Made by a program: the position numbers and the translations under genes. From Microbotryum silenes-acaulis (Eukaryota > Basidiomycota > Microbotryomycetes > Microbotryales > Microbotryaceae), in the NCBI GenBank assembly GCA_003665825.1, contig QPFY01000013.1, positions 620,001 to 684,000 on the forward strand: a stretch of DNA of 64,000 bases. The letters are read 5' to 3'. The notes under the pieces are model-generated. The model had not been told where the DNA came from. It saw only the letters and a program-made list of their open reading frames with translations, and did no database searches. Of this stretch, positions 1 to 64,000 are shown one piece after another; within the stretch, counting starts at the first letter, position 1, and every line of letters begins with the position of its first letter.

Positions 1-1689
1 CATCCTGTCCACCGCCCATAAATCCAGGACTATTATCACGACTCGGATCGAACGGTCGACCGGCCCCAGGTTCGTCGGCGAAAAAGTCGACTGCTCCGTC
101 GGCCCCGCCGTCATCATCGTCGTTGGATCCACCAAATTCGCGTTGATCGTCAAAGCCATAGTCTTGACCATTCCGGTCATCGTCGTGCGCGGTGTCACCA
201 CCTGCTCGACGAGCGGGGAGGGCAGCGCGCTGTGTCAATTGAGCAAGTTCTTCGTCGTCGTTGTCCGGGTTCTGCAGGATGCCGAGGTCGAGGTTCGCAT
301 CGGGTGAGAAGCGGAACGAGGCCAGACTCGGGCAGAGAACCATGTCTTCCAACGTGTCGAGTCCATCAGGGAAGCATCGGGCTGGGGGAGAAGGAAGAGC
401 GGTCAAATCAGGCACGCGTGAGGGTCGGTACGCAGAACGAGGGAAGGAGTCGGACTCACTGGTCAGACGCGTTAGGTCACACTCAATATCCTTGTTCTCC
501 AACACGTCGTCTTCGTCGTCCTCGTCGTCCTCATCATCGTCATCGGCCTTGTCGAGCCTCGCATCTCCAGCATCAAACACGACCTTCATGTTCCTGTCAC
601 ACCCGAGGTGGTTCATCAAGATGCCTCCTGCTCCACCTTCGTCAAAATCGGCACAGGTCTTCTTGAACAGAGGGTCGACGGTGAATTCGAGATCGAAAGC
701 TTTGACTTTGATCTTGTTGAACGAGTCCGCCAAGGTCTCGGCTCGCTTGGCGTTCTACGAGGGGGCCTAGGTGTCAGGGATTTTCCAGCATGGAACCGAA
801 GTTCGTATCGTAGCTGACCTTTCGTTTCGCCTTTCGCGCTTCACGAGCATCCTCGTCTTCATCATTGTCCATGTCGTCGTCATCATCGACGCCCTGCGAA
901 CCATTACCTGCGCGATTGGGTCCATAGGCAGTGTCAGCGTCGGCCCTGCGCGCGCGGTGAACGGTACTCGGCAAAGCGACTACAACAACACTCACGACCA
1001 TCTTCAGCCAGCCCACTGAGCAATTTCCCCGTCTCTGTCGCGACGGAATCGACGCGGGAAGTCCAGATCTTGACGCAGCCGTCGAGGGTGCAGCTCGCCT
1101 TCTGGAAGTTGATCGAGTTGTCGTCGTTGTTCCTGAGCAGCGACATGTCGGCAAAGTAGTCGATCAGGGCCAAACTCCATGTGTTGGTCGATGTGATTTT
1201 CTGGGTGGTGGAGATGTATGTACCGTCAGTGAGGTGTCATTCGCGATGAGGGTGATACAAGCTCGACGCTCGGGTAGCCCGGAGTGTCGATCAACATGAG
1301 ACGCGTCGTCGCAAATGATTCAACATCAGCACCTCACGCCGGCGGTCATGGTAGCTCACATTGTCGGTCGCGATCTTCATCCACTCTTCATAACGTTGAC
1401 TCTCGACCACAAGAGGGGCAGGTGGAGGTGCGACGCCCTGCAGTTGAGCGCTGAACGAGCGATGTTGTGCCTGTGGCGTCGTCGGTCCCCCTGCTCCCGC
1501 GCTGCTGCTGCCGGCACTCGCATCGCGTAGTCGGTTCGCCGCTGCGAGAGCTGCAATCTTGGCGTGCTTGTTCTGCGGGTGGCGTTGCAGTTGCGGAGAG
1601 CTATCGTTGCTGTGGTCCTTGGTCGGCGTCGCCAACAGCGAGGACCGGCGCGGGCCCGTATTGAGCGATCGTTCCTGCAGCGGCGCCAT
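1..1689 (-). CDS. BRN1: Condensin subunit 2 (CAP-H/Brn1, kleisin), C-terminus beyond the window
   Basis: This is the kleisin subunit of condensin, which bridges the Smc2-Smc4 heads and compacts mitotic chromosomes. Exons on the minus strand are 1689-1360, 1200-996, 907-819, 754-460 and 381-1 (open at the window edge). Family signatures seen are the N-terminal RRSSLLATPTKD, the block ASCTLDGCVKIWTSRVDSV followed by TGKLLSGLAEDG, then ADSFNKIKVKAFDLEFTVD with LFKKTCADFDEGGAGG, and CPSLASFRFS. The sequence then becomes acidic, as in the family. The ATG at 1689 has a GCCATGG context; an upstream in-frame extension exists only with non-ATG starts. The intron at 382-459 is 78 nt and in frame, so it could be read through; removing it gives the better family match (TRLTRCFPDGLDTLED). 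The identity is very clear and the exact intron set is likely. Confidence 0.93.
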
Positions 1690-2096
1690 GGCTTCCAGAC
1701 AAGCCGGTGATTGAGTGGAGCCGAAGAGGCGCCGAGGCGATGCGCCCGACTGAGCAAGCCCGAGCACAAGTCTGGATTTTCAAATTTAGTGTGTGGTTTT
1801 CGCTAAGCACCCCAATCGTGCGATCACACACTTCCTAGAACTTTGCTTCAACAATTGTGAGAGAGTATCACGGATATGTGCGTCCTTGATAATAGCCGGT
1901 TTGTGCGGAAATGACTAGCGCCGCGGTCATCGCAGTAACAGCGCGAGAGCACCACTTGAAAAGCCGCCTACGAATTACTTTTGACTGAAGCAGAGTAATC
2001 GAGGAAAATCTCGAAATGTCCAGACCATAGAAATACACAAGTACTAACTGAAGATCGCTAGGCTCGACGGCTGGTCGTGAATCCACACTGGGTAAA
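1690..2096. other. Intergenic: BRN1 promoter and 3' end of phosphatase copy A
   Basis: This 407-bp stretch holds the upstream region of BRN1 and the 3' flank of the first phosphatase copy. Just downstream of the premature TAA of copy A, the region still resembles the lost C-terminal coding sequence of its paralog (about 2060-2096). I see no other gene here. Confidence 0.6.
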
Positions 2097-3959
2097 TTAT
2101 TTCGTCGCGGTCGCAGTCGCCTTCTCCATCGCTTTGAGGAACGCTGGGAGTCGGCACACCGTGCCGCTTGTCAGTGTCTCGCCCTATCAGGGGGAATACT
2201 CAACTGAGTGATTTGTGTTACGGCTTTCAGAGCAAGTACTGAAAAAATGCACGTACCTTGCCGCAAACGCTCGACAGATCCATGACTTGATCGTTGACCA
2301 GAATCCTGACATAATCCGAATCACCCCCAAGGAATGAAAAGAAGCCATCCTCATACGACCCGCTGCATCGCAGACGTTCGACGACCAAACGCCCCGCGAA
2401 GGGAACCAACTTGCTTGCGACGAAGGTGCGCATAGGGCACGGAAGAGTCGGGCTCAGGGGTGCATCTTGGAAGAGCCCGATCAGACTCATAACGGGGAGC
2501 AATTGATTGTCGTACGTGAAGTCTGCGTAAATGAACTTGTCGAGGGGAAAATGTTTTGTTTCAGAGTCGATTGTGTGATTGACCTGGGTCGTATCCTTGT
2601 CGATGTAGCTACGGTCCGAAGTGAGGCGCGTTAGAAGTTCGTTGACCCAGCCAACCCCCTGCGAGCGCGCGAGGGGGGCGCCGGGATAGGCGTTGCCGTA
2701 GTATTTGCCGAGGTCGCTGTCGTACTCGATGTAGGGGAACTCGCTCTCGCGGAAGAGACCGCAAAAGGGGGAGTAACTTGACAGACTCGAACGCGCACAA
2801 ATGGGCCAAATTGACGACGTCCTGGGGACCCAACTGGTCTGGGTCAGCTCAACGTCCGGCAAAAATGTTCGTCTCTCTCTCTCCGAGAACGTACAGAAGC
2901 AGTGAGGTTATAGTCTCGGGTGTCCTGAAGCCTCTGAAGCACCGCCGGTGTCCAAACCGCTCGCCACTGTTCCTGCGCAGTCGGGACCGTGCTCGCAAGA
3001 TTGGGGCAGTTATTCGCCAAGGGGTTCTGGAGATGCTCACCCTCCGTAAAGACGACTTGGGTGGATAATGTGAAGTTTTTCTTGTATGAGTTGGGTAGTG
3101 TGGGGATCTGGGCGTCCATATATCCGCGCGACCAGTTCCCTGCCGAGTCGACAACACGCGGATGCCCCTGTGTGTGTTTAAATCGCCGTGGTGAGGTCAA
3201 TCGGTGCCTGGTGGAGCTGGCGTGAGAGCCACCGAAGAACGCACCGTCGCTCGAACAAACGGTGCACTGCAGAAGGTAAGTGCTGCAGTTGCCGAATTGC
3301 ACTTCGTTCGTTTCACGAGTTGCTTGCCCGCATCGTAAGACCTTCAAACCGGAGGCGTTACAATTAGCATGGAAGACTGTGTAAAGCGCTGATTTTCCCG
3401 ATGCAAACAAAGCAAGGTCAGAATTCACTCTTTGGCCCCATAGGGAATCAGATTTCCATCACCACCGACGTCGTAGGTGTACTTGGCGAGGAAAGTCATC
3501 TCGGATCGGGAGTAGTTCCCTTTGCCGGTAATCTTAGCGAGCGTGGCCCGGATCGACTTGCCGGCGTCGGACGTCGGCTGTCGGGCTCCATGGCGCTGCA
3601 AAAGATTCACCTGGTCGCGAAGAATTTAGAAAGAACACCAAGATTTATCAGCGACCCGGGAGGGATATCCCGAAGATGTCGCGCGTTCGACTTACTTGCG
3701 AGACCTCGCACTTGCTCGGTACGGCGCGGTATTCCTCCACCGGATAGAAGGGAGAGCTGCAGGCCACGCATCTCGGTCAGTAGCTATCTTCTCTCTGTAC
3801 CGACATCTTTCGAACTCACTATTGACCCGAATTTGTCGAATACGGTTGGGCAGCCCCGGCGGCGCATTCCGCTGCGAGCAAAGCAGCGAGCACGAGGCGC
3901 ACGGTCCCTGTCCCGCTTTCGGACCGATGCTGCTGGTTTTTTGGCTTGAGGATCAGCAT
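2097..3959 (-). pseudogene. Histidine acid phosphatase copy A, disrupted by frameshift and nonsense
   Basis: This is the first of three tandem branch-2 histidine phosphatase (phytase-like acid phosphatase) copies. Exons on the minus strand match the intact copy B one for one: 3959-3820, 3756-3696, 3610-3429, 3341-3245, 3167-2895, 2821-2257 and 2183-2097. It has an N-terminal hydrophobic signal segment and keeps the catalytic RHGARQP. Exon 6 is 565 nt where copy B has 573. An 8-nt deletion just after CAFESVK (about 2770-2785) shifts the frame. The proton-donor HD motif has become YD (DFTYDNQ). A GAA to TAA change at 2099-2097 removes the last 12 residues, including the conserved CGF. All splice sites remain intact, so decay looks recent. 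Use of an alternative acceptor 17 nt upstream of exon 6 would restore the downstream frame but would scramble about 16 conserved residues and would not restore the His. It was secreted if ever expressed. Confidence 0.85.
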
Positions 3960-4566
3960 CGTCGCAGACTCAGTGGCCGGTAAGCCGTCTTTGAAGGAAG
4001 AGGTGGTGTGGTGGGGAGAAGGAGACCAAGCAGCATTTACGTCACTTCTACTTTTGGTCAACACACCTTTCACTTCATCGACACCATCGGCCACTGCCGG
4101 AGACAAGCACAACAACTTTTTGTTCGAAGCATCGCTTCGGCCGAGTGCGCCAAATCATGCCGATCGGGGAGTCTCGCGCGGTCGATCGCCGCGTGTATGT
4201 CTCGGATCGCTTCCGATCTCGGAAACCGAAACCGGGGGCGCCGCCTCGTCTCCCTTGGGAAGACACGACTTGATCAAAAGGAAGTCGGCGCGATGCGAGT
4301 CGAGGCAGTTTCTAGGTTCCTTTTTGGATTCCTGAAGACCCTTGGAGAAAGTAACACCGCTCACAATACTACTGGGCATGAGTTCAAGTCAACCTGAGAG
4401 GTGCCGAAGAACATCGCGCGGCAAAATTTCGAAAAGCACTCAAAATTCAGGCGACTCGAACGCGCAGTTTAGATTCAGGGAGAATAAAATTTCCCAGGTT
4501 TTACACCGTCCAAAAGAAACGAGCAAGACGACGCACAATTCCGAGACGAGAACATCACCCGGTCGC
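3960..4566. other. Intergenic between phosphatase copies A and B
   Basis: The stretch holds the promoter side of copy A and the 3' flank of copy B. No CACGTG box is present here, unlike upstream of copies B and C. I find no further gene or repeat. Confidence 0.5.
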
Positions 4567-6515
4567 CTAATCACTGGGTGTGAATCCGCACTTGGCGAAC
4601 TCTTTAGTCGCAGTTGCAGTCGCCTTGGCCATTGCCTTCGTGAACGCGGCGAGTCGGCAGACAGTGCCACTTGACAATACCTCATCCTGTTGGCGAAGCG
4701 AGAGACGGACGCCGAAAATGGTTAGTAAGCAACGTGGCGCCTGGTCCGACAAAATACTATTAGGTCCACGTACCTTGCCGCAGACACTCGATAGATCCAT
4801 GATCTGGTCGTTGACGAGGATCCTAACGTACTCGGCGTCACTGCCAAAGAACGAGAAGAAGCCATCCTCGTACGATCCACTGCATTTCAGACGCTCAACC
4901 ACCATGCGGCCGGCAAAGGGGACCAGCTTGCTCGCGACGAAGGTCCTCATAGGGCAAGGCAAGGTCGGGCTTAGCGGCGCATCTTGGAAGAGGCCGATCA
5001 GGCTCATGACGGGAAGTAATTGGTTGTCGTGGGTGAAGTCGGCGTAGATGAACTTGTCGAGTGGGAAGAGGGCCGAGTTAGAATCGATCGTGTGGTTCAC
5101 TTGGGTCGTATCCTTTTCGACATATGACCGGTCCGAGGTGAGGCGCGTCAGGAGCTCATTGACATAGCCGACCCCTTGGGACCGTGCCAGTGGGGCGCCA
5201 GGGTACGCGTTGCCGTAGTATTTGCCGAGATCACTGTCGTACTCGATGTATGGGAACTCGCTGTCGCGGAAGAGACCGCACACGGGCGAAGTCGAGTTGA
5301 TTTTAAGCGAGTCGAAGGCGCAAAGGTACGCCAGATTGACAACGTCCTGATGGTAGTGGGGCAGGTGTTTAGGCCAATGCAACCACTTTAAAAGGAACTC
5401 GATCTAACTAGGAACGTACGGAAGATGTTAAATTATAGTCCTGGGTATCCTGAAGCCTTTGAAGCACCGCAGGTGTCCATACAGCTCGCCATTGCTCCTG
5501 CGCAGCCGGGACCGTGCTCGCGAGATCGGGGCAGTTGTTGGACAAGGTGTTGTTGGCATGGTCGTCTTCAGCGAAGATCACTTTTGTGGTGAACTCGTAG
5601 CTCTTTCTCGCAGTTGGGGGAATCACGGTCCGTTGGGCGTCCATGAAACCGCGGGACCAGTTGCCGGCCGAGTCGATGACCCGTTGTGACCCCTGGTTCG
5701 ATGATCAGACATGATCAGCGCAAGTCTCACCGAACAGAAATCGGAAGCGCGGGTGGCTGTTCGACTTACTGAGGCGCGAAGGAAAGGAGAAGGTTTGCAA
5801 AGAGAGAGCGCGACCATGAGCGAGTTACACATCATTCGCTTAGCGAATTGCTTGCCCGCATCGTACGACCTTTGCGACGGGTGAGGAGGACCGAGGCATC
5901 AGTAACGAACGGAGCGGGAATTAAGACCTGGCAATGACATACTCTTTAGCTCCATAGGAAATCAAAGAACCATCTTCGCCGACATTGTAGGTATAGTTGG
6001 CAAGGAAGGCCATCTCGGGGCGGGAGTAATTGCTCTTGTCGGTGAGTTTGGCGAGAGAAGCCTTGATTGACTTGCCCGAGCTGGACGTGGGCTCTCGAGC
6101 TCCATGGCGCTGTAGGAGATTGACCTGGTGCCAAGGACGACTCATAATTACTATTAGCTTATGCGAGCCATCCAAAGAAAACAAACGTGTATGATACTTG
6201 AACCTGATCCGATTGCTCGACTTACCTGTGTCACTTTGCACTTGCTGCCGGACAGCGATGGGTATTCGCCAACAGGATAGAAAGGAGAACTGCCGAACAA
6301 GGTCCTCGATTCATGAGCGTCGTCTTCGTCATATTTTTTGTCTACCAGAACAGCCAAATAACTCACTATTGCGCCGAGTTGGTCAAGTAAGGTGCGGCAG
6401 CTGTAGCTTTGCCCGTGGCTTCGGCCACGAGCAAAGCCGTCAGCACGACTCTGATGGTGCTGCTCGCTCCAGATCGGCCAGTTCGGTCTGATCGGTGCGA
6501 CGTGAGGATAAGCAT
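4567..6515 (-). CDS. Secreted histidine acid phosphatase / phytase-like, copy B (intact)
   Basis: This is a branch-2 histidine phosphatase of 486 aa, predicted to release inorganic phosphate from phosphomonoesters (possibly phytate) outside the cell. Exons on the minus strand are 6515-6367, 6289-6226, 6124-5943, 5869-5770, 5692-5420, 5346-4774 and 4686-4567. Residues about 22-42 form a signal peptide core. The catalytic RHGAREP is at residues 77-83 (His78 is the phospho-acceptor) and the HD proton-donor pair is at 362-363 (DFTHDNQ). The family block RVIDSAGNW, several N-glycosylation sequons and conserved cysteines, including the C-terminal CGF, are present. It lies between a broken copy A and a catalytically altered copy C on the same strand, so it is probably the only active enzyme of the cluster. 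A CACGTG (Pho4-type E-box) sits at 6718-6723, about 200 bp upstream. Substrate specificity cannot be told from the sequence. Confidence 0.93.
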
Positions 6516-7158
6516 GGTATCGATGGTACTCGGAATGTTCGGGAGGGTATGAGAAGGAGGTGAAGATGTGATGGCCAGACGCTGAGCTAGTTCGCAGCCT
6601 GGTCACTCGATCATTCGAGCATTGTAAAGCTTCTCGCGGTCGGCCTTCTCTAGTGCAATGGATGGAATTTATGCCATTTTGGGCAGCGCTCACGCCGATC
6701 GCGGTCTCCGCCAAGCGCACGTGCGCGCCCGAGCGCCGGCGCTTCCCAGCTCGGCAACCGCATCGCCTCAGCCGCCTCGCATTGTGCAAATCGAGAAAGA
6801 ACACAAGTCGAACACGCCTCGGGACGAGTCCTCCCCGTCTTTTTCTTTTTTCTTTTGTAATCTCAGTTCTAGTGCTGATCAATGCAGAATAAACCATGTG
6901 GGGCTAGGCAATATATTCTTGGTGGTGGCTGACAAGCACCGCCGACTCCTCTTTCGTGCTAGGATTGATTCCCTGCTCACAATTTCACGAAACCCATTGA
7001 CTGCGCCACCGCTTTCTGAGGCCCAAGACTCTCGATGGGAAGTCGATCGCCGGTGGTTCACTCACAGAAAAAAAAAGGGGGATAGTCAAAGTAACAATAC
7101 AAACAGCGTGCGCTGTTGCAGAGAAGCAAATGGGACTATCCCTCCCGGCAAGGCCCGA
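6516..7158. other. Intergenic between phosphatase copies B and C
   Basis: This stretch contains the copy B promoter and the copy C 3' flank. A palindromic GCACGTGC lies at 6717-6724. Open frames crossing it are not supported by splice logic or family conservation. Confidence 0.5.
6718..6723. promoter_or_regulatory. CACGTG E-box upstream of phosphatase copy B
   Basis: The hexamer CACGTG is the core site of the bHLH factor Pho4, which activates acid phosphatases under phosphate starvation in yeasts. It lies about 200 bp upstream of the copy B start. The hexamer also occurs elsewhere in this window (for example near 9593, 35594, 36694 and 41333), so the link to phosphate control is only an inference. 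Confidence 0.3.
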
Positions 7159-9115
7159 TCATTTCCCGAACCCACACCCCGCAAACTCTTTGGCTGCGAT
7201 TGCGTTCGCTTTGGCGAGCGCTTCGACAAAGGCCGAGCGCGTGCAGTACGTTCCTCTCTCGGTCACCTTGGACTGTCATGACCATCAAAGATAGATCGGT
7301 TAGTGTGAGCTCCTTGAAACGATCCGCTCGAGTGTGTGAAACGCGTTGAAGACCCGACTTACCTGACCGCAAAGCGAAGTGAGATCCATCGCCTGATCAT
7401 TGACCATCACACGAACAAAATCGGTACGGCCCTTGAAGATCTCGCCCCAGTACCCGCCCTCGAACGCTCCACTGCAATCCAGACTCTCCACTACCATACG
7501 TCCGGCAAAAGGCACCATCTTGCTAGAGACGAAGGACCTCATGGGACAGGGCAAGGTTGTGCTCAAGGGATCGTCTTGAAAGAAGCCTAGGATCCCGAAT
7601 ACAGCCAGCATGAGGTTGTTGTACCCGACGTCGGCGTAGAACTTTTTATCGAGGGGGAAGGTCTTGGAGTCCGAATCGAGCGTATGGTTGACTTGGGTCG
7701 TGTCCTTGTCGACGTAAGAACGGTCCGAGGTCAAGCGAGCCAAGAGCTCGTTGACGTAACCTGCACCTTGCGAGCGGGACAAAGGTGCGCCGGGGTAGGC
7801 GTTGCCGTAATACTTGTCGAGGTCACCGTCGTATTCGATGTAGGCCCACTCGTAGGATTTGAACAGCCCACAGAAGGGCGAGGTGGCATTGATCGCGTAC
7901 GAATCAAAGGCACACAGGTAGGCGAAGTTGAGCACGTCCTGCAAAGTCATATTGAGGTTAGCATCATGTGCTGTGAAAAATCGCTGCTCCCCTGGCCGAG
8001 GACTGACCGTGCTGTTCAACGCGTAGCTCTCTTCGCTCTGCAGTCTCTGTACCACAGCTGGAGTCCACACCGCTCGCCATTCGTCCTGCGCATCAGGAAC
8101 GATGCTGACCAAGTTGGGGCAGTTGTTCGAGAGAGTGTTGCGGCTGTCGCTCGTCTCGGAGATGAGGACCGAAGTTTGGATCGGGGTCTTTGTATACTGC
8201 GATGATAGGAAACCTTCGGACCAATTGCCAGCTGACTCGCGCAACCTCGTCGAAGACTGGTATCAAGATGTGGGCCACGCATGGTGAGCACAATTTAGGT
8301 CTCGTTGATTTGGTAGCAACCAATGGAAAGAGACATGCCGAAACGAGGACCCACCGAGGAGCGCAAGAACGGTGTCCCACAAAACACCTTCCCGAGAGGG
8401 CCGGAGCAGTACCTTTTGCCGAGGGTGGAGCCTGCATCGTACAACCTACAAGAACAAAACCATCCCACGCCAAGCATTTCAAGTTCAGCATGCCAACCCT
8501 GTCCGAAGGAGCCGCCTAAGGTGAAAGAAACCCGATCCGTAGTCATCAACTTGATGGTGAAAACTCACTGGCTTGCGCCAAAAGGGATCAAGCTTCCTTC
8601 GTCGCCGAGATTGTAAGTGTAGTTGGCAAGGAACGCCATCTCACTCCTTGCGTAATGCGTCTTGTTGAAGACTTTGGCTAGCGTCGCTTGCATCGACGCT
8701 GAGGGATTAGGGGCCGGTTGGCGCGCGCCGGGGGTCTGCAGGAGGTGAACCTAGCCAGGGGCAAGAGGGGTTAGCATTACATCGCCTGCTGTACGATTCA
8801 CCCGCGGGATGAACTGACCTGTTTCATTGCACAGTGCTCGCTGTACTTTTTATACTCCGCGACGGGGGTATATGCCGAGCTGTTTGCAGGGGGTAGGGGG
8901 GAGCAAGGAAAAAGTTTTCTCTTGGTTCGGATCAGCTAGATGTCTTAGTTTCTTATTGGATGGGGATGGGTGTGTGGTACTGACTTTTGACCCGAGTTAC
9001 TCTTGTAGAGAGGATCAGCGGCGGAGACGAGCTCGCTCGCCAGCACCATGATTAAGATTGTAGCCGTCCATGTCCGCGCGACGGTGCGCTTCCTGTCCGA
9101 GGTGAGGGCGATCAT
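7159..9115 (-). CDS. Histidine phosphatase-like secreted pseudoenzyme, copy C
   Basis: The third tandem paralog has 467 aa and an intact frame. Exons on the minus strand are 9115-8985, 8879-8819, 8750-8569, 8445-8355, 8256-8008, 7938-7363 and 7272-7159. Introns sit at the same places and phases as in copy B. A signal-peptide-like hydrophobic stretch lies at about residues 14-32. The catalytic RHG is replaced by TPG (LLQTPGARQP, residues 67-76) and the HD pair by YN (residues 344-345, DVGYNNLM). The fold residues around them are kept, including YIEYDGDLDKYYGNAYPGAP, SDRSYVDKDTTQVNHTLD and the cysteines. Loss of both the nucleophile and the acid makes classical phosphatase activity very unlikely, while the absence of stops, frameshifts or splice damage argues that the protein is still made. 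Possible roles are binding, decoy or structural, but none is shown. Confidence 0.9.
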
Positions 9116-9808
9116 GTCGAAACCCGAGTTGTCGATGTGGCAAGCGAAAGACGGGAAGTGATCCAATGCAGAGAGGAGAAGGAAGCAAGTCACGTCGAGG
9201 AAGTAGTCGTCAACACCCAAGAAGTCAAGTCAGGTCGCTCGTTGCAACGGACATCAACTGCACTGCACCATGTCAACGCCCTCTTTTTCTATAGAAACCG
9301 CCGTGCGTGCGCCTCAAGTTTCTATCCCGGTTTGGGAAGTCCCGGAACCGGCACGCCTCGGATCCTGACCTCTTTTGTAGCAACCCGATCTACTTCCCGC
9401 GCGCAACCGGCGTGGTGATCCTCGACGGGCGGTGTTACGAAGATGCCGCGCCTTAAAGCCGATGATCGGTTTTCGAGGGATTCGGGGCCATCATGGCTCT
9501 GTGGCTCGTTGCCACTGCAGCATCGACTTGGGGAGGCTGAGCAGCCCGGAGGCCGATGGGCCAGTGGGGGCCCACAGCTCAGTTCCCCCTGGCACGTGAC
9601 ATTTGGGATGGAGTGAACCTGGACCAGACAGGCTCAGCGCGCGCGTGGGGCCATCAAAATGCTCTCCATTACGAAAACCGCCTCTGTCGTAGTGACCCAA
9701 TTCCCCGCTTAGTAAACGGGCTCTCCCTCCCTTGCCGGGCGCGCGCGAAGGTTGATTGACATCCCCTCCACTTCCCCCATCCACTCTCCACACCACCACC
9801 GTACAACG
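9116..9808. promoter_or_regulatory. Divergent promoter region: phosphatase copy C / borealin-like gene
   Basis: The 693-bp region separates two divergently transcribed start codons. It contains a CACGTG at 9593-9598, 211 bp upstream of the rightward gene and 478 bp upstream of the leftward one. No gene is visible inside it. Confidence 0.45.
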
Positions 9809-11546
9809 ATGGCGATGCTCAAGAAGAAAGGCAGCACTTCGAAATCATCTCGATCCAAGAAGGCTCTCATCGAAGATGAGAACCAAACCCACCCAGGTTC
9901 AATGACGATGACGACAACGTCGATCAAGGCAACGGTCGTGCTCACTCAACACAACACGTCCTCGTCCTCTTCGGCGCTCAATTCGTCCACCGGCGGGGGT
10001 GCAGGGGTAACTGCGCTGAGTGATTCGACTGGGAATACACCATTGGGTCGACACAAGTCGCTCGGGTCGAATGGCAAGACGCCGACGACCATTCAGAGGA
10101 CAGCGACGACGGCTCAGCAAGGCGGAGGCGGTGGTCTGTCGTCGATCCATCTGATGGCCATGTGGGAGAACTTCCAATTAGAAGGTGAGGCAGAAGGGCA
10201 GCGTTCCTATAGGTCGGAAGGAGAAGCAGAACTATAAGTTGGTCTCCTCTCTTTGCAGCCGAAGCGCAGAAACGAGCGCTCAAGAAGAAGGAACGCTCTC
10301 GCCTCGATACGTTCAAGCGCCACATCGCTTCGACCATCACTCAACTCGATCCGAGGTTACGCGCACTCCCTTTGGAACGAGCGATCGACGAATTCGAAAA
10401 TGATCTAGAAAAGGCTCTGCGGGCGATCGTATTGGAGGAATTGAACGCCCAGCAACAACCTTTATTGCAATCGGCTTCGGGGGCTGACCTTGGTGGTGGT
10501 ACGACGACGGAGAAAGGGGGACGAAAGAGGTAGGGTTCGCACCTGGGGTCCAGATCGTTTCAGGAACGAAACTGAGCTGTTTTGATGCCACCTTACAGGA
10601 AGCGTCTCGTCGGAACTTCACCTACTCGACCGACCCATCTCGGTTCCGACGCTGGGCCTGATCCTAGCTCATCCACGAACCTTCAAGGCTCGATCAAGAA
10701 GGCTCGGTCGACAGCGTCCACCTCAGCAGCAGCGACGCTTGGTTTGGGCGTGCCCTCGTCTTCTCGGAAGCTTCATCAAGCACCTTCTCCGGGTGTTCGT
10801 TCCGTTTCGGGAAAGAGGACGATCAGCGCTCATGGGTCACCTTCGACGACGGTGAGGGTTTCTCACTACTCTGTTACCTGGTATGCGGCGAAGCTGATCC
10901 TCTCCCTCGTTTGATTCTTCCGTAGGCGCCTCGCCAAACCCGAGCCACAGCGCGTTCGACTCGGCCCGAGACGACATGGCGCGTCCGAGCCTCGACGGCC
11001 TCTTCCACTTCCTTCATCCACAACCCCAATCTACCCCAGACTCCCCACGGCCTAACTCTGAAACCAGGACAACAAAAAGGCCAAGCTCGAGCTCCTCGGA
11101 GGGGGGAATCGATCTTGATGAGGTCGGTGAATGATTCACCGCTTTTGGGGGAGTTGGTAGCGGATGATTCTGAGGAGGGGGAGCAGGAGGAGGGAGAGGA
11201 TGGGGATGAGTATCTGGATACGGAGTGGAGTATGGTTTCCCCTCCTCTTACGTTGTCGAGTACTAAGAATGGGAAGACGGCGAAGAACAAGACCAAAGAC
11301 AACGACCCCAAGGGTAAGAGGAAGGCTTCGTCCTCTTCCGTTCTCCCACCGAGTCAACAAACTTTCCGAGTCGATCTCCCTGCGAACGCACCGATGTATA
11401 CGCAGGAAGAGGCGCGTAAAGTCAGGGAACAGGTTGAGAGGGAGGTGAGGGAGAGGATGGTGGAGGACTTGAGGAAGAAGCTGGATGTGACGGTGTTGGA
11501 GAAGGGGGAGAGGGAGAGGTTGTTGGGGGTGTTGAATCAGTTGTAA
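9809..11546 (+). CDS. Borealin/Nbl1-like chromosomal passenger complex protein
   Basis: The protein has 506 aa from exons 9809-10184, 10259-10529, 10599-10851 and 10926-11546. The segment WENFQLEAEAQKRALKKKE (ending at about residue 131), followed by a predicted helix with LDPRLRALPLERAIDEF, resembles the N-terminal borealin/Nbl1 domain. That domain forms a three-helix bundle with survivin and INCENP and targets Aurora B to centromeres. The later block LPQTPHGLTLKPGQQ, APRRGESILMRSVNDSPLL and a basic coiled-coil end resemble fungal borealin C-terminal parts. The middle is low-complexity Ser/Thr-rich with an acidic patch (about residues 370-390). The start is the ATG at 9809; upstream in-frame sequence has no earlier ATG. 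The family call rests on pattern memory, and an HMM search against the Nbl1/borealin families would settle it. Confidence 0.6.
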
Positions 11547-11762
11547 GGAGGGGCTTCACGCTTAGGTTGGGTTATCGAGATGGCGATTGTCCTTTGGTGT
11601 TTTGCTTCTTTAGGATCATTGAATTACAACAGCGGGACAGAAAAAAAGACGAGGCAGAAGGAGAACAACTCTGACGACAAGGTCAACCCATGATCCTGCC
11701 AAGAGTAAAAGCGAATCAGTACTTCAGTCACAATCGAAAGTTTCGCCTGTCGAAACCGGTAC

Positions 11763-13157
11763 TCACTGACTCAAATCACTCGGCGGCCTGACCGTCTGCG
11801 CGAACGTCAACAACCTCTTCAAGCTTTGAATATACTTTCGACTGGTCTCATCATTCAATACGTGCGCAACGTTGTTGCTAAAGATTTTTTCTCGTCCCGA
11901 ACGTTCATGAATACCGACCATGGTGACGCCGATGGGCCAAGGAGCGTTACCGATCGAGAGTCGGAGGTAGGCGTCGTTCGCGCGCAAGTATTCGCGGATC
12001 TGCATGTTGTAGGTGATTTCGGCGATCGCTTGCAGAACGTCCGGGGCCAGGTCCTGTGAAGGAGAGGAGACGGAGTGAGTAACCTGGTCATGTGTTGGTT
12101 TCGGTTTGTTGTATCTACTGACCCTCTTGCGCAAGGATTTGAAGAGCGGTTTGAGGTACTCGGCCGAGGTCTGCTGGGTCGCTGCGGCCATACGACCTTG
12201 TGTACTCCTTCGAACGGCCTCTGTGGGAAGGAGAGAGAGGTTAAGGATCGGGTATATTCGGCGTTCGGTGATTACATAACTAACCTGGTCGATCCGCAAG
12301 TGATTGTTCCCATTCCTTGAGGACTCGCTGTAGGCAAGGGGCAGACTCTGAGCTCGGAGGACAGTTGCGCTCGCGAGAAGGAACAGTGTGCCTACCTTGA
12401 GGGCATGGTATATCTGCGGGTACACCTTGTGCGGGTTGGATTTGACGAGCGATACATCGACGATGATGTCTTGGTCCTTGGGGTGGAGTAGGTTGTCTGT
12501 CCGATTCTCGCGCTCGGGCAGTAGTGGGCCATCCTCGTCTCCGACGGTGGTCGTGGTCGTTTTTTTTTTGTCGACGATTTTGGGGGTAGAAGACCTGATC
12601 TTGTCGGCGACTTGCTGCAGGTTCATATCCTTGTCGACGTTGTGCATGACGTTCATGAACTCGTTGCGTTGCCCCTCTGACCTCTCCTCGATCAACTCGA
12701 GCGCCCTGAGCCGTAACCTGCGTTCCTTGTCGGATTCGCCAAAGAGGCGTATCGGTTGGGCCTTGTAGCGCAGTCGTTTGATGGCTTCCTCGTTGGAGAT
12801 ATTGAACGCTTCGGATCTGGAGTCGGTCACTTGGGTCAGTGGTGAGAGATGTTCGGTGGTGGTGGTGGTGGTGGATGAGGAGGAGGCGACGGCGAGTGTC
12901 TGATTCGAATCGACTTCGAGTTGGGCGACCTTGAGCGCGGCGTGGAGTAAGTCTTGTCGTTGTTGCTGTTCTACCCTGATACGTTCCAGATCACCTCGTC
13001 GCATGTATTTGGTTGCATGGATTGTGCTCGTACTGGTGCTGGCTGTGGAAGGGTCGGTCGTGGTCGATGTCGATGTCGAATCGGTTGTAGTCGGTTGCGA
13101 GTGGGCCAGCTCGAGCGCACGCTTCTTGTTGGCGATCTCGGCCTTGAGAAAGTTCAT
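11763..13157 (-). CDS. PRP18: Pre-mRNA splicing factor Prp18
   Basis: This 397-aa protein is the second-step splicing factor that stabilises exon docking in the spliceosome together with Slu7. Exons on the minus strand are 13157-12396, 12327-12285, 12220-12123 and 12053-11763. The N-terminus MNFLKAEIANKKRALE matches the family. The C-terminal Prp18 domain is nearly canonical: QIYHALK, AAATQQTSAEYLKPLFKSLRKR, YLRLSIGNAPWPIGVTMVG and HVLNDETSRKYIQSLKRLLTFAQ. The 43-nt second exon is needed to restore the conserved VLKEWEQSL helix. The neighbour Cox12 is transcribed divergently from a 285-bp spacer. Confidence 0.97.
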   Translation of the reverse strand: MNFLKAEIANKKRALELAHSQPTTTDSTSTSTTTDPSTASTSTSTIHATKYMRRGDLERIRVEQQQRQDLLHAALKVAQLEVDSNQTLAVASSSSTTTTTTEHLSPLTQVTDSRSEAFNISNEEAIKRLRYKAQPIRLFGESDKERRLRLRALELIEERSEGQRNEFMNVMHNVDKDMNLQQVADKIRSSTPKIVDKKKTTTTTVGDEDGPLLPERENRTDNLLHPKDQDIIVDVSLVKSNPHKVYPQIYHALKVGTLFLLASATVLRAQSLPLAYSESSRNGNNHLRIDQVSYVITERRIYPILNLSLLPTEAVRRSTQGRMAAATQQTSAEYLKPLFKSLRKRVSRYNKPKPTHDQVTHSVSSPSQDLAPDVLQAIAEITYNMQIREYLRANDAYLRLSIGNAPWPIGVTMVGIHERSGREKIFSNNVAHVLNDETSRKYIQSLKRLLTFAQTVRPPSDLSQ

Positions 13158-13442
13158 CTTGGGGACCGGACCGTCTGGTGACTGGGGTGAAAAGTATTGA
13201 CGGAGCTAGGAAGTCGAGTGCAAGAGCCAGAACGAGAACGAGGAGCGTCCGAGCTTGAGCTGGGCCTGGCGCGCGCAAGACTGGGCGAAATGGGCTAATT
13301 AGCGTGGCAATAGCGGCCGGGGTAATGCCGCGCATTATTACTTTGCGCTGGGCTCCCGGTTCAAGCCCGCGCTCGCCCGCCGCACCTCCTCGCTCTCTTT
13401 ACCGCCTCACCTCCTTCCCCACCGCACACTCCTAAGTAAAAC
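13158..13442. promoter_or_regulatory. Bidirectional promoter PRP18 / COX12
   Basis: This is a 285-bp spacer between divergent ATG codons. It contains a pyrimidine-rich run before the COX12 start, typical of yeast transcription start regions. No other feature is seen. Confidence 0.5.
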
Positions 13443-14535
13443 ATGTCTGAATCCGAAGTGAGTCTCACCAGAACCGATACCCACACGATCCCACCCCCAC
13501 CCCCACCCCCACCCCGCGACTGACCCCACCCGCACTACATCGCGCAGGGCTTCGTGTTGCAAACCGCGCCCTTTGACGCTCGTTTCCCCAACACCAACCA
13601 GTCCAAGGCCTGCGTACGTCTGCTCGAGCATCTGACACACACATCTTCCACGTTGAGAGCTAAGCCTGTACGATCTGACCCCACCGAACAGCTCCAAAAC
13701 TACATCGTCAGTCAGAGCTCGACGAACCCGATCCCGATCCCGACTCGGACGCCTCCGCCCTCTACCCTGCTCAACTGAACCACTCACTTTGCGTCATCTT
13801 CGTCGTACAGGACCACTACCGATGCGTTAACAAGAAGGGAGAGGACTTTGAGCCTTGCAAGCAGGCAAGTTGCCCAAGGAAATCCCGTCGAGCGAGGCGC
13901 GCGATCGATCGTTCCTCGTGCTTCCGACCCGCCCCGCAAGACGATCCTACGAGCTCAGCCTCCGTCACGTGCTAATCGTCGGCATACCTGTTTGTCCCTC
14001 ACAGTTCTACAGGACGTTCCACTCGTTGTGCCCCAGTCAGTCGCTTTCCATGAGCAGCATCGGAATATGAAACGATCCCCGCGCGCCGCCTCCGCCAGAG
14101 CGCAGCATTCTCCTCGAGCAGAGTTTTACTGATCCTCGTTCTCTCCTTTCGGCTCATGTGCCTCTTTGATTCTACGCTGCTCCTGCCTTCCCGATTTACC
14201 CCCCCTCAAACGCGTAGACGAATGGGTTAGTTCAGAGGCACTGGCCAGTCAGGAGTAACAGGTCGAGTTGGCAAAATTGACGAGTGAATCTGCTCTTGCT
14301 TCCATTCCATCTTGGATGTTTTCCGTCGATCCCTCCTTCGATCATTCCGATCCCTTCCCGGACACGATCTCCCCTCGACCGCAACCACCTCCTTCTCCAA
14401 AACACCTATCCGTCAACTCGCACACGCACACACGCGCACACGCACACGTTCACAACGACAATGGCTACTACTACATAGATCGCCAAGTGGGACGAGCAAC
14501 GCGAGGCCGGCAAGTTCCCTGCCCGGCTCGAGTAA
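13443..14535 (+). CDS. COX12: Cytochrome c oxidase subunit VIb (Cox12), seven tiny exons
   Basis: This 81-aa mitochondrial intermembrane-space protein is the coiled-coil-helix-coiled-coil-helix subunit of complex IV that sits at the dimer interface. Exons are 13443-13457, 13548-13613, 13692-13706, 13811-13864, 14005-14035, 14218-14225 and 14479-14535. The product carries TAPFDARFPNTNQSKAC, then KKGEDFEPCKQ, FHSLCP and KWDEQREAGKFPARL. The four cysteines form the twin motif CX9C (Cys27, Cys37) and CX10C (Cys48, Cys59). Exons of 15, 15 and 8 nt are required to keep the W-x3-W spacing at the C-terminus and the CX9C spacing. The intron after 13864 starts with GCAAGT, so it is a GC-AG intron. The last intron is unusually long (253 nt) for such a small gene. 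Confidence 0.95.
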
Positions 14536-14994
14536 AGGCAAGAAACGACGAGGATGGGAACGAGCGAGTGAAGGCGTAACGTGGTATTAGGGAAGGGGCA
14601 TTTGGGCTAGAGAGTAGAAAGAGGGATGGGGTAATCCTGTGGAATGAATCCCATCAACTCCGAAGGAGGGGGTCAAACCGGACCGGATGAAGATTTGTTG
14701 AGGCCTTTTGATCCTTGAAGGGATTGGTACCGAAGGAGAGCAGCAAATGACGTGACGAGCGGGCTCGGTAGGATCCGTGTTGACGATTCGACGATCTTGA
14801 GGAGCAACCTGTGAAAAATTTAGTGCACCTGCAAGATCAGGTTCTCTTCGTCATGCCAAGCGGAGGTTCTTAAAGTCGACTCTGGGAACTACTCATGTGC
14901 CATGCCTCTCCTTTCAACCTTATGCTTCATTACACACGTACATACTCTTACAGAGAACCTCGAACCCTTTCCAGCACACCCGTCTTTTTTTGTT
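14536..14994. other. Intergenic between convergent COX12 and CDC73
   Basis: This 459-bp convergent spacer carries the 3' UTRs of both neighbours. I see no additional gene, repeat or RNA. Confidence 0.6.
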
Positions 14995-16931
14995 CTATAC
15001 ATGCAAATGGGGCTTGTACATGGCGATCCACGCGTCCAAGCTCCGCCAGAAATCTGCGACCGTCGACTTGTCAATGTGCCTGTTCTTACGATCAACCTTT
15101 TAGATCGAACGGACATGAAGAACGGTTAGTTGGGGGATTTACCAGAGAGGACAGAAGGTTATGTTGGGGGAGAGTACGTACGCGTAGTTCAGTGACGTTC
15201 CACGAACGGACTTTGGGATTCGGCGCTTCGTGGGTGTATTGCACGAACACGCCCTTGACTGTGAAATTCCAAGGCACGTTTCGGGATGGGCTTGTGCATG
15301 ACGGTGTGAAAGTTAGGAGCGAATAGAGGGACGTACCGTGATGGAAGAGTTCTTTCGGTTCACGCCATTTGTAAGGGCGGAACTGCCATTCTTGTCCTGT
15401 GGTCATGACGCACACGACTCGATCCCTGTTCCAAGCCAGCACAAACGACCAACACGTCAGCGCCTTCCCGACCCGTCCCCAAGAACCTTTCCATATCTTT
15501 GTCTGAAACTTGTTTTGCACGAACCAAGCATCATCCAACGATCCAAACTTGGCCAACGCCTCGACCGAATTCACGACGAAATACCTCGCCCCTCCTGCCC
15601 CACCTCTCAACGCCGCGTTTGGACCGTTCGTCCAGCCATTTCGCGATTCGACACTCGAGGCGATGGTGGAACTGGCGCGTGCATGATGCACTATGACCAT
15701 GTCGGTGTCTTCGCCGCCGGCGTCGAGTTTAGCTTTCAAGGGTTCGACGTATCTGAGTGGGTGGGAGGGGAGTAAGTTTTGTACTGATCACTAGAGCCAT
15801 GCGTTGGGCCCGATCAAAGACGTACTGGGACCTCTCCAAGAATGCCTTGATGTTGTACAGATTCAATAGGGCGGTCTCACTCGGTGAAAGCATGATGATG
15901 GGATTCAAGGCCTTGCGCCTGTTTTTGCCCGCCGCTGAAGGGGTCGTTCCTGGTGCTGGGGTCGTGGAGGTGGAGGTCAAAGTCGAGGGTCGAGCTTCAA
16001 AGTGGTTGTCTTTGATGAGTTTAAGCCGGGGGGCTAGGAGGGTGAGTACGGATTCAAAGTTCTGGAATCAACACAGAAAGAAATGATCAGCCCCTTCCCA
16101 CAGAGAAGTAAAGTAGTTCACCCCACGCTGGACCCATGCTGGACCCATGCTGGTTCCACCCCTGGCTCGGCGCTGGCTCACATTGGTCCTCTCCCCCCTC
16201 AACACGGTCTCTCTATTCTTGATGGCGAACCCGGTCGGTTCGAGGTTGGAGTTGTCCGGTGCGATGTTGGCGTACACGGGACCCTGTACGATCTGCATCA
16301 GTCGTTTCACGCGTTCAAAGTCTTGCTGGTCGGTTTGGTAGGCCGGTCTCTTCAAAGGTCGATTATCTTGGGTGGTGGTGGCGGTGGTTGAGCTTGTGGG
16401 TAGAGTAGGTTGAGCGGTGGTAGATGCGGAAGGGGTGGCTGATGCGGCAGTCGTAATCGTCGTAATCGTTTGCCCAGAGGTCTTGCCCTCCTCCCCACCG
16501 CTCCCCTCTTTCAGTATCCTGCCCCCCGCTTCCCCCTCCCCAACCTTGCCCGCCAAGTAATCCAACACGATCCTTCGATCGGTGATAGCGACGAAGTCAA
16601 CTTGTTCATCGCGAGCGTTCTTGAGGTATTCTCCTACACCTTGCTCGCGCGAGAGCCAGGCGAAGACCAAGGTGGCGAGGTCGTAAGTGGTCGTCGTCGT
16701 CGTCGAGGTCGAGGTCGAGGTCGAGGTCGAGGTGGTGGTGGAGGCACAAGTAAATCGGGTCGGGGTTGCTTTGGGGAAGGTCGTAGGTGGGGAGGAGGGG
16801 AGTACGAGCTGGGTCGCGGAGGAGAGCGAGGTGGTCGGGGTCGAGCTCGCGTCGAGGTAGGTGATGCGCGAGGAAGGGTCCGAACTGAGCACGGAGCGCA
16901 GGACCGATAAAGGGTCCAAAGTGGAACTCAT
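14995..16931 (-). CDS. CDC73: Paf1 complex subunit Cdc73 (parafibromin)
   Basis: This 493-aa protein is a subunit of the Paf1 complex, which travels with RNA polymerase II and supports H2B ubiquitination, H3 methylation and 3' end formation. Exons on the minus strand are 16931-16182, 16061-15826, 15752-15525, 15425-15337, 15258-15182 and 15096-14995. The N-terminal domain contains YDLATLVFAWLSRE, then YLKNARDEQVDFVAITDRR. The middle has PAYQTDQQDFERVKRLMQ and the KNRRKALNPIIMLSPSETAL linker. The C-terminal Ras-like fold is clear: FVVNSVEALAKFGS, DRVVCVMTTGQEWQFRPYKW, HEAPNPKVRSWNVTELR and HIDKSTVADFWRSLDAW. A Thr/Ser repeat tract encoded by a GTCGTC/GAGGTC-type microsatellite interrupts the N-domain (around 16685-16740). 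One donor is GTTCGT, which the conserved LDDAW-DRVV junction supports. Confidence 0.96.
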
Positions 16932-17200
16932 GTTGCGGGCCCACGTGGTGTCGGTTCAAGGTGCGGCAGGGAGATGGGCAGTCGGAAGTCAAAAAGGGGG
17001 GGACGCTCAGGTGAAGCTCAGGGGAAGCTCAGGGGAAGCTCGGGTGCGCCAAGGAGGCACAGGGAGGCGCTTTAGCATTAGCTCTTAGTCTTAGTAAGTG
17101 AGCGTTAGTATTAGCTCTTGGGAAGGGGCGCGCGTGAGCCGACGAGCGAAGTTGTTTCTCCCCCCACATTCTACAGTCCTCCTCGGCTTACCGGTGGCCC
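16932..17200. promoter_or_regulatory. Bidirectional promoter CDC73 / SAS2-like gene, with ATTAGCTCTT repeats
   Basis: This is a 269-bp spacer between divergent start codons. It contains two related direct copies of TTAGNATTAGCTCTT around 17073-17125, and purine-rich AGGGGAAGCTC repeats at about 17012-17042. Function is unknown. Confidence 0.4.
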
Positions 17201-19922
17201 ATGGATCGAATAGAGGCAACACCAGCTGAGAAGGCAGTCGTACCCCAAGCCAAGCCCTGCACGTTGGCGGTCAAGTTGATCGTACCCCCACCACGGCCAT
17301 CATCCTCGTTGGTCGCACCACCGGCCTCGACTACGGCCCTCGCTCGTGTCGTCGCACCTCCGCTTGCTCGTGTACGCCCGCCCAAGCGACCAAGGGAAAG
17401 AGAGTCGGTTAGTCACAACATCCTTTCATTTGCGCAAGGACACTCAGCTCATCAGGTTCCCTCTTCTCCTCCAGCACGGCCACACATGGACCACCACCAC
17501 CGTCTCCTCATCCAACCTGACCCCGCCCAACTCGACCCCGCCCTCGACCACGCGTGTAGCGACCGAACCACGTCAGATCGAACTCGTCATCTTCTCCGGC
17601 TACGAGATCAAGACCGAGTACGCCTCCCCTTACCCCTTGGAAGAACGCGTGCCCCTACCCAACCCCACCTCAACTCAACGCACTTCCGCCGTCGTCCGGA
17701 CTCGGAGTCGATTGAACCCACGCCGTAGCTCACCTTCGCCGGTCACTCGGCTCGACGCCCCTTTGAGTGCACAACGCTCCGAAACTCTGACCGAAGCAGC
17801 GTTGGCGCAACGGAGGAACCAGGTCCCAAGATCACCTTCCCCTGAATTGGGCTTGCCTACAACGACGATGAACCCGAGTGCATCGATCAAGGCCGAAGAA
17901 CCAACAATGCAAGACACACCCCATTTCGACGACACCACCGCGATCCCGCTTTCACCATCGGAAAGTTCTGACGCGTCGGCGGACGAAATCGTCGCCGCGC
18001 TCGTTGTCGCGAGTCCGTCGTTTCGACAATCGAGTACCGCTTCCGAACAAGGCTCGGAGATTGTCCAGACTGAGGAAACCAGAGAGGTGGTCGATGAGGA
18101 AGCGCGCCAGGGAGTGATCATACAGTCGGCTGAAGCAGCAACGACGGCAGCCGTAGAGGATACCACACCTACTCCAGCCTCACCAGCAGCAGCAACCGTA
18201 GCAACAAAGTCGGCGGCAACCGTAGCTCCTCCGACCCCAGAACTCCCCAAACGCGGTCAAGCAGGTCGTTTCCTGTCCAAGCCTTTCCACGAAACCGTTC
18301 GAGGCCGTCGTCAACTCGCTCGTCTCGCCGCTGGCTCTGTCGGCTCAGGTCACGTCTCGGACCCTAACGACTCTTCATCACGTAACCCAAGTCGAGGAAC
18401 GAGGGATCGTTCCGTAACGTCTACAAATGGAACCGGTACGGGCCGGAACTCGAAACTGGCGACCAAGATGGAGACGCTCGCTGAACCGATCAAGAGGATG
18501 TGGGTCTGTGAAGGGTGCTTCAAGTACGTGTTTGAAGCGACGGCGTTGGTGAAGCATTTGGTGAGTTCATCTCTTTGGGGTGGCATGGTCAGGATCGGAT
18601 GGGGTTTTGATACAAGTTTTTGTTGCCTTGGTACGTGCAGAAGGAATGCAAGTACCATCACCCTCCGGGGAAGAAGGTCTATCAACGTGGGGCGCACACG
18701 ATTTGGGAAGTCGATGGCGCGGTGGAAAAGGTTCGTCCTGCATCGTGCAGGAATTCTAGAGTCGCCGTCATGCTAACTCTGGCTTTGCGTACGCACATTG
18801 CAGTTATGGTGCCAAAACCTCTGCCTCTTTGGCAAGCTCTTCATCGAGCACAAGTACATGTTCTTCGACGTCAGTCCTCCTTCCACAACTCAACCCAACC
18901 CATCCGACCACCCAAACCCAACCTAACCCCTCGCCATCATCCCTCTTTCCACAGCTCAAAGGTTTCCTCTTCTACGTCGTCACGGACGCCACACCTTCCC
19001 GAGATTGGCCCCTCGCGTACTTCTCCAAGGAGAAACTCTCGTACGATGATTACAACCTCGCTTGTATCGTCACGTTCCCGCCCTATCGAGCGAAAGGGTG
19101 GGCCGCGTTGTTGATCGAATTGAGTAAGTAGTAGCCCTTACACACCTCCACCTTTCTTCTGGTAATCAGCACTAATCTCACCGACCCGCCCGACTCCTTC
19201 GGTTCAACCAAAAACCAAACAAAAAAGGTTATGAGATCACCCGTCGGCTTCCGTCCCCCTCCGGATTGCCCGGAACGCCCGAGCGACCACTTTCCGCTTC
19301 CGGGTTGGCGTCGTATAGGACTTATTGGACGGGTACGGTCGTCAGGTATCTGAGGGGGTGTTTTCAGAGACGGAGAGGGGTGGTAGTGCAAGTGGAGGAG
19401 AAGAAGGGGAGGGGGAGGGGGAAAGGGGTGATAGGCGCTTTGGTGGTGGGTGACGGTAAGATGGGTGGGCAGACGACGACGACGACGACGGTGGATGGGG
19501 AAACCAAGTCCAGTAAACGTCAACGCTTGAGTTCACGAGGAGGGGACCCCTCACGCGAGAATGGCACCGAGGCGTCCAAAGAAGGACTTGATCAAGCAGA
19601 AGATGAGGAGGAGGAGGAGGAAGATTCGTTCCCCAAGGGGTTGATCGATTTGGCTCAGAAGGTACATCTGAGACCGGAGGACGTGGCGTTCGCTTTGGTC
19701 GATTCGGGTTTGGCGCAATGGCGAAGGAATCCGAATAAGGTATCGAGCGAAGAATCGAAGGATGCGGAAGGGGAAGGGGCAACGACGATGATGGCAACGA
19801 TCAACGCGGACCCGGACGAGGTATTGGAGTTGTGCATCACCGAGGAGTTGGTCGAACAGGCTGCGAGGGAGAAGAATGTCAAACCTAGAGGGGTGCTCAG
19901 TATGGCTTATGTGTTGTTGTGA
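17201..19922 (+). CDS. MYST-family histone acetyltransferase, Sas2-like
   Basis: The protein has 770 aa from exons 17201-17407, 17475-18560, 18641-18730, 18804-18869, 18955-19123 and 19228-19922. It should transfer acetyl groups from acetyl-CoA to histone lysines in the nucleus. A C2HC zinc finger of the MYST type is present (Cys414, Cys417, His430, Cys434). It is followed by HHPPGKKVYQRG, WEVDGAVEKLWCQNLCLFGK, FLFYVVTD and YFSKEKLSYDDYNLACIVTF. The catalytic Cys (about residue 520), the acetyl-CoA loop YRAKGWA and the general-base Glu (about residue 542, SYEITRR) are visible. The C-terminal half has the MYST block IDLAQKVHLRPEDVAFALVDSGL, interrupted by a long acidic and basic low-complexity insertion. 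An N-terminal motif FSGYEIKTEYASPYPLEE (about residues 95-115) recurs in fungal proteins of this type as far as I recall. Sas2 rather than Esa1 or Sas3 is inferred from the divergent core and the lack of a chromodomain. Confidence 0.85.
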
Positions 19923-20134
19923 ACAATGGAACTCTTTGAAGCGCGTGGTGGGCCTTCAATGCTATGAAAGGATCTTGAAGGATTTGGGCTGGGGTTCGAG
20001 AAATGGGCTATAGTATTCGACAAGAGGGAGAGACAAGAAGGACAAGCGAACGAGAGAGATAGCTGCACGAAGAAACAAATGCTCCATCACGAGGACGGTG
20101 ATACAAGAAACAGCAGAGCCCCCTTTTGCAGAGC

Positions 20135-21315
20135 TCAAAGCTTGGCCTTGCCGGCGCCACTGGCCCATCGTCCCGTATCACCAGAGCGTTTGCGTGGGTC
20201 GGCGTAGCTTTCGATCTTTTGTCGTTCGTGGGTGATGATTCTGGAATGGAGAAGCAGGATGAGGTGGGGAGGATCAGCTCAAAGACTCGCTCGGGAAATG
20301 GCCGAACTGATGGAGCAAATTTACTTCTCGACCAAGAGTGCGCGGTCAAGGTTGCCCCGGACTTTGACACGCTGTGATGTGAAGCATCGATTATCAGTCT
20401 GCATCCGATCGGAAAGCCGTTGCGTCCCGAAGTCTTCAACTGAGCTCCGGAGAAAGTTGACGCTGGCCCACCTTTGCAGCGTAGAGCTTCTGCGGGTTGT
20501 ACTGTGATCAAAACTCAACAAGAATGAGCTCCTGAATCTTTTTACAGTACATCCGTTGGTGATCCAAACTCACGGTCCCGGTGGCCAACCCAACGCAATC
20601 ACGGTCGTTCATCTCGATCGTCACATCCGGCTTGGGGCTCGGTTTTTCACCTTGAGGTACGACCTGAACACGACCTCGTTTCTGTAGCGAATACGATTAC
20701 GGACCATTCATCAGGTTTTTGAATGTCTCATCCTCCCAAGTATACTCCATAGGACTCGGTCTATACCAAACATACTTTCATATCCACAACCCAAACGGCT
20801 TTTTGGCCCTCGCCATTCTCAATCTTGAATTGGTACACCGTCTTCATTTGCGCGACGAGCTTCTTCTTCGGGGAAGAGGGGGACGAAAGCAGCACTGAGA
20901 TGAGGGCAAAGATCTGTGGTGGGGAAAGATTGGTGAAGAGATTTTTTTGGAGATGGGGATAGAAATCCGGGGTTATCAACCGGTGAGTCAGTCCGGCCGT
21001 CATCATCCGAGGGGCCTGCTGAGCGCCAGGCTGCAGTCTGAGCGCTGTGGCCGTCGGACGCAACTCGTGATGCATCGAACCCTGGTACGGCAATAGCCGG
21101 ATCATTCAAAGCCGCCTGCTCGAGCATCGAGGTCGTTCGTCAAATGTCAGCTCGTCGTCGTTCGACCTTGAAGCTCAAAGGCTTTAGCGCGTGATCCGCT
21201 CTCCGCTTGAACCCCCCCGGCCTTTCCTGGACCACACGAGGGCGATCGATAGATTGATTTGACTGACCTTGACGAGCAAATCGGACAACTCTTCGTTCGA
21301 GCGAGAAGACGCCAT
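20135..21315 (-). CDS. Peroxisomal SCP2-like sterol/lipid carrier protein
   Basis: This 175-aa protein carries an SCP2 lipid-binding domain and ends in AKL, a type-1 peroxisomal targeting signal, so it probably shuttles fatty acyl-CoA or sterols inside peroxisomes. Exons on the minus strand are 21315-21268, 21115-21065, 20913-20776, 20681-20574, 20501-20472, 20371-20325 and 20240-20135. Domain pieces seen are AVPGFDASR, KTVYQFKIENGEGQKAVWV, PKPDVTIEMNDRDCVGLATG, YNPQKLYAAK and RVKVRGNLDRALLVEK. A basic tail of 35 residues follows, with the terminal AKL at 173-175. The PTS1 is only reached if the GTAAAT donor at 20324 is spliced; retention gives an immediate stop after LLVEK. The donor at 21064 (GTTGCG) is weak, but the frame and family fit are good. 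Confidence 0.85.
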
Positions 21316-21794
21316 GGTTGGAAGTGTGGAGCTGAGGAAGGGGTATGGCTCAGTGCAAACAGATGCAAGGCTGAGGTCGAGTTCCAAGGCACGGCGCTGT
21401 CCCACCGCCCCCACACGGCGACCTCGCGATAATTTGTAAAAGTCCGACGGCTGCTGACGCCTGGAACCACTTCTCTTGACTGATAGCTTGTGTCGGTTGG
21501 CCTACAGAACAATAAATGCCTCTCCTCTCGCCCAAACGTGGCAATCGTATCGTTACGTTGGCATATCATGTCTGATTTGATATCTCGCAGCTCTTGGAAA
21601 TGCGTAAATTACAATCGGCGGCGGGCTAGACTCTTCGCACCACAGTCTCAGTCATAGCCCCCACTCGCACGATCGGTGATCGCCCTCCCCCTTTCCGCCC
21701 ACTCGCACGACCGGTGATTGCCTTTTTCCCCTTTACGATTGAGGTCTGTTCGAAGTCAGGCAGCGAATGCATCAGCGCGCCTCTTCTTCCCAAG
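21316..21794. other. Intergenic between SCP2-like gene and HNH-type gene
   Basis: This 479-bp tandem spacer holds the SCP2-like promoter and the 3' flank of the HNH-type gene. A near-direct repeat of CACTCGCACGAYCGGTGATYGCC occurs at about 21662-21722. No gene is seen. Confidence 0.45.
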
Positions 21795-23032
21795 TCAACG
21801 AGCCTTGTCGGACACATGGTCCAAGACGACGTACTCAGCAACAGCCCAGCAACGGATGTTCATCAACACGCATTGGCGATAATGCCAGCGAAGCAGGTCC
21901 TCGTTGGGAAGGTCCTCGTCACTGCCGCGGAAACGGCTGCGGTCGAGTCGACGACCATGCACGGCGGCAATGTCGCGATCTGTGCTGACGCCAAAGACAT
22001 GAATAATGTAGGCACCCTCCTGGAGAAATGAGCAAGCAGCAGATATTTAGCATAGATGAGGGGATGAGCAGGCATAGCGAGATTGAAGGAGCGAGCCATG
22101 CAATCGACCTACGCCCAGGGGATAGAAGGAAATTTGATACTGAACGAAAGCCAGGTGATGCTTTGCGCTAAGGAAAAGGCCGGACGAAGGGTCGTATGGC
22201 CAGTAAACGCCTAAATGTTTATTGATCTGCAGGCAGGTTCGCAAGGATCGAAGGGTGCAACGTAGTAGCGCGCCTCATGGGGCACATCATGCAAAGGTAC
22301 TTACATCCATACGATTGACTGGCACGATGTTTGTGGCCACACAGTCTCTGTGAGACCTCTCAGAAATCAAGCAGTTGAAGTCACGCCCAGCGAGACAAGT
22401 GTATAGATGTCTCTGGTAAAAGTGTGTTATGTCAGTATCCCCACGCAGTATGGCCGGAGCTTAGCTACACACCCTTTCTGCGGCTTGGACAACTTTCGGA
22501 TCAAATCCATTTATGGAGTCGATGTCGCTGACGTAGCCGCCGTAGCCGTCGTTGTTGCCGTCGCTATCTTCGCTAGGCGGCCAGTTGGAGGGAATGATAC
22601 CCTTCTCCTTTCCGATGGGGCCGACCGAAAGTGTCGCCGGTTGGCCATCTGGCGGATACGGGGGTGCGAGGTTCGTGGAAGATGAGTGATGGTGCTCCGT
22701 ACGCTCCGTACGAGAGCGCTTGTTGACTCACTTTCGGTGACGAAGGTGTAGTTGCCCGCTCGAGGTGCAATCGAAGTGTCGACCCTCTGACCGTGTTCGT
22801 CATCCGAACGAACAAGGAACCCGGGTTGGTCGACACAGAACTGGACTAGCTCTTGGACGAACGACCAAGCGCTCGGGGCCGACGTGCTCAGGGCCGAACG
22901 TTCCAGCCATGCGATCGGGATTCAGGCGAGCAGAAAGGGCGATGACTGGCCTACGAGCGCTACAAAGACATATATCTCGCCCTTTATCGGGTCATACCAT
23001 TGGGTCTGCGTCACCGAATACGTACGCTCCAT
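21795..23032 (-). CDS. Fungal HNH-nuclease-like protein with eroded HNH triad
   Basis: The reading of 269 aa was rebuilt from six minus-strand exons: 23032-22955, 22840-22732, 22648-22473, 22412-22305, 22226-22113 and 22019-21795. The order of motifs follows the fungal HNH_2-type proteins. It has an N-terminal TQTQWYDPIKGEIYVFV, then QPGFLVRSDDEHGQRVDTS and PRAGNYTFVTE. The HNH core follows as CLISE, CVATNIVPVNRMD, SSGLFLSAKHHLAF and GAYIIHVFG. It ends in RRLDRSRFRG and LLRWHYRQCVLMNIR. In the usual family the core reads A-x-H-I-V-P, N-G-x-x-L and H-x-x-F-D. Here the first His is Asn149, the Asn position is Ser172 and only the last His (His181) remains, so nuclease activity is doubtful. It sits about 100 bp from the start of a LINE element. 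Whether it is a working gene, a domesticated protein or a fading multi-copy family member is open. Confidence 0.65.
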
Positions 23033-23138
23033 CGGCTGCGGAGGACTGTGGAAGCCCCCAGACTAGGGGGCGCGAGCTTGGGAAATTGACGACAATCTCA
23101 ACATTACTAATTCTCGTTGGCGGGGAGCAGCTCCGGGC

Positions 23139-25013
23139 ATGTGCCGCGCGCGAGGCCAGCAGCCGGCACAGACCTCTCCCGCGCCCGGCGCGTCAAGAAC
23201 CACAACCCCAAGCACCACCAAACAGCCAACACTGCTGATGAATGTCAGCAGTGCCGACGATCCAGGCGGCACCCTGCCGCCTGCTGTAGTCGTTACACCG
23301 TCGCCATCGGGTAGACCCGTCCTTCAACAAGATGCGTCGTCAACCGCCAGCCCCCCGTCACCGGTCACTTCCCCTACCGTCATCACCGCCGCCATGGCTG
23401 CCACGGCTGCCACGGCTGCAACGGCTGCCCATGAGCTGACGATCCAAGAACAACAACGAGACCTTGCTGAACGTCTACTCTTCTGCAAGGAGCTCAATAT
23501 CGTACCTGGCCCCAACGCGGGGCGCATGCTCCACGTCCACCATCACCATCCCCTCTACCCACCTACCTCTGCAATGGCGATGAAAGACGCCTCCAGGAAG
23601 TTGAAAGGATCCGAAATCGATTACCGCGATGTTGTCCAGCCCGACACCATCCGTATCACCCTCAGTCTTGCGACCCACAAGTCGCTCCCTCGCGTCGACG
23701 TCGAAAAGGCGCTCATCGCACACTACAACACGGCGAAACCCAAATCCATGTGCCTCTTCTCCATCCCTAACGCCGACATCAGCAAGCTCGGATCCAAATT
23801 TGATCACCTCCTTTCCGATATCTGCGGCATCTCGCCGCGTGTCATCCCGGCCGACCCGTCGAAAGGCTGCAACCACGCCGTCCACACGTACGACATCAAC
23901 TTCCGTAACGCCGAGGCTTTCGCCCGCGCCTGCCAACGTCCGGCTTTTCAGTACAGGGGCTCGCCAACGACGATCACCCTCCCTCATTCCCCCATCGACA
24001 GGGTAGTCGAAATCAGGCTCCGTTGTCACTCCGACCGAGACGACCCGGACTTTTGGCTCAACGGCATCCGCGTTGCCCTCCGCAAAAGCGCCGAGACCTA
24101 CAACAAGACCTGGGGAACGAAGATCGCGACCCCGGAGATCCTACATTTCCAGCGCAACCTCGAGGTAGTTCCAGACGAACCATTCCAACTCCTCTTCAGT
24201 GGCGACTACTGGTACTATGTGCAACTTCCGGAAGAAGCGAAGAAGGACGTCGACTTCAACACCTTTTTGCCGGTCCACCTCACCAACAGGCAAGGAGCGG
24301 TAGTCGCTCTCAACAACGATCTTCAGGTGGGCTTCTGCGGCTACTGTCGCCGTCCCGGACATGTTCGTTCCGTCTGTCCGATCCAGCAAGCCAAGATCCA
24401 ACGGCAGGTGGTCGGACTCAACCGCGCGGTCGCTTCCCAACCTCGAGCGACCTCGGACAGGGGCACCGGCGATGGATGGGCGACGGCCACCCAGAGCAGC
24501 AAGGCCCGGCCGACTACCACCCCTAGTTCGGCTACGGGTGCAAACGGGATGACGCTCACCAACGCCTTTGCGGGATTGGAAGAGGAGGACATGGAAGAGG
24601 AAGGGGATGAGGAAAATGAGGAAAATAGGGCCGAAGGAAGGGGCGGTCAGAAAGAGGAGATGAGGAGCGGTCCGGCGGAAAAGGAGGAGGATGGAAGTCA
24701 GGAAGAAGAGGCGACGGAGGATGAACAAGCAATGGAAGTAGAGCAGGGGTCCACCTCGTTATCATCTAAACCGAACAGCAACGACTTTGGGCTGGCGGCG
24801 GCTTTATCGACCCCGGTATCATCGCATTTGAGCTCGGCTGATTCGAGCCCGATCCCGTCTTCAACACCTCTCTCGTCTTTGGCACCTCCGACTTCACCAC
24901 GCTCCAAGAGACCGGCACCGTACGAAAGGCCGACCACTCGCGCCCCGAAGGGAACAGCGCTCGCATCCTCTCCTCTATCTTCTGGTTCAGTGTCCTTGAT
25001 GGACACAAATTAA
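23139..25013 (+). CDS. LINE ORF1, gag-like nucleic-acid-binding protein
   Basis: This single-exon frame of 624 aa contains a zinc knuckle CGYCRRPGHVRSVC (CX2CX4HX4C, about residues 400-413) near the middle-to-end. It is preceded by a conserved-looking core (about residues 130-390) and followed by an acidic Glu-rich and then Ser/Pro-rich tail. Such ORF1 proteins coat the element RNA. The start at 23139 is the first ATG; the next in-frame ATG (about 23239) is also possible because the first 100 residues are low complexity. The frame is intact although the partner ORF2 is broken. Confidence 0.8.
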   Translation: MCRARGQQPAQTSPAPGASRTTTPSTTKQPTLLMNVSSADDPGGTLPPAVVVTPSPSGRPVLQQDASSTASPPSPVTSPTVITAAMAATAATAATAAHELTIQEQQRDLAERLLFCKELNIVPGPNAGRMLHVHHHHPLYPPTSAMAMKDASRKLKGSEIDYRDVVQPDTIRITLSLATHKSLPRVDVEKALIAHYNTAKPKSMCLFSIPNADISKLGSKFDHLLSDICGISPRVIPADPSKGCNHAVHTYDINFRNAEAFARACQRPAFQYRGSPTTITLPHSPIDRVVEIRLRCHSDRDDPDFWLNGIRVALRKSAETYNKTWGTKIATPEILHFQRNLEVVPDEPFQLLFSGDYWYYVQLPEEAKKDVDFNTFLPVHLTNRQGAVVALNNDLQVGFCGYCRRPGHVRSVCPIQQAKIQRQVVGLNRAVASQPRATSDRGTGDGWATATQSSKARPTTTPSSATGANGMTLTNAFAGLEEEDMEEEGDEENEENRAEGRGGQKEEMRSGPAEKEEDGSQEEEATEDEQAMEVEQGSTSLSSKPNSNDFGLAAALSTPVSSHLSSADSSPIPSSTPLSSLAPPTSPRSKRPAPYERPTTRAPKGTALASSPLSSGSVSLMDTN

Positions 25014-25025
25014 GAACTACCCAAA

Positions 25026-28000
25026 ATGATTGTACCACCAACTCGACCTGACTTGGACCAGCTCCACCTTCTCACCTTTAATGTAAACTCTATTGCTGAC
25101 TTAGGGCGCCAGGAGCGTTTCCTCGTCTACCTCTCTTCCCTTTCTCCAACCCCTTCCATTGTATTTGTACAGGAGCACGGATTAAAGAGTCGATCACATC
25201 GGGAGCGCTTCGAGCGATGTTGGAAAGGGCGGGTTTTCTTCAGAGACCTTGTCGCCACCCTCATCCCGGAGCGCTCCCGCCTGTACGTCCTTTCCCCTAT
25301 TTTTCGAGACTTTCCTGACCCTCGAATACTTACTATCAACTACTTTTTGAATTCACAAACGTTATGGTGGATCGGAAATCAGTTTCTACAGAGGGACGGT
25401 CTGGATCTACCCCCACCTACTGGCGTACTCTCATCGGCCGGCTCCCTTTTGCTGTGATCGACACGATCCGATACCTGCACCCTCACTCGAACCACTTCAG
25501 CAGGCCGCATAAACAGGCGGGCAAGATCAAATCCTGGTCGCGCATCGACTACATCCTCTTGTCGGAACAACATGCTCATCTGCTGGTCTCGGGGACCACG
25601 TACCTCGACGCGCTCCTCTCGGACCATCGCCCCGTGTATGTGGGGATCGCCTGCCCATCCGCCAAAAGCACGCCGGCCCTGCCCTCGCTCCCGGAAACGT
25701 CGTCCCAGCTGCTACGAGTCAACACACGAGTCTACGCCGACGAAGCCTTTGCAGCTCGCATACCTTTCATCATCGACGCATCTCGCGAGTCCCACCCGCT
25801 CGATCCGCTTGCGGCTTTTGAGGAAGCGATGTCTCGACTCAGATCTGCCTCGAGTGACCATGCTCGCCACCTGAATCGGCAATTTTCGACGACAAAGGAA
25901 ACGCTCGAGCGTCGTATCCATGAGCTCGAAGCACTCGGTACTTTCGACGACGGGAGACGAGCCGAATGGCAAGATCTGGTGGCCATGACCAAGGTTTTGA
26001 TCCTCGACCGAGCCCGTCAAATGAGGATTCGTGCGCACATCCCGGAACTCAGCTCGGAGGAGCAGCTCTCCCACACGGTCCATGCACGACTCACTGCTCG
26101 CCGAACGGCCATCAAGATCGACACCCTTCGTCTGGCGGATGGGTCGCCCTCAACGGACCTTACCAAGTGCTTGGACCACGCGCGAGCATACTTCCAAGAC
26201 CACCACACGCCAGATGATCGCGATCCCGCTCAAGTCGAAGCTGCTCGCTCTACCCTTCTTGATCCCGTACGATGCGCTTTACCAAGAGGCAAGAAGCACT
26301 CCAATTCAAGGTTCATGAGGCCGATGACTGCGCGACACGCCAAGCTGCTCGAGGAACCTTTCACTGCCGACGAGTTTGCAGCCGCAATTGCCAAGACTGA
26401 CAAGGGCCGAAGTCCAGGAGCGAGCGGGCTACCCTACGAGATGTATCAGTCCTCCCCAACCGTCTTTGCGGAGCTACTGGCCTCGACTTGCAATGAGGCG
26501 TGGGCGAAAGGTGCTCTGCCTGAATCGATGACCAAAGGAACTGTCCGCCTCCTCAAAAAGTCAAAGCCTGACGCTGACTACTCGGACCTCAAGTACTACC
26601 GCCCGATCACGCTTCGCGAGTGCTCGTACAAGTTGATGACCAAGGTCCTCGTAGCAAGGCTGAACAAAGTGCTGCCATCCGTTCTTCCCCCTTCACAACA
26701 TGGTTTCATGCCTGGTCGAAAGGCCTCAGACGCGGGAAGTCACTTGTCCCTGCTCCTTGAACAAATTCGCTCCCTTGACCTTGCTGACTCGGCTCTCCTA
26801 TCGCTTGATCAGGAAAGCGCATATGACCTAGTTGATCATGACTGGATCATGAGCGTCTTTCGAGCGATGGGAGCGCCAGAACGCTTCCTTGGCCTTTTCA
26901 ACGTTATCTACAGATCGGTGTCACTTCGTTACATCATCAATGGGATACCTCACGGAGGCTGTGCGCATGCTGTGCGGGCTCGGGCAAGGAGATCCCGTGA
27001 GTTGTCCCATCTGGAACGTGTGCTTTCAGCCCTACCTCGATGCCCTAGTGAGGAGAACAATTGCCCTTGATCTCAGTGCAGTATTTCTTCCCACCCGGGC
27101 TGCAATCCTCACCCACCTCGCCTTTGCGGACGATGCGATCGTGCTCGTCTCGTCACCGGCAGCACTCGATCTCCTGACTGGTCTCGCCGTCGATTGGCGC
27201 TTGGCTACAAACGGACGCTCGAACACGGCCAAGACGACTGCTCTCCCTCTCGGCTTGGGCTGGACTTAGGACGAGCGGGCTAGCGGGATCGCTTCTGTGC
27301 GCGCTGGTGAGTGCATGACTTGGGCTGGCTATCCGGTTTCCATCGACGGCAATCTCTCGCTCTTCTAGAGCACGACACTCAACCGAGCAAAGGCTCGACT
27401 GGAGGCAGCGGCGAATCGACGTGTTCCCCCACGGGCTCGCGCGATGTACGCCAACTCGTATGTCACTTCGAGGGTCATCCACTTGCTGTCGTTCGACATC
27501 CCGCCCGTCACTTTCGTCGACGCTTTCGAACAAGCGCTCATCTCCTTCGTGTGGCACAACGACTCCTTCCGACCCGTGACAAAAGAGGCGGTCTTCCTCC
27601 GTCGCGATCTTGGTGGATTGGGCCTGCTGAGCATCGAGGACATTGTTTGCTCTATGGCGATCCGGTTCTGGGACTGCGTTGCCCATGGCTTCGAGCCGAT
27701 CTGGGCTACACTCGCACGGATCAGCTGGGAGCGCACATATCCGGAAGAAACGTCGATTTGGTCAACACTGATTGCCTCACCTCGCCGCGCAACCCACGCG
27801 CGGTGGACGAAGGTCATCAACGTTGCGCGACTGATGCAGCCCCATGTGTTCCCAGAGCTCCTTCGGTCGACCGAGGTGCTCGTGATCCCACCTACTCTGC
27901 CTTCCTTACACCCACAAGGCCTGTCGGACGATGCGCGCAAGCGGCTCAAAAAGTTTGGGGCAATCATCGATCTTTACCGGAGGCCTCAGACGACAGGGGA

Positions 28001-28799
28001 CCCCGTCAACCCGGGCCTGCAACCAGAGTCGTTATTGGAAAAGCTTTGGGCCGATGTGAGTGCTAGCTCTCCGATAGCCTCTGTATTGCCCCAGCCCGCC
28101 GCCGTCCGGACCGCCATTGGGGACTGCTACTTCCTACGACCCTGCACCTACACGTTCCTTGGCGCGACCCGTCCTTTTACGATCAAAGCTCTGCGGCACT
28201 TCATCAATGAGGCCCGCTATCCCTCGCTGGACGACGGCTCTCGACTCAAGTGGCCAACAGATCTCACAAAGTCACAGAAGCAACAGTTCTGGATCTGGCT
28301 CAACAGTTAATGGGCAACAGCTGTCGAAAAGGACGTTCACTGGAAGCTGATCTTCGGGGCGACGCCGACATGCGTTCTGCAACATCACCATGGTCACGCT
28401 GCATCTGATGGGTGTCCACAGTGCGGCCAACGAGACACCTTCATGCACTTCTACTTTGAATGTGACCATTCACGTGAGTTCTGGCGCCTGACCCTGCAGC
28501 TGCTGAGGGTTGCACTTGGCCAGGCAGGTGATTTCGAACCTGGCGAAGTTGACTCTCCTCAGATCATGCTTGGCCTTCCTCGGGTGCGTGGCGGAAGTCG
28601 TGACTCTCGGACCTACATCGTCGTTCGGGTCGTTCTTGCGATTGTTTTCAACAAGCTCTACCTTGCTCGATGGCATCAGCACAAGGAACAAATTCCCCTA
28701 CCAACCCCGTACTCTCTTACTCGCGAAGTCCGCTCGCATCTCAAATTCCGACTTCGACGTCTGCCAGATGGCGAGCTTCTGGACCAGATGATGTGACTT
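25026..28799 (+). pseudogene. LINE ORF2 (endonuclease and reverse transcriptase), broken
   Basis: The endonuclease begins with LHLLTFNVNSIADLG and VQEHGLKSRS and ends with WSRIDYILLSEQH and LLSDHRPVYVG. Between them, near 25360-25440, the frame shifts, and I do not see the expected central catalytic GDxN-type segment, so an internal deletion is likely. Reverse transcriptase blocks follow: YRPITLRECSYKLMTK, QHGFMPGRKASD, LSLDQESAYDLVDHDW (motif A), GLGQGDPVSCP (motif B) and FADDAIVLVSS (motif C). An extra base in AATGGGATAC at about 26938-26947 breaks the frame between motifs A and B. In-frame stops lie at 27267-27269, about 27367-27369 and 28308-28310. The C-terminal zinc-binding domain CPQCGQRDTFMHFYFECDH comes after the last stop. 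Confidence 0.85.
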
Positions 28800-28857
28800 G
28801 ACGTTTTCATGAGTACGGAGTTTCTGAGTTTTCTCTCCTGATTTTCCTCCCCTCTCT

Positions 28858-28861
28858 CTTC

Positions 28862-28892
<31 letters not shown>

Positions 28893-28895
28893 GAT
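28858..28895. repeat. (CT)n microsatellite in LINE 3' UTR
   Basis: A nearly perfect CT dinucleotide run, with a few interruptions, lies just after the last ORF2 stop. Confidence 0.8.
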
Positions 28896-29043
28896 TGTGC
28901 CTATTCTTTAACACCATGGAATAGGAAGGGTGGTTGGTGCTCACATGATTGGAATCACACTTTTGGTGGTTTCAGGAATGTGGGGGCTGCATGGATCTAG
29001 TGGCTATGACTTTACATAAGTCCAACCCCCCTTTTCAAGAAAC

Positions 29044-30063
29044 TTTTATTTATTTATTTGATAGACTTCATTAACAGCATAATTATATTAATACCTAGAA
29101 ATCTTCGGAAAAGTCGGAGAGAATGCTGTTACGCACACTGGCAGAAGCCAGTAGTGTAGGACTCATTGACCCTGAACCAGGATCAACCCCACTAAAACCC
29201 CCTTTGGTGGCTTACAGAGACACTAGGCGACCCTTGGACTCCTGAATAGAGGCTCGAAGCCCCTCGAAGTCCGTTTCGGCGATCGGTTCCAAAAGATCCG
29301 ACGAGAATCGGCGACGGCGACAGAGCTTCCAGATCGAGTGAAAGAAGAGGACTCGTAGTTCGACAAGTCGACGTTCCGAGCAAGACACGATCGGACATAC
29401 AAAGTCCACAAAGACTGGGTGGGGGGTCGGGGACAGAGCAGACCAGAGACGCCGGGCAAATGGGCAGCCGACCGCGAGGTGGGCCAGGCACTCGGAGGCA
29501 GATCGATTGTTGGGGTGAGGGCTGGTTGGGGAGGCGACTTGGCTGCCCGGATGGAGGGATCCCAGGGAGAGAAGGTGGCCGGTATCCTCGGCGTCCGAGT
29601 GAACCCGGCGAACCTTGCGCAAAGCCTTCCACCAAGCGTTCCAACGTTGCTCAGGCAGATCGAATACCTTCTGGTGTCCCTTGGGGAAGATAGGAGGGAA
29701 GATGAAGACTTGGTGGCGTTTGGACGCGTTCACGAACGAAGACGGCGTCATCACCTCGCCATCGGGCCCTCGAAAAAGCGTCGGGTTTACCGAGAGTTGT
29801 ATTCCGTGGCCCGCTGGGAAGTAGAGTACGTGCGTCGCCCATTGCTCGAGGTTCTGGCTCTTGGAGAGTTCCGGGGGATTGAGCGTGGTCACAATGCTCG
29901 CGCTTGAACAAGTCAATACCCATTTTCGGTAATCACTTGAGTTCAGTGGCCGTTGGATTGGGCCAATTAGGTACCAATAGTTCCCACTGCTTGGAGGGGC
30001 GCAGGTTCCGTTCCGTTTCACTTCGGTCTGAGATTGGAGCATAGCACGACAACATGAACCCAT
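29044..30063 (-). mobile_element. Second LINE: 3' fragment on the opposite strand with AAATA-type tail
   Basis: Read on the minus strand, an open frame (30063-29212, 283 aa) ends with a zinc-binding-like block: SECLAHLAVGCPFARRLWSA, preceded by EQRWNAWWKALRKVRR. This resembles the C-terminal zf-RVT region of LINE ORF2 proteins and differs from the plus-strand element next to it. Downstream of the stop, the strand ends in a run of AAATA-type repeats (plus 29044-29059). This fits a 5'-truncated LINE insertion with its simple-repeat tail abutting the plus-strand LINE tail to tail. No target duplication was identified. Confidence 0.6.
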
Positions 30064-30115
30064 GCAGGCCTACTATATGAACGATGACTTCGATTGATTA
30101 TCACCGCTCACCAAC

Positions 30116-31335
30116 ATGACGACCGCCGAGCTCCTCGCCTTCGATGTCGCTCCCGCCGACGCGTCTCTTTACATCGAGTTGTCTAAAGACGAGCCCACCC
30201 AGTATACTCGACCTTATCATCTACTCGAGGCCGTTGAGAAGGCAAGCAGCTCCTCACGTCCAATCGTGCGTCTACCAAGCTCAACTATCGAAATTTCGGT
30301 CTAAGCTCACGCGTGTTCGGTACTACACATCCCACATACTTGAAACTTCCGCCTCTTGTCGATGCTCGCGATACCAATTTCTCGCTGAACTGGCCAACCT
30401 GATTGCCCATCAAGCTGCTCATAAGTGTAGCCACCTCAAGCTGTTCTACTCAAGGGAGGCCGATGGAATCGAGCGACCCACTCGCGGAGAGGCAGACGTA
30501 GGGGGTTAGCAATACAGAGGAAGGACGCAGTGCAGCACACTCATGCGTCTTGAAAGGGTTGGTACAGTCCATGGGACCATCTCGCTGCGAAGACATGGCG
30601 GGCACGACAAGGAGCTTTCGCTGGACTGGAGGTGACCAGATGGCCCGAGCGCTCACAACACACGAGGATCCAGAAGAATGTCTATACTGAGGATGGCCGC
30701 ATTCAAGTGAGTTGTCGCTGAATTTAGGAGCGAAGGCAACTGGATCTAATGTTTGGAGACAAGCAGACGGAGCGCTAGCACAACGCTATCCTCATTTTGG
30801 ATCGCTTGACGGCGGAGCTGTAACCACTACCACAACATTGGAGATCGGATCTCTGGTCTGCTTTGGCCTCAAGCGTGGCATGCATTCACTCAGCTGCGAT
30901 CAAACTGCTTATGGAGAAGAAGCGCTGTCCATTGGAATTGGTACGATGCTTTGAATGGCAGTTGAGCTGTGACGTTCTCACTTGACACAGGTCTTGTCTG
31001 CTACAGTGCGATACATCTACAGCAAAGTGACAACAAATCACTGCAACCAAGGCACGCTCGCGTCGTTGGTTCTACTTTCACATGTCGTCGTACAGGAGCT
31101 TCGCCTCGTCAAGAAAGCATACTATTCCACCCACCTCATTGATGGCACTATGCCGTTCCGCATGATTGATGGTCGCCAGGTCATCGAGTCATTAGGCCCG
31201 CCAATGACTACATATTGTTCAACCAAAGACCTTACCCCATGTTACCCTGACGAGCGCATCATCAGCAAGCGCACATGCCGAACAAAGATTTGCCGCCCTT
31301 CGGAGCGTGCCCGGGCCGCGAGATGCCGCCGGTAG
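30116..31335 (+). pseudogene. Decayed multi-exon gene of unknown kind
   Basis: Short protein-like stretches separated by splice-like sites can be read on the plus strand. They begin at the ATG at 30116 (MTTAELLAFDVAPADASLYI), then FGTTHPTYLKLPPLVDARDT at about 30320-30380. KNVYTEDGRIQ precedes a GTGAGT at 30710. A 70-residue stretch at about 30730-30940 includes MFGDKQTER, ILILDRLTAEL and PQHWRSDLWSALASSV, with TAG and TAA stops inside. An open stretch continues to 31335. The stops show that it is broken. I do not recognise the family; a transposon-related or multi-copy fungal gene is possible given the surroundings. Confidence 0.4.
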
Positions 31336-32022
31336 AACCTCTACAAGCCGCACAACTGCCACCGCGGATACAAAGAGGTCAAGTTCAGCAAAACGGAAGT
31401 CTGACAACGAAGTAGCGAGCCTGCCAGCCAAGCAAGGAAGGCTTGTTTGATGCCTGGAGCCACGCGCGACACCAGCCGAAGCGACGCGCGCCGCAAGCCA
31501 CTTTCGATCGGCCGCCGCGCGCCCGCAAACGCTCGGAACGCGTTTTCGAGGACCTTTGAGCGATTTTTGGAGCATGTAGAACACATTTTGATAATATTTC
31601 CGAGGCGCATGTGAAATTTTGACATTTTGGGGCCAAAATAGGGTAAAAAACTTTGACAAAAAGGCCAAAAAAGGGCGTTTTTCCACATGCGCCTCTGACT
31701 GGGCTTTCGGGGGTCCTGGTTGGGCACTGGTTGGGCCGTTTACAAACAGGTAGGAAAAGGAGGAGGTTCACGTGCTTGACACATCATTAGCCATGCTGCG
31801 AATGATCCCATCTAGGGCTTGAACCCGCCTCAGAGGTGCCAAAAGCCTTAGCCACTGCATCTTTTGTAGCGATCATCTAGTAAGGGGTCCGGCTCTACCC
31901 TGGCAGTAGTAGGTCACAGCCACTCCAGAAGTTCGCTCAAGGTGCCGAAGCATCGATTTTCAATGGCATTGCAAAGACACTCGAGATAATGAATACGAAC
32001 ACACCAAACGCGAGACGATCGT
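31336..32022. other. Intergenic AT-rich stretch next to the repeat island
   Basis: Apart from the inverted repeat, this region has no supported gene. A tRNA-like stretch on the minus strand (31816-31854) was examined and rejected. Confidence 0.5.
31602..31695. repeat. AT-rich hairpin with 12-bp perfect inverted arms
   Basis: GAGGCGCATGTG at 31602-31613 is exactly mirrored by CACATGCGCCTC at 31684-31695. The 70-nt loop is AT-rich and has its own GGGGCC/GGCC and AAAAAGG-type repeats. It could be a remnant of a small transposon or a transcriptional hairpin. Confidence 0.6.
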
Positions 32023-34159
32023 CTAGGCGTTGTGCTTCCAGCTACGAATAACAACCCACATCGAGGCTGATTAGCATTCGCCACCAGAGAAGCCCACCCT
32101 TCAGAGAAACTTACTAGCAGATATCACCGTCGACGATCTCGTACGGCTTGCCCTTTTGCATCATCTTACCGGCCTGCGCAAGATGGGATCAAAAGAAGGG
32201 ATCAGTAAGATAGGATTGGGTCGTAACGGAGACGAAAGCACAACGTACCGCCTTGACCGCTGCTTCTGTACCGTACTCCTTCAAGTCGGCGTACGACATA
32301 ATTTCACCACAGACTGTATAGTCAAAAATCGGTAAGTTTCCCATCCAGAAGGAAAAATGAGAAGCACGGCACTCACTGAAGTTCTTCTCGAAATCGCCAT
32401 GAATGACACCCGCAGCCTGAGGCGCTTTTGTCCCCTCACGGATCGTCCACGCTCGCACCTCCTGAGGGCCGCAAGTAAAGTACCGAATCAAGTGCAACGA
32501 CGCGTAGCCCGCGGTCGTGATCTTGCCCAACTGTCCTTGGGTGCCCAACTTCTCAAACTCGGCCTTTTGCGCAACCTCGTCGGCGAATTCTTGAGCAACG
32601 CGTTCCTCGAGCGCGATGGAGAAGGGGATCAGCAAATCTCCCGGGTTGTTCTCGTCGATCCAAGCCTTGATCTTGGGCAACCACTTGTTCTTCTTGCGGA
32701 TGTAGTCCTTCTCCGACAGGTTTACGAGGTACGTAACTGGCTTGGCGGTCAGCAGGAGCAAGTCGTTGACGATGTCGATCTCCTTGTTGGACCATGTCGC
32801 TTTTCGAACGTCCTTGTTTTGCACGGTCAGGACGTCCAAGACCTTCGCAACACAGTCCTATGAAAACGAAAGAGGCTGGATCAGAAACGGGAGGGCAAGG
32901 AATCTGCGATTGGCGGGGGCCGACGGCGTACCAATTCTTCCTTCTTGGCCTTGTCGGCCAAGTTGGCGGTACCGGTCGCACCTCGGAGGGCCTTCTTGAG
33001 CGCATCGTGCTTCTTCTCGACCCATTCGATATCCTTCAACCTGTTGCAACGAGTTCGCATCGTTAGCGCTCGGACTTGTACGCTCGGGCGAACCCGACAT
33101 CGTCTGGGCTGGACGCGCCTCAATTCATCACGGATGATCTCCATATCACGGATGGGGTCGACATCACCTTCGACGTGAATGACCTCGGCATCATCGAAAG
33201 CACCTGTTCACACGCAGGCAAAGGGGCCATAGTCATATCAGCCCGCTGACCTCGAAATCTGCCCCCTCCCATCCACTTGGCCGACTTACGGACGACCTGG
33301 AAGATCCCATCCACAGCCCTGACGTTGGCCAAAAAGTTGTTCCCGAGACCGGCACCGGTCGAAGCACCCTTGGTCAGACCGGCGATATCGACGCAGGTGA
33401 GGAAAGCGGGGACCTTGGACGAGGGCTTGTAGACGTCGCAGAGCCAATCGAAGCGCTCGTCGGGGACGGCGACACCTGTTGGAGAGGGGGCTCGGGGTTA
33501 GCGAAGAGTTGCCGGGGAATCTGAGGTGTCGGTTTTCTTCGCTACGCACGAGCTTCCTCGGGTTCGATGGTAGCGCTGGAGTGACACGAAGAGTGGGTCC
33601 GAAGAGAAGTGCCGAAAGTCGGGATCAGCTCTTCGATCCACTGCGGCAGCTCAGAGCGCGACTCACTAGGGGAAGTTGGCGATCTTTCCCAAGTCGCACT
33701 TGGAGATGATGTTGAACACTGTAGTGTACCGCAAGGTTCTGGTTAGAGGACCGGTCCAGAAGAAGGGGAGAACGAGCGCCCAAGCTGTAGAACTGCCAGC
33801 ACCACGTCGGATAGGACTACGCACGCGACGATTTTCCAACGTTGGGCATACCTAAATGGTGTAACACAATAGAGGGAGTGGTCAGTGCGATTCCGATCTG
33901 AGCCACCACCTGACGATGGAGCGAGGGACGGGAAAGAGGGGACTTGCCGACGATACCGATCTGCAAGTTGTTGGAAGGTCGGCCGAGCCAGACCTTCTTT
34001 TCCGCCGTGGCAGCCTCTGCAGAGTACGAATCATGCGCGTGGTGGTTGGTGCGAGAGTCAGTACATGGGTGCTACTCGAACAGACGACGGGGACACGCTG
34101 GTTGTCCTGAGCGCGCCTCGCACACGAAGAGCGACCGGGCACGCACTCTTGGGGGGCAT
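32023..34159 (-). CDS. OLA1: Obg-like ATPase OLA1/YchF
   Basis: This 396-aa protein has the same length as its animal homolog. It is a P-loop ATPase of the TRAFAC class that binds ribosomes and modulates stress translation in the cytosol. The twelve minus-strand exons are 34159-34147, 34016-33948, 33851-33825, 33718-33667, 33575-33550, 33475-33290, 33203-33119, 33040-32932, 32857-32377, 32313-32249, 32173-32115 and 32041-32023. Signatures are [18 protein letters not shown], the P-loop GMPNVGKSS (residues 28-36), [71 protein letters not shown] and [15 protein letters not shown] (residues 235-249). The C-terminal TGS domain has [11 protein letters not shown] and GDICYWKHNA. Intron 2 starts GCAAGT, and intron 7 (78 nt, CTAAC branch site) appears to start GCGCGT, so both are GC-AG. 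The 27-nt exon 3 carries the whole P-loop core. Confidence 0.95.
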
Positions 34160-34475
34160 GGCGCTACGACGTTTGGGGGCAAAAGTGGTGGACGAGCACG
34201 ACAAGGGGCGAACAAGAATACCCGTCGAAGAGGTGAGCTCGAGGGTCAAGCGTCGGGGCAAGAGCAACGACGTCGTGGTGACTGATTTTCCTTTCGAGCG
34301 AGGCAAAGGTGGTGGGCTAATGGCGGAGAACCCTTGGAGCTGTGCGCCGCGGTGGCCAACACGTCACTTTTTGAGCTTGGACCCCCTTCTACTCAAGTGG
34401 TGAAATCACTAGAAACTGCGGGCAAACAGTTTATACTACAGATTCAAGAAATCTAACGGAAGCAGAGAAGACCTG
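34160..34475. other. Intergenic between OLA1 and ARL8
   Basis: This 316-bp tandem spacer holds the OLA1 promoter and the ARL8 3' flank. No other feature is seen. Confidence 0.5.
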
Positions 34476-35705
34476 TCAAGCTCGCTTGATCAACCTGTCG
34501 AGAGCAAGAGTGAAAAAAAGGGTCAGATCAGCATACTCCTCTCCGGCTGCCAGAACAGCTGTCACGCACCAAGACAAGGTGATGTCGATATTCTTCTTGG
34601 ACTTGGCTGTAGCAGTAACCGCAAAGAAACAGAGTCACTATCAGCTCCCCAAGCTCACGACAATGTCAGCACGCCGAGATTCATGCTTTGGACGGACCCG
34701 AGATGGAATAGCAAGAAACTTCGCGGTTCGTGATCGTCGACAAGACCAACGCCGAGATGACCTCCTCGACCTTGGCATGCCCCTCGACATCATTCTTGTT
34801 GCCCAAGACGAGCAACGGAATTCCTCCCAATTGTGGTTTCTCCAACAGCGCGTGCAGCTCGGCTTTGGCAGATGGAAACGAATCTTGATCGGCCGAGTCG
34901 ACGATAAATCTGTACAGAGAGGTCTCATTGTCAGTCCGAGTGGCCACAGACAGTATGGTCTCTGATCATACTCACACAATGGCGTTGACTCCTCGGCAAT
35001 ACCTGAACGGAGCGAGATTCCCAGAGTCAGGTCACCCAGTCTCGGATGTGGGGCTCAGATTGGCCCTCGGATCGGACCACACTCACCGTTCCCACATGGA
35101 TCTGAACCTCGGCTGTCCACCGATATCTGGTTCAATAATCTCCGCGGGTGTCAGAATCGACTGTTTCCATTCAAACTCGTCTCTATGTGCTCGAACCCGC
35201 TAAGACGGGAGAAAGTGCCCACTGACCCCATAGTTTGAACGTCTGCTCGGTAAACTCGTCAGTTCAGCGCGAGAATATTGAGAGTCCACCAAACTGAGAA
35301 CGACTACTTACGACATTGCCTTTCTGTACCCTCCTCAGATTGAAGCCTCTGTAAAGATCATCGCACCGATCAAATCTTGCTAGGCCCGTTCCACCGCTTG
35401 AGGAGCTTCCCAATCGAGCTCACACTGTCGGGATCATCGAGCTACTAAATTCTCCGGCGGCCAAGACGTTGACGAGGGATGTCTAAAATGAGAAGTCAAC
35501 AGACTGCGTCAGTGAACTGTCATCCGCTTTGTACAGCACCGTGACGCCTCGCCTCGCCGCTCTCGTCGAGTCATCTCCCGTCGCCCGGTCGTCACGTGTA
35601 TAGAAACCCACGCACCTTGCCCGAGTTCTGCAGCCCAATCAGGGCGATATCGCATAGCTTAGAGAAGAAGAGGCTCCTTAGCCAGTTGAGGAACGCTTGG
35701 AACAT
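34476..35705 (-). CDS. ARL8: Arf-like small GTPase Arl8
   Basis: This 178-aa GTPase of the Arf family acts on lysosome/vacuole movement and fusion. Nine minus-strand exons are 35705-35616, 35482-35424, 35348-35312, 35242-35227, 35126-35087, 35002-34976, 34909-34698, 34606-34570 and 34494-34476. The N-terminus MFQAFLNWLRSLFF is the amphipathic helix typical of Arl8; there is no Gly2 for myristoylation. The P-loop GLQNSGKT is at residues 24-31, and SSMIPTVGFNLRRVQKGNV follows. The switch II [20 protein letters not shown] starts at residue 66, and the guanine-specificity NKND is at 127-130. The final part reads AKSKKNIDITLSWLIKRA. The 16-nt fourth exon is needed to complete WDIGGQ. Confidence 0.95.
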
Positions 35706-36134
35706 GGTTGCTGGGTCGCGTCGGACGACTCGGGTCGAAGGCTGTTGGCGCGAGTGATGATGACGTCCGTGACGTACGTGCTGTGCGCGGCTCGTCGTCG
35801 GCTGTCCCAAGGTGGATTCGTGCTTGGGAGTGCGGGCTGGGATTGGATAAGACCAAGTGTAGTCGGATCTTGTGAAGGCCAGAGAAGGCGTTCTTGTTGG
35901 GAAGCTGTGGCTGAGCGGATAGGTGGCGCTGCAAAGGATTGCGAAGCGCGTGAGCTCGGACTCGAGCAATGACCTCGACGCGAGCTGCTTTACCACGTAC
36001 CAGCTCGGATCCAATTTTCTATGATGTTCAACAGCTTATCTACTGTACGGCATGGCACACCGAAAAACGATGATACATTAGATCCATTTTACAACATTGC
36101 ATCCGTCATCTCTATTCATCCTGCAAGCGTTCCT
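35706..36134. other. Intergenic between ARL8 and DUF3605 gene
   Basis: This 429-bp tandem spacer contains the ARL8 promoter and the 3' flank of the DUF3605 gene. No additional gene is supported. Confidence 0.5.
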
Positions 36135-37169
36135 CTAATTCGGTAGCTCGGCGCGACCGAGATGATCCTTCTGCTGTACGAGCACATGGAAGTGGGCCAA
36201 GTCCCTCACCGACTGCAATTCGGGTGGATTGGCGAACCTGGTTGAAGAACGGAAAAGGATCTTCAGTGGAACGTGGCGTCGTGCAGGTACCACTTTCGAA
36301 GCAGCACCGAACATCTGCCCGCCTCGGCTAATCGAGCAGCTCGAAAACTCACCAGAGCGTGTCATACTCATCCTCGCTCCACCGCTTCTTGACGAAAGCC
36401 GATATCTCTCGTTCCGGACCGACATCTTCCTTCGACTCCCCTCCTGCTCCCGTCCTTCCCCCGAGTCCATTTCGTTTGACTTGTTCCCATGGGTCGGAGT
36501 CGGATTCGGCTTCGAGCGATTTGGTAGGTGGGGCGGAGCTCTCCGTGGAGGTGGTCACTGGCCGACATAGGTCCGCGTGAAATAAGGGAGTAGGTACCCA
36601 GATGACGTAGTGTCTGTAGAAAGGTTGCAAGTTGAGTCAATCGTCCTCGTGACTTTCCAAACGCGCTGCAGGTCTAGCACGCCCACTTGAAACCACGTGT
36701 CCACCTCCGATTTACAACTCACACCACGTCCTTGGGCACACTATACGCCCAATCATTCAGCCTTACTCGAGCAGGCGCAGTCCTAATCCAATACTCTGTC
36801 CCACTCGACAACTCATGGTGTTCCCATCGAAGTTGAGCACGGAGATAAGCCGCGACGGATCCGTGGGCTTTGCGAAGCGCCGGGTTGAAGCGTTCTTCGT
36901 AGGCTCGTTCGACGGTGGGATGTCGGATCAGTTCTCCTAAACGACCTCTGCGAAGGAGGACTTCAGACGGTTAGATTCTTGTTCAAGTCTGTGACCAGGA
37001 CCTTGGATGTAGCGCGATGGACTCACTGGCCGAGGATGATGTCAGTCAACTGCTCCCACGTAAAGATGGGCTCATGAGCCGCCTGCAGCCTTCTTGCCTC
37101 TTGCAACAGCTCATTAATGGCCGGGTCCTGATCATGCGGCACGATAGTCGCTTGTTCCGTGTACGCCAT
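36135..37169 (-). CDS. DUF3605 protein (GlcNAc-induced protein 1-like)
   Basis: This 243-aa protein belongs to the fungal DUF3605 family, whose founding member is induced by N-acetylglucosamine in Candida; its biochemical role is unknown. Exons on the minus strand are 37169-37027, 36947-36723, 36613-36353 and 36237-36135. Family features are FTWEQLTDIILG, LGELIRHPTVERAYEERF, the block APARVRLNDWAYSVPKDV followed by VHYVIWVPTPLF, DPWEQVKRNGLGGRTG, FVKKRWSEDEYDTLW, and the C-terminal FANPPELQSVRDLAHFHVL. The introns are short and all phase 2. Confidence 0.88.
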
Positions 37170-39602
37170 TCAAGGAACCACGTCAGGACTGGTGCGGCGA
37201 CCAAGTTTCGAGGGGTTCGCCGGTGCCTCGGCGTTGCCCGAGGGAGAAAGCTCCACCAAGCTTCAACGCCGACCGGCCCGACGGCGCTTCGGACCCGACT
37301 ACCCGACCTCGGTCATGAAGGCAGCGGTTAAAGTGATCGGAGGTCTGGGGTGCAGTGCCTGGTGTAAGGACGTCGATGATCGTTGCTGTATCACCTCGGT
37401 CGGCCAATATCGCATCCACCCTCAAATTTGTCCTTGCATTCGACTGACTAGCGTTTCGCAACGCAAATCTTCCGACGTTCAAAAACCAAAGCATCATGGG
37501 GGCTACAAAGCGGTCGGAGACACCAAAACGAAGTGGGGCCAATTTCTCTCACTCGAAATCAGTGAAAGTACGAGATCGTCGCGGCAGCAGACAACACAGG
37601 GGCTCCACCTCGGATGACGACGGATCGAGACTGCGACGACAAGTTGTCGGATGCTCCGCTGACGGATGTCCGGCCATCCATTCATCCCGTCTGTTCCTTC
37701 GACATTCCCTTTGTAGGTAATCCAAGGAGCTTTGTCATGAGACCACATAGTCTTGTAACCCTAAAGTAGTTTACCTCGGTAAGTCGCAGTGTCGCATGAA
37801 ATGTGACCCCGGAGTCAAAGCTCTTCAGACATTTGCAAGCCCTCGCTACCCAGCGATATGACACACCCCTCGTGGCTCAAATGAGAATGAGGATTTGAAT
37901 TCCAGCTAGTCTACAAAGAGAGACGACCCTTATCGGGCGCTGGATTAAACAGCTGGTTCGACCCTGCAACAGCTCTATGTCAAAAAAGTCGTGTCCAATT
38001 GGTCGACCAGGGTCAAATTCAGCTTCTGCTGCTTTGGCGAGTTCTCGTCTCGAGAGGATTGGCGCCGACCGGGTCGACCAGAGAGGAGGTTAGACCTTCT
38101 TGATCCGGAGCGCAGAGAGAGCCTTGCGAGTCGCCGCGCGGCGAAGTCCCAACTCCCGGCCCCGCCGCCGGCCGTGCGCAGAAGCGGTTCACAAAAAACA
38201 GGCACAAGTTGTGTGTGCGCCACTAGATAAGCTTCGTGGCAACGCTCTGTTCATATTGCTAACTTTTTTCTTGGCCGCTCTCCGCGTGGAGGATCGTGGT
38301 CGCCGGCGCACCCGGAGGCTCGGGGAAAGGGCAACGGACATAACCTAATCCGTCGGCTGGAGTCAACATGTATGGCACGACGAGCGACTCCAAGGCTCGG
38401 AGCTGCACCGGACGAGCGCCAAGTTCGCGCCTCACCCCATCTGGGTCCGACGTCGGACTTAGGGGTCCGCCGAGGTCGATATCAATTCCGCCACCTCGCA
38501 GTATCTCCGTGGCCCACCGGAGATTGATGCCTGGCAATGCCTAGAGCAAGGAATGGATTCAAGCTTTTAAGACCAGTGCGACGAACTGAAGAGCTTGTGA
38601 TAATCCCCTTGTACCCACCACTAGCTTTTGGAGCATGCACCAAATTGATTACACTAAAATCCTGCCTGGCCCTTCGGTTTCATTCGTCGGCGACGTCAAA
38701 CGAGCCCTGGGAAAAAGTGTTCAGCAAGGGATTGGTCAAGGCTCGGGGTGCCTGGCTTGAGCAAGATGGCTCCTGATACATTGTCGTGCGGCGGGGGAGG
38801 GGGCGGGGGGTTGAGAAGGTCAAAAATCCGGTTTAATTTTAGCATTAAGCATTAGCTTGGGGGTGCGACAGCAGAACTCTTGCCTAGACTGGCAGGGGCA
38901 ATCTTTTACCGAAGGTGAGAGACATATGAGACGCAGGGCGCGGGACCTGGCGCTAAGCCCAGCTCTGACGTCCAAGGTGGACGACCCGCTGCGCGAGGTG
39001 TATGGCTGGCCCGGCCCGGTGGCTCGGGGTGGCAGGTTGAAGGCCCGGGAGTCGCACGGCTATTTGGGGGGCCACATTGGAAGTAAGTGTGATCGGAGTG
39101 TAGATCCCGAAGACCCTGCCTTTTCCCGGCCAAAAAAAAAAAAGGTGGGTCCTCAGGCAGGTCGCTCAAGTTCGTGCACGTCCCACACCCACACATCCCT
39201 TGACCTTTCTCCTTCTTGTCAGTTCTACAACAGAGGTACTGGTCACCGCTGGATCGAGGTCGCCCCGGCTCCCGCGATCAGTGACTGGATCTCGACGCCC
39301 TTACCTGGGCGAAAACTCGCAGTCGGTTTCGGCGGCGCTCGAAAGTCGGCGTCCGCTTTTCGCTCGCGCCAGCAGCAGAGGGCATTCGGACTCGTCTTGT
39401 CTGGCCCCCTCTTCCAGCTTTCGGTCCCGCTCTACCTCGCCCCTCGCATTCCGCTTCAAGTCTAGACACGCCTAGGTAGTTCACTCGATCATTGCACTTG
39501 CTACCGCTCCATCAGACCATTGACCACAATCTTATTTTCTCTGTACTTGATGTCGCACTAGACTCAGCAGTCGATCGAAAGACCCCCGAGTTTACTGCGG
39601 TC
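37170..39602. other. Gene-poor 2.4 kb stretch
   Basis: No conserved coding signal is seen on either strand. A minus-strand ATG frame of 104 aa (37497-37183), ending 14 bp before the DUF3605 start, is probably chance or a leader ORF. An ATTAGC repeat (TTAGCATTAAGCATTAGCTT) lies at about 38838-38857, similar to one in the CDC73 promoter. The rest looks like ordinary non-coding DNA with the promoter of the next gene at its right end. Confidence 0.45.
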
Positions 39603-41288
39603 ATGCCCCTCGTCGCCGACGCGGCCAGCACCAGTGGTCGCCTACACTACCGACCACCGCCGCCCCGCTTGGACTCGCTGCCATACATCCACACACCCCA
39701 GGTCCCGTCTCGGTTTTCATCTCAGCCCTTACCACCACCCTCGGCTCGGACAAGACCGAACCACACGCCTGCTTCGTCGGTCGCCTCGTCAATCTCGTCG
39801 AGTCGCTCCGGCCGTGCGCTGTCGACGCGTACGACCTCGACCGCCTGGAGTTCGGTGCTCGACGACGGCGACGACTACAGCTGCGATTACACCATCTACG
39901 ACGACGCGCCTGACGAAGAGGACGAGGATGAACTCGATACGCTGTACACCGCCTACGAACAGCACTACGACGCGCAACACGCCGGGGCACACGACTCGAC
40001 GCTCGTCAGATCTTCGCACGCAATGTTGAGCAAGCCGTTGGGATCGACGCGTCCGAGCGCGAGCGCGTCGGAGTCCGACGAGTGCAGCGGGCGCGGCAAC
40101 GATCAGCGATCCATTGCCTCGACCTCATCTAGTACAAACCTCGCGACCCAGCGACGCGGTGATGGTGACGTTACTAACCTTTCGCGCAAGAGAACGAAAC
40201 CCAAACCCAAGACCAACAAACCGCTCAAGATTGACAACGAGCAAGACCTCTTGCAGCAACTCGCGCATCTCAGCACCGCGATCGATCTCTGCTTCTGTGG
40301 TCGCGTCGCCGAGGAGGACTCGATCTACTGCGGGCGAGAATGCTCGCGCGCCGATGCGATGAACGCGCTCTGTGGTGGTCAAGAGGACGAGCTAAGGACA
40401 CCGTTGAGTGCAGAGCATGAAGCCGTCGCGACGCCCATAATGGGATCGAGGCCGACCTCGTTCGGTTCATCCGATGGCGTCGTCAGCCATTATCGTCGAC
40501 GGGTCGAGCGCAAGCGAGCCGAGGAGCGCATCTCGCAGGAACTGTGGCAACCGCGCAACAACAGCCGAACCAACCTTCACTCGAATCCTTCCGTGTCGTC
40601 CCCTCGTCGACTCTCCGGGTCGAGTGTCGCCTCGTCCGCCTCGACCTCGAGCTCGACGGGCGTCAAACGATCACCACGAGACCCTTCTCAACGTAAACCC
40701 GTCTCGGCTCGCGACTCGACGGGGTCAACGCAATCCAAAGCGCCTTCGCTTTCTTCCTCCCTGGCTTCCCCCGCATCCTCATGCTGTTCTCCTCGCAACC
40801 ACAGCTACGCAACGATGGCCGAGCCCGCGTCGCCTCGGTCGTACCAACAACCCAAGATCATCTTTCCTTCTCCGACCCGAATCTCGCCGACGCGCTCGGT
40901 CGTACGCGCCACAGGACTTACCTGCAATCGAGCTCTCTCTACCAATATCGACGAAGATCTGTTCGCTTCCTCCCTCGATGCGACTCCGACCTTGGCGACG
41001 ATCCGTGGTCGCCGCGCACCCCTCAGCGACGAAGAATACGGCGTCCCTTCACTCAATCGTCACTCGTCAGATTCTTCAATGGACGCCGCCTATGGCTATG
41101 GATCCGTCGGACTGATGATGCTCCAATCGGACGAAGACGAAGACGACGATGACGAATACGACGTCGTAGCGGGTCTATCTTCGGGCCAGAAGCTTAAAGC
41201 GAGGGTTCGGGCGCAGATGGTACCGAGGCCAGGGCACACGCGCGGCAAGCTCAGTTTCGACGATGTATTGAATTTGTTGGGGTCATGA
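39603..41288 (+). CDS. Serine-rich protein with a small Cys motif, unknown function
   Basis: This single-exon frame has 561 aa, starting at the first in-frame ATG (39603); longer readings start only at non-ATG codons. Most of the protein is Ser/Arg/Pro-rich and probably disordered, with acidic patches (DEEDEDELD, DEDEDDDDEYD). One folded-looking island at about residues 220-258 reads LLQQLAHLSTAIDLCFCGRV, then YCGRECSRADAMNAL. Its spacing C-x-C-x10-C-x3-C suggests a small zinc-binding knuckle. The C-terminus ends in GKLSFDDVLNLLGS, a possible short binding helix. I do not recognise a family. Basidiomycete-specific is likely. Confidence 0.75.
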   Translation: MPLVADAASTSGRLHYRPPPPRLDSLPYIHTPQVPSRFSSQPLPPPSARTRPNHTPASSVASSISSSRSGRALSTRTTSTAWSSVLDDGDDYSCDYTIYDDAPDEEDEDELDTLYTAYEQHYDAQHAGAHDSTLVRSSHAMLSKPLGSTRPSASASESDECSGRGNDQRSIASTSSSTNLATQRRGDGDVTNLSRKRTKPKPKTNKPLKIDNEQDLLQQLAHLSTAIDLCFCGRVAEEDSIYCGRECSRADAMNALCGGQEDELRTPLSAEHEAVATPIMGSRPTSFGSSDGVVSHYRRRVERKRAEERISQELWQPRNNSRTNLHSNPSVSSPRRLSGSSVASSASTSSSTGVKRSPRDPSQRKPVSARDSTGSTQSKAPSLSSSLASPASSCCSPRNHSYATMAEPASPRSYQQPKIIFPSPTRISPTRSVVRATGLTCNRALSTNIDEDLFASSLDATPTLATIRGRRAPLSDEEYGVPSLNRHSSDSSMDAAYGYGSVGLMMLQSDEDEDDDDEYDVVAGLSSGQKLKARVRAQMVPRPGHTRGKLSFDDVLNLLGS

Positions 41289-41464
41289 AGTACCCTCAGT
41301 ATTTATATCTTACACATATAAGGAACGGGCCACGTGTTGTAATGATACAGGTTTGCGAATGTCCAGACCCGTGCGAAGCGGCTCGTCCCGACTCTTGAGG
41401 CCAAAGAGATGCGAAAGTGTAAGTGGTTAAATTCACAGAACGAAAAAGAAAGCTCGCAAAATGT

Positions 41465-44400
41465 CTATTGAGCACCCTTGGAGCTGCCCTGCGTCGGGGT
41501 CTTCCGCAGTGCCGAAGAATTTCCGATCGTCGGCAAAGGCTTCAAGCCACTCGAAGGTCCAGCCCCATCTCGCGTCGGTCGACTCGCATCGGCGAACCGA
41601 ATGGTCGAAGCACTGATCGGGGTCGTCGGTGAATGCCCGGGACTGCGCAAGAAGGCCATCTGACTCGAAACGGGGTCGTCCCTCGATGGCGGTGGTGGCG
41701 GTGAAGGGGGCCGCGGAAGTGCAGGAGCGACATCGATGCGGGTAATAACGGGGCGTCGTGCGGAAGGTGGTGAAGCAGAACGCTTGCTCGATCCTAACCC
41801 AAAGATACCTTTGACGGATTTGAACGCGCCTCCCGACTTGGAATTGGACTCGGGTCGTTCGCGGGTCGTTGTGGCTGTGCGGTCATCGTCACGGCCATCG
41901 TCTTCATCCTCGCTCGCCGCCTCCTCTTCCGAGTCGGGATCGAGTCGCCCCGTTCTTTCGAGCGCAAAGCCCGTGTTGGGCTTGCGAGCGACGGGAGGTG
42001 GGGTCTCACTGCGCGCCGGAGAGTTGCTGCTGTGCTGCTGACCGTTTCTGTTGCGAGGTGATGAACTGGACGAGGAAGCGGGGCCAGGGCTTTGGATGGG
42101 TCGACCCCAGAGCGCCGAAGGGTCGCGCTCCTCTTCCTCGGCGCGGAGGGATGGTGAAGCCGCCAGCGCCAGCGACCGTCGTTTACCTCGACCTTCTAAA
42201 GCTTCGATGGGGTGACCCAAGGCTCGCAGTGCGCCGAGGTGCTTGGTGATACGGCGATTCTTCTCCTCTTCCGTCATGTCGCGAACGTCGACTGTACCGT
42301 CCGTGTGCTCGACGACGACCTTCTCACCCTCGGGCCATTCTTGCGTCTCTCTTCGCTTCGCGGCGGGCATTTCGGGGTAGTGCTGCACAGTTTGACGATA
42401 GTTTAGCTCCTAGTCCACCGCACACTAAAAGTCTGATCGGCACCCACCTGTTCTTTCCGGCACCAAGCATCCTTCTCCAGTTTCTCCTTCCTGCGCCTCT
42501 CCTTCTCCTCCGCCGAGAGATTCGGTTCCTCCTTGTACAGCTTCGCCGTCGCCGTCGCCAGCATAGACCGACTACGCAACATCGCTTGCGCAACGCGTTG
42601 CACGGCCGACTCCTCATGCTGTTGCGGTGTCTGGTCCCCGACAGGTGTCTTCTCCTTCTCCCGCTCGATCGCTCCCTGAGGCACCGTCAAAATCTCGTGG
42701 CGGTCATTACGTGCACTCTTTTCAAGTGCGTCGGGGGTAGCATCCAAGTCGATTACCTCGACCTCGGCGCCGTCGTTGCGGTCGATGATAATCTTGCGCC
42801 CTTGCTGCCACGTTTGCGTCACGTTCTTGGAGCAGTACCTCGCCTCCCTGGCCGAGTCCTTTTGTCGAAGTGGTGGTCGCGAAGGCGATTTGCTGTCTTT
42901 GCGGCTGCCGAAGGAGAACGATCCCCTCCGCTTTCCCGCCGCGGCTTCGGAACTTCTCCCCACCTCGGCCCCCTGCGGACGTTCCGCCGATTGTGGTCTC
43001 CCACGATCGGATCGATCAAGCGACGCGCCCCGGGACCCAGACCTGCTCCCATCCTCCGATACATGCTCCAGAATATTCTTGCGCGGATGGTCATCATTCT
43101 CTCGCTCCATCTTCTTCTTGGTCCGAGCCGTCCCGGTTAGATCGTCCTCGTCCAAAGAGATAGCGTGCGACTCGTCCTCAAGCGACCGTCTCCTTTCCCC
43201 ATCGACCTCCCCACGTTCCAAGCCATTCTCCATTGAAGCCAAGCGCATCCTCGACACGTCCCCCCGACCATCCTCGGGATCGGACCCATCCCCGACCGGT
43301 GCTTTCTCAAGACTGTTGGACCCAAACTCACTCGACGACGACCCTCCCAGACCTTTCTCGGCCATACTCGTCGGTTCGAGATCGTCGTCTCGATTGATGA
43401 TGATGTCTTCACCTCGCTGCGCCCGTTTGACGCGAGACATCCAAGCCGGCTCCTCGGCCATGACAGGTCCATTGCGGCTCAACCCACCCCGTGAATCCCT
43501 CGAGGCCGAGGTCAAGGTACGGGAGAAGGAAGCGACTCGCGAATGCACGCGTCGACCGAGTGTGAAGAAGGAGATCGTTAAGCCGTGGATGAGGATTGAC
43601 GAAAGAACGATAAAGTATGTCACGGGCTGAATGATGAGCGCGAGCAAGTCCAACGAGTTTTCGGGCGGGACCGTCGGAGTAGGCAGTTTAGCCGCTGCAA
43701 GCGTAGAGATGAAGATCGCCCCGACACCCATGGGACCGAAGTGCCCCGCGAACAGGGCCTCTCGTCGCGTCTTGATGTCAGGGATCCACCACTGCAGCGC
43801 AAAGATGGCGGGCAGACGACGAAGCGTCAAAATCCCCAAGGAGAGCAGCACGAGTCGCCACACCGTCAACGTTAACATCTCGTCGGACCAGGCAGCGAAC
43901 GGCATCGTTGCTCCGAGGTAGATGAAGATGGCGCAATTGGCAAGCAGATCGATCGTCGAGGAGAAGTTGGACTCTTCAATCGATTCGGTGAACCAGTCGT
44001 CCCAAGCGAAAGCGGTACCGCAAGCAAAGGCGGCGAGCAAGTCGTCCGATCCAGCGAGCGTCGTCAGTCCGGTGACGAGCAAAGCCAATGCGACGTACAT
44101 CGCGACCTGTCGAGGAGGCAAGATGCACATGAGCTCGCCGGTCGCAAATTCAATAGCATAATGAGGGAGCACCTACCATGGACTCTCGATCAATCAACTC
44201 GCGTCGTTTGGAGAATTTGAGCAGCTTGCGAGCCGCAATGCCGACTGCGGCTCCAATGACACACCCGAGGACGATTTGGTAGAGCAAGACGAGCAAGGCC
44301 CACCACCCGATCGACTCGCCGATAGTGTGGTGGCCGCGAAGCAGCAGAAACAGGGCGAGGTACTGCGTGATCAAGGCGTCAGATCAGACAAGGCAACCCT

Positions 44401-45997
44401 CGAGATAATCTTCACCCCTCTGAAGCACGTACAAGAAAGGGGAAAGCGGCGCCGTCGTTGCATCCACTCTCGGCCTGCAAAATGTGCCGAATGTGGGCCG
44501 GCACATGCTCTTGCGCGAACTTACCCTTGCCCACGACCGACGAAGCGAGAATGGGATCGGTCGGGGTCACACCGGCGGCAATGACGAGGGCGGGAAGGAA
44601 CTCGAGTCCGGGGATGATGGCAAACATGAGGGCAGCCGAAACCATCCATCCGAGTAACATGCTGCCGAATCGGAGGACGAGCACATCGGTCAGTGCGAGT
44701 CATCAGCCAACAATATGAAATCGTGAGTACCCACATGGGACCAAGAAGCATGCTAAGAGATCTCCAATGTCGTAGAATGTAAGCCCTGTGGAGGCAGATC
44801 GGATTGATCGTGAGCAAACTCGCTCCAGTCTCTCATTCCGACCTCGGCGCAGCACGAACTTGGGCAACTCGACACCGACAGCAAAGACGGAAAGCGCGAT
44901 GACGATGCGGGTCAGTTCAAGCGTCAGGTCGTCAAAGTGGTGACCTGTGAGTGGTCAAGGTGTTCAAAGCCATTGGTTCAGCCCTTTTCGGACTCTACTG
45001 CGCTCAAGGCGTCCGGACAGGTAGGACGAGATCCCTTACCGGCGGACCAGCTCCTCGGGGCAAAGACACCAGCACCATAGCCACTGTGGGTACGATCGCA
45101 TGGGAAGTATCATCATTAGCTCTTTCGTGCCTCGAATTCAAAACGTGGCGCAGGGCAACTCTTGCATCGCCGAGCTCCCGTTGCCATCTTGGCCGAAGCG
45201 AGGACTCGAGTTGGGATCGTCGTCATCGTCATGGGCGCCCCCGATGGTGCGATCTCGAATGACGGCAGGGACACGGTGTAGGCACGGTTCACTCACGAGA
45301 AGGCGACGCCGAATCCTGTAGCGATGATGGCTTCTCCAACATAGAGACGTTCCTTGACAAAACCACTGTTGAGAGTCCGACGGCACGTTGTGGCGAGAGT
45401 GGTTCGGATCCGTCAGCGATGCTGCGATCGAAGTGCGTGTGCAGGCCGAGTATACTGACGAGAAGAGGCCAAAGAAGGTGACAAAGATGGACAAAAGCGT
45501 GATGGCGAGATGGACGATGTTGACCTGACCGGGTGGAGCACGAACATCATTGTCAGTGTCAGGGTGGGCTCTCGTGGGGGTCGGGTTCGGACCTGCTGTC
45601 GGTGGTCGAATCGTGGTCGATTCCGACCGACGGAGACGACCGACGATAGCGATCATCCGGGCCGAGCCGATCCTCGAACCACTGCGACGAACAGGCACTC
45701 ACCTCGGGTACGATCTGGTACAGTTCATGTCTGTTTCAACATCACCATCCAAGTCTCGGCCATCAGTACATGCCGCATACCCCTCGTGTCATGAACCGCG
45801 GCCGTGTCCGGTCCGGATCGGTCAGCCAGTCATCGTTGGCTGCTCCTCCGCTGCCGCCGCCGCCCGACTGGGAGGGAACCAGCGATGATGACACGAGCGC
45901 CAAGGTAATCAACTCACTCGGCTTCCTCGGCCGTACCCGCTCCTTGGAACGACGTGATATTGCTAGGGTCGCCGTGGGCCGGCGTGAACCTAGTCAT
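41465..45997 (-). CDS. NHA1: Plasma-membrane Na+/H+ antiporter, Nha1 type (CPA1)
   Basis: This 1137-aa protein exports Na+ and K+ in exchange for H+ across the plasma membrane. Eleven minus-strand exons are 45997-45918, 45730-45703, 45524-45460, 45365-45297, 45083-45040, 44944-44860, 44785-44735, 44661-44433, 44362-44177, 44106-42448 and 42382-41465. Membrane-domain matches to Nha1 are FVKERLYVGEAIIATGFG, LELTRIVIALSVFAVGVELP, AYILRHWRSLSMLLGP, the ion-site region GVTPTDPILASSVVGKGKFA, ESGCNDGAAFPFL, GSDDLLAAFACGTAFAWDDW and the long cytosolic tail. The tail (about 650 residues) repeats a motif three times (see findings). The donor at 44859 (GTTCGT) is supported by the LPK-AYILRHW junction. 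The first exon (MTRFTPAHGD) is less certain than the rest. A second antiporter gene follows upstream on the same strand. Confidence 0.92.
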
Positions 45998-46541
45998 CGT
46001 TTCTTTGCCCAAACTGCACACACGAAGGAAGACCGAGCGGCGAGCGAGAAGAGAGGTGTGCGCCAGAAGCCAAAGTGAACAAGTCCAGTCGGGCGCGGTT
46101 TCGCTGCCGCGCGCGCCATGGACCGGCACTGGACCGGCTTGGCATTTCTGGAACCACGATGATTAGCTTGGCCCACGCCCACGATATCTCTGCTTCGAAG
46201 ATGAGTCTGAAAACAGTACGAACCCATTTGGACTTAGGAGTAACTGAGACGTAATCTAAGAATGGACTCGGAAAAAGGCGGGCTCCGGCGTTCCTGCAAC
46301 ATCAGCAGCCTTTCGGAGATATTCAATCAGGAGCTCGAGATAGGTATGCCAATCTGACATCCGCGCTTCGATGGCGTCCATATCCTTACTCCGGTCGGTG
46401 CGGCTTCACTCGACGGCAACAATCAGGTGAATTACAACATATCAAGTATTATGCGGAATGCGAGCGTACTAACGATCCAAACAGACAGATTCCTGACTCC
46501 TAGACCTTGGTTAACATCAGTTCCACCCTCTGGCCCCTACC
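45998..46541. other. Intergenic between the two antiporter genes
   Basis: This 544-bp tandem spacer holds the NHA1 promoter and the 3' flank of the CPA2 antiporter gene. A plus-strand frame overlapping the NHA1 first exons has no family support. Confidence 0.5.
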
Positions 46542-48518
46542 TCATCGACCTCTGCCGCCCGCGCCCCCAGGGCCCTCCACGAGTCTGCCCCCAAACCTCC
46601 TACACACCCACCCCATCCCAACAGGTCCCAAGATCGTACACAACGCCACGGCCCACACAGCAACAAGAAAAGCTTCTTCGCCTAACATCTTTGCATTTCC
46701 TGAAGAGAAGGAAGAGTTTATCGCGCTTTGTAAAATCAGCACGCCGATCTCACCTCGCGCGATGAGGCCTACGCCCAGGAAGGCAGCGGCGGGTAAGGTA
46801 TCGTGTAATAATGAGGTGATTCGAGGACTTGAGGACTGGCGACTTGGTGGTGGAGCGACGAGGGTCGCTGACGTCGTGTTGGATGGGGAGACGACTTGGG
46901 TCGATGACGAGATGTCCGAAGGCAGAGCTGTTGAGCTGGGATCGTTTGTCGCTCCTCGAGTAGAGATTGGTGTGAGAGGATGTACGTGTTCCGCCCTATT
47001 GCGTTCAGCCGCCGACGACATGGCGATGACTACGGGCTTGTCCTTCTCCGCATCAACAGCATCAAGCTTGCCAAAAAGTCGGGACCATATCCCTCCTACC
47101 GCCGGCTCCTTCGAATTTCTCTCTTCCTCTTGCGCGTACCTCTTTGCGGACCCGAGAGTTGTCGGAGGCCAAATCGTATCCTGAATGATGACGGTCACCC
47201 CGACCAATCCTTTCCCCAGTGCCATCAAAATCGCATACACAATTCCCCTCCAGACAATCTTCCCTCTCCACATCTGCAGAAAAGGGATCGAGAACCCGAT
47301 CGAAGCGAAAAAGAAGGGTGCGAAGAGGTGCTTTTGGAGAGGGCCGACCCAGCTTGAGTAGGTGCACTGAAAATCGACGGTCGAGGTAGGGGAAGGGAGG
47401 GAATGGAGAAAGACGCCGGCGAGGTAGGCACCGAGGAGCATCGTCGTACCGGCATAGTAGGCACTGTAAATAAATGGGAGAAGTGTTGGTGTCAGCCATC
47501 ACTCGCTGTTGCTTAACTGGACTCATCGAAAGCATCACTCACATAGCGAGAAACCCCGAAAGCACGACCATCCCGAGCAACAATTCTGCATCCCTCCCGA
47601 TATTTTCGACCGGGGCCTCGAGCCACTTCCGAAATAGAGGACGAGCGACAAACAGACCCAAAGGAGGTATGACAAGGACCATGGCGATGGAGGCGAGGAG
47701 AGGTCGACCGATCGTCCATCCTAGGTTCGAGGTGTTGCCTTGAGATTTTGCGAGCGAGACGATAACCGCCTGCGATGACGGGGATAACTTGGGTCAGGCT
47801 TAAGCTCAAGTTCAAGGCTGCAACATAGGATTGTGCTTACCAGTAATACCAACGCAACGACATCATCAATCAAAGCCGCAGCTTGCAACGTCACTCCAAT
47901 CCTCGTCTCGGCCAAATCAGGAGGCGGTTCAAGCGACCCCACATTTTGACCTGTCCTCGCAGCCGGCGTCGACTGTGCTCTGAGGACATAGAACGTCGTC
48001 CCCAATGAGGTGGAAGCCAGTGCAGATCCTGCTGTGAAGGCGTGTAGTGTTGGGTATCCGAAGGCTCGGAATAGCGCGAAGGTGAAGGCGAGGGGAGTAA
48101 GGATGCCAAGTAATGCTGCGATCGTCGATAACGGGAGCGCCGGTACGAACAACGAGGGCCTGATGTCCAGGCCTCCTTCTACAGCGTTAGGCATGAGATA
48201 AGATTAATTACCTGAGAAGGAATGGAGAGAAGAGCTGTGCCGTGTTCATGACATACCAAAGACGATCAACACAAGGCCGAGGTAACCCAACACCAAAATG
48301 GTCTCTTCCCATTCGATAGGCAGAATCTTGGCTACAGGCCCATAGATAACGCCAATCATGATCTCGCCCAATAGACCAGCACCGAAGATCGCGTTTGCCA
48401 CCGATCGAGCGACTTGCAAGAGGTAGATGAGCGAGGATAGCGTCAAGAGGCGAGGGATCGATGGCTCGTGGTACGAAACTGTGCCCGGCGGTGGTGCTGA
48501 GGGAGATGAGCTCGACAT
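46542..48518 (-). CDS. CPA2-family cation/proton antiporter
   Basis: This 582-aa membrane protein belongs to the Na+/H+ exchanger (CPA2) family, distinct from its neighbour Nha1. Exons on the minus strand are 48518-48257, 48178-47841, 47769-47543 and 47463-46542. Features include an N-terminal LLGEIMIGVIYGPVAKILP, then VFEGGLDIRPSLFVPALPLS. GSALASTSLGTTFYVLRA and LQAAALIDDVVALVLL contain the paired acidic DD expected at the ion site. AYYAGTTMLLGAYLAGVFLH, FFFASIGFSIPFLQMWRGKI and VGLIARGEIGVLILQSA follow. About 90 residues of polar, Ser-rich insertion interrupt the last transmembrane part (about residues 380-470). The substrate ion and membrane (vacuole, Golgi or plasma membrane) are not resolvable. 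Confidence 0.9.
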
Positions 48519-49446
48519 TTTCGAGACCCGCGTGGAGGGTTACCAGCAGAGACTGGGTGAGGCGGTCATGGAGAGCGAACAAGACGTCACTAGAGCGAAG
48601 ACGGCGGGGGAGGGGGAGACAGCGTGGCAGGACAACAGGAGGCCAAGAGCACCGCGAGCCGCGATCTGCCGCGATGCCGAGCCGACTCACGTGATGATGG
48701 CCGGTTGCCAAAGGCGACCAACCCGAACGAGTCGAAAGGCGAGTGCGGTGTGAATCACTCCCTCTTGCTAGAACCAACTATTCTCGCTCGCAACATCGCC
48801 TGTTGCTCGCTCGAAACTCCATAAATTGTTGCTTTCCCGCCCGCTTCCCCGGTTTGCCTCCCCTTGCTTGCGCTGCCCCGCCGGTTTCTTCGCGGGGCCG
48901 TGTCGTGAGGGAATTCGCCCCCAAACCCAAACCAAAGCCATTTATTATATATTACTCATATTCATCAATAGAGATCGGCACAAACGACGTTCAGTCGGAG
49001 ACTGTTCGTCGTATTACTTGGCCGACACGAGACGCTCGACGAGCGACCAAGCGCCCAGACGATGACCGGATGACCGCTGAGCGCTGATGACCGCACGTGA
49101 CTCCTCGCTCCGTGCAGCCCTTAGCGCATCGAACTCCCGCCAAACGAACGAGATACAGAGTAGAGCAACGGTGGGTGGGTGGGACATACTGCTTAAAGAA
49201 TATATCTGTCTATGATATGCTAAACAACTTGTGAGAGACGAGACCGTACGAAGAGAAGAGAGAGAGGAGGGAGGGGGAATGGAGAGTGGGGGGGTGGGGG
49301 GGTGGGGGAACAATAGAGGGGCGGGCAATGCCGAAACGTTATAATGAAACAGGGAACAGGGATGTCAAGGGGTATCCTCGTCAAGCGCACAAGTGCCTCC
49401 TCGAATAGCCATACACGCGCGGACAGGCACGGAAACAATTGTTCAA
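48519..49446. other. Intergenic between CPA2 antiporter and MIG1-like gene
   Basis: The 928-bp tandem spacer holds the antiporter promoter and the MIG1-like 3' flank. It contains a G-rich tract (separate entry) and no supported gene. Confidence 0.5.
49264..49321 (+). repeat. G-tract cluster with G-quadruplex potential
   Basis: At least five runs of four or more G (AGGGGG, GTGGGGGGG twice, GTGGGGG, AGGGG) lie within 60 nt on the plus strand. They are about 130-180 bp beyond the MIG1-like stop codon, in its probable 3' region. Confidence 0.6.
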
Positions 49447-52400
49447 TCAAATCTCCATGGCATCGTTCCCTCCAGGCCCTTGCTGCTGTTGCTGATGCGA
49501 ATTGCTCGCAGTATGAAGGGGAGAAAGCGCGAACCCGGATCGCGGGTAGTTCGAGTGGTTGGCGCTCGCGTTGCCCATCGCAGCGAGCGAGTCCGAGCTG
49601 GCCGAGTTTGAGTTGGACGTCGACGAGGGATGCGACCCAGGCTGCGACGAGTGATCGAAGCCACCTCCGAGCGGCGAGGCGGCTTGCGACGACGACGACG
49701 ACTTAGGGAAAAAGGTTGATGAACCTGCGGACCCGACGTTGCTACTGTTCTGACTGTTCTGGTTGTTGCTGTTGCTTGATTGGTGGTTGAGCATCGCACC
49801 CAAGGAGCCCAGACTCGGCAACGTCGTCTGTTGGTTCGACGCGGCCGCGGCGAGGTGGCTCGGGATCGCAGGACTGCCGTAACTCGAGTTGGAGCTCGTC
49901 GACCCGCCGGACCGGTTGATCATCGGCATCGGCGCCGGCGAATGGTGGTTTGACGGAATCTGGCCATGCCCTCGATTCTCGGGGCTGTTCGGCGCCGAAC
50001 CTTCGGGCAAGAACGGCGTCCCGTCGGGCCGCAGCATCCCGGCGCCGTTGGCGATCCGCTCTAGCGAAGGTGGAAGGTGCAAAGGGGCGAGGTGGACGGG
50101 GCTGCTCGCGCGAGACTGGTGTCTCGAACCAGCTCGACTCGCAGCGGCACTCATCAACGTCAGGCCCTTAAGCGGGCCAAGCACGGGGCTCGTTGACGGC
50201 TGCGCGTGGTATGCCAGCGCCTGCTGCAGTTGGCCCATCGCGTGCTGGTGACCCGACCCGGGAACCGTAGCGAGGCCCATCGTCGGCCGCCCGTCATCCG
50301 ATTCGCCATCAGAATGGCTGAGTGCCGGACTCGTGGCCCGCGAATGGTCCGTCGAGGCCGCCGTCGCGTACGGCGAGTACGTATGTCGGTGTTGCAAGCG
50401 CGAGAACGAAGAGTGGTGCGCCGGGTGCGACGCATCGTGCGAGTATGAATGTCGTGCCGCGGTATCGTCGTTGTGAGGTAAGCTCGGGTGCGGCAGATGA
50501 GGGTGTGAATGCGTGCCGTGGGACGGACGGTGCCGTCTTGGACCTGCATGGGAAGAGGACGACGAGCTCGATGCGCCAACTTGGGATTTGTGGTCCTCAC
50601 TAGACGGAACGAGGTTCGAGTGCACGCTCGGTTGCTGCTGCTGCTGTTGTTGTTGCTGATGGTGCTGATGTTGCTGGTGCTGCGGCGGCGGTGGCGGCGG
50701 TGGCATCGCTTGAGGCTGCTGCATCGGCAAAGCATAGTGCAGTGGTGCCTGCCCCGGGTACTGCTGCCAGTAGGCCCCAGGATCGTACGACCCGTACGGC
50801 GAGTTGTTCTTGCTGTCCTTTTCCCGCTGCGTTGCAATCTCCCGCTCGCGCTCCATCTCGTGCAATCCGCTCGCCGCAGCCAAAGCCAACGCATTCAACG
50901 GGCGCGGTTGTTCTGTCGATGCCGGCAGAGGAAGAGGAGCATGCGGTGCTTGCTGTTGCTGTTGAGGGTGCGACTGCTGCGGAGCGTGTTGGGGGTGCTG
51001 AGGATGGTGAGGCTGTTGCTGAGGATGCTGAGGCGGCAGAGAGAACCCATAGCCGAGCGGTGGGTAATGCGGCGCCGGCGGAGGATAGTGTTGCGGCGGT
51101 GGTGGGCCGTAAGGATAGGCGTACATCGGCATCTGGCCATAGTAGGCCGGGTAACCCGGCGGTGGCGGGGCGTATCCGTAAGGCTGTGAGCGAGGAATTC
51201 ATGCAAAAATAACAACGTCAGCGATGTGTCCCTCACATCTCACAGAATGGGTCACAGCACTAACATAGCCCATCATCGGAGGTCCATAGGCCGGGTGCGC
51301 TGGCGGCGGCGGTAGTCGTTGAGGGGGTTCGGGCGATCCCTCGTCCTCGGTTGGCGAATGCGGGCGACTCGTCGTCGGCGTCGAGTTCGTCGATCTCTTG
51401 CTCGGGGTCGAAACCCCACTCGTACTTGTTGATGCTCCACCATTCGAAGATGAGGAAGGCACCCCGCCGGCGGCAGCGATCGCTGCGGCCGCCGCTGCCT
51501 GAGCCGCCGCCTTCTTCTTGCCCCGATCGGTGGAATGAATCCTCACATGCCGCGTCAACTCATCGGACCGAGAAAATCGCTTCTCGCACCTGTAAGAAGA
51601 AAATCACATGAGACAAGAATGAGAAGAACGGGGGAAATCAGCTCGGTGAGCTTGGGCCACGTTTCAGGCTTTCGCTCCGCTGTGGCCCCCTGGTCCCCCA
51701 CGCCAAGCGGCTCGCTCGGCGCTAAAAACGACCGGAGCTCCGAGCCATGCGTGTCGTTTAACGACGACCGACAAGGCCACAGGCGAATGTGCGATCGCGG
51801 TCTGGGGGAGAGCGGGATCGAGAGTTTGAAACTCACCCTGGGTGGTCGCACTTGAACGGTTTCTCGCCTGTACGAAGGAGCATATATAGTAACTTGGATC
51901 AGTCCCCGTCATGGATCGTGGGCAGTGTTCATCGCCGAATGCCACATGGGAATGCAGGGTCCTCGGGGACCCTCCGCCTCCGTCTTCCTGCTCCGCGCCG
52001 CTACAGCGTGATTTTTGGAGCGTGAATAACGTTTCGACCCAGTCGTCGGTCGGCGCGCGCGCGCTCGAGTGCCTAGGAGGCTCCGACAATGTAGAACCAG
52101 TTCGCCCCGCCGTGGCCGGGGAGTCGAACTTCAGTTCAGAAAGGAGGCCAGGCAAAGCTGACCAACAGTCTACCACCAGGTCCAACTCTTTGAACCTAGG
52201 CCTCGGATGCGACGTGCAGAGTGAGCCTTGGTCGGGAAAGCGCGGAGTCGCGACTCGCAACGAAGGCCCACCGCAGGGTGGTGGTGTCGAAATGGCGATA
52301 ACGTGCAGCTTCGGCGTCCCCCAGTACGGGCACGACCGTCGACCAATCTCCGCTCGCTGGCTTAGCAAGACAACCGGGTTGGGAGGAGGAAACATACCTG

Positions 52401-52932
52401 TATGCGTCCGGAGATGCCTCGTCTGATGTTCGAGTCGATAGAACGCCCTCGAGCACAAGGGGCACTGGTAAGGGCGCGGGATCGAGGCCTTGTCGACGGT
52501 CAGGGACGCGGCGGTGACCGACTGGTCGAGCGTATGTCCCGCCGAGTCGAGCTGAGGCAGGGATGACGACGCCGACATGGCGCCTACATCGTGGATCGGG
52601 TCACCGTGGTGATGATCCATTGACATTGAAGTCGAAGGTAATGACGATGCTGTCAGGTGACCGAGTGGGTCGGCGTAGGGCGCGCCGAGGTGAGCGGCGG
52701 TCATCGGCGTCGGGTGGTGGTGGTGAGAAGGCCCAGCCTGCGGATGAGGCTGGTGGTGGTGATGAGGCTGGGGCTGCAGCGGCGCCGGCGGTTGCTGCGA
52801 TGGCAGCTTGAGCGACGTCGACGGCGACGACGAGGTCGACGATGCCATGGGCAACGTCGACGGCGAGCCCGGTAGCGAAGCGTAGCTCGAACTCATCAGT
52901 ACGCGATCCAAAACGGATGCGGTTGTTGCCAT
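49447..52932 (-). CDS. C2H2 zinc-finger repressor, Mig1/CreA type
   Basis: This 875-aa nuclear protein is a glucose-repression-type factor that binds GC-box sites. Exons on the minus strand are 52932-52398, 51867-51837, 51589-51265 and 51183-49447. Finger 1 ([20 protein letters not shown]) has Cys157, Cys160, His173 and His177. Finger 2 has Cys185, Cys190, His203 and His207 with the diagnostic [15 protein letters not shown] helix shared by Mig1, CreA and EGR proteins. A 31-nt exon encodes the inter-finger linker GEKPFKC, and the first intron is unusually long (530 nt). Outside the fingers the protein is low complexity: His/Pro/Gln-rich tracts, an Ala run after the fingers, and a Ser/Asn-rich end. 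The ATG at 52932 is the first in-frame ATG. CreA-like identity comes from the fingers only. Confidence 0.9.
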
Positions 52933-53485
52933 GCACGAGGGGGGGAAACTCGCCGAGGAGAGAGGGTTGCGTCGCGGCAAAGGGGTTGGTTAGGTTGGAG
53001 AGAGCGAGCGAGCGAGTCAGCGAGGCGACGGCGTGGAGCGGCCTGGCGGGGAAAAGGCGAGGCTAACGAGGCTGAGGCGCGCGGCCGCGCCTTTGACACG
53101 CCATGACCGCTGGAAAAGCGCCTGAGGTTTGGCCGACCTGATTAGGCCTGCCAGAGCACCACCATCATTATCGATTCAAGGCGCGCTATCTATCCTCCGC
53201 ACCAAAGTCGTTTTGCGTGATCGAGATTCCGAGCAGTGACCAGCGAGTCGGAATCCGATGGGGTCCCCATCGACGGGGCTCCGTGCCCGCAAAACTGGCG
53301 TAGCTTGAGGCTACCCTCTCTCTGACATTCCTGCTTGAAAGAAACGAAACATCGAGGCTGTCGTGGCGTGCGTTTGTGCGTAGGCATCCAGAACCGAAGC
53401 GAGATTGCGCAAGTCATCTTGCCGGGTCACCGCGAGCTAACGATGCTGGACGAAGCAGCTTCACCCGCGGACCAACTCCTTGAAA
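52933..53485. other. Intergenic upstream of MIG1-like gene
   Basis: This 553-bp region is the probable promoter and 5' UTR of the MIG1-like gene, bounded on the right by the target duplication of a transposon. A GAGCGAGCGAGCGAG-type simple repeat lies at about 53003-53018. No gene is seen. Confidence 0.5.
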
Positions 53486-53493
53486 GCCTCAAC
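53486..53493. repeat. Left target-site duplication of the hAT-type element
   Basis: GCCTCAAC, identical to the right copy at 54136-54143. Confidence 0.85.
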
Positions 53494-54135
53494 CAAGGGT
53501 CCGCATTAGATCAGATCACCGCCAGATCAGATCAGATCTGATCTGAATTTTTCTGATTCTGCCTTGATTGATCTGATCTTGATCTGATCTGAGACATGAA
53601 ATTGCCCAATTTGGCACAGAGAGACTTCTACATGTCTACATGTTGAAATCCTCATCTTCTTCCTCCACAACCTTATCCTCACCTCATCCTCATTCTCATC
53701 ATCCTCCAAAGTGATCACCTTGCTAAGCCGCCGCTTTTTGGAGGAGCTCCCCGCTTTTATGACTGAATTGGGTCGCATGATCCCTATGAGAAAGTGTTTG
53801 CAATGAGTCAGCACCTGACACTGCAACGAAAGCCCATCAGAGGAGGACCATACCCTGTAGTATTTCTGTGGCGCGGGGCCGACACCCAACTTTGCGGCGG
53901 CGATGGCAGATGGCAGATGGCGCGCTCCATTCTCTCTCATGCAGTGATTAGGTGCGCCGCAGTTGGCATTTCAAATCACAATGGCAGCATCCAGGTACCG
54001 CCTACTTTTGGATTTTTTCCTCGAGGCTTGATTGATCTGAACTTGATCTGACCCCCGTCAGATCTGATCTGATCTGATCCAATCAGTTTCAGATCAGATC
54101 AGATCACTGCAGATCTGATCTAATGCGGACCCTTG
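53494..54135. mobile_element. hAT-type non-autonomous element (MITE-like), 642 bp
   Basis: The first 24 bases, beginning CAAGGGTCCGCATTAGATC, are the exact reverse complement of the last 24. The element is flanked by identical 8-bp copies GCCTCAAC (53486-53493 and 54136-54143). An 8-bp target duplication with short terminal repeats is the hallmark of hAT transposons. Many GATCTGATC/GATCAGATC words cluster just inside both ends (53507-53592 and 54030-54120), like hAT subterminal transposase-binding repeats. No transposase domain is visible; a minus-strand frame (53940-53527) carries only a basic and acidic patch. The perfect terminal repeats and duplication imply recent insertion. Confidence 0.9.
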
Positions 54136-54143
54136 GCCTCAAC
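54136..54143. repeat. Right target-site duplication of the hAT-type element
   Basis: GCCTCAAC, identical to the left copy at 53486-53493. Confidence 0.85.
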
Positions 54144-54464
54144 CTCACAGCTCGATACTCCGCCACAGTAGATGACTGAGATATGGGACCATGAAGAGCT
54201 TCGGGAAACATTCGTCTAGAGTGTGAGCTTTTACAGGTCATCTGTAGAGTCTCTGCAACCCCGTGCATTGATCACCGAGACCTCGGATCTCCGCGGAGAT
54301 CTTCTCGCGAGCGGATACTTTTCAGGGCGACTGTTCTTCGCTTCCCTCCGAACGCCAGCGTGAATCTCCGAATACGAAAACGAACTATGATGCAGAATGC
54401 AACCAAATACAAAGTGTACATACGAGGATTTGTACAAGTCGAATACGTGACCATCGTTGATCGA
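54144..54464. other. Intergenic: 3' flank of the WD40 gene
   Basis: This 321-bp region between the transposon and the WD40 gene stop contains no supported gene. Confidence 0.5.
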
Positions 54465-56681
54465 TTAAGGGTATTCGTCTGGGTCGACGCCCGAGTCCGA
54501 GTCCTGTACGACAAGCTGCTCCTCCAAGTCCTCATCGGTGTCTTCCTCGGAGTGTGCGAGCTCATCTCCAAACTCTTCTTCACTATCCTCCTCCTCATCA
54601 TCATCATCCTCCTCCTCCTCCTCCTCCTCATACGACTCCTCTTCCTCCTCATTACTCCCCAACTTCGCACTCCTCCAAATCTCCCTGTCCGCAATCGCAA
54701 TCGCGTCAAAATATTCCAATACCTCCATATCCTCCCCTCTCAACCTCCTCTCCTTCTCCTCCTGACTCTCATTCTCCACAACCCTTTCGGAAATGGGGGA
54801 CATCATCGCCATCCACGAAACGAGGGGATTGGGCTTTCGACGAGTTCGAGGGACGGGGCAGGTCGATTCGGAGAAGGGGTAGGGGGAATGCGCCCAGATG
54901 GTTTTTTCGACGCCGCTTGTGAAGAGGAGGGGGAGGGTCGGGTGGAAGAGGCACGAGTTGACGATGGAACGATGAGGGTCCAAGATCGAAGAAGGGATCG
55001 AAATGCTTGGGACGATAGTTCGCGTCGAGTCGGGATTCGAACCTCGGAACGCTGGTGAGGTTGGGTAAAGCACGTTGTTTGAGCTCCTTGTTTTGCCATC
55101 GGAGATATGAAGTCCACTCACCGACTCGGGCCTGCGCATCATCCACGCCATCAGGCATCTGTTCTCCTTCTTGCCACGTCTTTCGTTGCGCCTTGAGATC
55201 CTCGTACGATTTGGGCAGGTCCCACACATAGACACGAAAGTCGTCCGAACCTTCGGCGTATCTCAGCGCACCCCCTCCCGATTCGTCCCCTCCAAAGCCA
55301 CCGTGCTTGACTGTGACACCATTGCGATACATGGAAACAGTGTCGTCGAGAGTTCGGGATGAGGAGGTGACCTCAGTTACAGGTGGAGGTGGTGATGATA
55401 CGGTGAACAACGGCAGAGGAGAAGAGATCTCGTAAAACGTCGGCAGATAGCCGGTTAAGGTGGCCGAGAGGAGCGAGCCGTTAGGAGAGAAGGAGATGGA
55501 AGAGATGGATGGCGATGCCGTTTCCACGGGGGCGGTTGTATTGGAACCCGATGGATATCGAATGAGGTTCGAGTGGAACTGCGCGAAGAAGTGGCCGGGT
55601 GAGACAGTGAGGGAAAAGCAATGTTCAGCCAAGAGGGTGTGGGACTGACTTCTTGAACGGCAAACTTTTTGGTCAGCAGGTAGGTAGGGCTCGTCGTCAT
55701 CCTCGTGTCGTGCAGCAAGAGAGCTCCTCGACTGTTGGCGGTCGCGAACAAGGTATCCGGTTGTTGAGGGTGGTAGGCGACGTCGCACAGTTCAGCCGTT
55801 GGGTCGCCGAGCACGTTGACTCTGCCTCCAGGGACGCGTAGATCGTAAGAATTGAGGATGCCATCGTCGCTGTGCAGGCCTCAGCGACGTGGTATTAGTA
55901 GCTTGAAACAACGGCGTCCTGGAAGTGGGTTCGACAGGCTTACGAGGCCGACATGAAGAGATCCGGATTCATTGGATGGCACCTGACCCGATGGACGGCA
56001 TCCTGATTGGAAGAGTTTGCGCGGGTGAACGGGTCCAAATGTCAGTCCCTGGCCGCTCGGACACACCGTAGTGTAGAGTTCATGGACCCACATCGTGAGC
56101 TTCCCACATCATCGAAGCCCGATGTCCTCGCTCCGTCTCGTTCGATGTTGAGGGTGGGTGGGCCTCGAGGTCGTACATTCGCACGTTGTGGTCGTTGCCG
56201 GCGCAGAAGAGTTTGCGGTCGTCGCACGAGAAGGCGATGGAGAAGATGTTGCTCTGTGGCGAAGAAATATCGAGGATCAGTCACGTTTCGATTGATCAAT
56301 AATCCATCTCCGACTGAGATGCTGACGCCATCCAACCCGACGGTAGTGATGACGTGAACCGTGACGCACCCCTGACCCGATATAACTCGCCCTCGGCTGC
56401 TCCTGGGTCAAATCGGCGGTGGCCCTCCACAACAAGACCCTTTTGTCATCACCGCCACTAGCCAGCCATTGACCACCCAGATTCGACACGGCCAACGCAT
56501 TGACGCAGGAATGGTGCGCGCTCAAGGGGGTCGAGTGGGTGTACTTTGCTGAGAGGGCATGTGGGGGGAGGAGGCGGATGCGGGAGGAGGTTGGGTCCTG
56601 TAGTGCTAGGTCGGCAAGGGTGGAGGAGCGTTTGGTGGTAGTGCGAGGTGCAGCGGTCGGTGAGGAGAGTGTTAATGACAT
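54465..56681 (-). CDS. WD40-repeat protein, DCAF5/6-like
   Basis: The protein has 598 aa from minus-strand exons 56681-56370, 56253-56092, 56002-55944, 55869-55650, 55578-55122 and 55051-54465. WD-like repeats are visible: VNALAVSNLGGQWLASGGDD, then KRVLLWRAT. NIFSIAFSCDDRKLFCAGND precedes HNVRMYDLE. DAVHRVRCHPMNPDLFMSAS precedes DDGILNSYDLR. Later come ELCDVAYHPQQPDTLFATAN, AEGSDDFRVYVWDLP and RSIVNSCLFHPTLPLLFTSG, then VEKTI. The order, with a split propeller and SGVEKTI, resembles DCAF5/DCAF6 substrate receptors of Cul4-Ddb1 ubiquitin ligases; this is an inference. The C-terminus is extremely acidic (Glu/Asp runs of more than 15 residues). The ATG at 56681 is chosen; an in-frame ATG at 56873 exists but would add a non-conserved leader and overlap the divergent neighbour. 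Confidence 0.85.
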
Positions 56682-56837
56682 GCTTGACTTTGACCTCACT
56701 TGGCCGCTCGCCTCGCTGGAAGGACCTTGATGTTCGGATCTGGTCGGATCTGGTCGGAGGGAGAAGCGCGCAGCGGCTTTCGCAAGTTGACACTCTCTCG
56801 CTCCCCCAACACGCTGCGCTCGCGCGTTCCTTACTCC
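56682..56837. promoter_or_regulatory. Compact bidirectional promoter: WD40 gene / TANGO2-like gene
   Basis: Only 156 bp separate the two divergent start codons. It contains a tandem GATCTGGTCG repeat (about 56737-56757). Confidence 0.5.
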
Positions 56838-58098
56838 ATGTGTATCATATTTTGGAAAGAGACCAAAACGCATCAGTAGGCCCCTCCAACCGAGTCAACC
56901 TCTCACTCATTCCCTGGCGCTGATGGATCCCTCACTCATCACGTCATGACTCACCCCCCCCCCTCGGCCTCTTGACCCTCCACAGCATCATCCTCGGCAA
57001 CCGGGACGAGTTCCTCTCCCGACCGACGACCAAAGCCGCTTGGCATACCCGATTCTCACCCTCGATCCCGGTCCTCTCTGGGCTGGACCTCGAAGCAGGT
57101 GGGGGATGGTGGGGCCTCAGTTTGGTCCCCAGCACGATTACCCCACACGCGGACGAAGACGATCAAGATCCTGCCGGCCCTCCAGCCAGCCTCCGCTTCG
57201 CAACCTTGACCAATTTCACCGAACCGGCACCCACGACTGAAGCAGAGAAGAAAAGACCCTCACGAGGACATCTCATCAAGAACATACTCGTACACACCGA
57301 ATCAACGATCGATCAACGTCTGCCTACGCTCGATGAGACCAAGGATCAATTCGCGGGGTTCAACCTCGTTGTGGCTGAGTGGGAGCCGAAGAAAGGGGCT
57401 TGGAGCATGTTCTATACGAGTAATAGGGATGCACAACCGGGTAGAAAGATCAATGGTGGTCGAGGAACACAAGCCGATGCGGTCAGCAATTCAACATGGG
57501 AACCGACCAGTCGAGGCGAGCCGAGATGGCCCAAGGTCGAGGCCGGGTGTTCCCTCTTGGATGAGCTGATCTCGGATGACGAAGAGGATGAAGGCGTATT
57601 GTTGGAAAAGGCGTGGCAGTTACTAAGGTGTGTCTGCTTCTCAGCTCACGCGGAGGGTGGCTTGGGGATGAGCTCATCAGTGAAGACTCTTTCTTTCTCC
57701 CCGGCAGCACGGCGAACCCTGCACCCTTACTCGACCGTACCCACCTTCGCCACACCATCCTCGTCCGCCCAACATTCATGAACCCTCTCGCACCACTACT
57801 TTCGACACCGACGCCGTTCACCCCTGCCCCACCCGGCACACAAGCCCCTTCTCCGGAAGTCCTCCCTTCCTCAGTCGACGATCCGGACAAGACAGAGGGT
57901 CGGAATGGGTATTGGTACGGTACGAGGGTACAGAGTGTTTTAATGGTCGATAAGAGGGATCCGAAAGGAAGGGCGGTGTTTGTGGAACGGGATGCGTATG
58001 AAATTGAGAAGGGGTCGGGGAAGGTCAGGTGGAGTGGGGAGGAGAGGAGGTTCGAATTGGAGGATTGGGGAATGGGTGGGAGGATTCTGGGGCAGTGA
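56838..58098 (+). CDS. TANGO2/NRDE-family protein
   Basis: This 356-aa protein comes from exons 56838-56875, 56986-57627 and 57708-58098. The family (Ser/Thr-rich T10, NRDE) has an N-terminal-nucleophile-like fold starting Met-Cys and is linked to heme or lipid handling and Golgi organisation in animals. The 38-nt first exon supplies MCIIFWKETKTH. The NRDE motif follows at residues 18-21 (IILGNRDEFLSRP). LDLEAGGGWWGLSL, RFATLTNF, SRGHLIKNIL, FNLVVAEW and the C-terminal GTRVQSVLMVDKRDPKGRAVF are typical. The tract between the NRDE motif and the C-terminus carries a basidiomycete-style insertion. Without exon 1 the family Cys2 would be missing. Confidence 0.92.
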
Positions 58099-58610
58099 TG
58101 GGGGCGCGGCTGGATACAAGTAATCTACTGTTTTGATTGAATAAACATTGTTGCAACCTCGCGATTCAGAAACGCCGACTCGGGGCTCGGCACTCCGGTA
58201 CTCAGGCTCGGCGGCCGCTGATGGAATCGACCGGTCTGCCGGTGCGTGTGCAGGCGCGTGTGAATGGGAAGGCCGGCAGGAGGCCTTCTGGCCAATTTTC
58301 GGCGCTGCTAAAATAGCTTTCAGGATAATTACTACTAAGTTAGTGGTGGTAGTACTGGCGTGGTTTTGTCGATAGTTAAAATGTCGTACCCTACGGGGGG
58401 CACGGTTGGCCCCCGGGCACGGCGGGCAGCCTCCCGTAAAAGTCTGGGTTTATAAGATTGCCTAGAGCTGGACCTCCCTTCGTTCCGTTCATCCCGTGCG
58501 CCTCGGTCCTTACCGACCATCTTCGACCCCACCAGATCGAATCCTCTCCCTCCACGACTGTAACAAAGTCGGGAGGGATTCTTTCTATCCAAGTCTAGGC
58601 GCTACAAGCG
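58099..58610. other. Intergenic between TANGO2-like gene and MED19
   Basis: This 512-bp tandem spacer contains an AATAAA at about 58139-58144, a likely 3' processing signal of the left gene, and the MED19 promoter. No other gene is seen. Confidence 0.5.
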
Positions 58611-59735
58611 ATGGAAGCCGGTCCGTCTCGTCCTTTGGGACCGATCGCGTCGACCTCCACTTCGACTTCGACACTGAGCTCAAGCTTGAATGGCGGGGCC
58701 GAGCTTTCGACGACAGCATCCGCGACGACGACAGGACGGAATTTGGCGTCGGTGCTCATTGCTCCTTCTAGTCAGTTGAAGATTTGTTGTGCGAAAGTTG
58801 AAATTGGGCAAAAGCTGATGCGGAATCTCGTACGATGAATGAAACCAGATATGACGCCTTCTCCTCTTAGCGGTTCACGCGACCTGATCAGTCTCTTCCA
58901 CCTCGAACCATTGTACGACACCCATCTACGACCTTTTCTTCCTCAAGACAGCACCTCAACAGGGCCCAACAACTCCGCAACGTCAGATCCCAACACCCCC
59001 AACCCAGTTCATAACAACGGGAAAGGCAAACAATCCCTGGTCGTCGATCCAGCACCGTCGAGGATCGGCATCTCGTTCGGTGGGATCAAATTGGGTGCAT
59101 TAGGGCCTGGTGCATTGAACGGCTCGGGTAATGATGGGAAACAAGACAATCCGACTCAGCAGCAGCAGAGGCAGCACAAGCCGGAGAAGGAGAAGACGTA
59201 TTTGTACCTCGTCGCTGATATCCCAGGTTCGTCATTCGGAGTCGGAGCTCATCCTTCCTTTCCCCAGAGACCTGATCGTCCGTGTGGGGATTTTCAATAG
59301 GTCGGAACGCGATTCGTAAAGACTCGTACCTCAACCATCTGATCCTCAACCCCGATTCACCCGCCGTCGATCTCCGAGCTTTGGACGAGGATGTCTTGAG
59401 GGATGCGTTCACTTTGAAACCTGGCACGATTCCTGGCTTCGACGCGTTGGTGTGGGAGAATGATACGGAAGTTCAGGGCCGACCGGTGAATAAGAAAAAG
59501 GTGCGGATAGGGATCACGCTTCTGCTGCTGGAAGAAAGGAAAACTGATGCACGCGATGGGTCCGACTATACAGAAGAAGAAAAGACAGAGGGAATCCGAA
59601 GTTGGTGGTGGTGGCGGTGGAGGTGGGGGGAATGTTGTGACGCTTACGGCGACGGGGATGACACCCAATTTATCGGGAACGACGAACACAAGCGAGGATG
59701 ATCATCGCAAGAAGAAAAAGCTGAAACAGGGATGA
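58611..59735 (+). CDS. MED19: Mediator head subunit 19 (Med19/Rox3)
   Basis: This 299-aa protein is a Mediator head-module subunit linking activators to RNA polymerase II. Exons are 58611-58770, 58849-59226, 59301-59500 and 59574-59735. Family blocks are LFHLEPLYDTHLRPFLP, the glycine-rich linker, KTYLYLVADIPGR, IRKDSYLNHLILNP, LRALDEDVLRDAFTLKPGT and IPGFDALVW. The Lys-rich C-terminus (KKKRQRE, then DDHRKKKKLKQG) is characteristic of the family. The gene converges on LAS1 with a 123-bp spacer. Confidence 0.9.
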
Positions 59736-59858
59736 ACGAAAGAAACGGGAAGACGCCTCGACCTTTCTCCCTTTCGGCTGGGATCCAGGACTCGTAAAGC
59801 TGTACTATTTTGATGTATGCCAATTCCGACAACCGATCACAGCTGTTTAACCAGAATA

Positions 59859-61723
59859 TCAAAGTTGGAAAGGTGGGAGTTCTAAAGACCCCGAAGCACC
59901 GATGGGGCACGGCTTCCAGCTCTGCACCAGAGTCCATCCGTTCTTCATCGTCGGATGTCCGCTCGTTGCCAACGAAGAAGCCGGTCCTGGACTCCGTGCT
60001 GTCTCTGACAACTTGACCTTCTCCTCTATCTCTTTCAACCTCCTCTCCATCTCGGCCAGCTGGTCCTCCACACCATCCACCTCGATCGAACTAGCCACCT
60101 TCGTCTCCGACTGCCTCATCACCTCAATCAAAGGCTTGACGATCTTGGAGAGGTTTTGATTGACGTTGGAAAGTGTTTCGACGAGGGTGAGGGAAATGGG
60201 GTTGGCTTGGATCAGAAGGGACTTGATCAGGTTTTCGATCGAGCTTGGATCGTCGGTTATGCTGACGAGTTGGACGACCCATGCTGAGAGGGTCGAGTAG
60301 TACGATCGATCGAAAGGATTGACTTGAGTCGTTCCTATGGGTGTCAAAACATCTTAGTTAAGAAGTATGCGAAGCGATACTGAACTCTTTCTCACGAACT
60401 CACCATCCACTCGCTCGAGCGCCGAGCAAGTTCCCAACAATTCGACGATCCTAGCCAAGAGAGCATCTTGCAAGCCTTCAAACATCTCGTCCAGCCGTTC
60501 TAATAAAGGTGACCAGATCGCTACAAGTTCGGCGGACAAGGTCGGTGCTCGAGGGGTGACTCGTTTCCTGTAAAGAAAGCAAACGTCAAATTATCCTCCT
60601 CTGAGGAACGACCCGATGGGCCCTCTCCGCTTTTCGTGCTCGACTCACTTTCTCGCTTCGGGTACCAAACACCCCACTTCCAGCAACCCCTCTACGAGTC
60701 CCTCAATAGCTCGTTCCCTCCCTCTTCCCATCGACTCGGCTTCAGCAACCCAACTTTGAATCGCTCGATAACTCCGTGCCAAATCAGGTCGAATTTGCTT
60801 CGATTTCGAGGCGTCGCGCAGGGCTCGTTTCATCAGGGTTTTGTATGACGTTAAAAGGGGTTGTAGGCTGTCGATTGGGATGGGAGGAATCGTGTTGATG
60901 GTTTGGGACGAAGATGAAGGTGTCAAGGTTGGGATCCAGTAATTGGAGTAAAGCCAATCGAGAGCCTGCGCAGGGTCGTTGGTGCATTAGCAATCGATGG
61001 CGAGTCAATCTCTTCCTGTACCTATGGACTGACCTGTCTGGCTGCATCACGCAAGACCGCGATTCCAGGTAGGTCCTCATGTGTTGCGGCGTGTCGTAGC
61101 TCGACGAACCAGAGCGGTAAGCCGAGTTGAGCCGCGAGGGAGGCCATCGATCGGGCATAGTAGGTCGTCTGCAGTGGATCCACGAGCGAGTTGACGAATC
61201 TACAAGATCCCAAGTTCTCTCATCAGCTTTTGAGTCAGAAGAATCAGAGAGCAGCTCCCTCTGGCGTACCGGATGAGCGCCATCGAGTAAGCCAGCCTGA
61301 GCTCATGCTGCGAAGGACGTTGCGAAGGTCCGACGTTGGCTGTATCGCGTAAGACGAGCTCTAGCAGGGACGCCGTCGATTCGATCGCGTGCGGACAGTT
61401 GCCTCGGCTCATCCATACCTTGATCTACAGGTGGTGTGAAGAGTTGTGGTTGGCGGCGACGGGGCACGTGACGAGGGAGCGATCGGGCCAAGGTGGCCAA
61501 GGTGGAGGTAAGACGGTGAGAGCATCGGAAGAGGATGAGAGTCAAAGTATGCCATGAGTTCAGGGATTATCTGCAACGACCTCTCCTTTCCTTTACATCA
61601 ACTCACCCTACCGATAGCATACCGCTGAACAGTCGCATCGCCGTCGCCCGCAAAGAGCCAGCTGAACACTTGATGCAGCTCGTCCGGCAAGCTCCAGGGG
61701 ACTCGACGAGGAGCTCCGACCAT
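59859..61723 (-). CDS. LAS1: Pre-rRNA processing endonuclease Las1 (HEPN)
   Basis: This 464-aa protein is the HEPN RNase that, with the kinase Grc3, cleaves ITS2 in 27S pre-rRNA in the nucleolus. Exons on the minus strand are 61723-61607, 61424-61270, 61199-61034, 60965-60649, 60567-60404 and 60334-59859. Family blocks are VPWSLPDELHQVFSWLF, WMSRGNCPHAIESTASLLEL, LRLAYSMALIRFVNSLVDPL, and the catalytic HEPN motif RHAATH (RHxxxH, residues 126-131) inside LPLWFVELRHAATHEDLP. AALDWLYSNYW-like sequence follows (ALDWLYSNYW). The C-terminal half is less conserved and ends in a coiled-coil segment (EDQLAEMERRLKEIEEKV). Its exact C-terminal exons are supported by frame only. Confidence 0.94.
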
Positions 61724-62773
61724 ATCTTGTAGATCCAAAAGCTGGGTCGAGATCAGGTGGGCTTTGAGTGCGGTCGGGTGGGAGGAAAGAAGAAAGGGTT
61801 CGAGGATGCGAAGCGCGCCTCGCAGCACTTGAGAATTCAGGGCTCAGATTAGTATCAGATTCGTGCCTGTTAGTTGGACCCGACGACTATGGTGTGCGTG
61901 ACATGAAGACACAGTTCAACACTCTTTCATATTCCTCGACAAAGGTAGAACCGAAATACGTCGACATTGACTTTTCGACAGTCGAAGCGATTGATCGAGG
62001 CGGCTCCGATAAATCCCTCCTCGCTTTGCAGCGGCCCTTCTCGTCGCCTCAACTTCATGCAAATCCGCTAAGCGCTACAACATTTAACACCAGCTTTGGC
62101 TAATTTAACAAACTGCTTGAGAGAACCGATGATGCTCAGAATAAAGTGTGAGGTGGCAGAGAAACGGGTGAGAAAATTGGAGCTCGGGAGCCATCGTCCC
62201 AGGTGAATTTGCGAGATCGACGAAAATTCCTACGATCAAGTTCTCGCCATTCTTTCTCGGTGAATTCACCTTCATGGTATGTATGTGCCGAGAGTACCGG
62301 CTTTTACAAGAGTGGATCAGCGCCATTAGGAGCTGACAGAACGGGCTCGCGCCCCGATGCTATACTACTGTGAAGCCGCCGCCTCGGCACGCCTCAAGGC
62401 TTGCACAGCAGACAGCTTCTGTAACCCCACATCAACTGGTCCCGTAATAATGTCTTCTGTAATTCTGATCTTGAAGTGTATCCTGTAAGGACCCTTGACA
62501 AAATCCGCCCGACTTTGCAAGCCCATGCTGTCGCGGAGCTCGAATGCGCAGCCAGTTCTCGCCGTTCGCCCCTTGCGTGGTGCTTTGGGGAAAAACCCGG
62601 CGCTGCTAGAACTGGCACCTGAATTGCACTTTGGCAAGATGAAACCCAAAAAATCCTGCCGGCCGCCCCAATACGGCAGAACGAAGAAAATCCAAAACCA
62701 AAACTAAACTTAAAAGTATGCTCTCTAATCTCTGACCCATGTAAAGGATCTCCAAATCGCTGCCAGGGTAGAA
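61724..62773. other. Intergenic between LAS1 and the Cys-rich gene
   Basis: This 1.05-kb stretch holds the LAS1 promoter and the 3' flank of the Cys-rich gene. The only open stretch of note is listed separately (62365-62526). Confidence 0.45.
62365..62526 (-). CDS. Possible small ORF or terminal exon, unknown
   Basis: A 53-aa frame from the ATG at 62526 (MGLQSRADFVKGPYRIHFKI, then VQALRRAEAAASQ at the end) has a protein-like composition. No splice partner or family is recognised, and chance is a real possibility. Confidence 0.2.
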   Translation of the reverse strand: MGLQSRADFVKGPYRIHFKIRITEDIITGPVDVGLQKLSAVQALRRAEAAASQ

Positions 62774-64000
62774 TTAGTTGGCAGCGCACACGCCGAAGCG
62801 AGGATCGGCGTGCGTCATCGCAGGGCACTTGTCCGCGGTGATGCAGAGGCCGTCCTGGAGGTACAAGGCGATCGCAGGGTTGTTGGGGTCCGCTCCACTG
62901 TGTAATGATGTAATCAAGGGTGGGTAAGGGAACTGTCCGCGAGCAAAATTCGGGGCAAGGCCTTTGCAGGTAGCGCTCTTACCAGATGGTGGCATCCGTG
63001 GCGGAGTTGCACTGAAGGGCACCATAGGGGCATGCTGCGCAGGTGTTGCCCTGCTTGTCGACCCAAGTGTTGGACGGGCTGCAACGAACATCACGCGGAG
63101 ATTGTTCAGATCACAGGCCTGCAATTGAAAAGTCCAAGGACACTCGGACGCTGAACATACCAGGCATCTTCCGTCACGCAATCCTTGGAAGGGGCAAGGT
63201 ACAGTTGAACGCCCGAGATGGCATCTTTTCCGCATCGGGTCGCACCGCCGGCACCGTCGTGGTTGCAAGCGAGCTCACCGCTGTCGCATGACACACAAGC
63301 AGCCCGTTCTACCGCCAGGAGTCGTGTATAGAGTTGATCAGCGAACTGCAAGTGAGCGCTAGTGTAAACGTAGTCGAAAAAGTCGACTCACGATAGTCAG
63401 GGAAGTAAGGTCCGGCAGCGGCGCAACCCCAGTCGAGAACGCAGTCCTTCGACGGCGACAGGAAGGTTTGTTGGTTGTTCGAGTTGAGACCGCTAGGTTA
63501 TGGGATAAGCCGGCTTTCGTCAGAATGATGCTTTTTGCCGGGGATCGTCACAAAGGTCCAGCCTCCGAGCTCGACTCACCACTTCAACGCAGTACCTTCT
63601 CCGTTGGCGCTGCAGTTGTCATCGCCGTCGTCGCATTGCTCGCACGTCGAAGAGGCTGTACAAAACGCGTGGGCGATCAGCAAAGAGGCCGGCTGCCACG
63701 CCACTGGGGCCTGGGAACTTACTGGCTTGCGGGAAGAACTTGACGGGGCAGGTGGCGACACAAGTCTTGAGAGCCTTATCAAGGTACACGTCCACTTGGG
63801 CAGACGTCGTTCCACAGGAAAGCGCGTAGCCAGCACCATTGTTCGTGCAGGATGTGGTACCGTCATCACAGGGGTTGCACACGTACACCAGCGCATCGTC
63901 GTCGGACTTGGGCCACGTTCCCATGGGACATTGAGCGGCGAGCACGCATTGTTTCGAGGCCGTGAGGAACGTCTGCGCGCCGTTCGCATCGGGGTTGCAC
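62774..64000 (-). CDS. Secreted or surface cysteine-rich repeat protein, 5' end beyond the window
   Basis: This is the C-terminal 274 or so codons of a larger protein. Exons on the minus strand are 64000-63723 (open), 63655-63580, 63492-63392, 63308-63161, 63078-62983 and 62897-62774. The sequence is a chain of Cys-rich units of about 40-60 residues, roughly C-x2-C-D-x4-C-x4-G-x-G-x3-C-G, then a LYL-type strand, then KxCV and another Cys. Examples are CNPCDDGTTSCTNNGAGYAL, CEQCDDGDDNCSANGEGTAL and SCDSGELACNHDGAGGATRC. All visible cysteines fit disulphide-rich extracellular repeats resembling furin-like or TNFR-like modules. Introns repeatedly split a Cys codon (TG|C), giving exon-per-half-repeat modules. 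The function is unknown; adhesion or cell-wall display is only a guess. The signal peptide, if any, lies outside the window. Confidence 0.82.

What the first reader, a model, noticed from the sequence alone, without database searches (positions are those of the whole stretch)
2097..9115. Three tandem phosphatase paralogs caught at three stages: broken, active, pseudoenzyme
The copies share seven exons with identical phases, so they arose by local duplication. Only copy B keeps both catalytic motifs (RHGxRxP and HD). Copy A has RHG but YD in place of HD, an 8-nt deletion and a nonsense codon. Copy C has TPG and YN but no disruption. One locus therefore shows gene death and conversion to a pseudoenzyme side by side.
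Basis: partly seen in the sequence, partly recalled or inferred. Interest (0 to 1): 0.75.

Follow-up and report, generated by a model that had tools for sequence, protein, structure and literature searches.

The report
Mostly dead phytase family in Microbotryum
Three neighbouring genes for phytase-like proteins in an anther-smut fungus belong to a family in which most of the members examined have lost catalytic residues; one of the three looks active, one is an old conserved non-enzyme and one has recently broken.

Summary
The window is from a Microbotryum (anther smut) genome. Copies A, B and C are relatives of fungal 3-phytase A with seven exons of matching phase. B alone has RHGxR plus HD. 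C has TPG/YN and an open frame. A has RHG/YD, an 8-nt deletion and a TAA. They are not successive stages of one process: RHG/YD occurs in an uninterrupted M. intermedium protein, so A's altered motif is older than its broken frame, and C's losses are shared with other species. The pattern is genus-wide: 14 of 15 assessable Microbotryum hits fail the RHGxR-plus-HD test, against 9 of 180 hits from other organisms. C lost 4 of 6 catalytic residues but changed only 5 of 58 other conserved positions (B: 7 of 59), and is about as conserved between species as its neighbour Prp18. Best reading: C, and a second intact copy D2, are maintained pseudoenzymes; B is probably the only active member of this clade in this genome; A is a recent pseudogene. 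Secretion and biochemical role are inferred; a bodyguard decoy is the leading guess.

The parts
2097..3959 (-). Copy A: phytase-A-like gene, 7 exons, RHG at 3595-3587, YD at 2514-2509; pseudogene in this assembly
2774..2775 (-). Site of the 8-nt deletion in exon 6 of copy A (565 nt against 573 in B); placing within a few bases ambiguous
2097..2099 (-). TAA stop in exon 7 of copy A where B has GAG
4567..6515 (-). Copy B: phytase-A-like gene, 486 aa, all six catalytic positions kept; RHG at 6109-6101, HD at 5031-5026
7159..9115 (-). Copy C: intact 467-aa pseudoenzyme, TPG at 8735-8727, YN at 7623-7618
11763..13157 (-). Prp18 orthologue, near neighbour of the cluster here and, by locus tags, in three other Microbotryum species; yardstick for protein divergence
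2839..2894 (-). Possible shorter intron 5 of copy A: an AG 17 nt upstream of the usual acceptor would give an open frame into exon 6; speculative
   Evidence: intron printed; acceptor and frame worked out by hand from it

Best explanation
The three genes are one arm of a Microbotryum-specific expansion of 3-phytase-A-like proteins. After old duplications most lineages lost the phosphohistidine-forming centre but kept the rest of the conserved scaffold. B is the only copy of this clade in this genome that keeps all six catalytic residues, and is probably a working phytase or acid phosphatase. C, and D2 on another contig, are maintained pseudoenzymes. A was a long-maintained RHG/YD variant and has recently become a pseudogene. 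Shown by sequence: gene structures, motif losses, clades, neighbouring Prp18, cross-species conservation, predicted fold of the B and C orthologues. Inferred: secretion (only a hydrophobic N-terminus was seen), expression, inactivity of C and D2, activity of B. Proposed mechanism: C and its kind are secreted beside B and act through the enzyme's outer surface, for instance by occupying a plant inhibitor or receptor that would otherwise meet B (a bodyguard decoy). I put that specific role at about 0.3; regulation of B and binding of phosphorylated ligands are the alternatives.
Against: No RNA, protein or enzyme data. No DNA of other Microbotryum species was at hand, so no orthologue dN/dS; the A-B ratio averages both branches, and synonymous sites against C are saturated. 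The scaffold test is clear for C, its M. lychnidis-dioicae orthologue and M. saponariae 06132 (0.017), but not for D2 (0.12), M. saponariae 3339 (0.092) or 3340 (0.089); six tests, uncorrected. C differs from A, B and D2 together at 34 residues, so its branch is long. C's motif letters differ between species (TPG, LSG), which fits relaxed constraint at the pocket. B has E after RHGAR, seen in 0 of 180 other rows with a letter there, so B's activity may be unusual. Nothing here shows contact with a plant protein.
Confidence: 0.72

Rival explanations
1. One reading: one locus showing successive stages (active, pseudoenzyme, dead) of a single ongoing process.
For: The three states do sit side by side.
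Against: RHG/YD is found in an uninterrupted M. intermedium protein and in M. silenes-dioicae, so A's motif change is older than its break; loss of RHG in C's clade is shared with M. lychnidis-dioicae and M. intermedium; A-B dS is 1.44.
Confidence: 0.1
2. C (and D2) are drifting copies without function that have not yet taken a stop.
For: Motif letters vary inside the C clade (TPG, LSG); four related copies in this genome (A, D1, E, F) are broken, so death is common in the family; the scaffold test is not significant for D2.
Against: C is 95.5% identical to its M. lychnidis-dioicae orthologue, Prp18 93.4%; C keeps 53 of 58 non-catalytic conserved columns, the same number of Cys as B (11), and GT/AG at every intron.
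Confidence: 0.15
3. The inactive paralogues bind phosphorylated ligands (phytate, inositol phosphates) without hydrolysis, or pair with and regulate B.
For: C keeps two of the catalytic-site arginines (the R of GAR and of FLRSS); D-clade database proteins keep HD and the distal R; an H18A mutant of E. coli glucose-1-phosphatase was crystallised with its substrate (title of 1nt4), so a nucleophile-less enzyme can still bind.
Against: The pocket letters differ between C orthologues; the D clade has also lost the R of GAR; no evidence of oligomers.
Confidence: 0.3
4. Copy A is still expressed through an alternative acceptor in intron 5 that gives an open frame into exon 6.
For: An AG 17 nt upstream of the usual acceptor has the right frame (17-8=9; hand reading of the intron printed).
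Against: It would replace a conserved stretch and leave the TAA, which removes the C-terminal Cys; one AG in three has the right frame by chance.
Confidence: 0.07
5. Assembly or strain artefact.
Against: C's motif losses recur in genomes of other species. A's deletion and stop remain unverified; an 8-nt gap is not a usual homopolymer slip (general knowledge).
Confidence: 0.04
6. The family lost catalysis at its base and the A/B lineage regained it.
For: With changes allowed both ways the nucleophile His needs only 2 changes on the tree, which one early loss and one regain would satisfy.
Against: The replacing residues differ between lineages (N, G, D, P, S), as expected of separate losses on long branches; regain needs several exact substitutions. 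Ancestral states could not be computed.
Confidence: 0.06

Closest known systems
Fungal 3-phytase A (Aspergillus niger/fumigatus; PDB 1ihp, 3k4p, 1qwo), His_Phos_2, histidine phosphatase superfamily branch 2
   Different: C lacks four and D2 three of the six catalytic residues; A lacks one and is broken
Bodyguard decoy pair PsXEG1/PsXLP1 of Phytophthora sojae (passages of review PMC5814044 seen; original paper not seen)
   Same: Enzyme with an inactive paralogue
   Different: PsXLP1 is truncated and its host inhibitor is known; here the inactive copies are full length and several, and no host partner is known
RALPH RNase-like effectors of powdery mildew (PMC6464244, passages incl. abstract)
   Same: Expanded set of proteins with an enzyme fold lacking active-site residues in a plant-parasitic fungus
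   Different: Other fold; larger set; function tested there, not here
Beetle GH28 polygalacturonase pseudoenzymes (PMC6549527, passages incl. abstract)
   Same: Multigene family mixing active and inactive copies
   Different: Digestive enzymes of an insect; gene-silencing data exist there

Membership tests
Fungal 3-phytase A / His_Phos_2 (by homology) | Domain-wide sequence match and fold | tested here: met
   PF00328 for ORF pieces of A, B, C and for proteins P0005, P0010, P0002 of the C, D2 and A clades; PDB phytases for B and C; folds of P0001 and P0005
Active branch-2 histidine phosphatase: copy B | RHGxRxP nucleophile motif, distal Arg and HD motif | tested here: met
   0 of 6 catalytic columns changed
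Active branch-2 histidine phosphatase: copy C | Same six residues | tested here: not met
   4 of 6 changed: R77T, H78P, H362Y, D363N in B numbering
Active branch-2 histidine phosphatase: copy A | Same six residues in an open frame | tested here: not met
   H362Y; 8-nt deletion and TAA
Active phytase: copy B | Hydrolysis of phytate | not testable with these tools
   No assay
Maintained pseudoenzyme: copy C | Catalytic residues lost, scaffold conserved across species | tested here: met
   p 0.0026; 95.5% identity to the M. lychnidis-dioicae orthologue; no codon-level test was possible
Maintained pseudoenzyme: copy D2 | Same | tested here: inconclusive
   95.5% identity to M. saponariae 3339, but scaffold test p 0.12
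Pseudogene: copy A | Disrupted frame | tested here: met
   sequence errors not excluded
Bodyguard decoy | Inactive paralogue binds the inhibitor of the active enzyme | not tested
   No binding data; host inhibitor unknown
Secreted protein | Signal peptide | tested here: inconclusive
   Hydrophobic N-terminal stretch seen by eye in A, B, C, D2; no signal-peptide program was available

The most novel reading that the evidence does not exclude
Anther-smut fungi have turned a phosphate-scavenging phytase into a family of about ten gene lineages, eight of them without the catalytic nucleophile, lost several times over while the scaffold stayed under selection. The dead members act at the plant surface as non-catalytic proteins, such as decoys shielding the active copy B from a plant inhibitor or receptor.
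Probability: 0.3. Interest if true: 0.75.

Novelty: new variant of a known kind. Interest (0 to 1): 0.6.

Why it matters
In other organisms nearly all of the phytase relatives found here keep their catalytic residues (171 of 180). A genus in which the family expands while repeatedly losing catalysis is a natural experiment on what the phytase fold can do without chemistry. Because canonical-looking, inactive and newly broken copies exist in several host-specific species, the question of what selects for pseudoenzymes in a plant parasite becomes testable by gene removal and binding assays.

Tried and rejected
Three-stage reading: rejected because relatives show that A's and C's motif changes are older than A's break. 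Recent conversion within this genome as the source of A/B similarity: no tract of near identity (A-B exon 6 79%, other exons 63-75%, introns 43-57%). Presence or absence of B in each species: not decidable, because hits are 90% clusters whose other members are not named, and only the best 120 of 192 and of 123 were listed. dN/dS against C: saturated. Literature, in a library without most subscription journals: Microbotryum + phytase, 3 papers whose titles concern other subjects, none read; phytase + pseudoenzyme, 0; four locus tags, 0; Microbotryum + histidine phosphatase, 0; pseudophosphatase + histidine phosphatase superfamily, 2, on amoebae by title or abstract, not read; histidine acid phosphatase + catalytically inactive + fungi, 5 listed, not read; pseudoenzyme + effector + fungal pathogen + secreted, 11 listed, two opened for passages. 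PMC4469406: a find in its main text gave 0 places for 'phosphatase'. Scans of viral and prokaryote contigs were not used, as they would not hold this fungus.

Full report
Identity of the window. The window lies in a 29.85-Mb genome of 88 contigs (C13:620001-684000). Its phytase-like proteins have their nearest relatives in Microbotryum saponariae, M. intermedium, M. silenes-dioicae and M. lychnidis-dioicae. Its Prp18 shares 93.3%, 92.7% and 93.4% of aligned residues with M. saponariae, M. silenes-dioicae and M. lychnidis-dioicae (BLAST gave 83, 86 and 78% with gaps). It is therefore a Microbotryum, at some distance from those named species. By locus tags the cluster sits near Prp18 elsewhere too: C009g05655 beside 05650 and 05652 in M. 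silenes-dioicae, Chr3-3g06389 beside 06392 in M. saponariae, MVLG_02473 beside MVLG_02471 in M. lychnidis-dioicae. That tag numbers follow gene order is my assumption.

The observation. Gene models by homology and splice signals give seven exons each. End phases are 2,0,2,0,0,0 in B and C, and in A up to its deletion. B is open (486 aa), C is open (467 aa), A carries an 8-nt deletion in exon 6 (565 against 573 nt) and a TAA in exon 7. ORF pieces of all three match PF00328, and the best solved structure by sequence for B and for C is A. niger phytase. The names R58, H59, R62, R142, H338 and D339 in my scripts are A. niger numbering from memory; in B they are R77, H78, R81, R163, H362 and D363.

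The family in this genome. PF00328 and B-based searches find, besides A-B-C: a pair on C14, D2 intact (465 aa, TNGAS and HDD; its fourth intron has another phase) and D1 broken (SNGAS, QDD, shifted frame and stops); E on C12 broken (RNGAS, SDD); and F on C19, a broken piece in which I found neither motif region (D1, E and F read by eye). A gene on C15 with a different exon layout has RHGARYP and HDT and matches B's last two exons at 30%; I take it for another acid-phosphatase type outside this clade, so B is the only canonical copy of the clade, not of the whole superfamily in the genome. Other PF00328 matches on C16 and C11 are more distant. One of six copies with both motif regions is canonical.

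The family in the genus. One search aligned 208 database hits with four proteins of this genome. Seventeen hits are Microbotryum. P0018 lacks the first motif region and the N-terminus of P0013 is unrelated gene-model sequence, which leaves 15; only P0001 passes the RHGxR plus HD test. Two (P0002, P0004) are RHG with YD; 12 lack the nucleophile His. Among 191 other hits 11 are partial; of the 180 complete ones 171 pass and nine fail, two of these (P0205, P0208) only around the glycine and four (P0041, P0060, P0093, P0098) only at the Asp of HD. Failing hits thus also occur singly outside Microbotryum. The Microbotryum rows form one clade (100/99) with Leucosporidium and other canonical Microbotryomycetes outside. 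A's clade is A, M. silenes-dioicae 05650 and M. intermedium 7710 (98/97); B's is B and M. saponariae 06392 (100/99); C's is C, MVLG_02471, 05652 and M. intermedium 7709 (100/100); A+B+C has 90/96 or 85/88. The fewest changes on the tree, either direction allowed, are 2 for the nucleophile His and 3 for the HD His. If losses only are allowed, the tree implies at least three for the nucleophile (my reading of the tree, not a computed figure). I count ten Microbotryum lineages in the tree, eight without the nucleophile.

In M. silenes-dioicae the A protein reads through the site of the deletion but its annotated sequence ends soon after YD (362 aa). In M. intermedium it is complete apart from what looks like a retained intron (505 aa). 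The break in the window is therefore lineage-specific. An upstream AG in intron 5 would give an open frame into exon 6; this is a hand reading and I give it little weight.

Exchange between copies. M. intermedium 7709 is C-like for about its first two thirds and then almost identical to 7710 (40/40 against 23/40 to C in one block), which suggests conversion or unequal crossover there. Its YD is therefore not independent evidence on C.

Mechanism. Branch-2 histidine phosphatases work through a phosphohistidine; without the His and HD, C should not do this chemistry (established knowledge of the superfamily). One canonical beside several non-canonical copies resembles the bodyguard decoy PsXLP1 (PMC5814044, passages), RALPH pseudo-RNases (PMC6464244, passages including the abstract) and beetle GH28 pseudoenzymes (PMC6549527, passages including the abstract). 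The Microbotryum secretome study PMC6831777 (abstract, section 6 and one passage of the discussion seen; [quoted passage not shown] I did not see whether these genes were among them. Against a simple story: B itself has Glu after RHGAR, absent from the 180 other rows with a letter there, and C's motif letters differ between species.

Noticed in passing
L010 7429-5351 (own genome C14): Intact second pseudoenzyme D2: TNGAS replaces RHGAR while HD is kept; its intron 4 has a different phase from A, B and C.
   Followed up: partly
P0003 (M. intermedium BQ2448_7709): Chimeric copy: C-like N-terminal part, C-terminal part nearly identical to its neighbour 7710.
   Followed up: partly
P0004 (M. silenes-dioicae BQ5605_C009g05650): Copy A without the 8-nt deletion, yet its annotated protein ends just after YD; perhaps a separate break or a gene-model fault.
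   Followed up: no
window 6109-6089: B reads RHGAREP; Glu at this place is seen in none of the 180 non-Microbotryum rows with a letter there.
   Followed up: partly
L010 about 4500-2600, L011 about 4100-2250, L014 about 2700-3450: Three further broken relatives (D1, E, F). By eye their M. saponariae counterparts are P0011 (506 aa) and P0121 (519 aa), uninterrupted, and P0016 (354 aa), itself short; so different copies die in different species.
   Followed up: partly
window 25364-27070: Reverse transcriptase ORF (PF00078), perhaps part of a retroelement.
   Followed up: no
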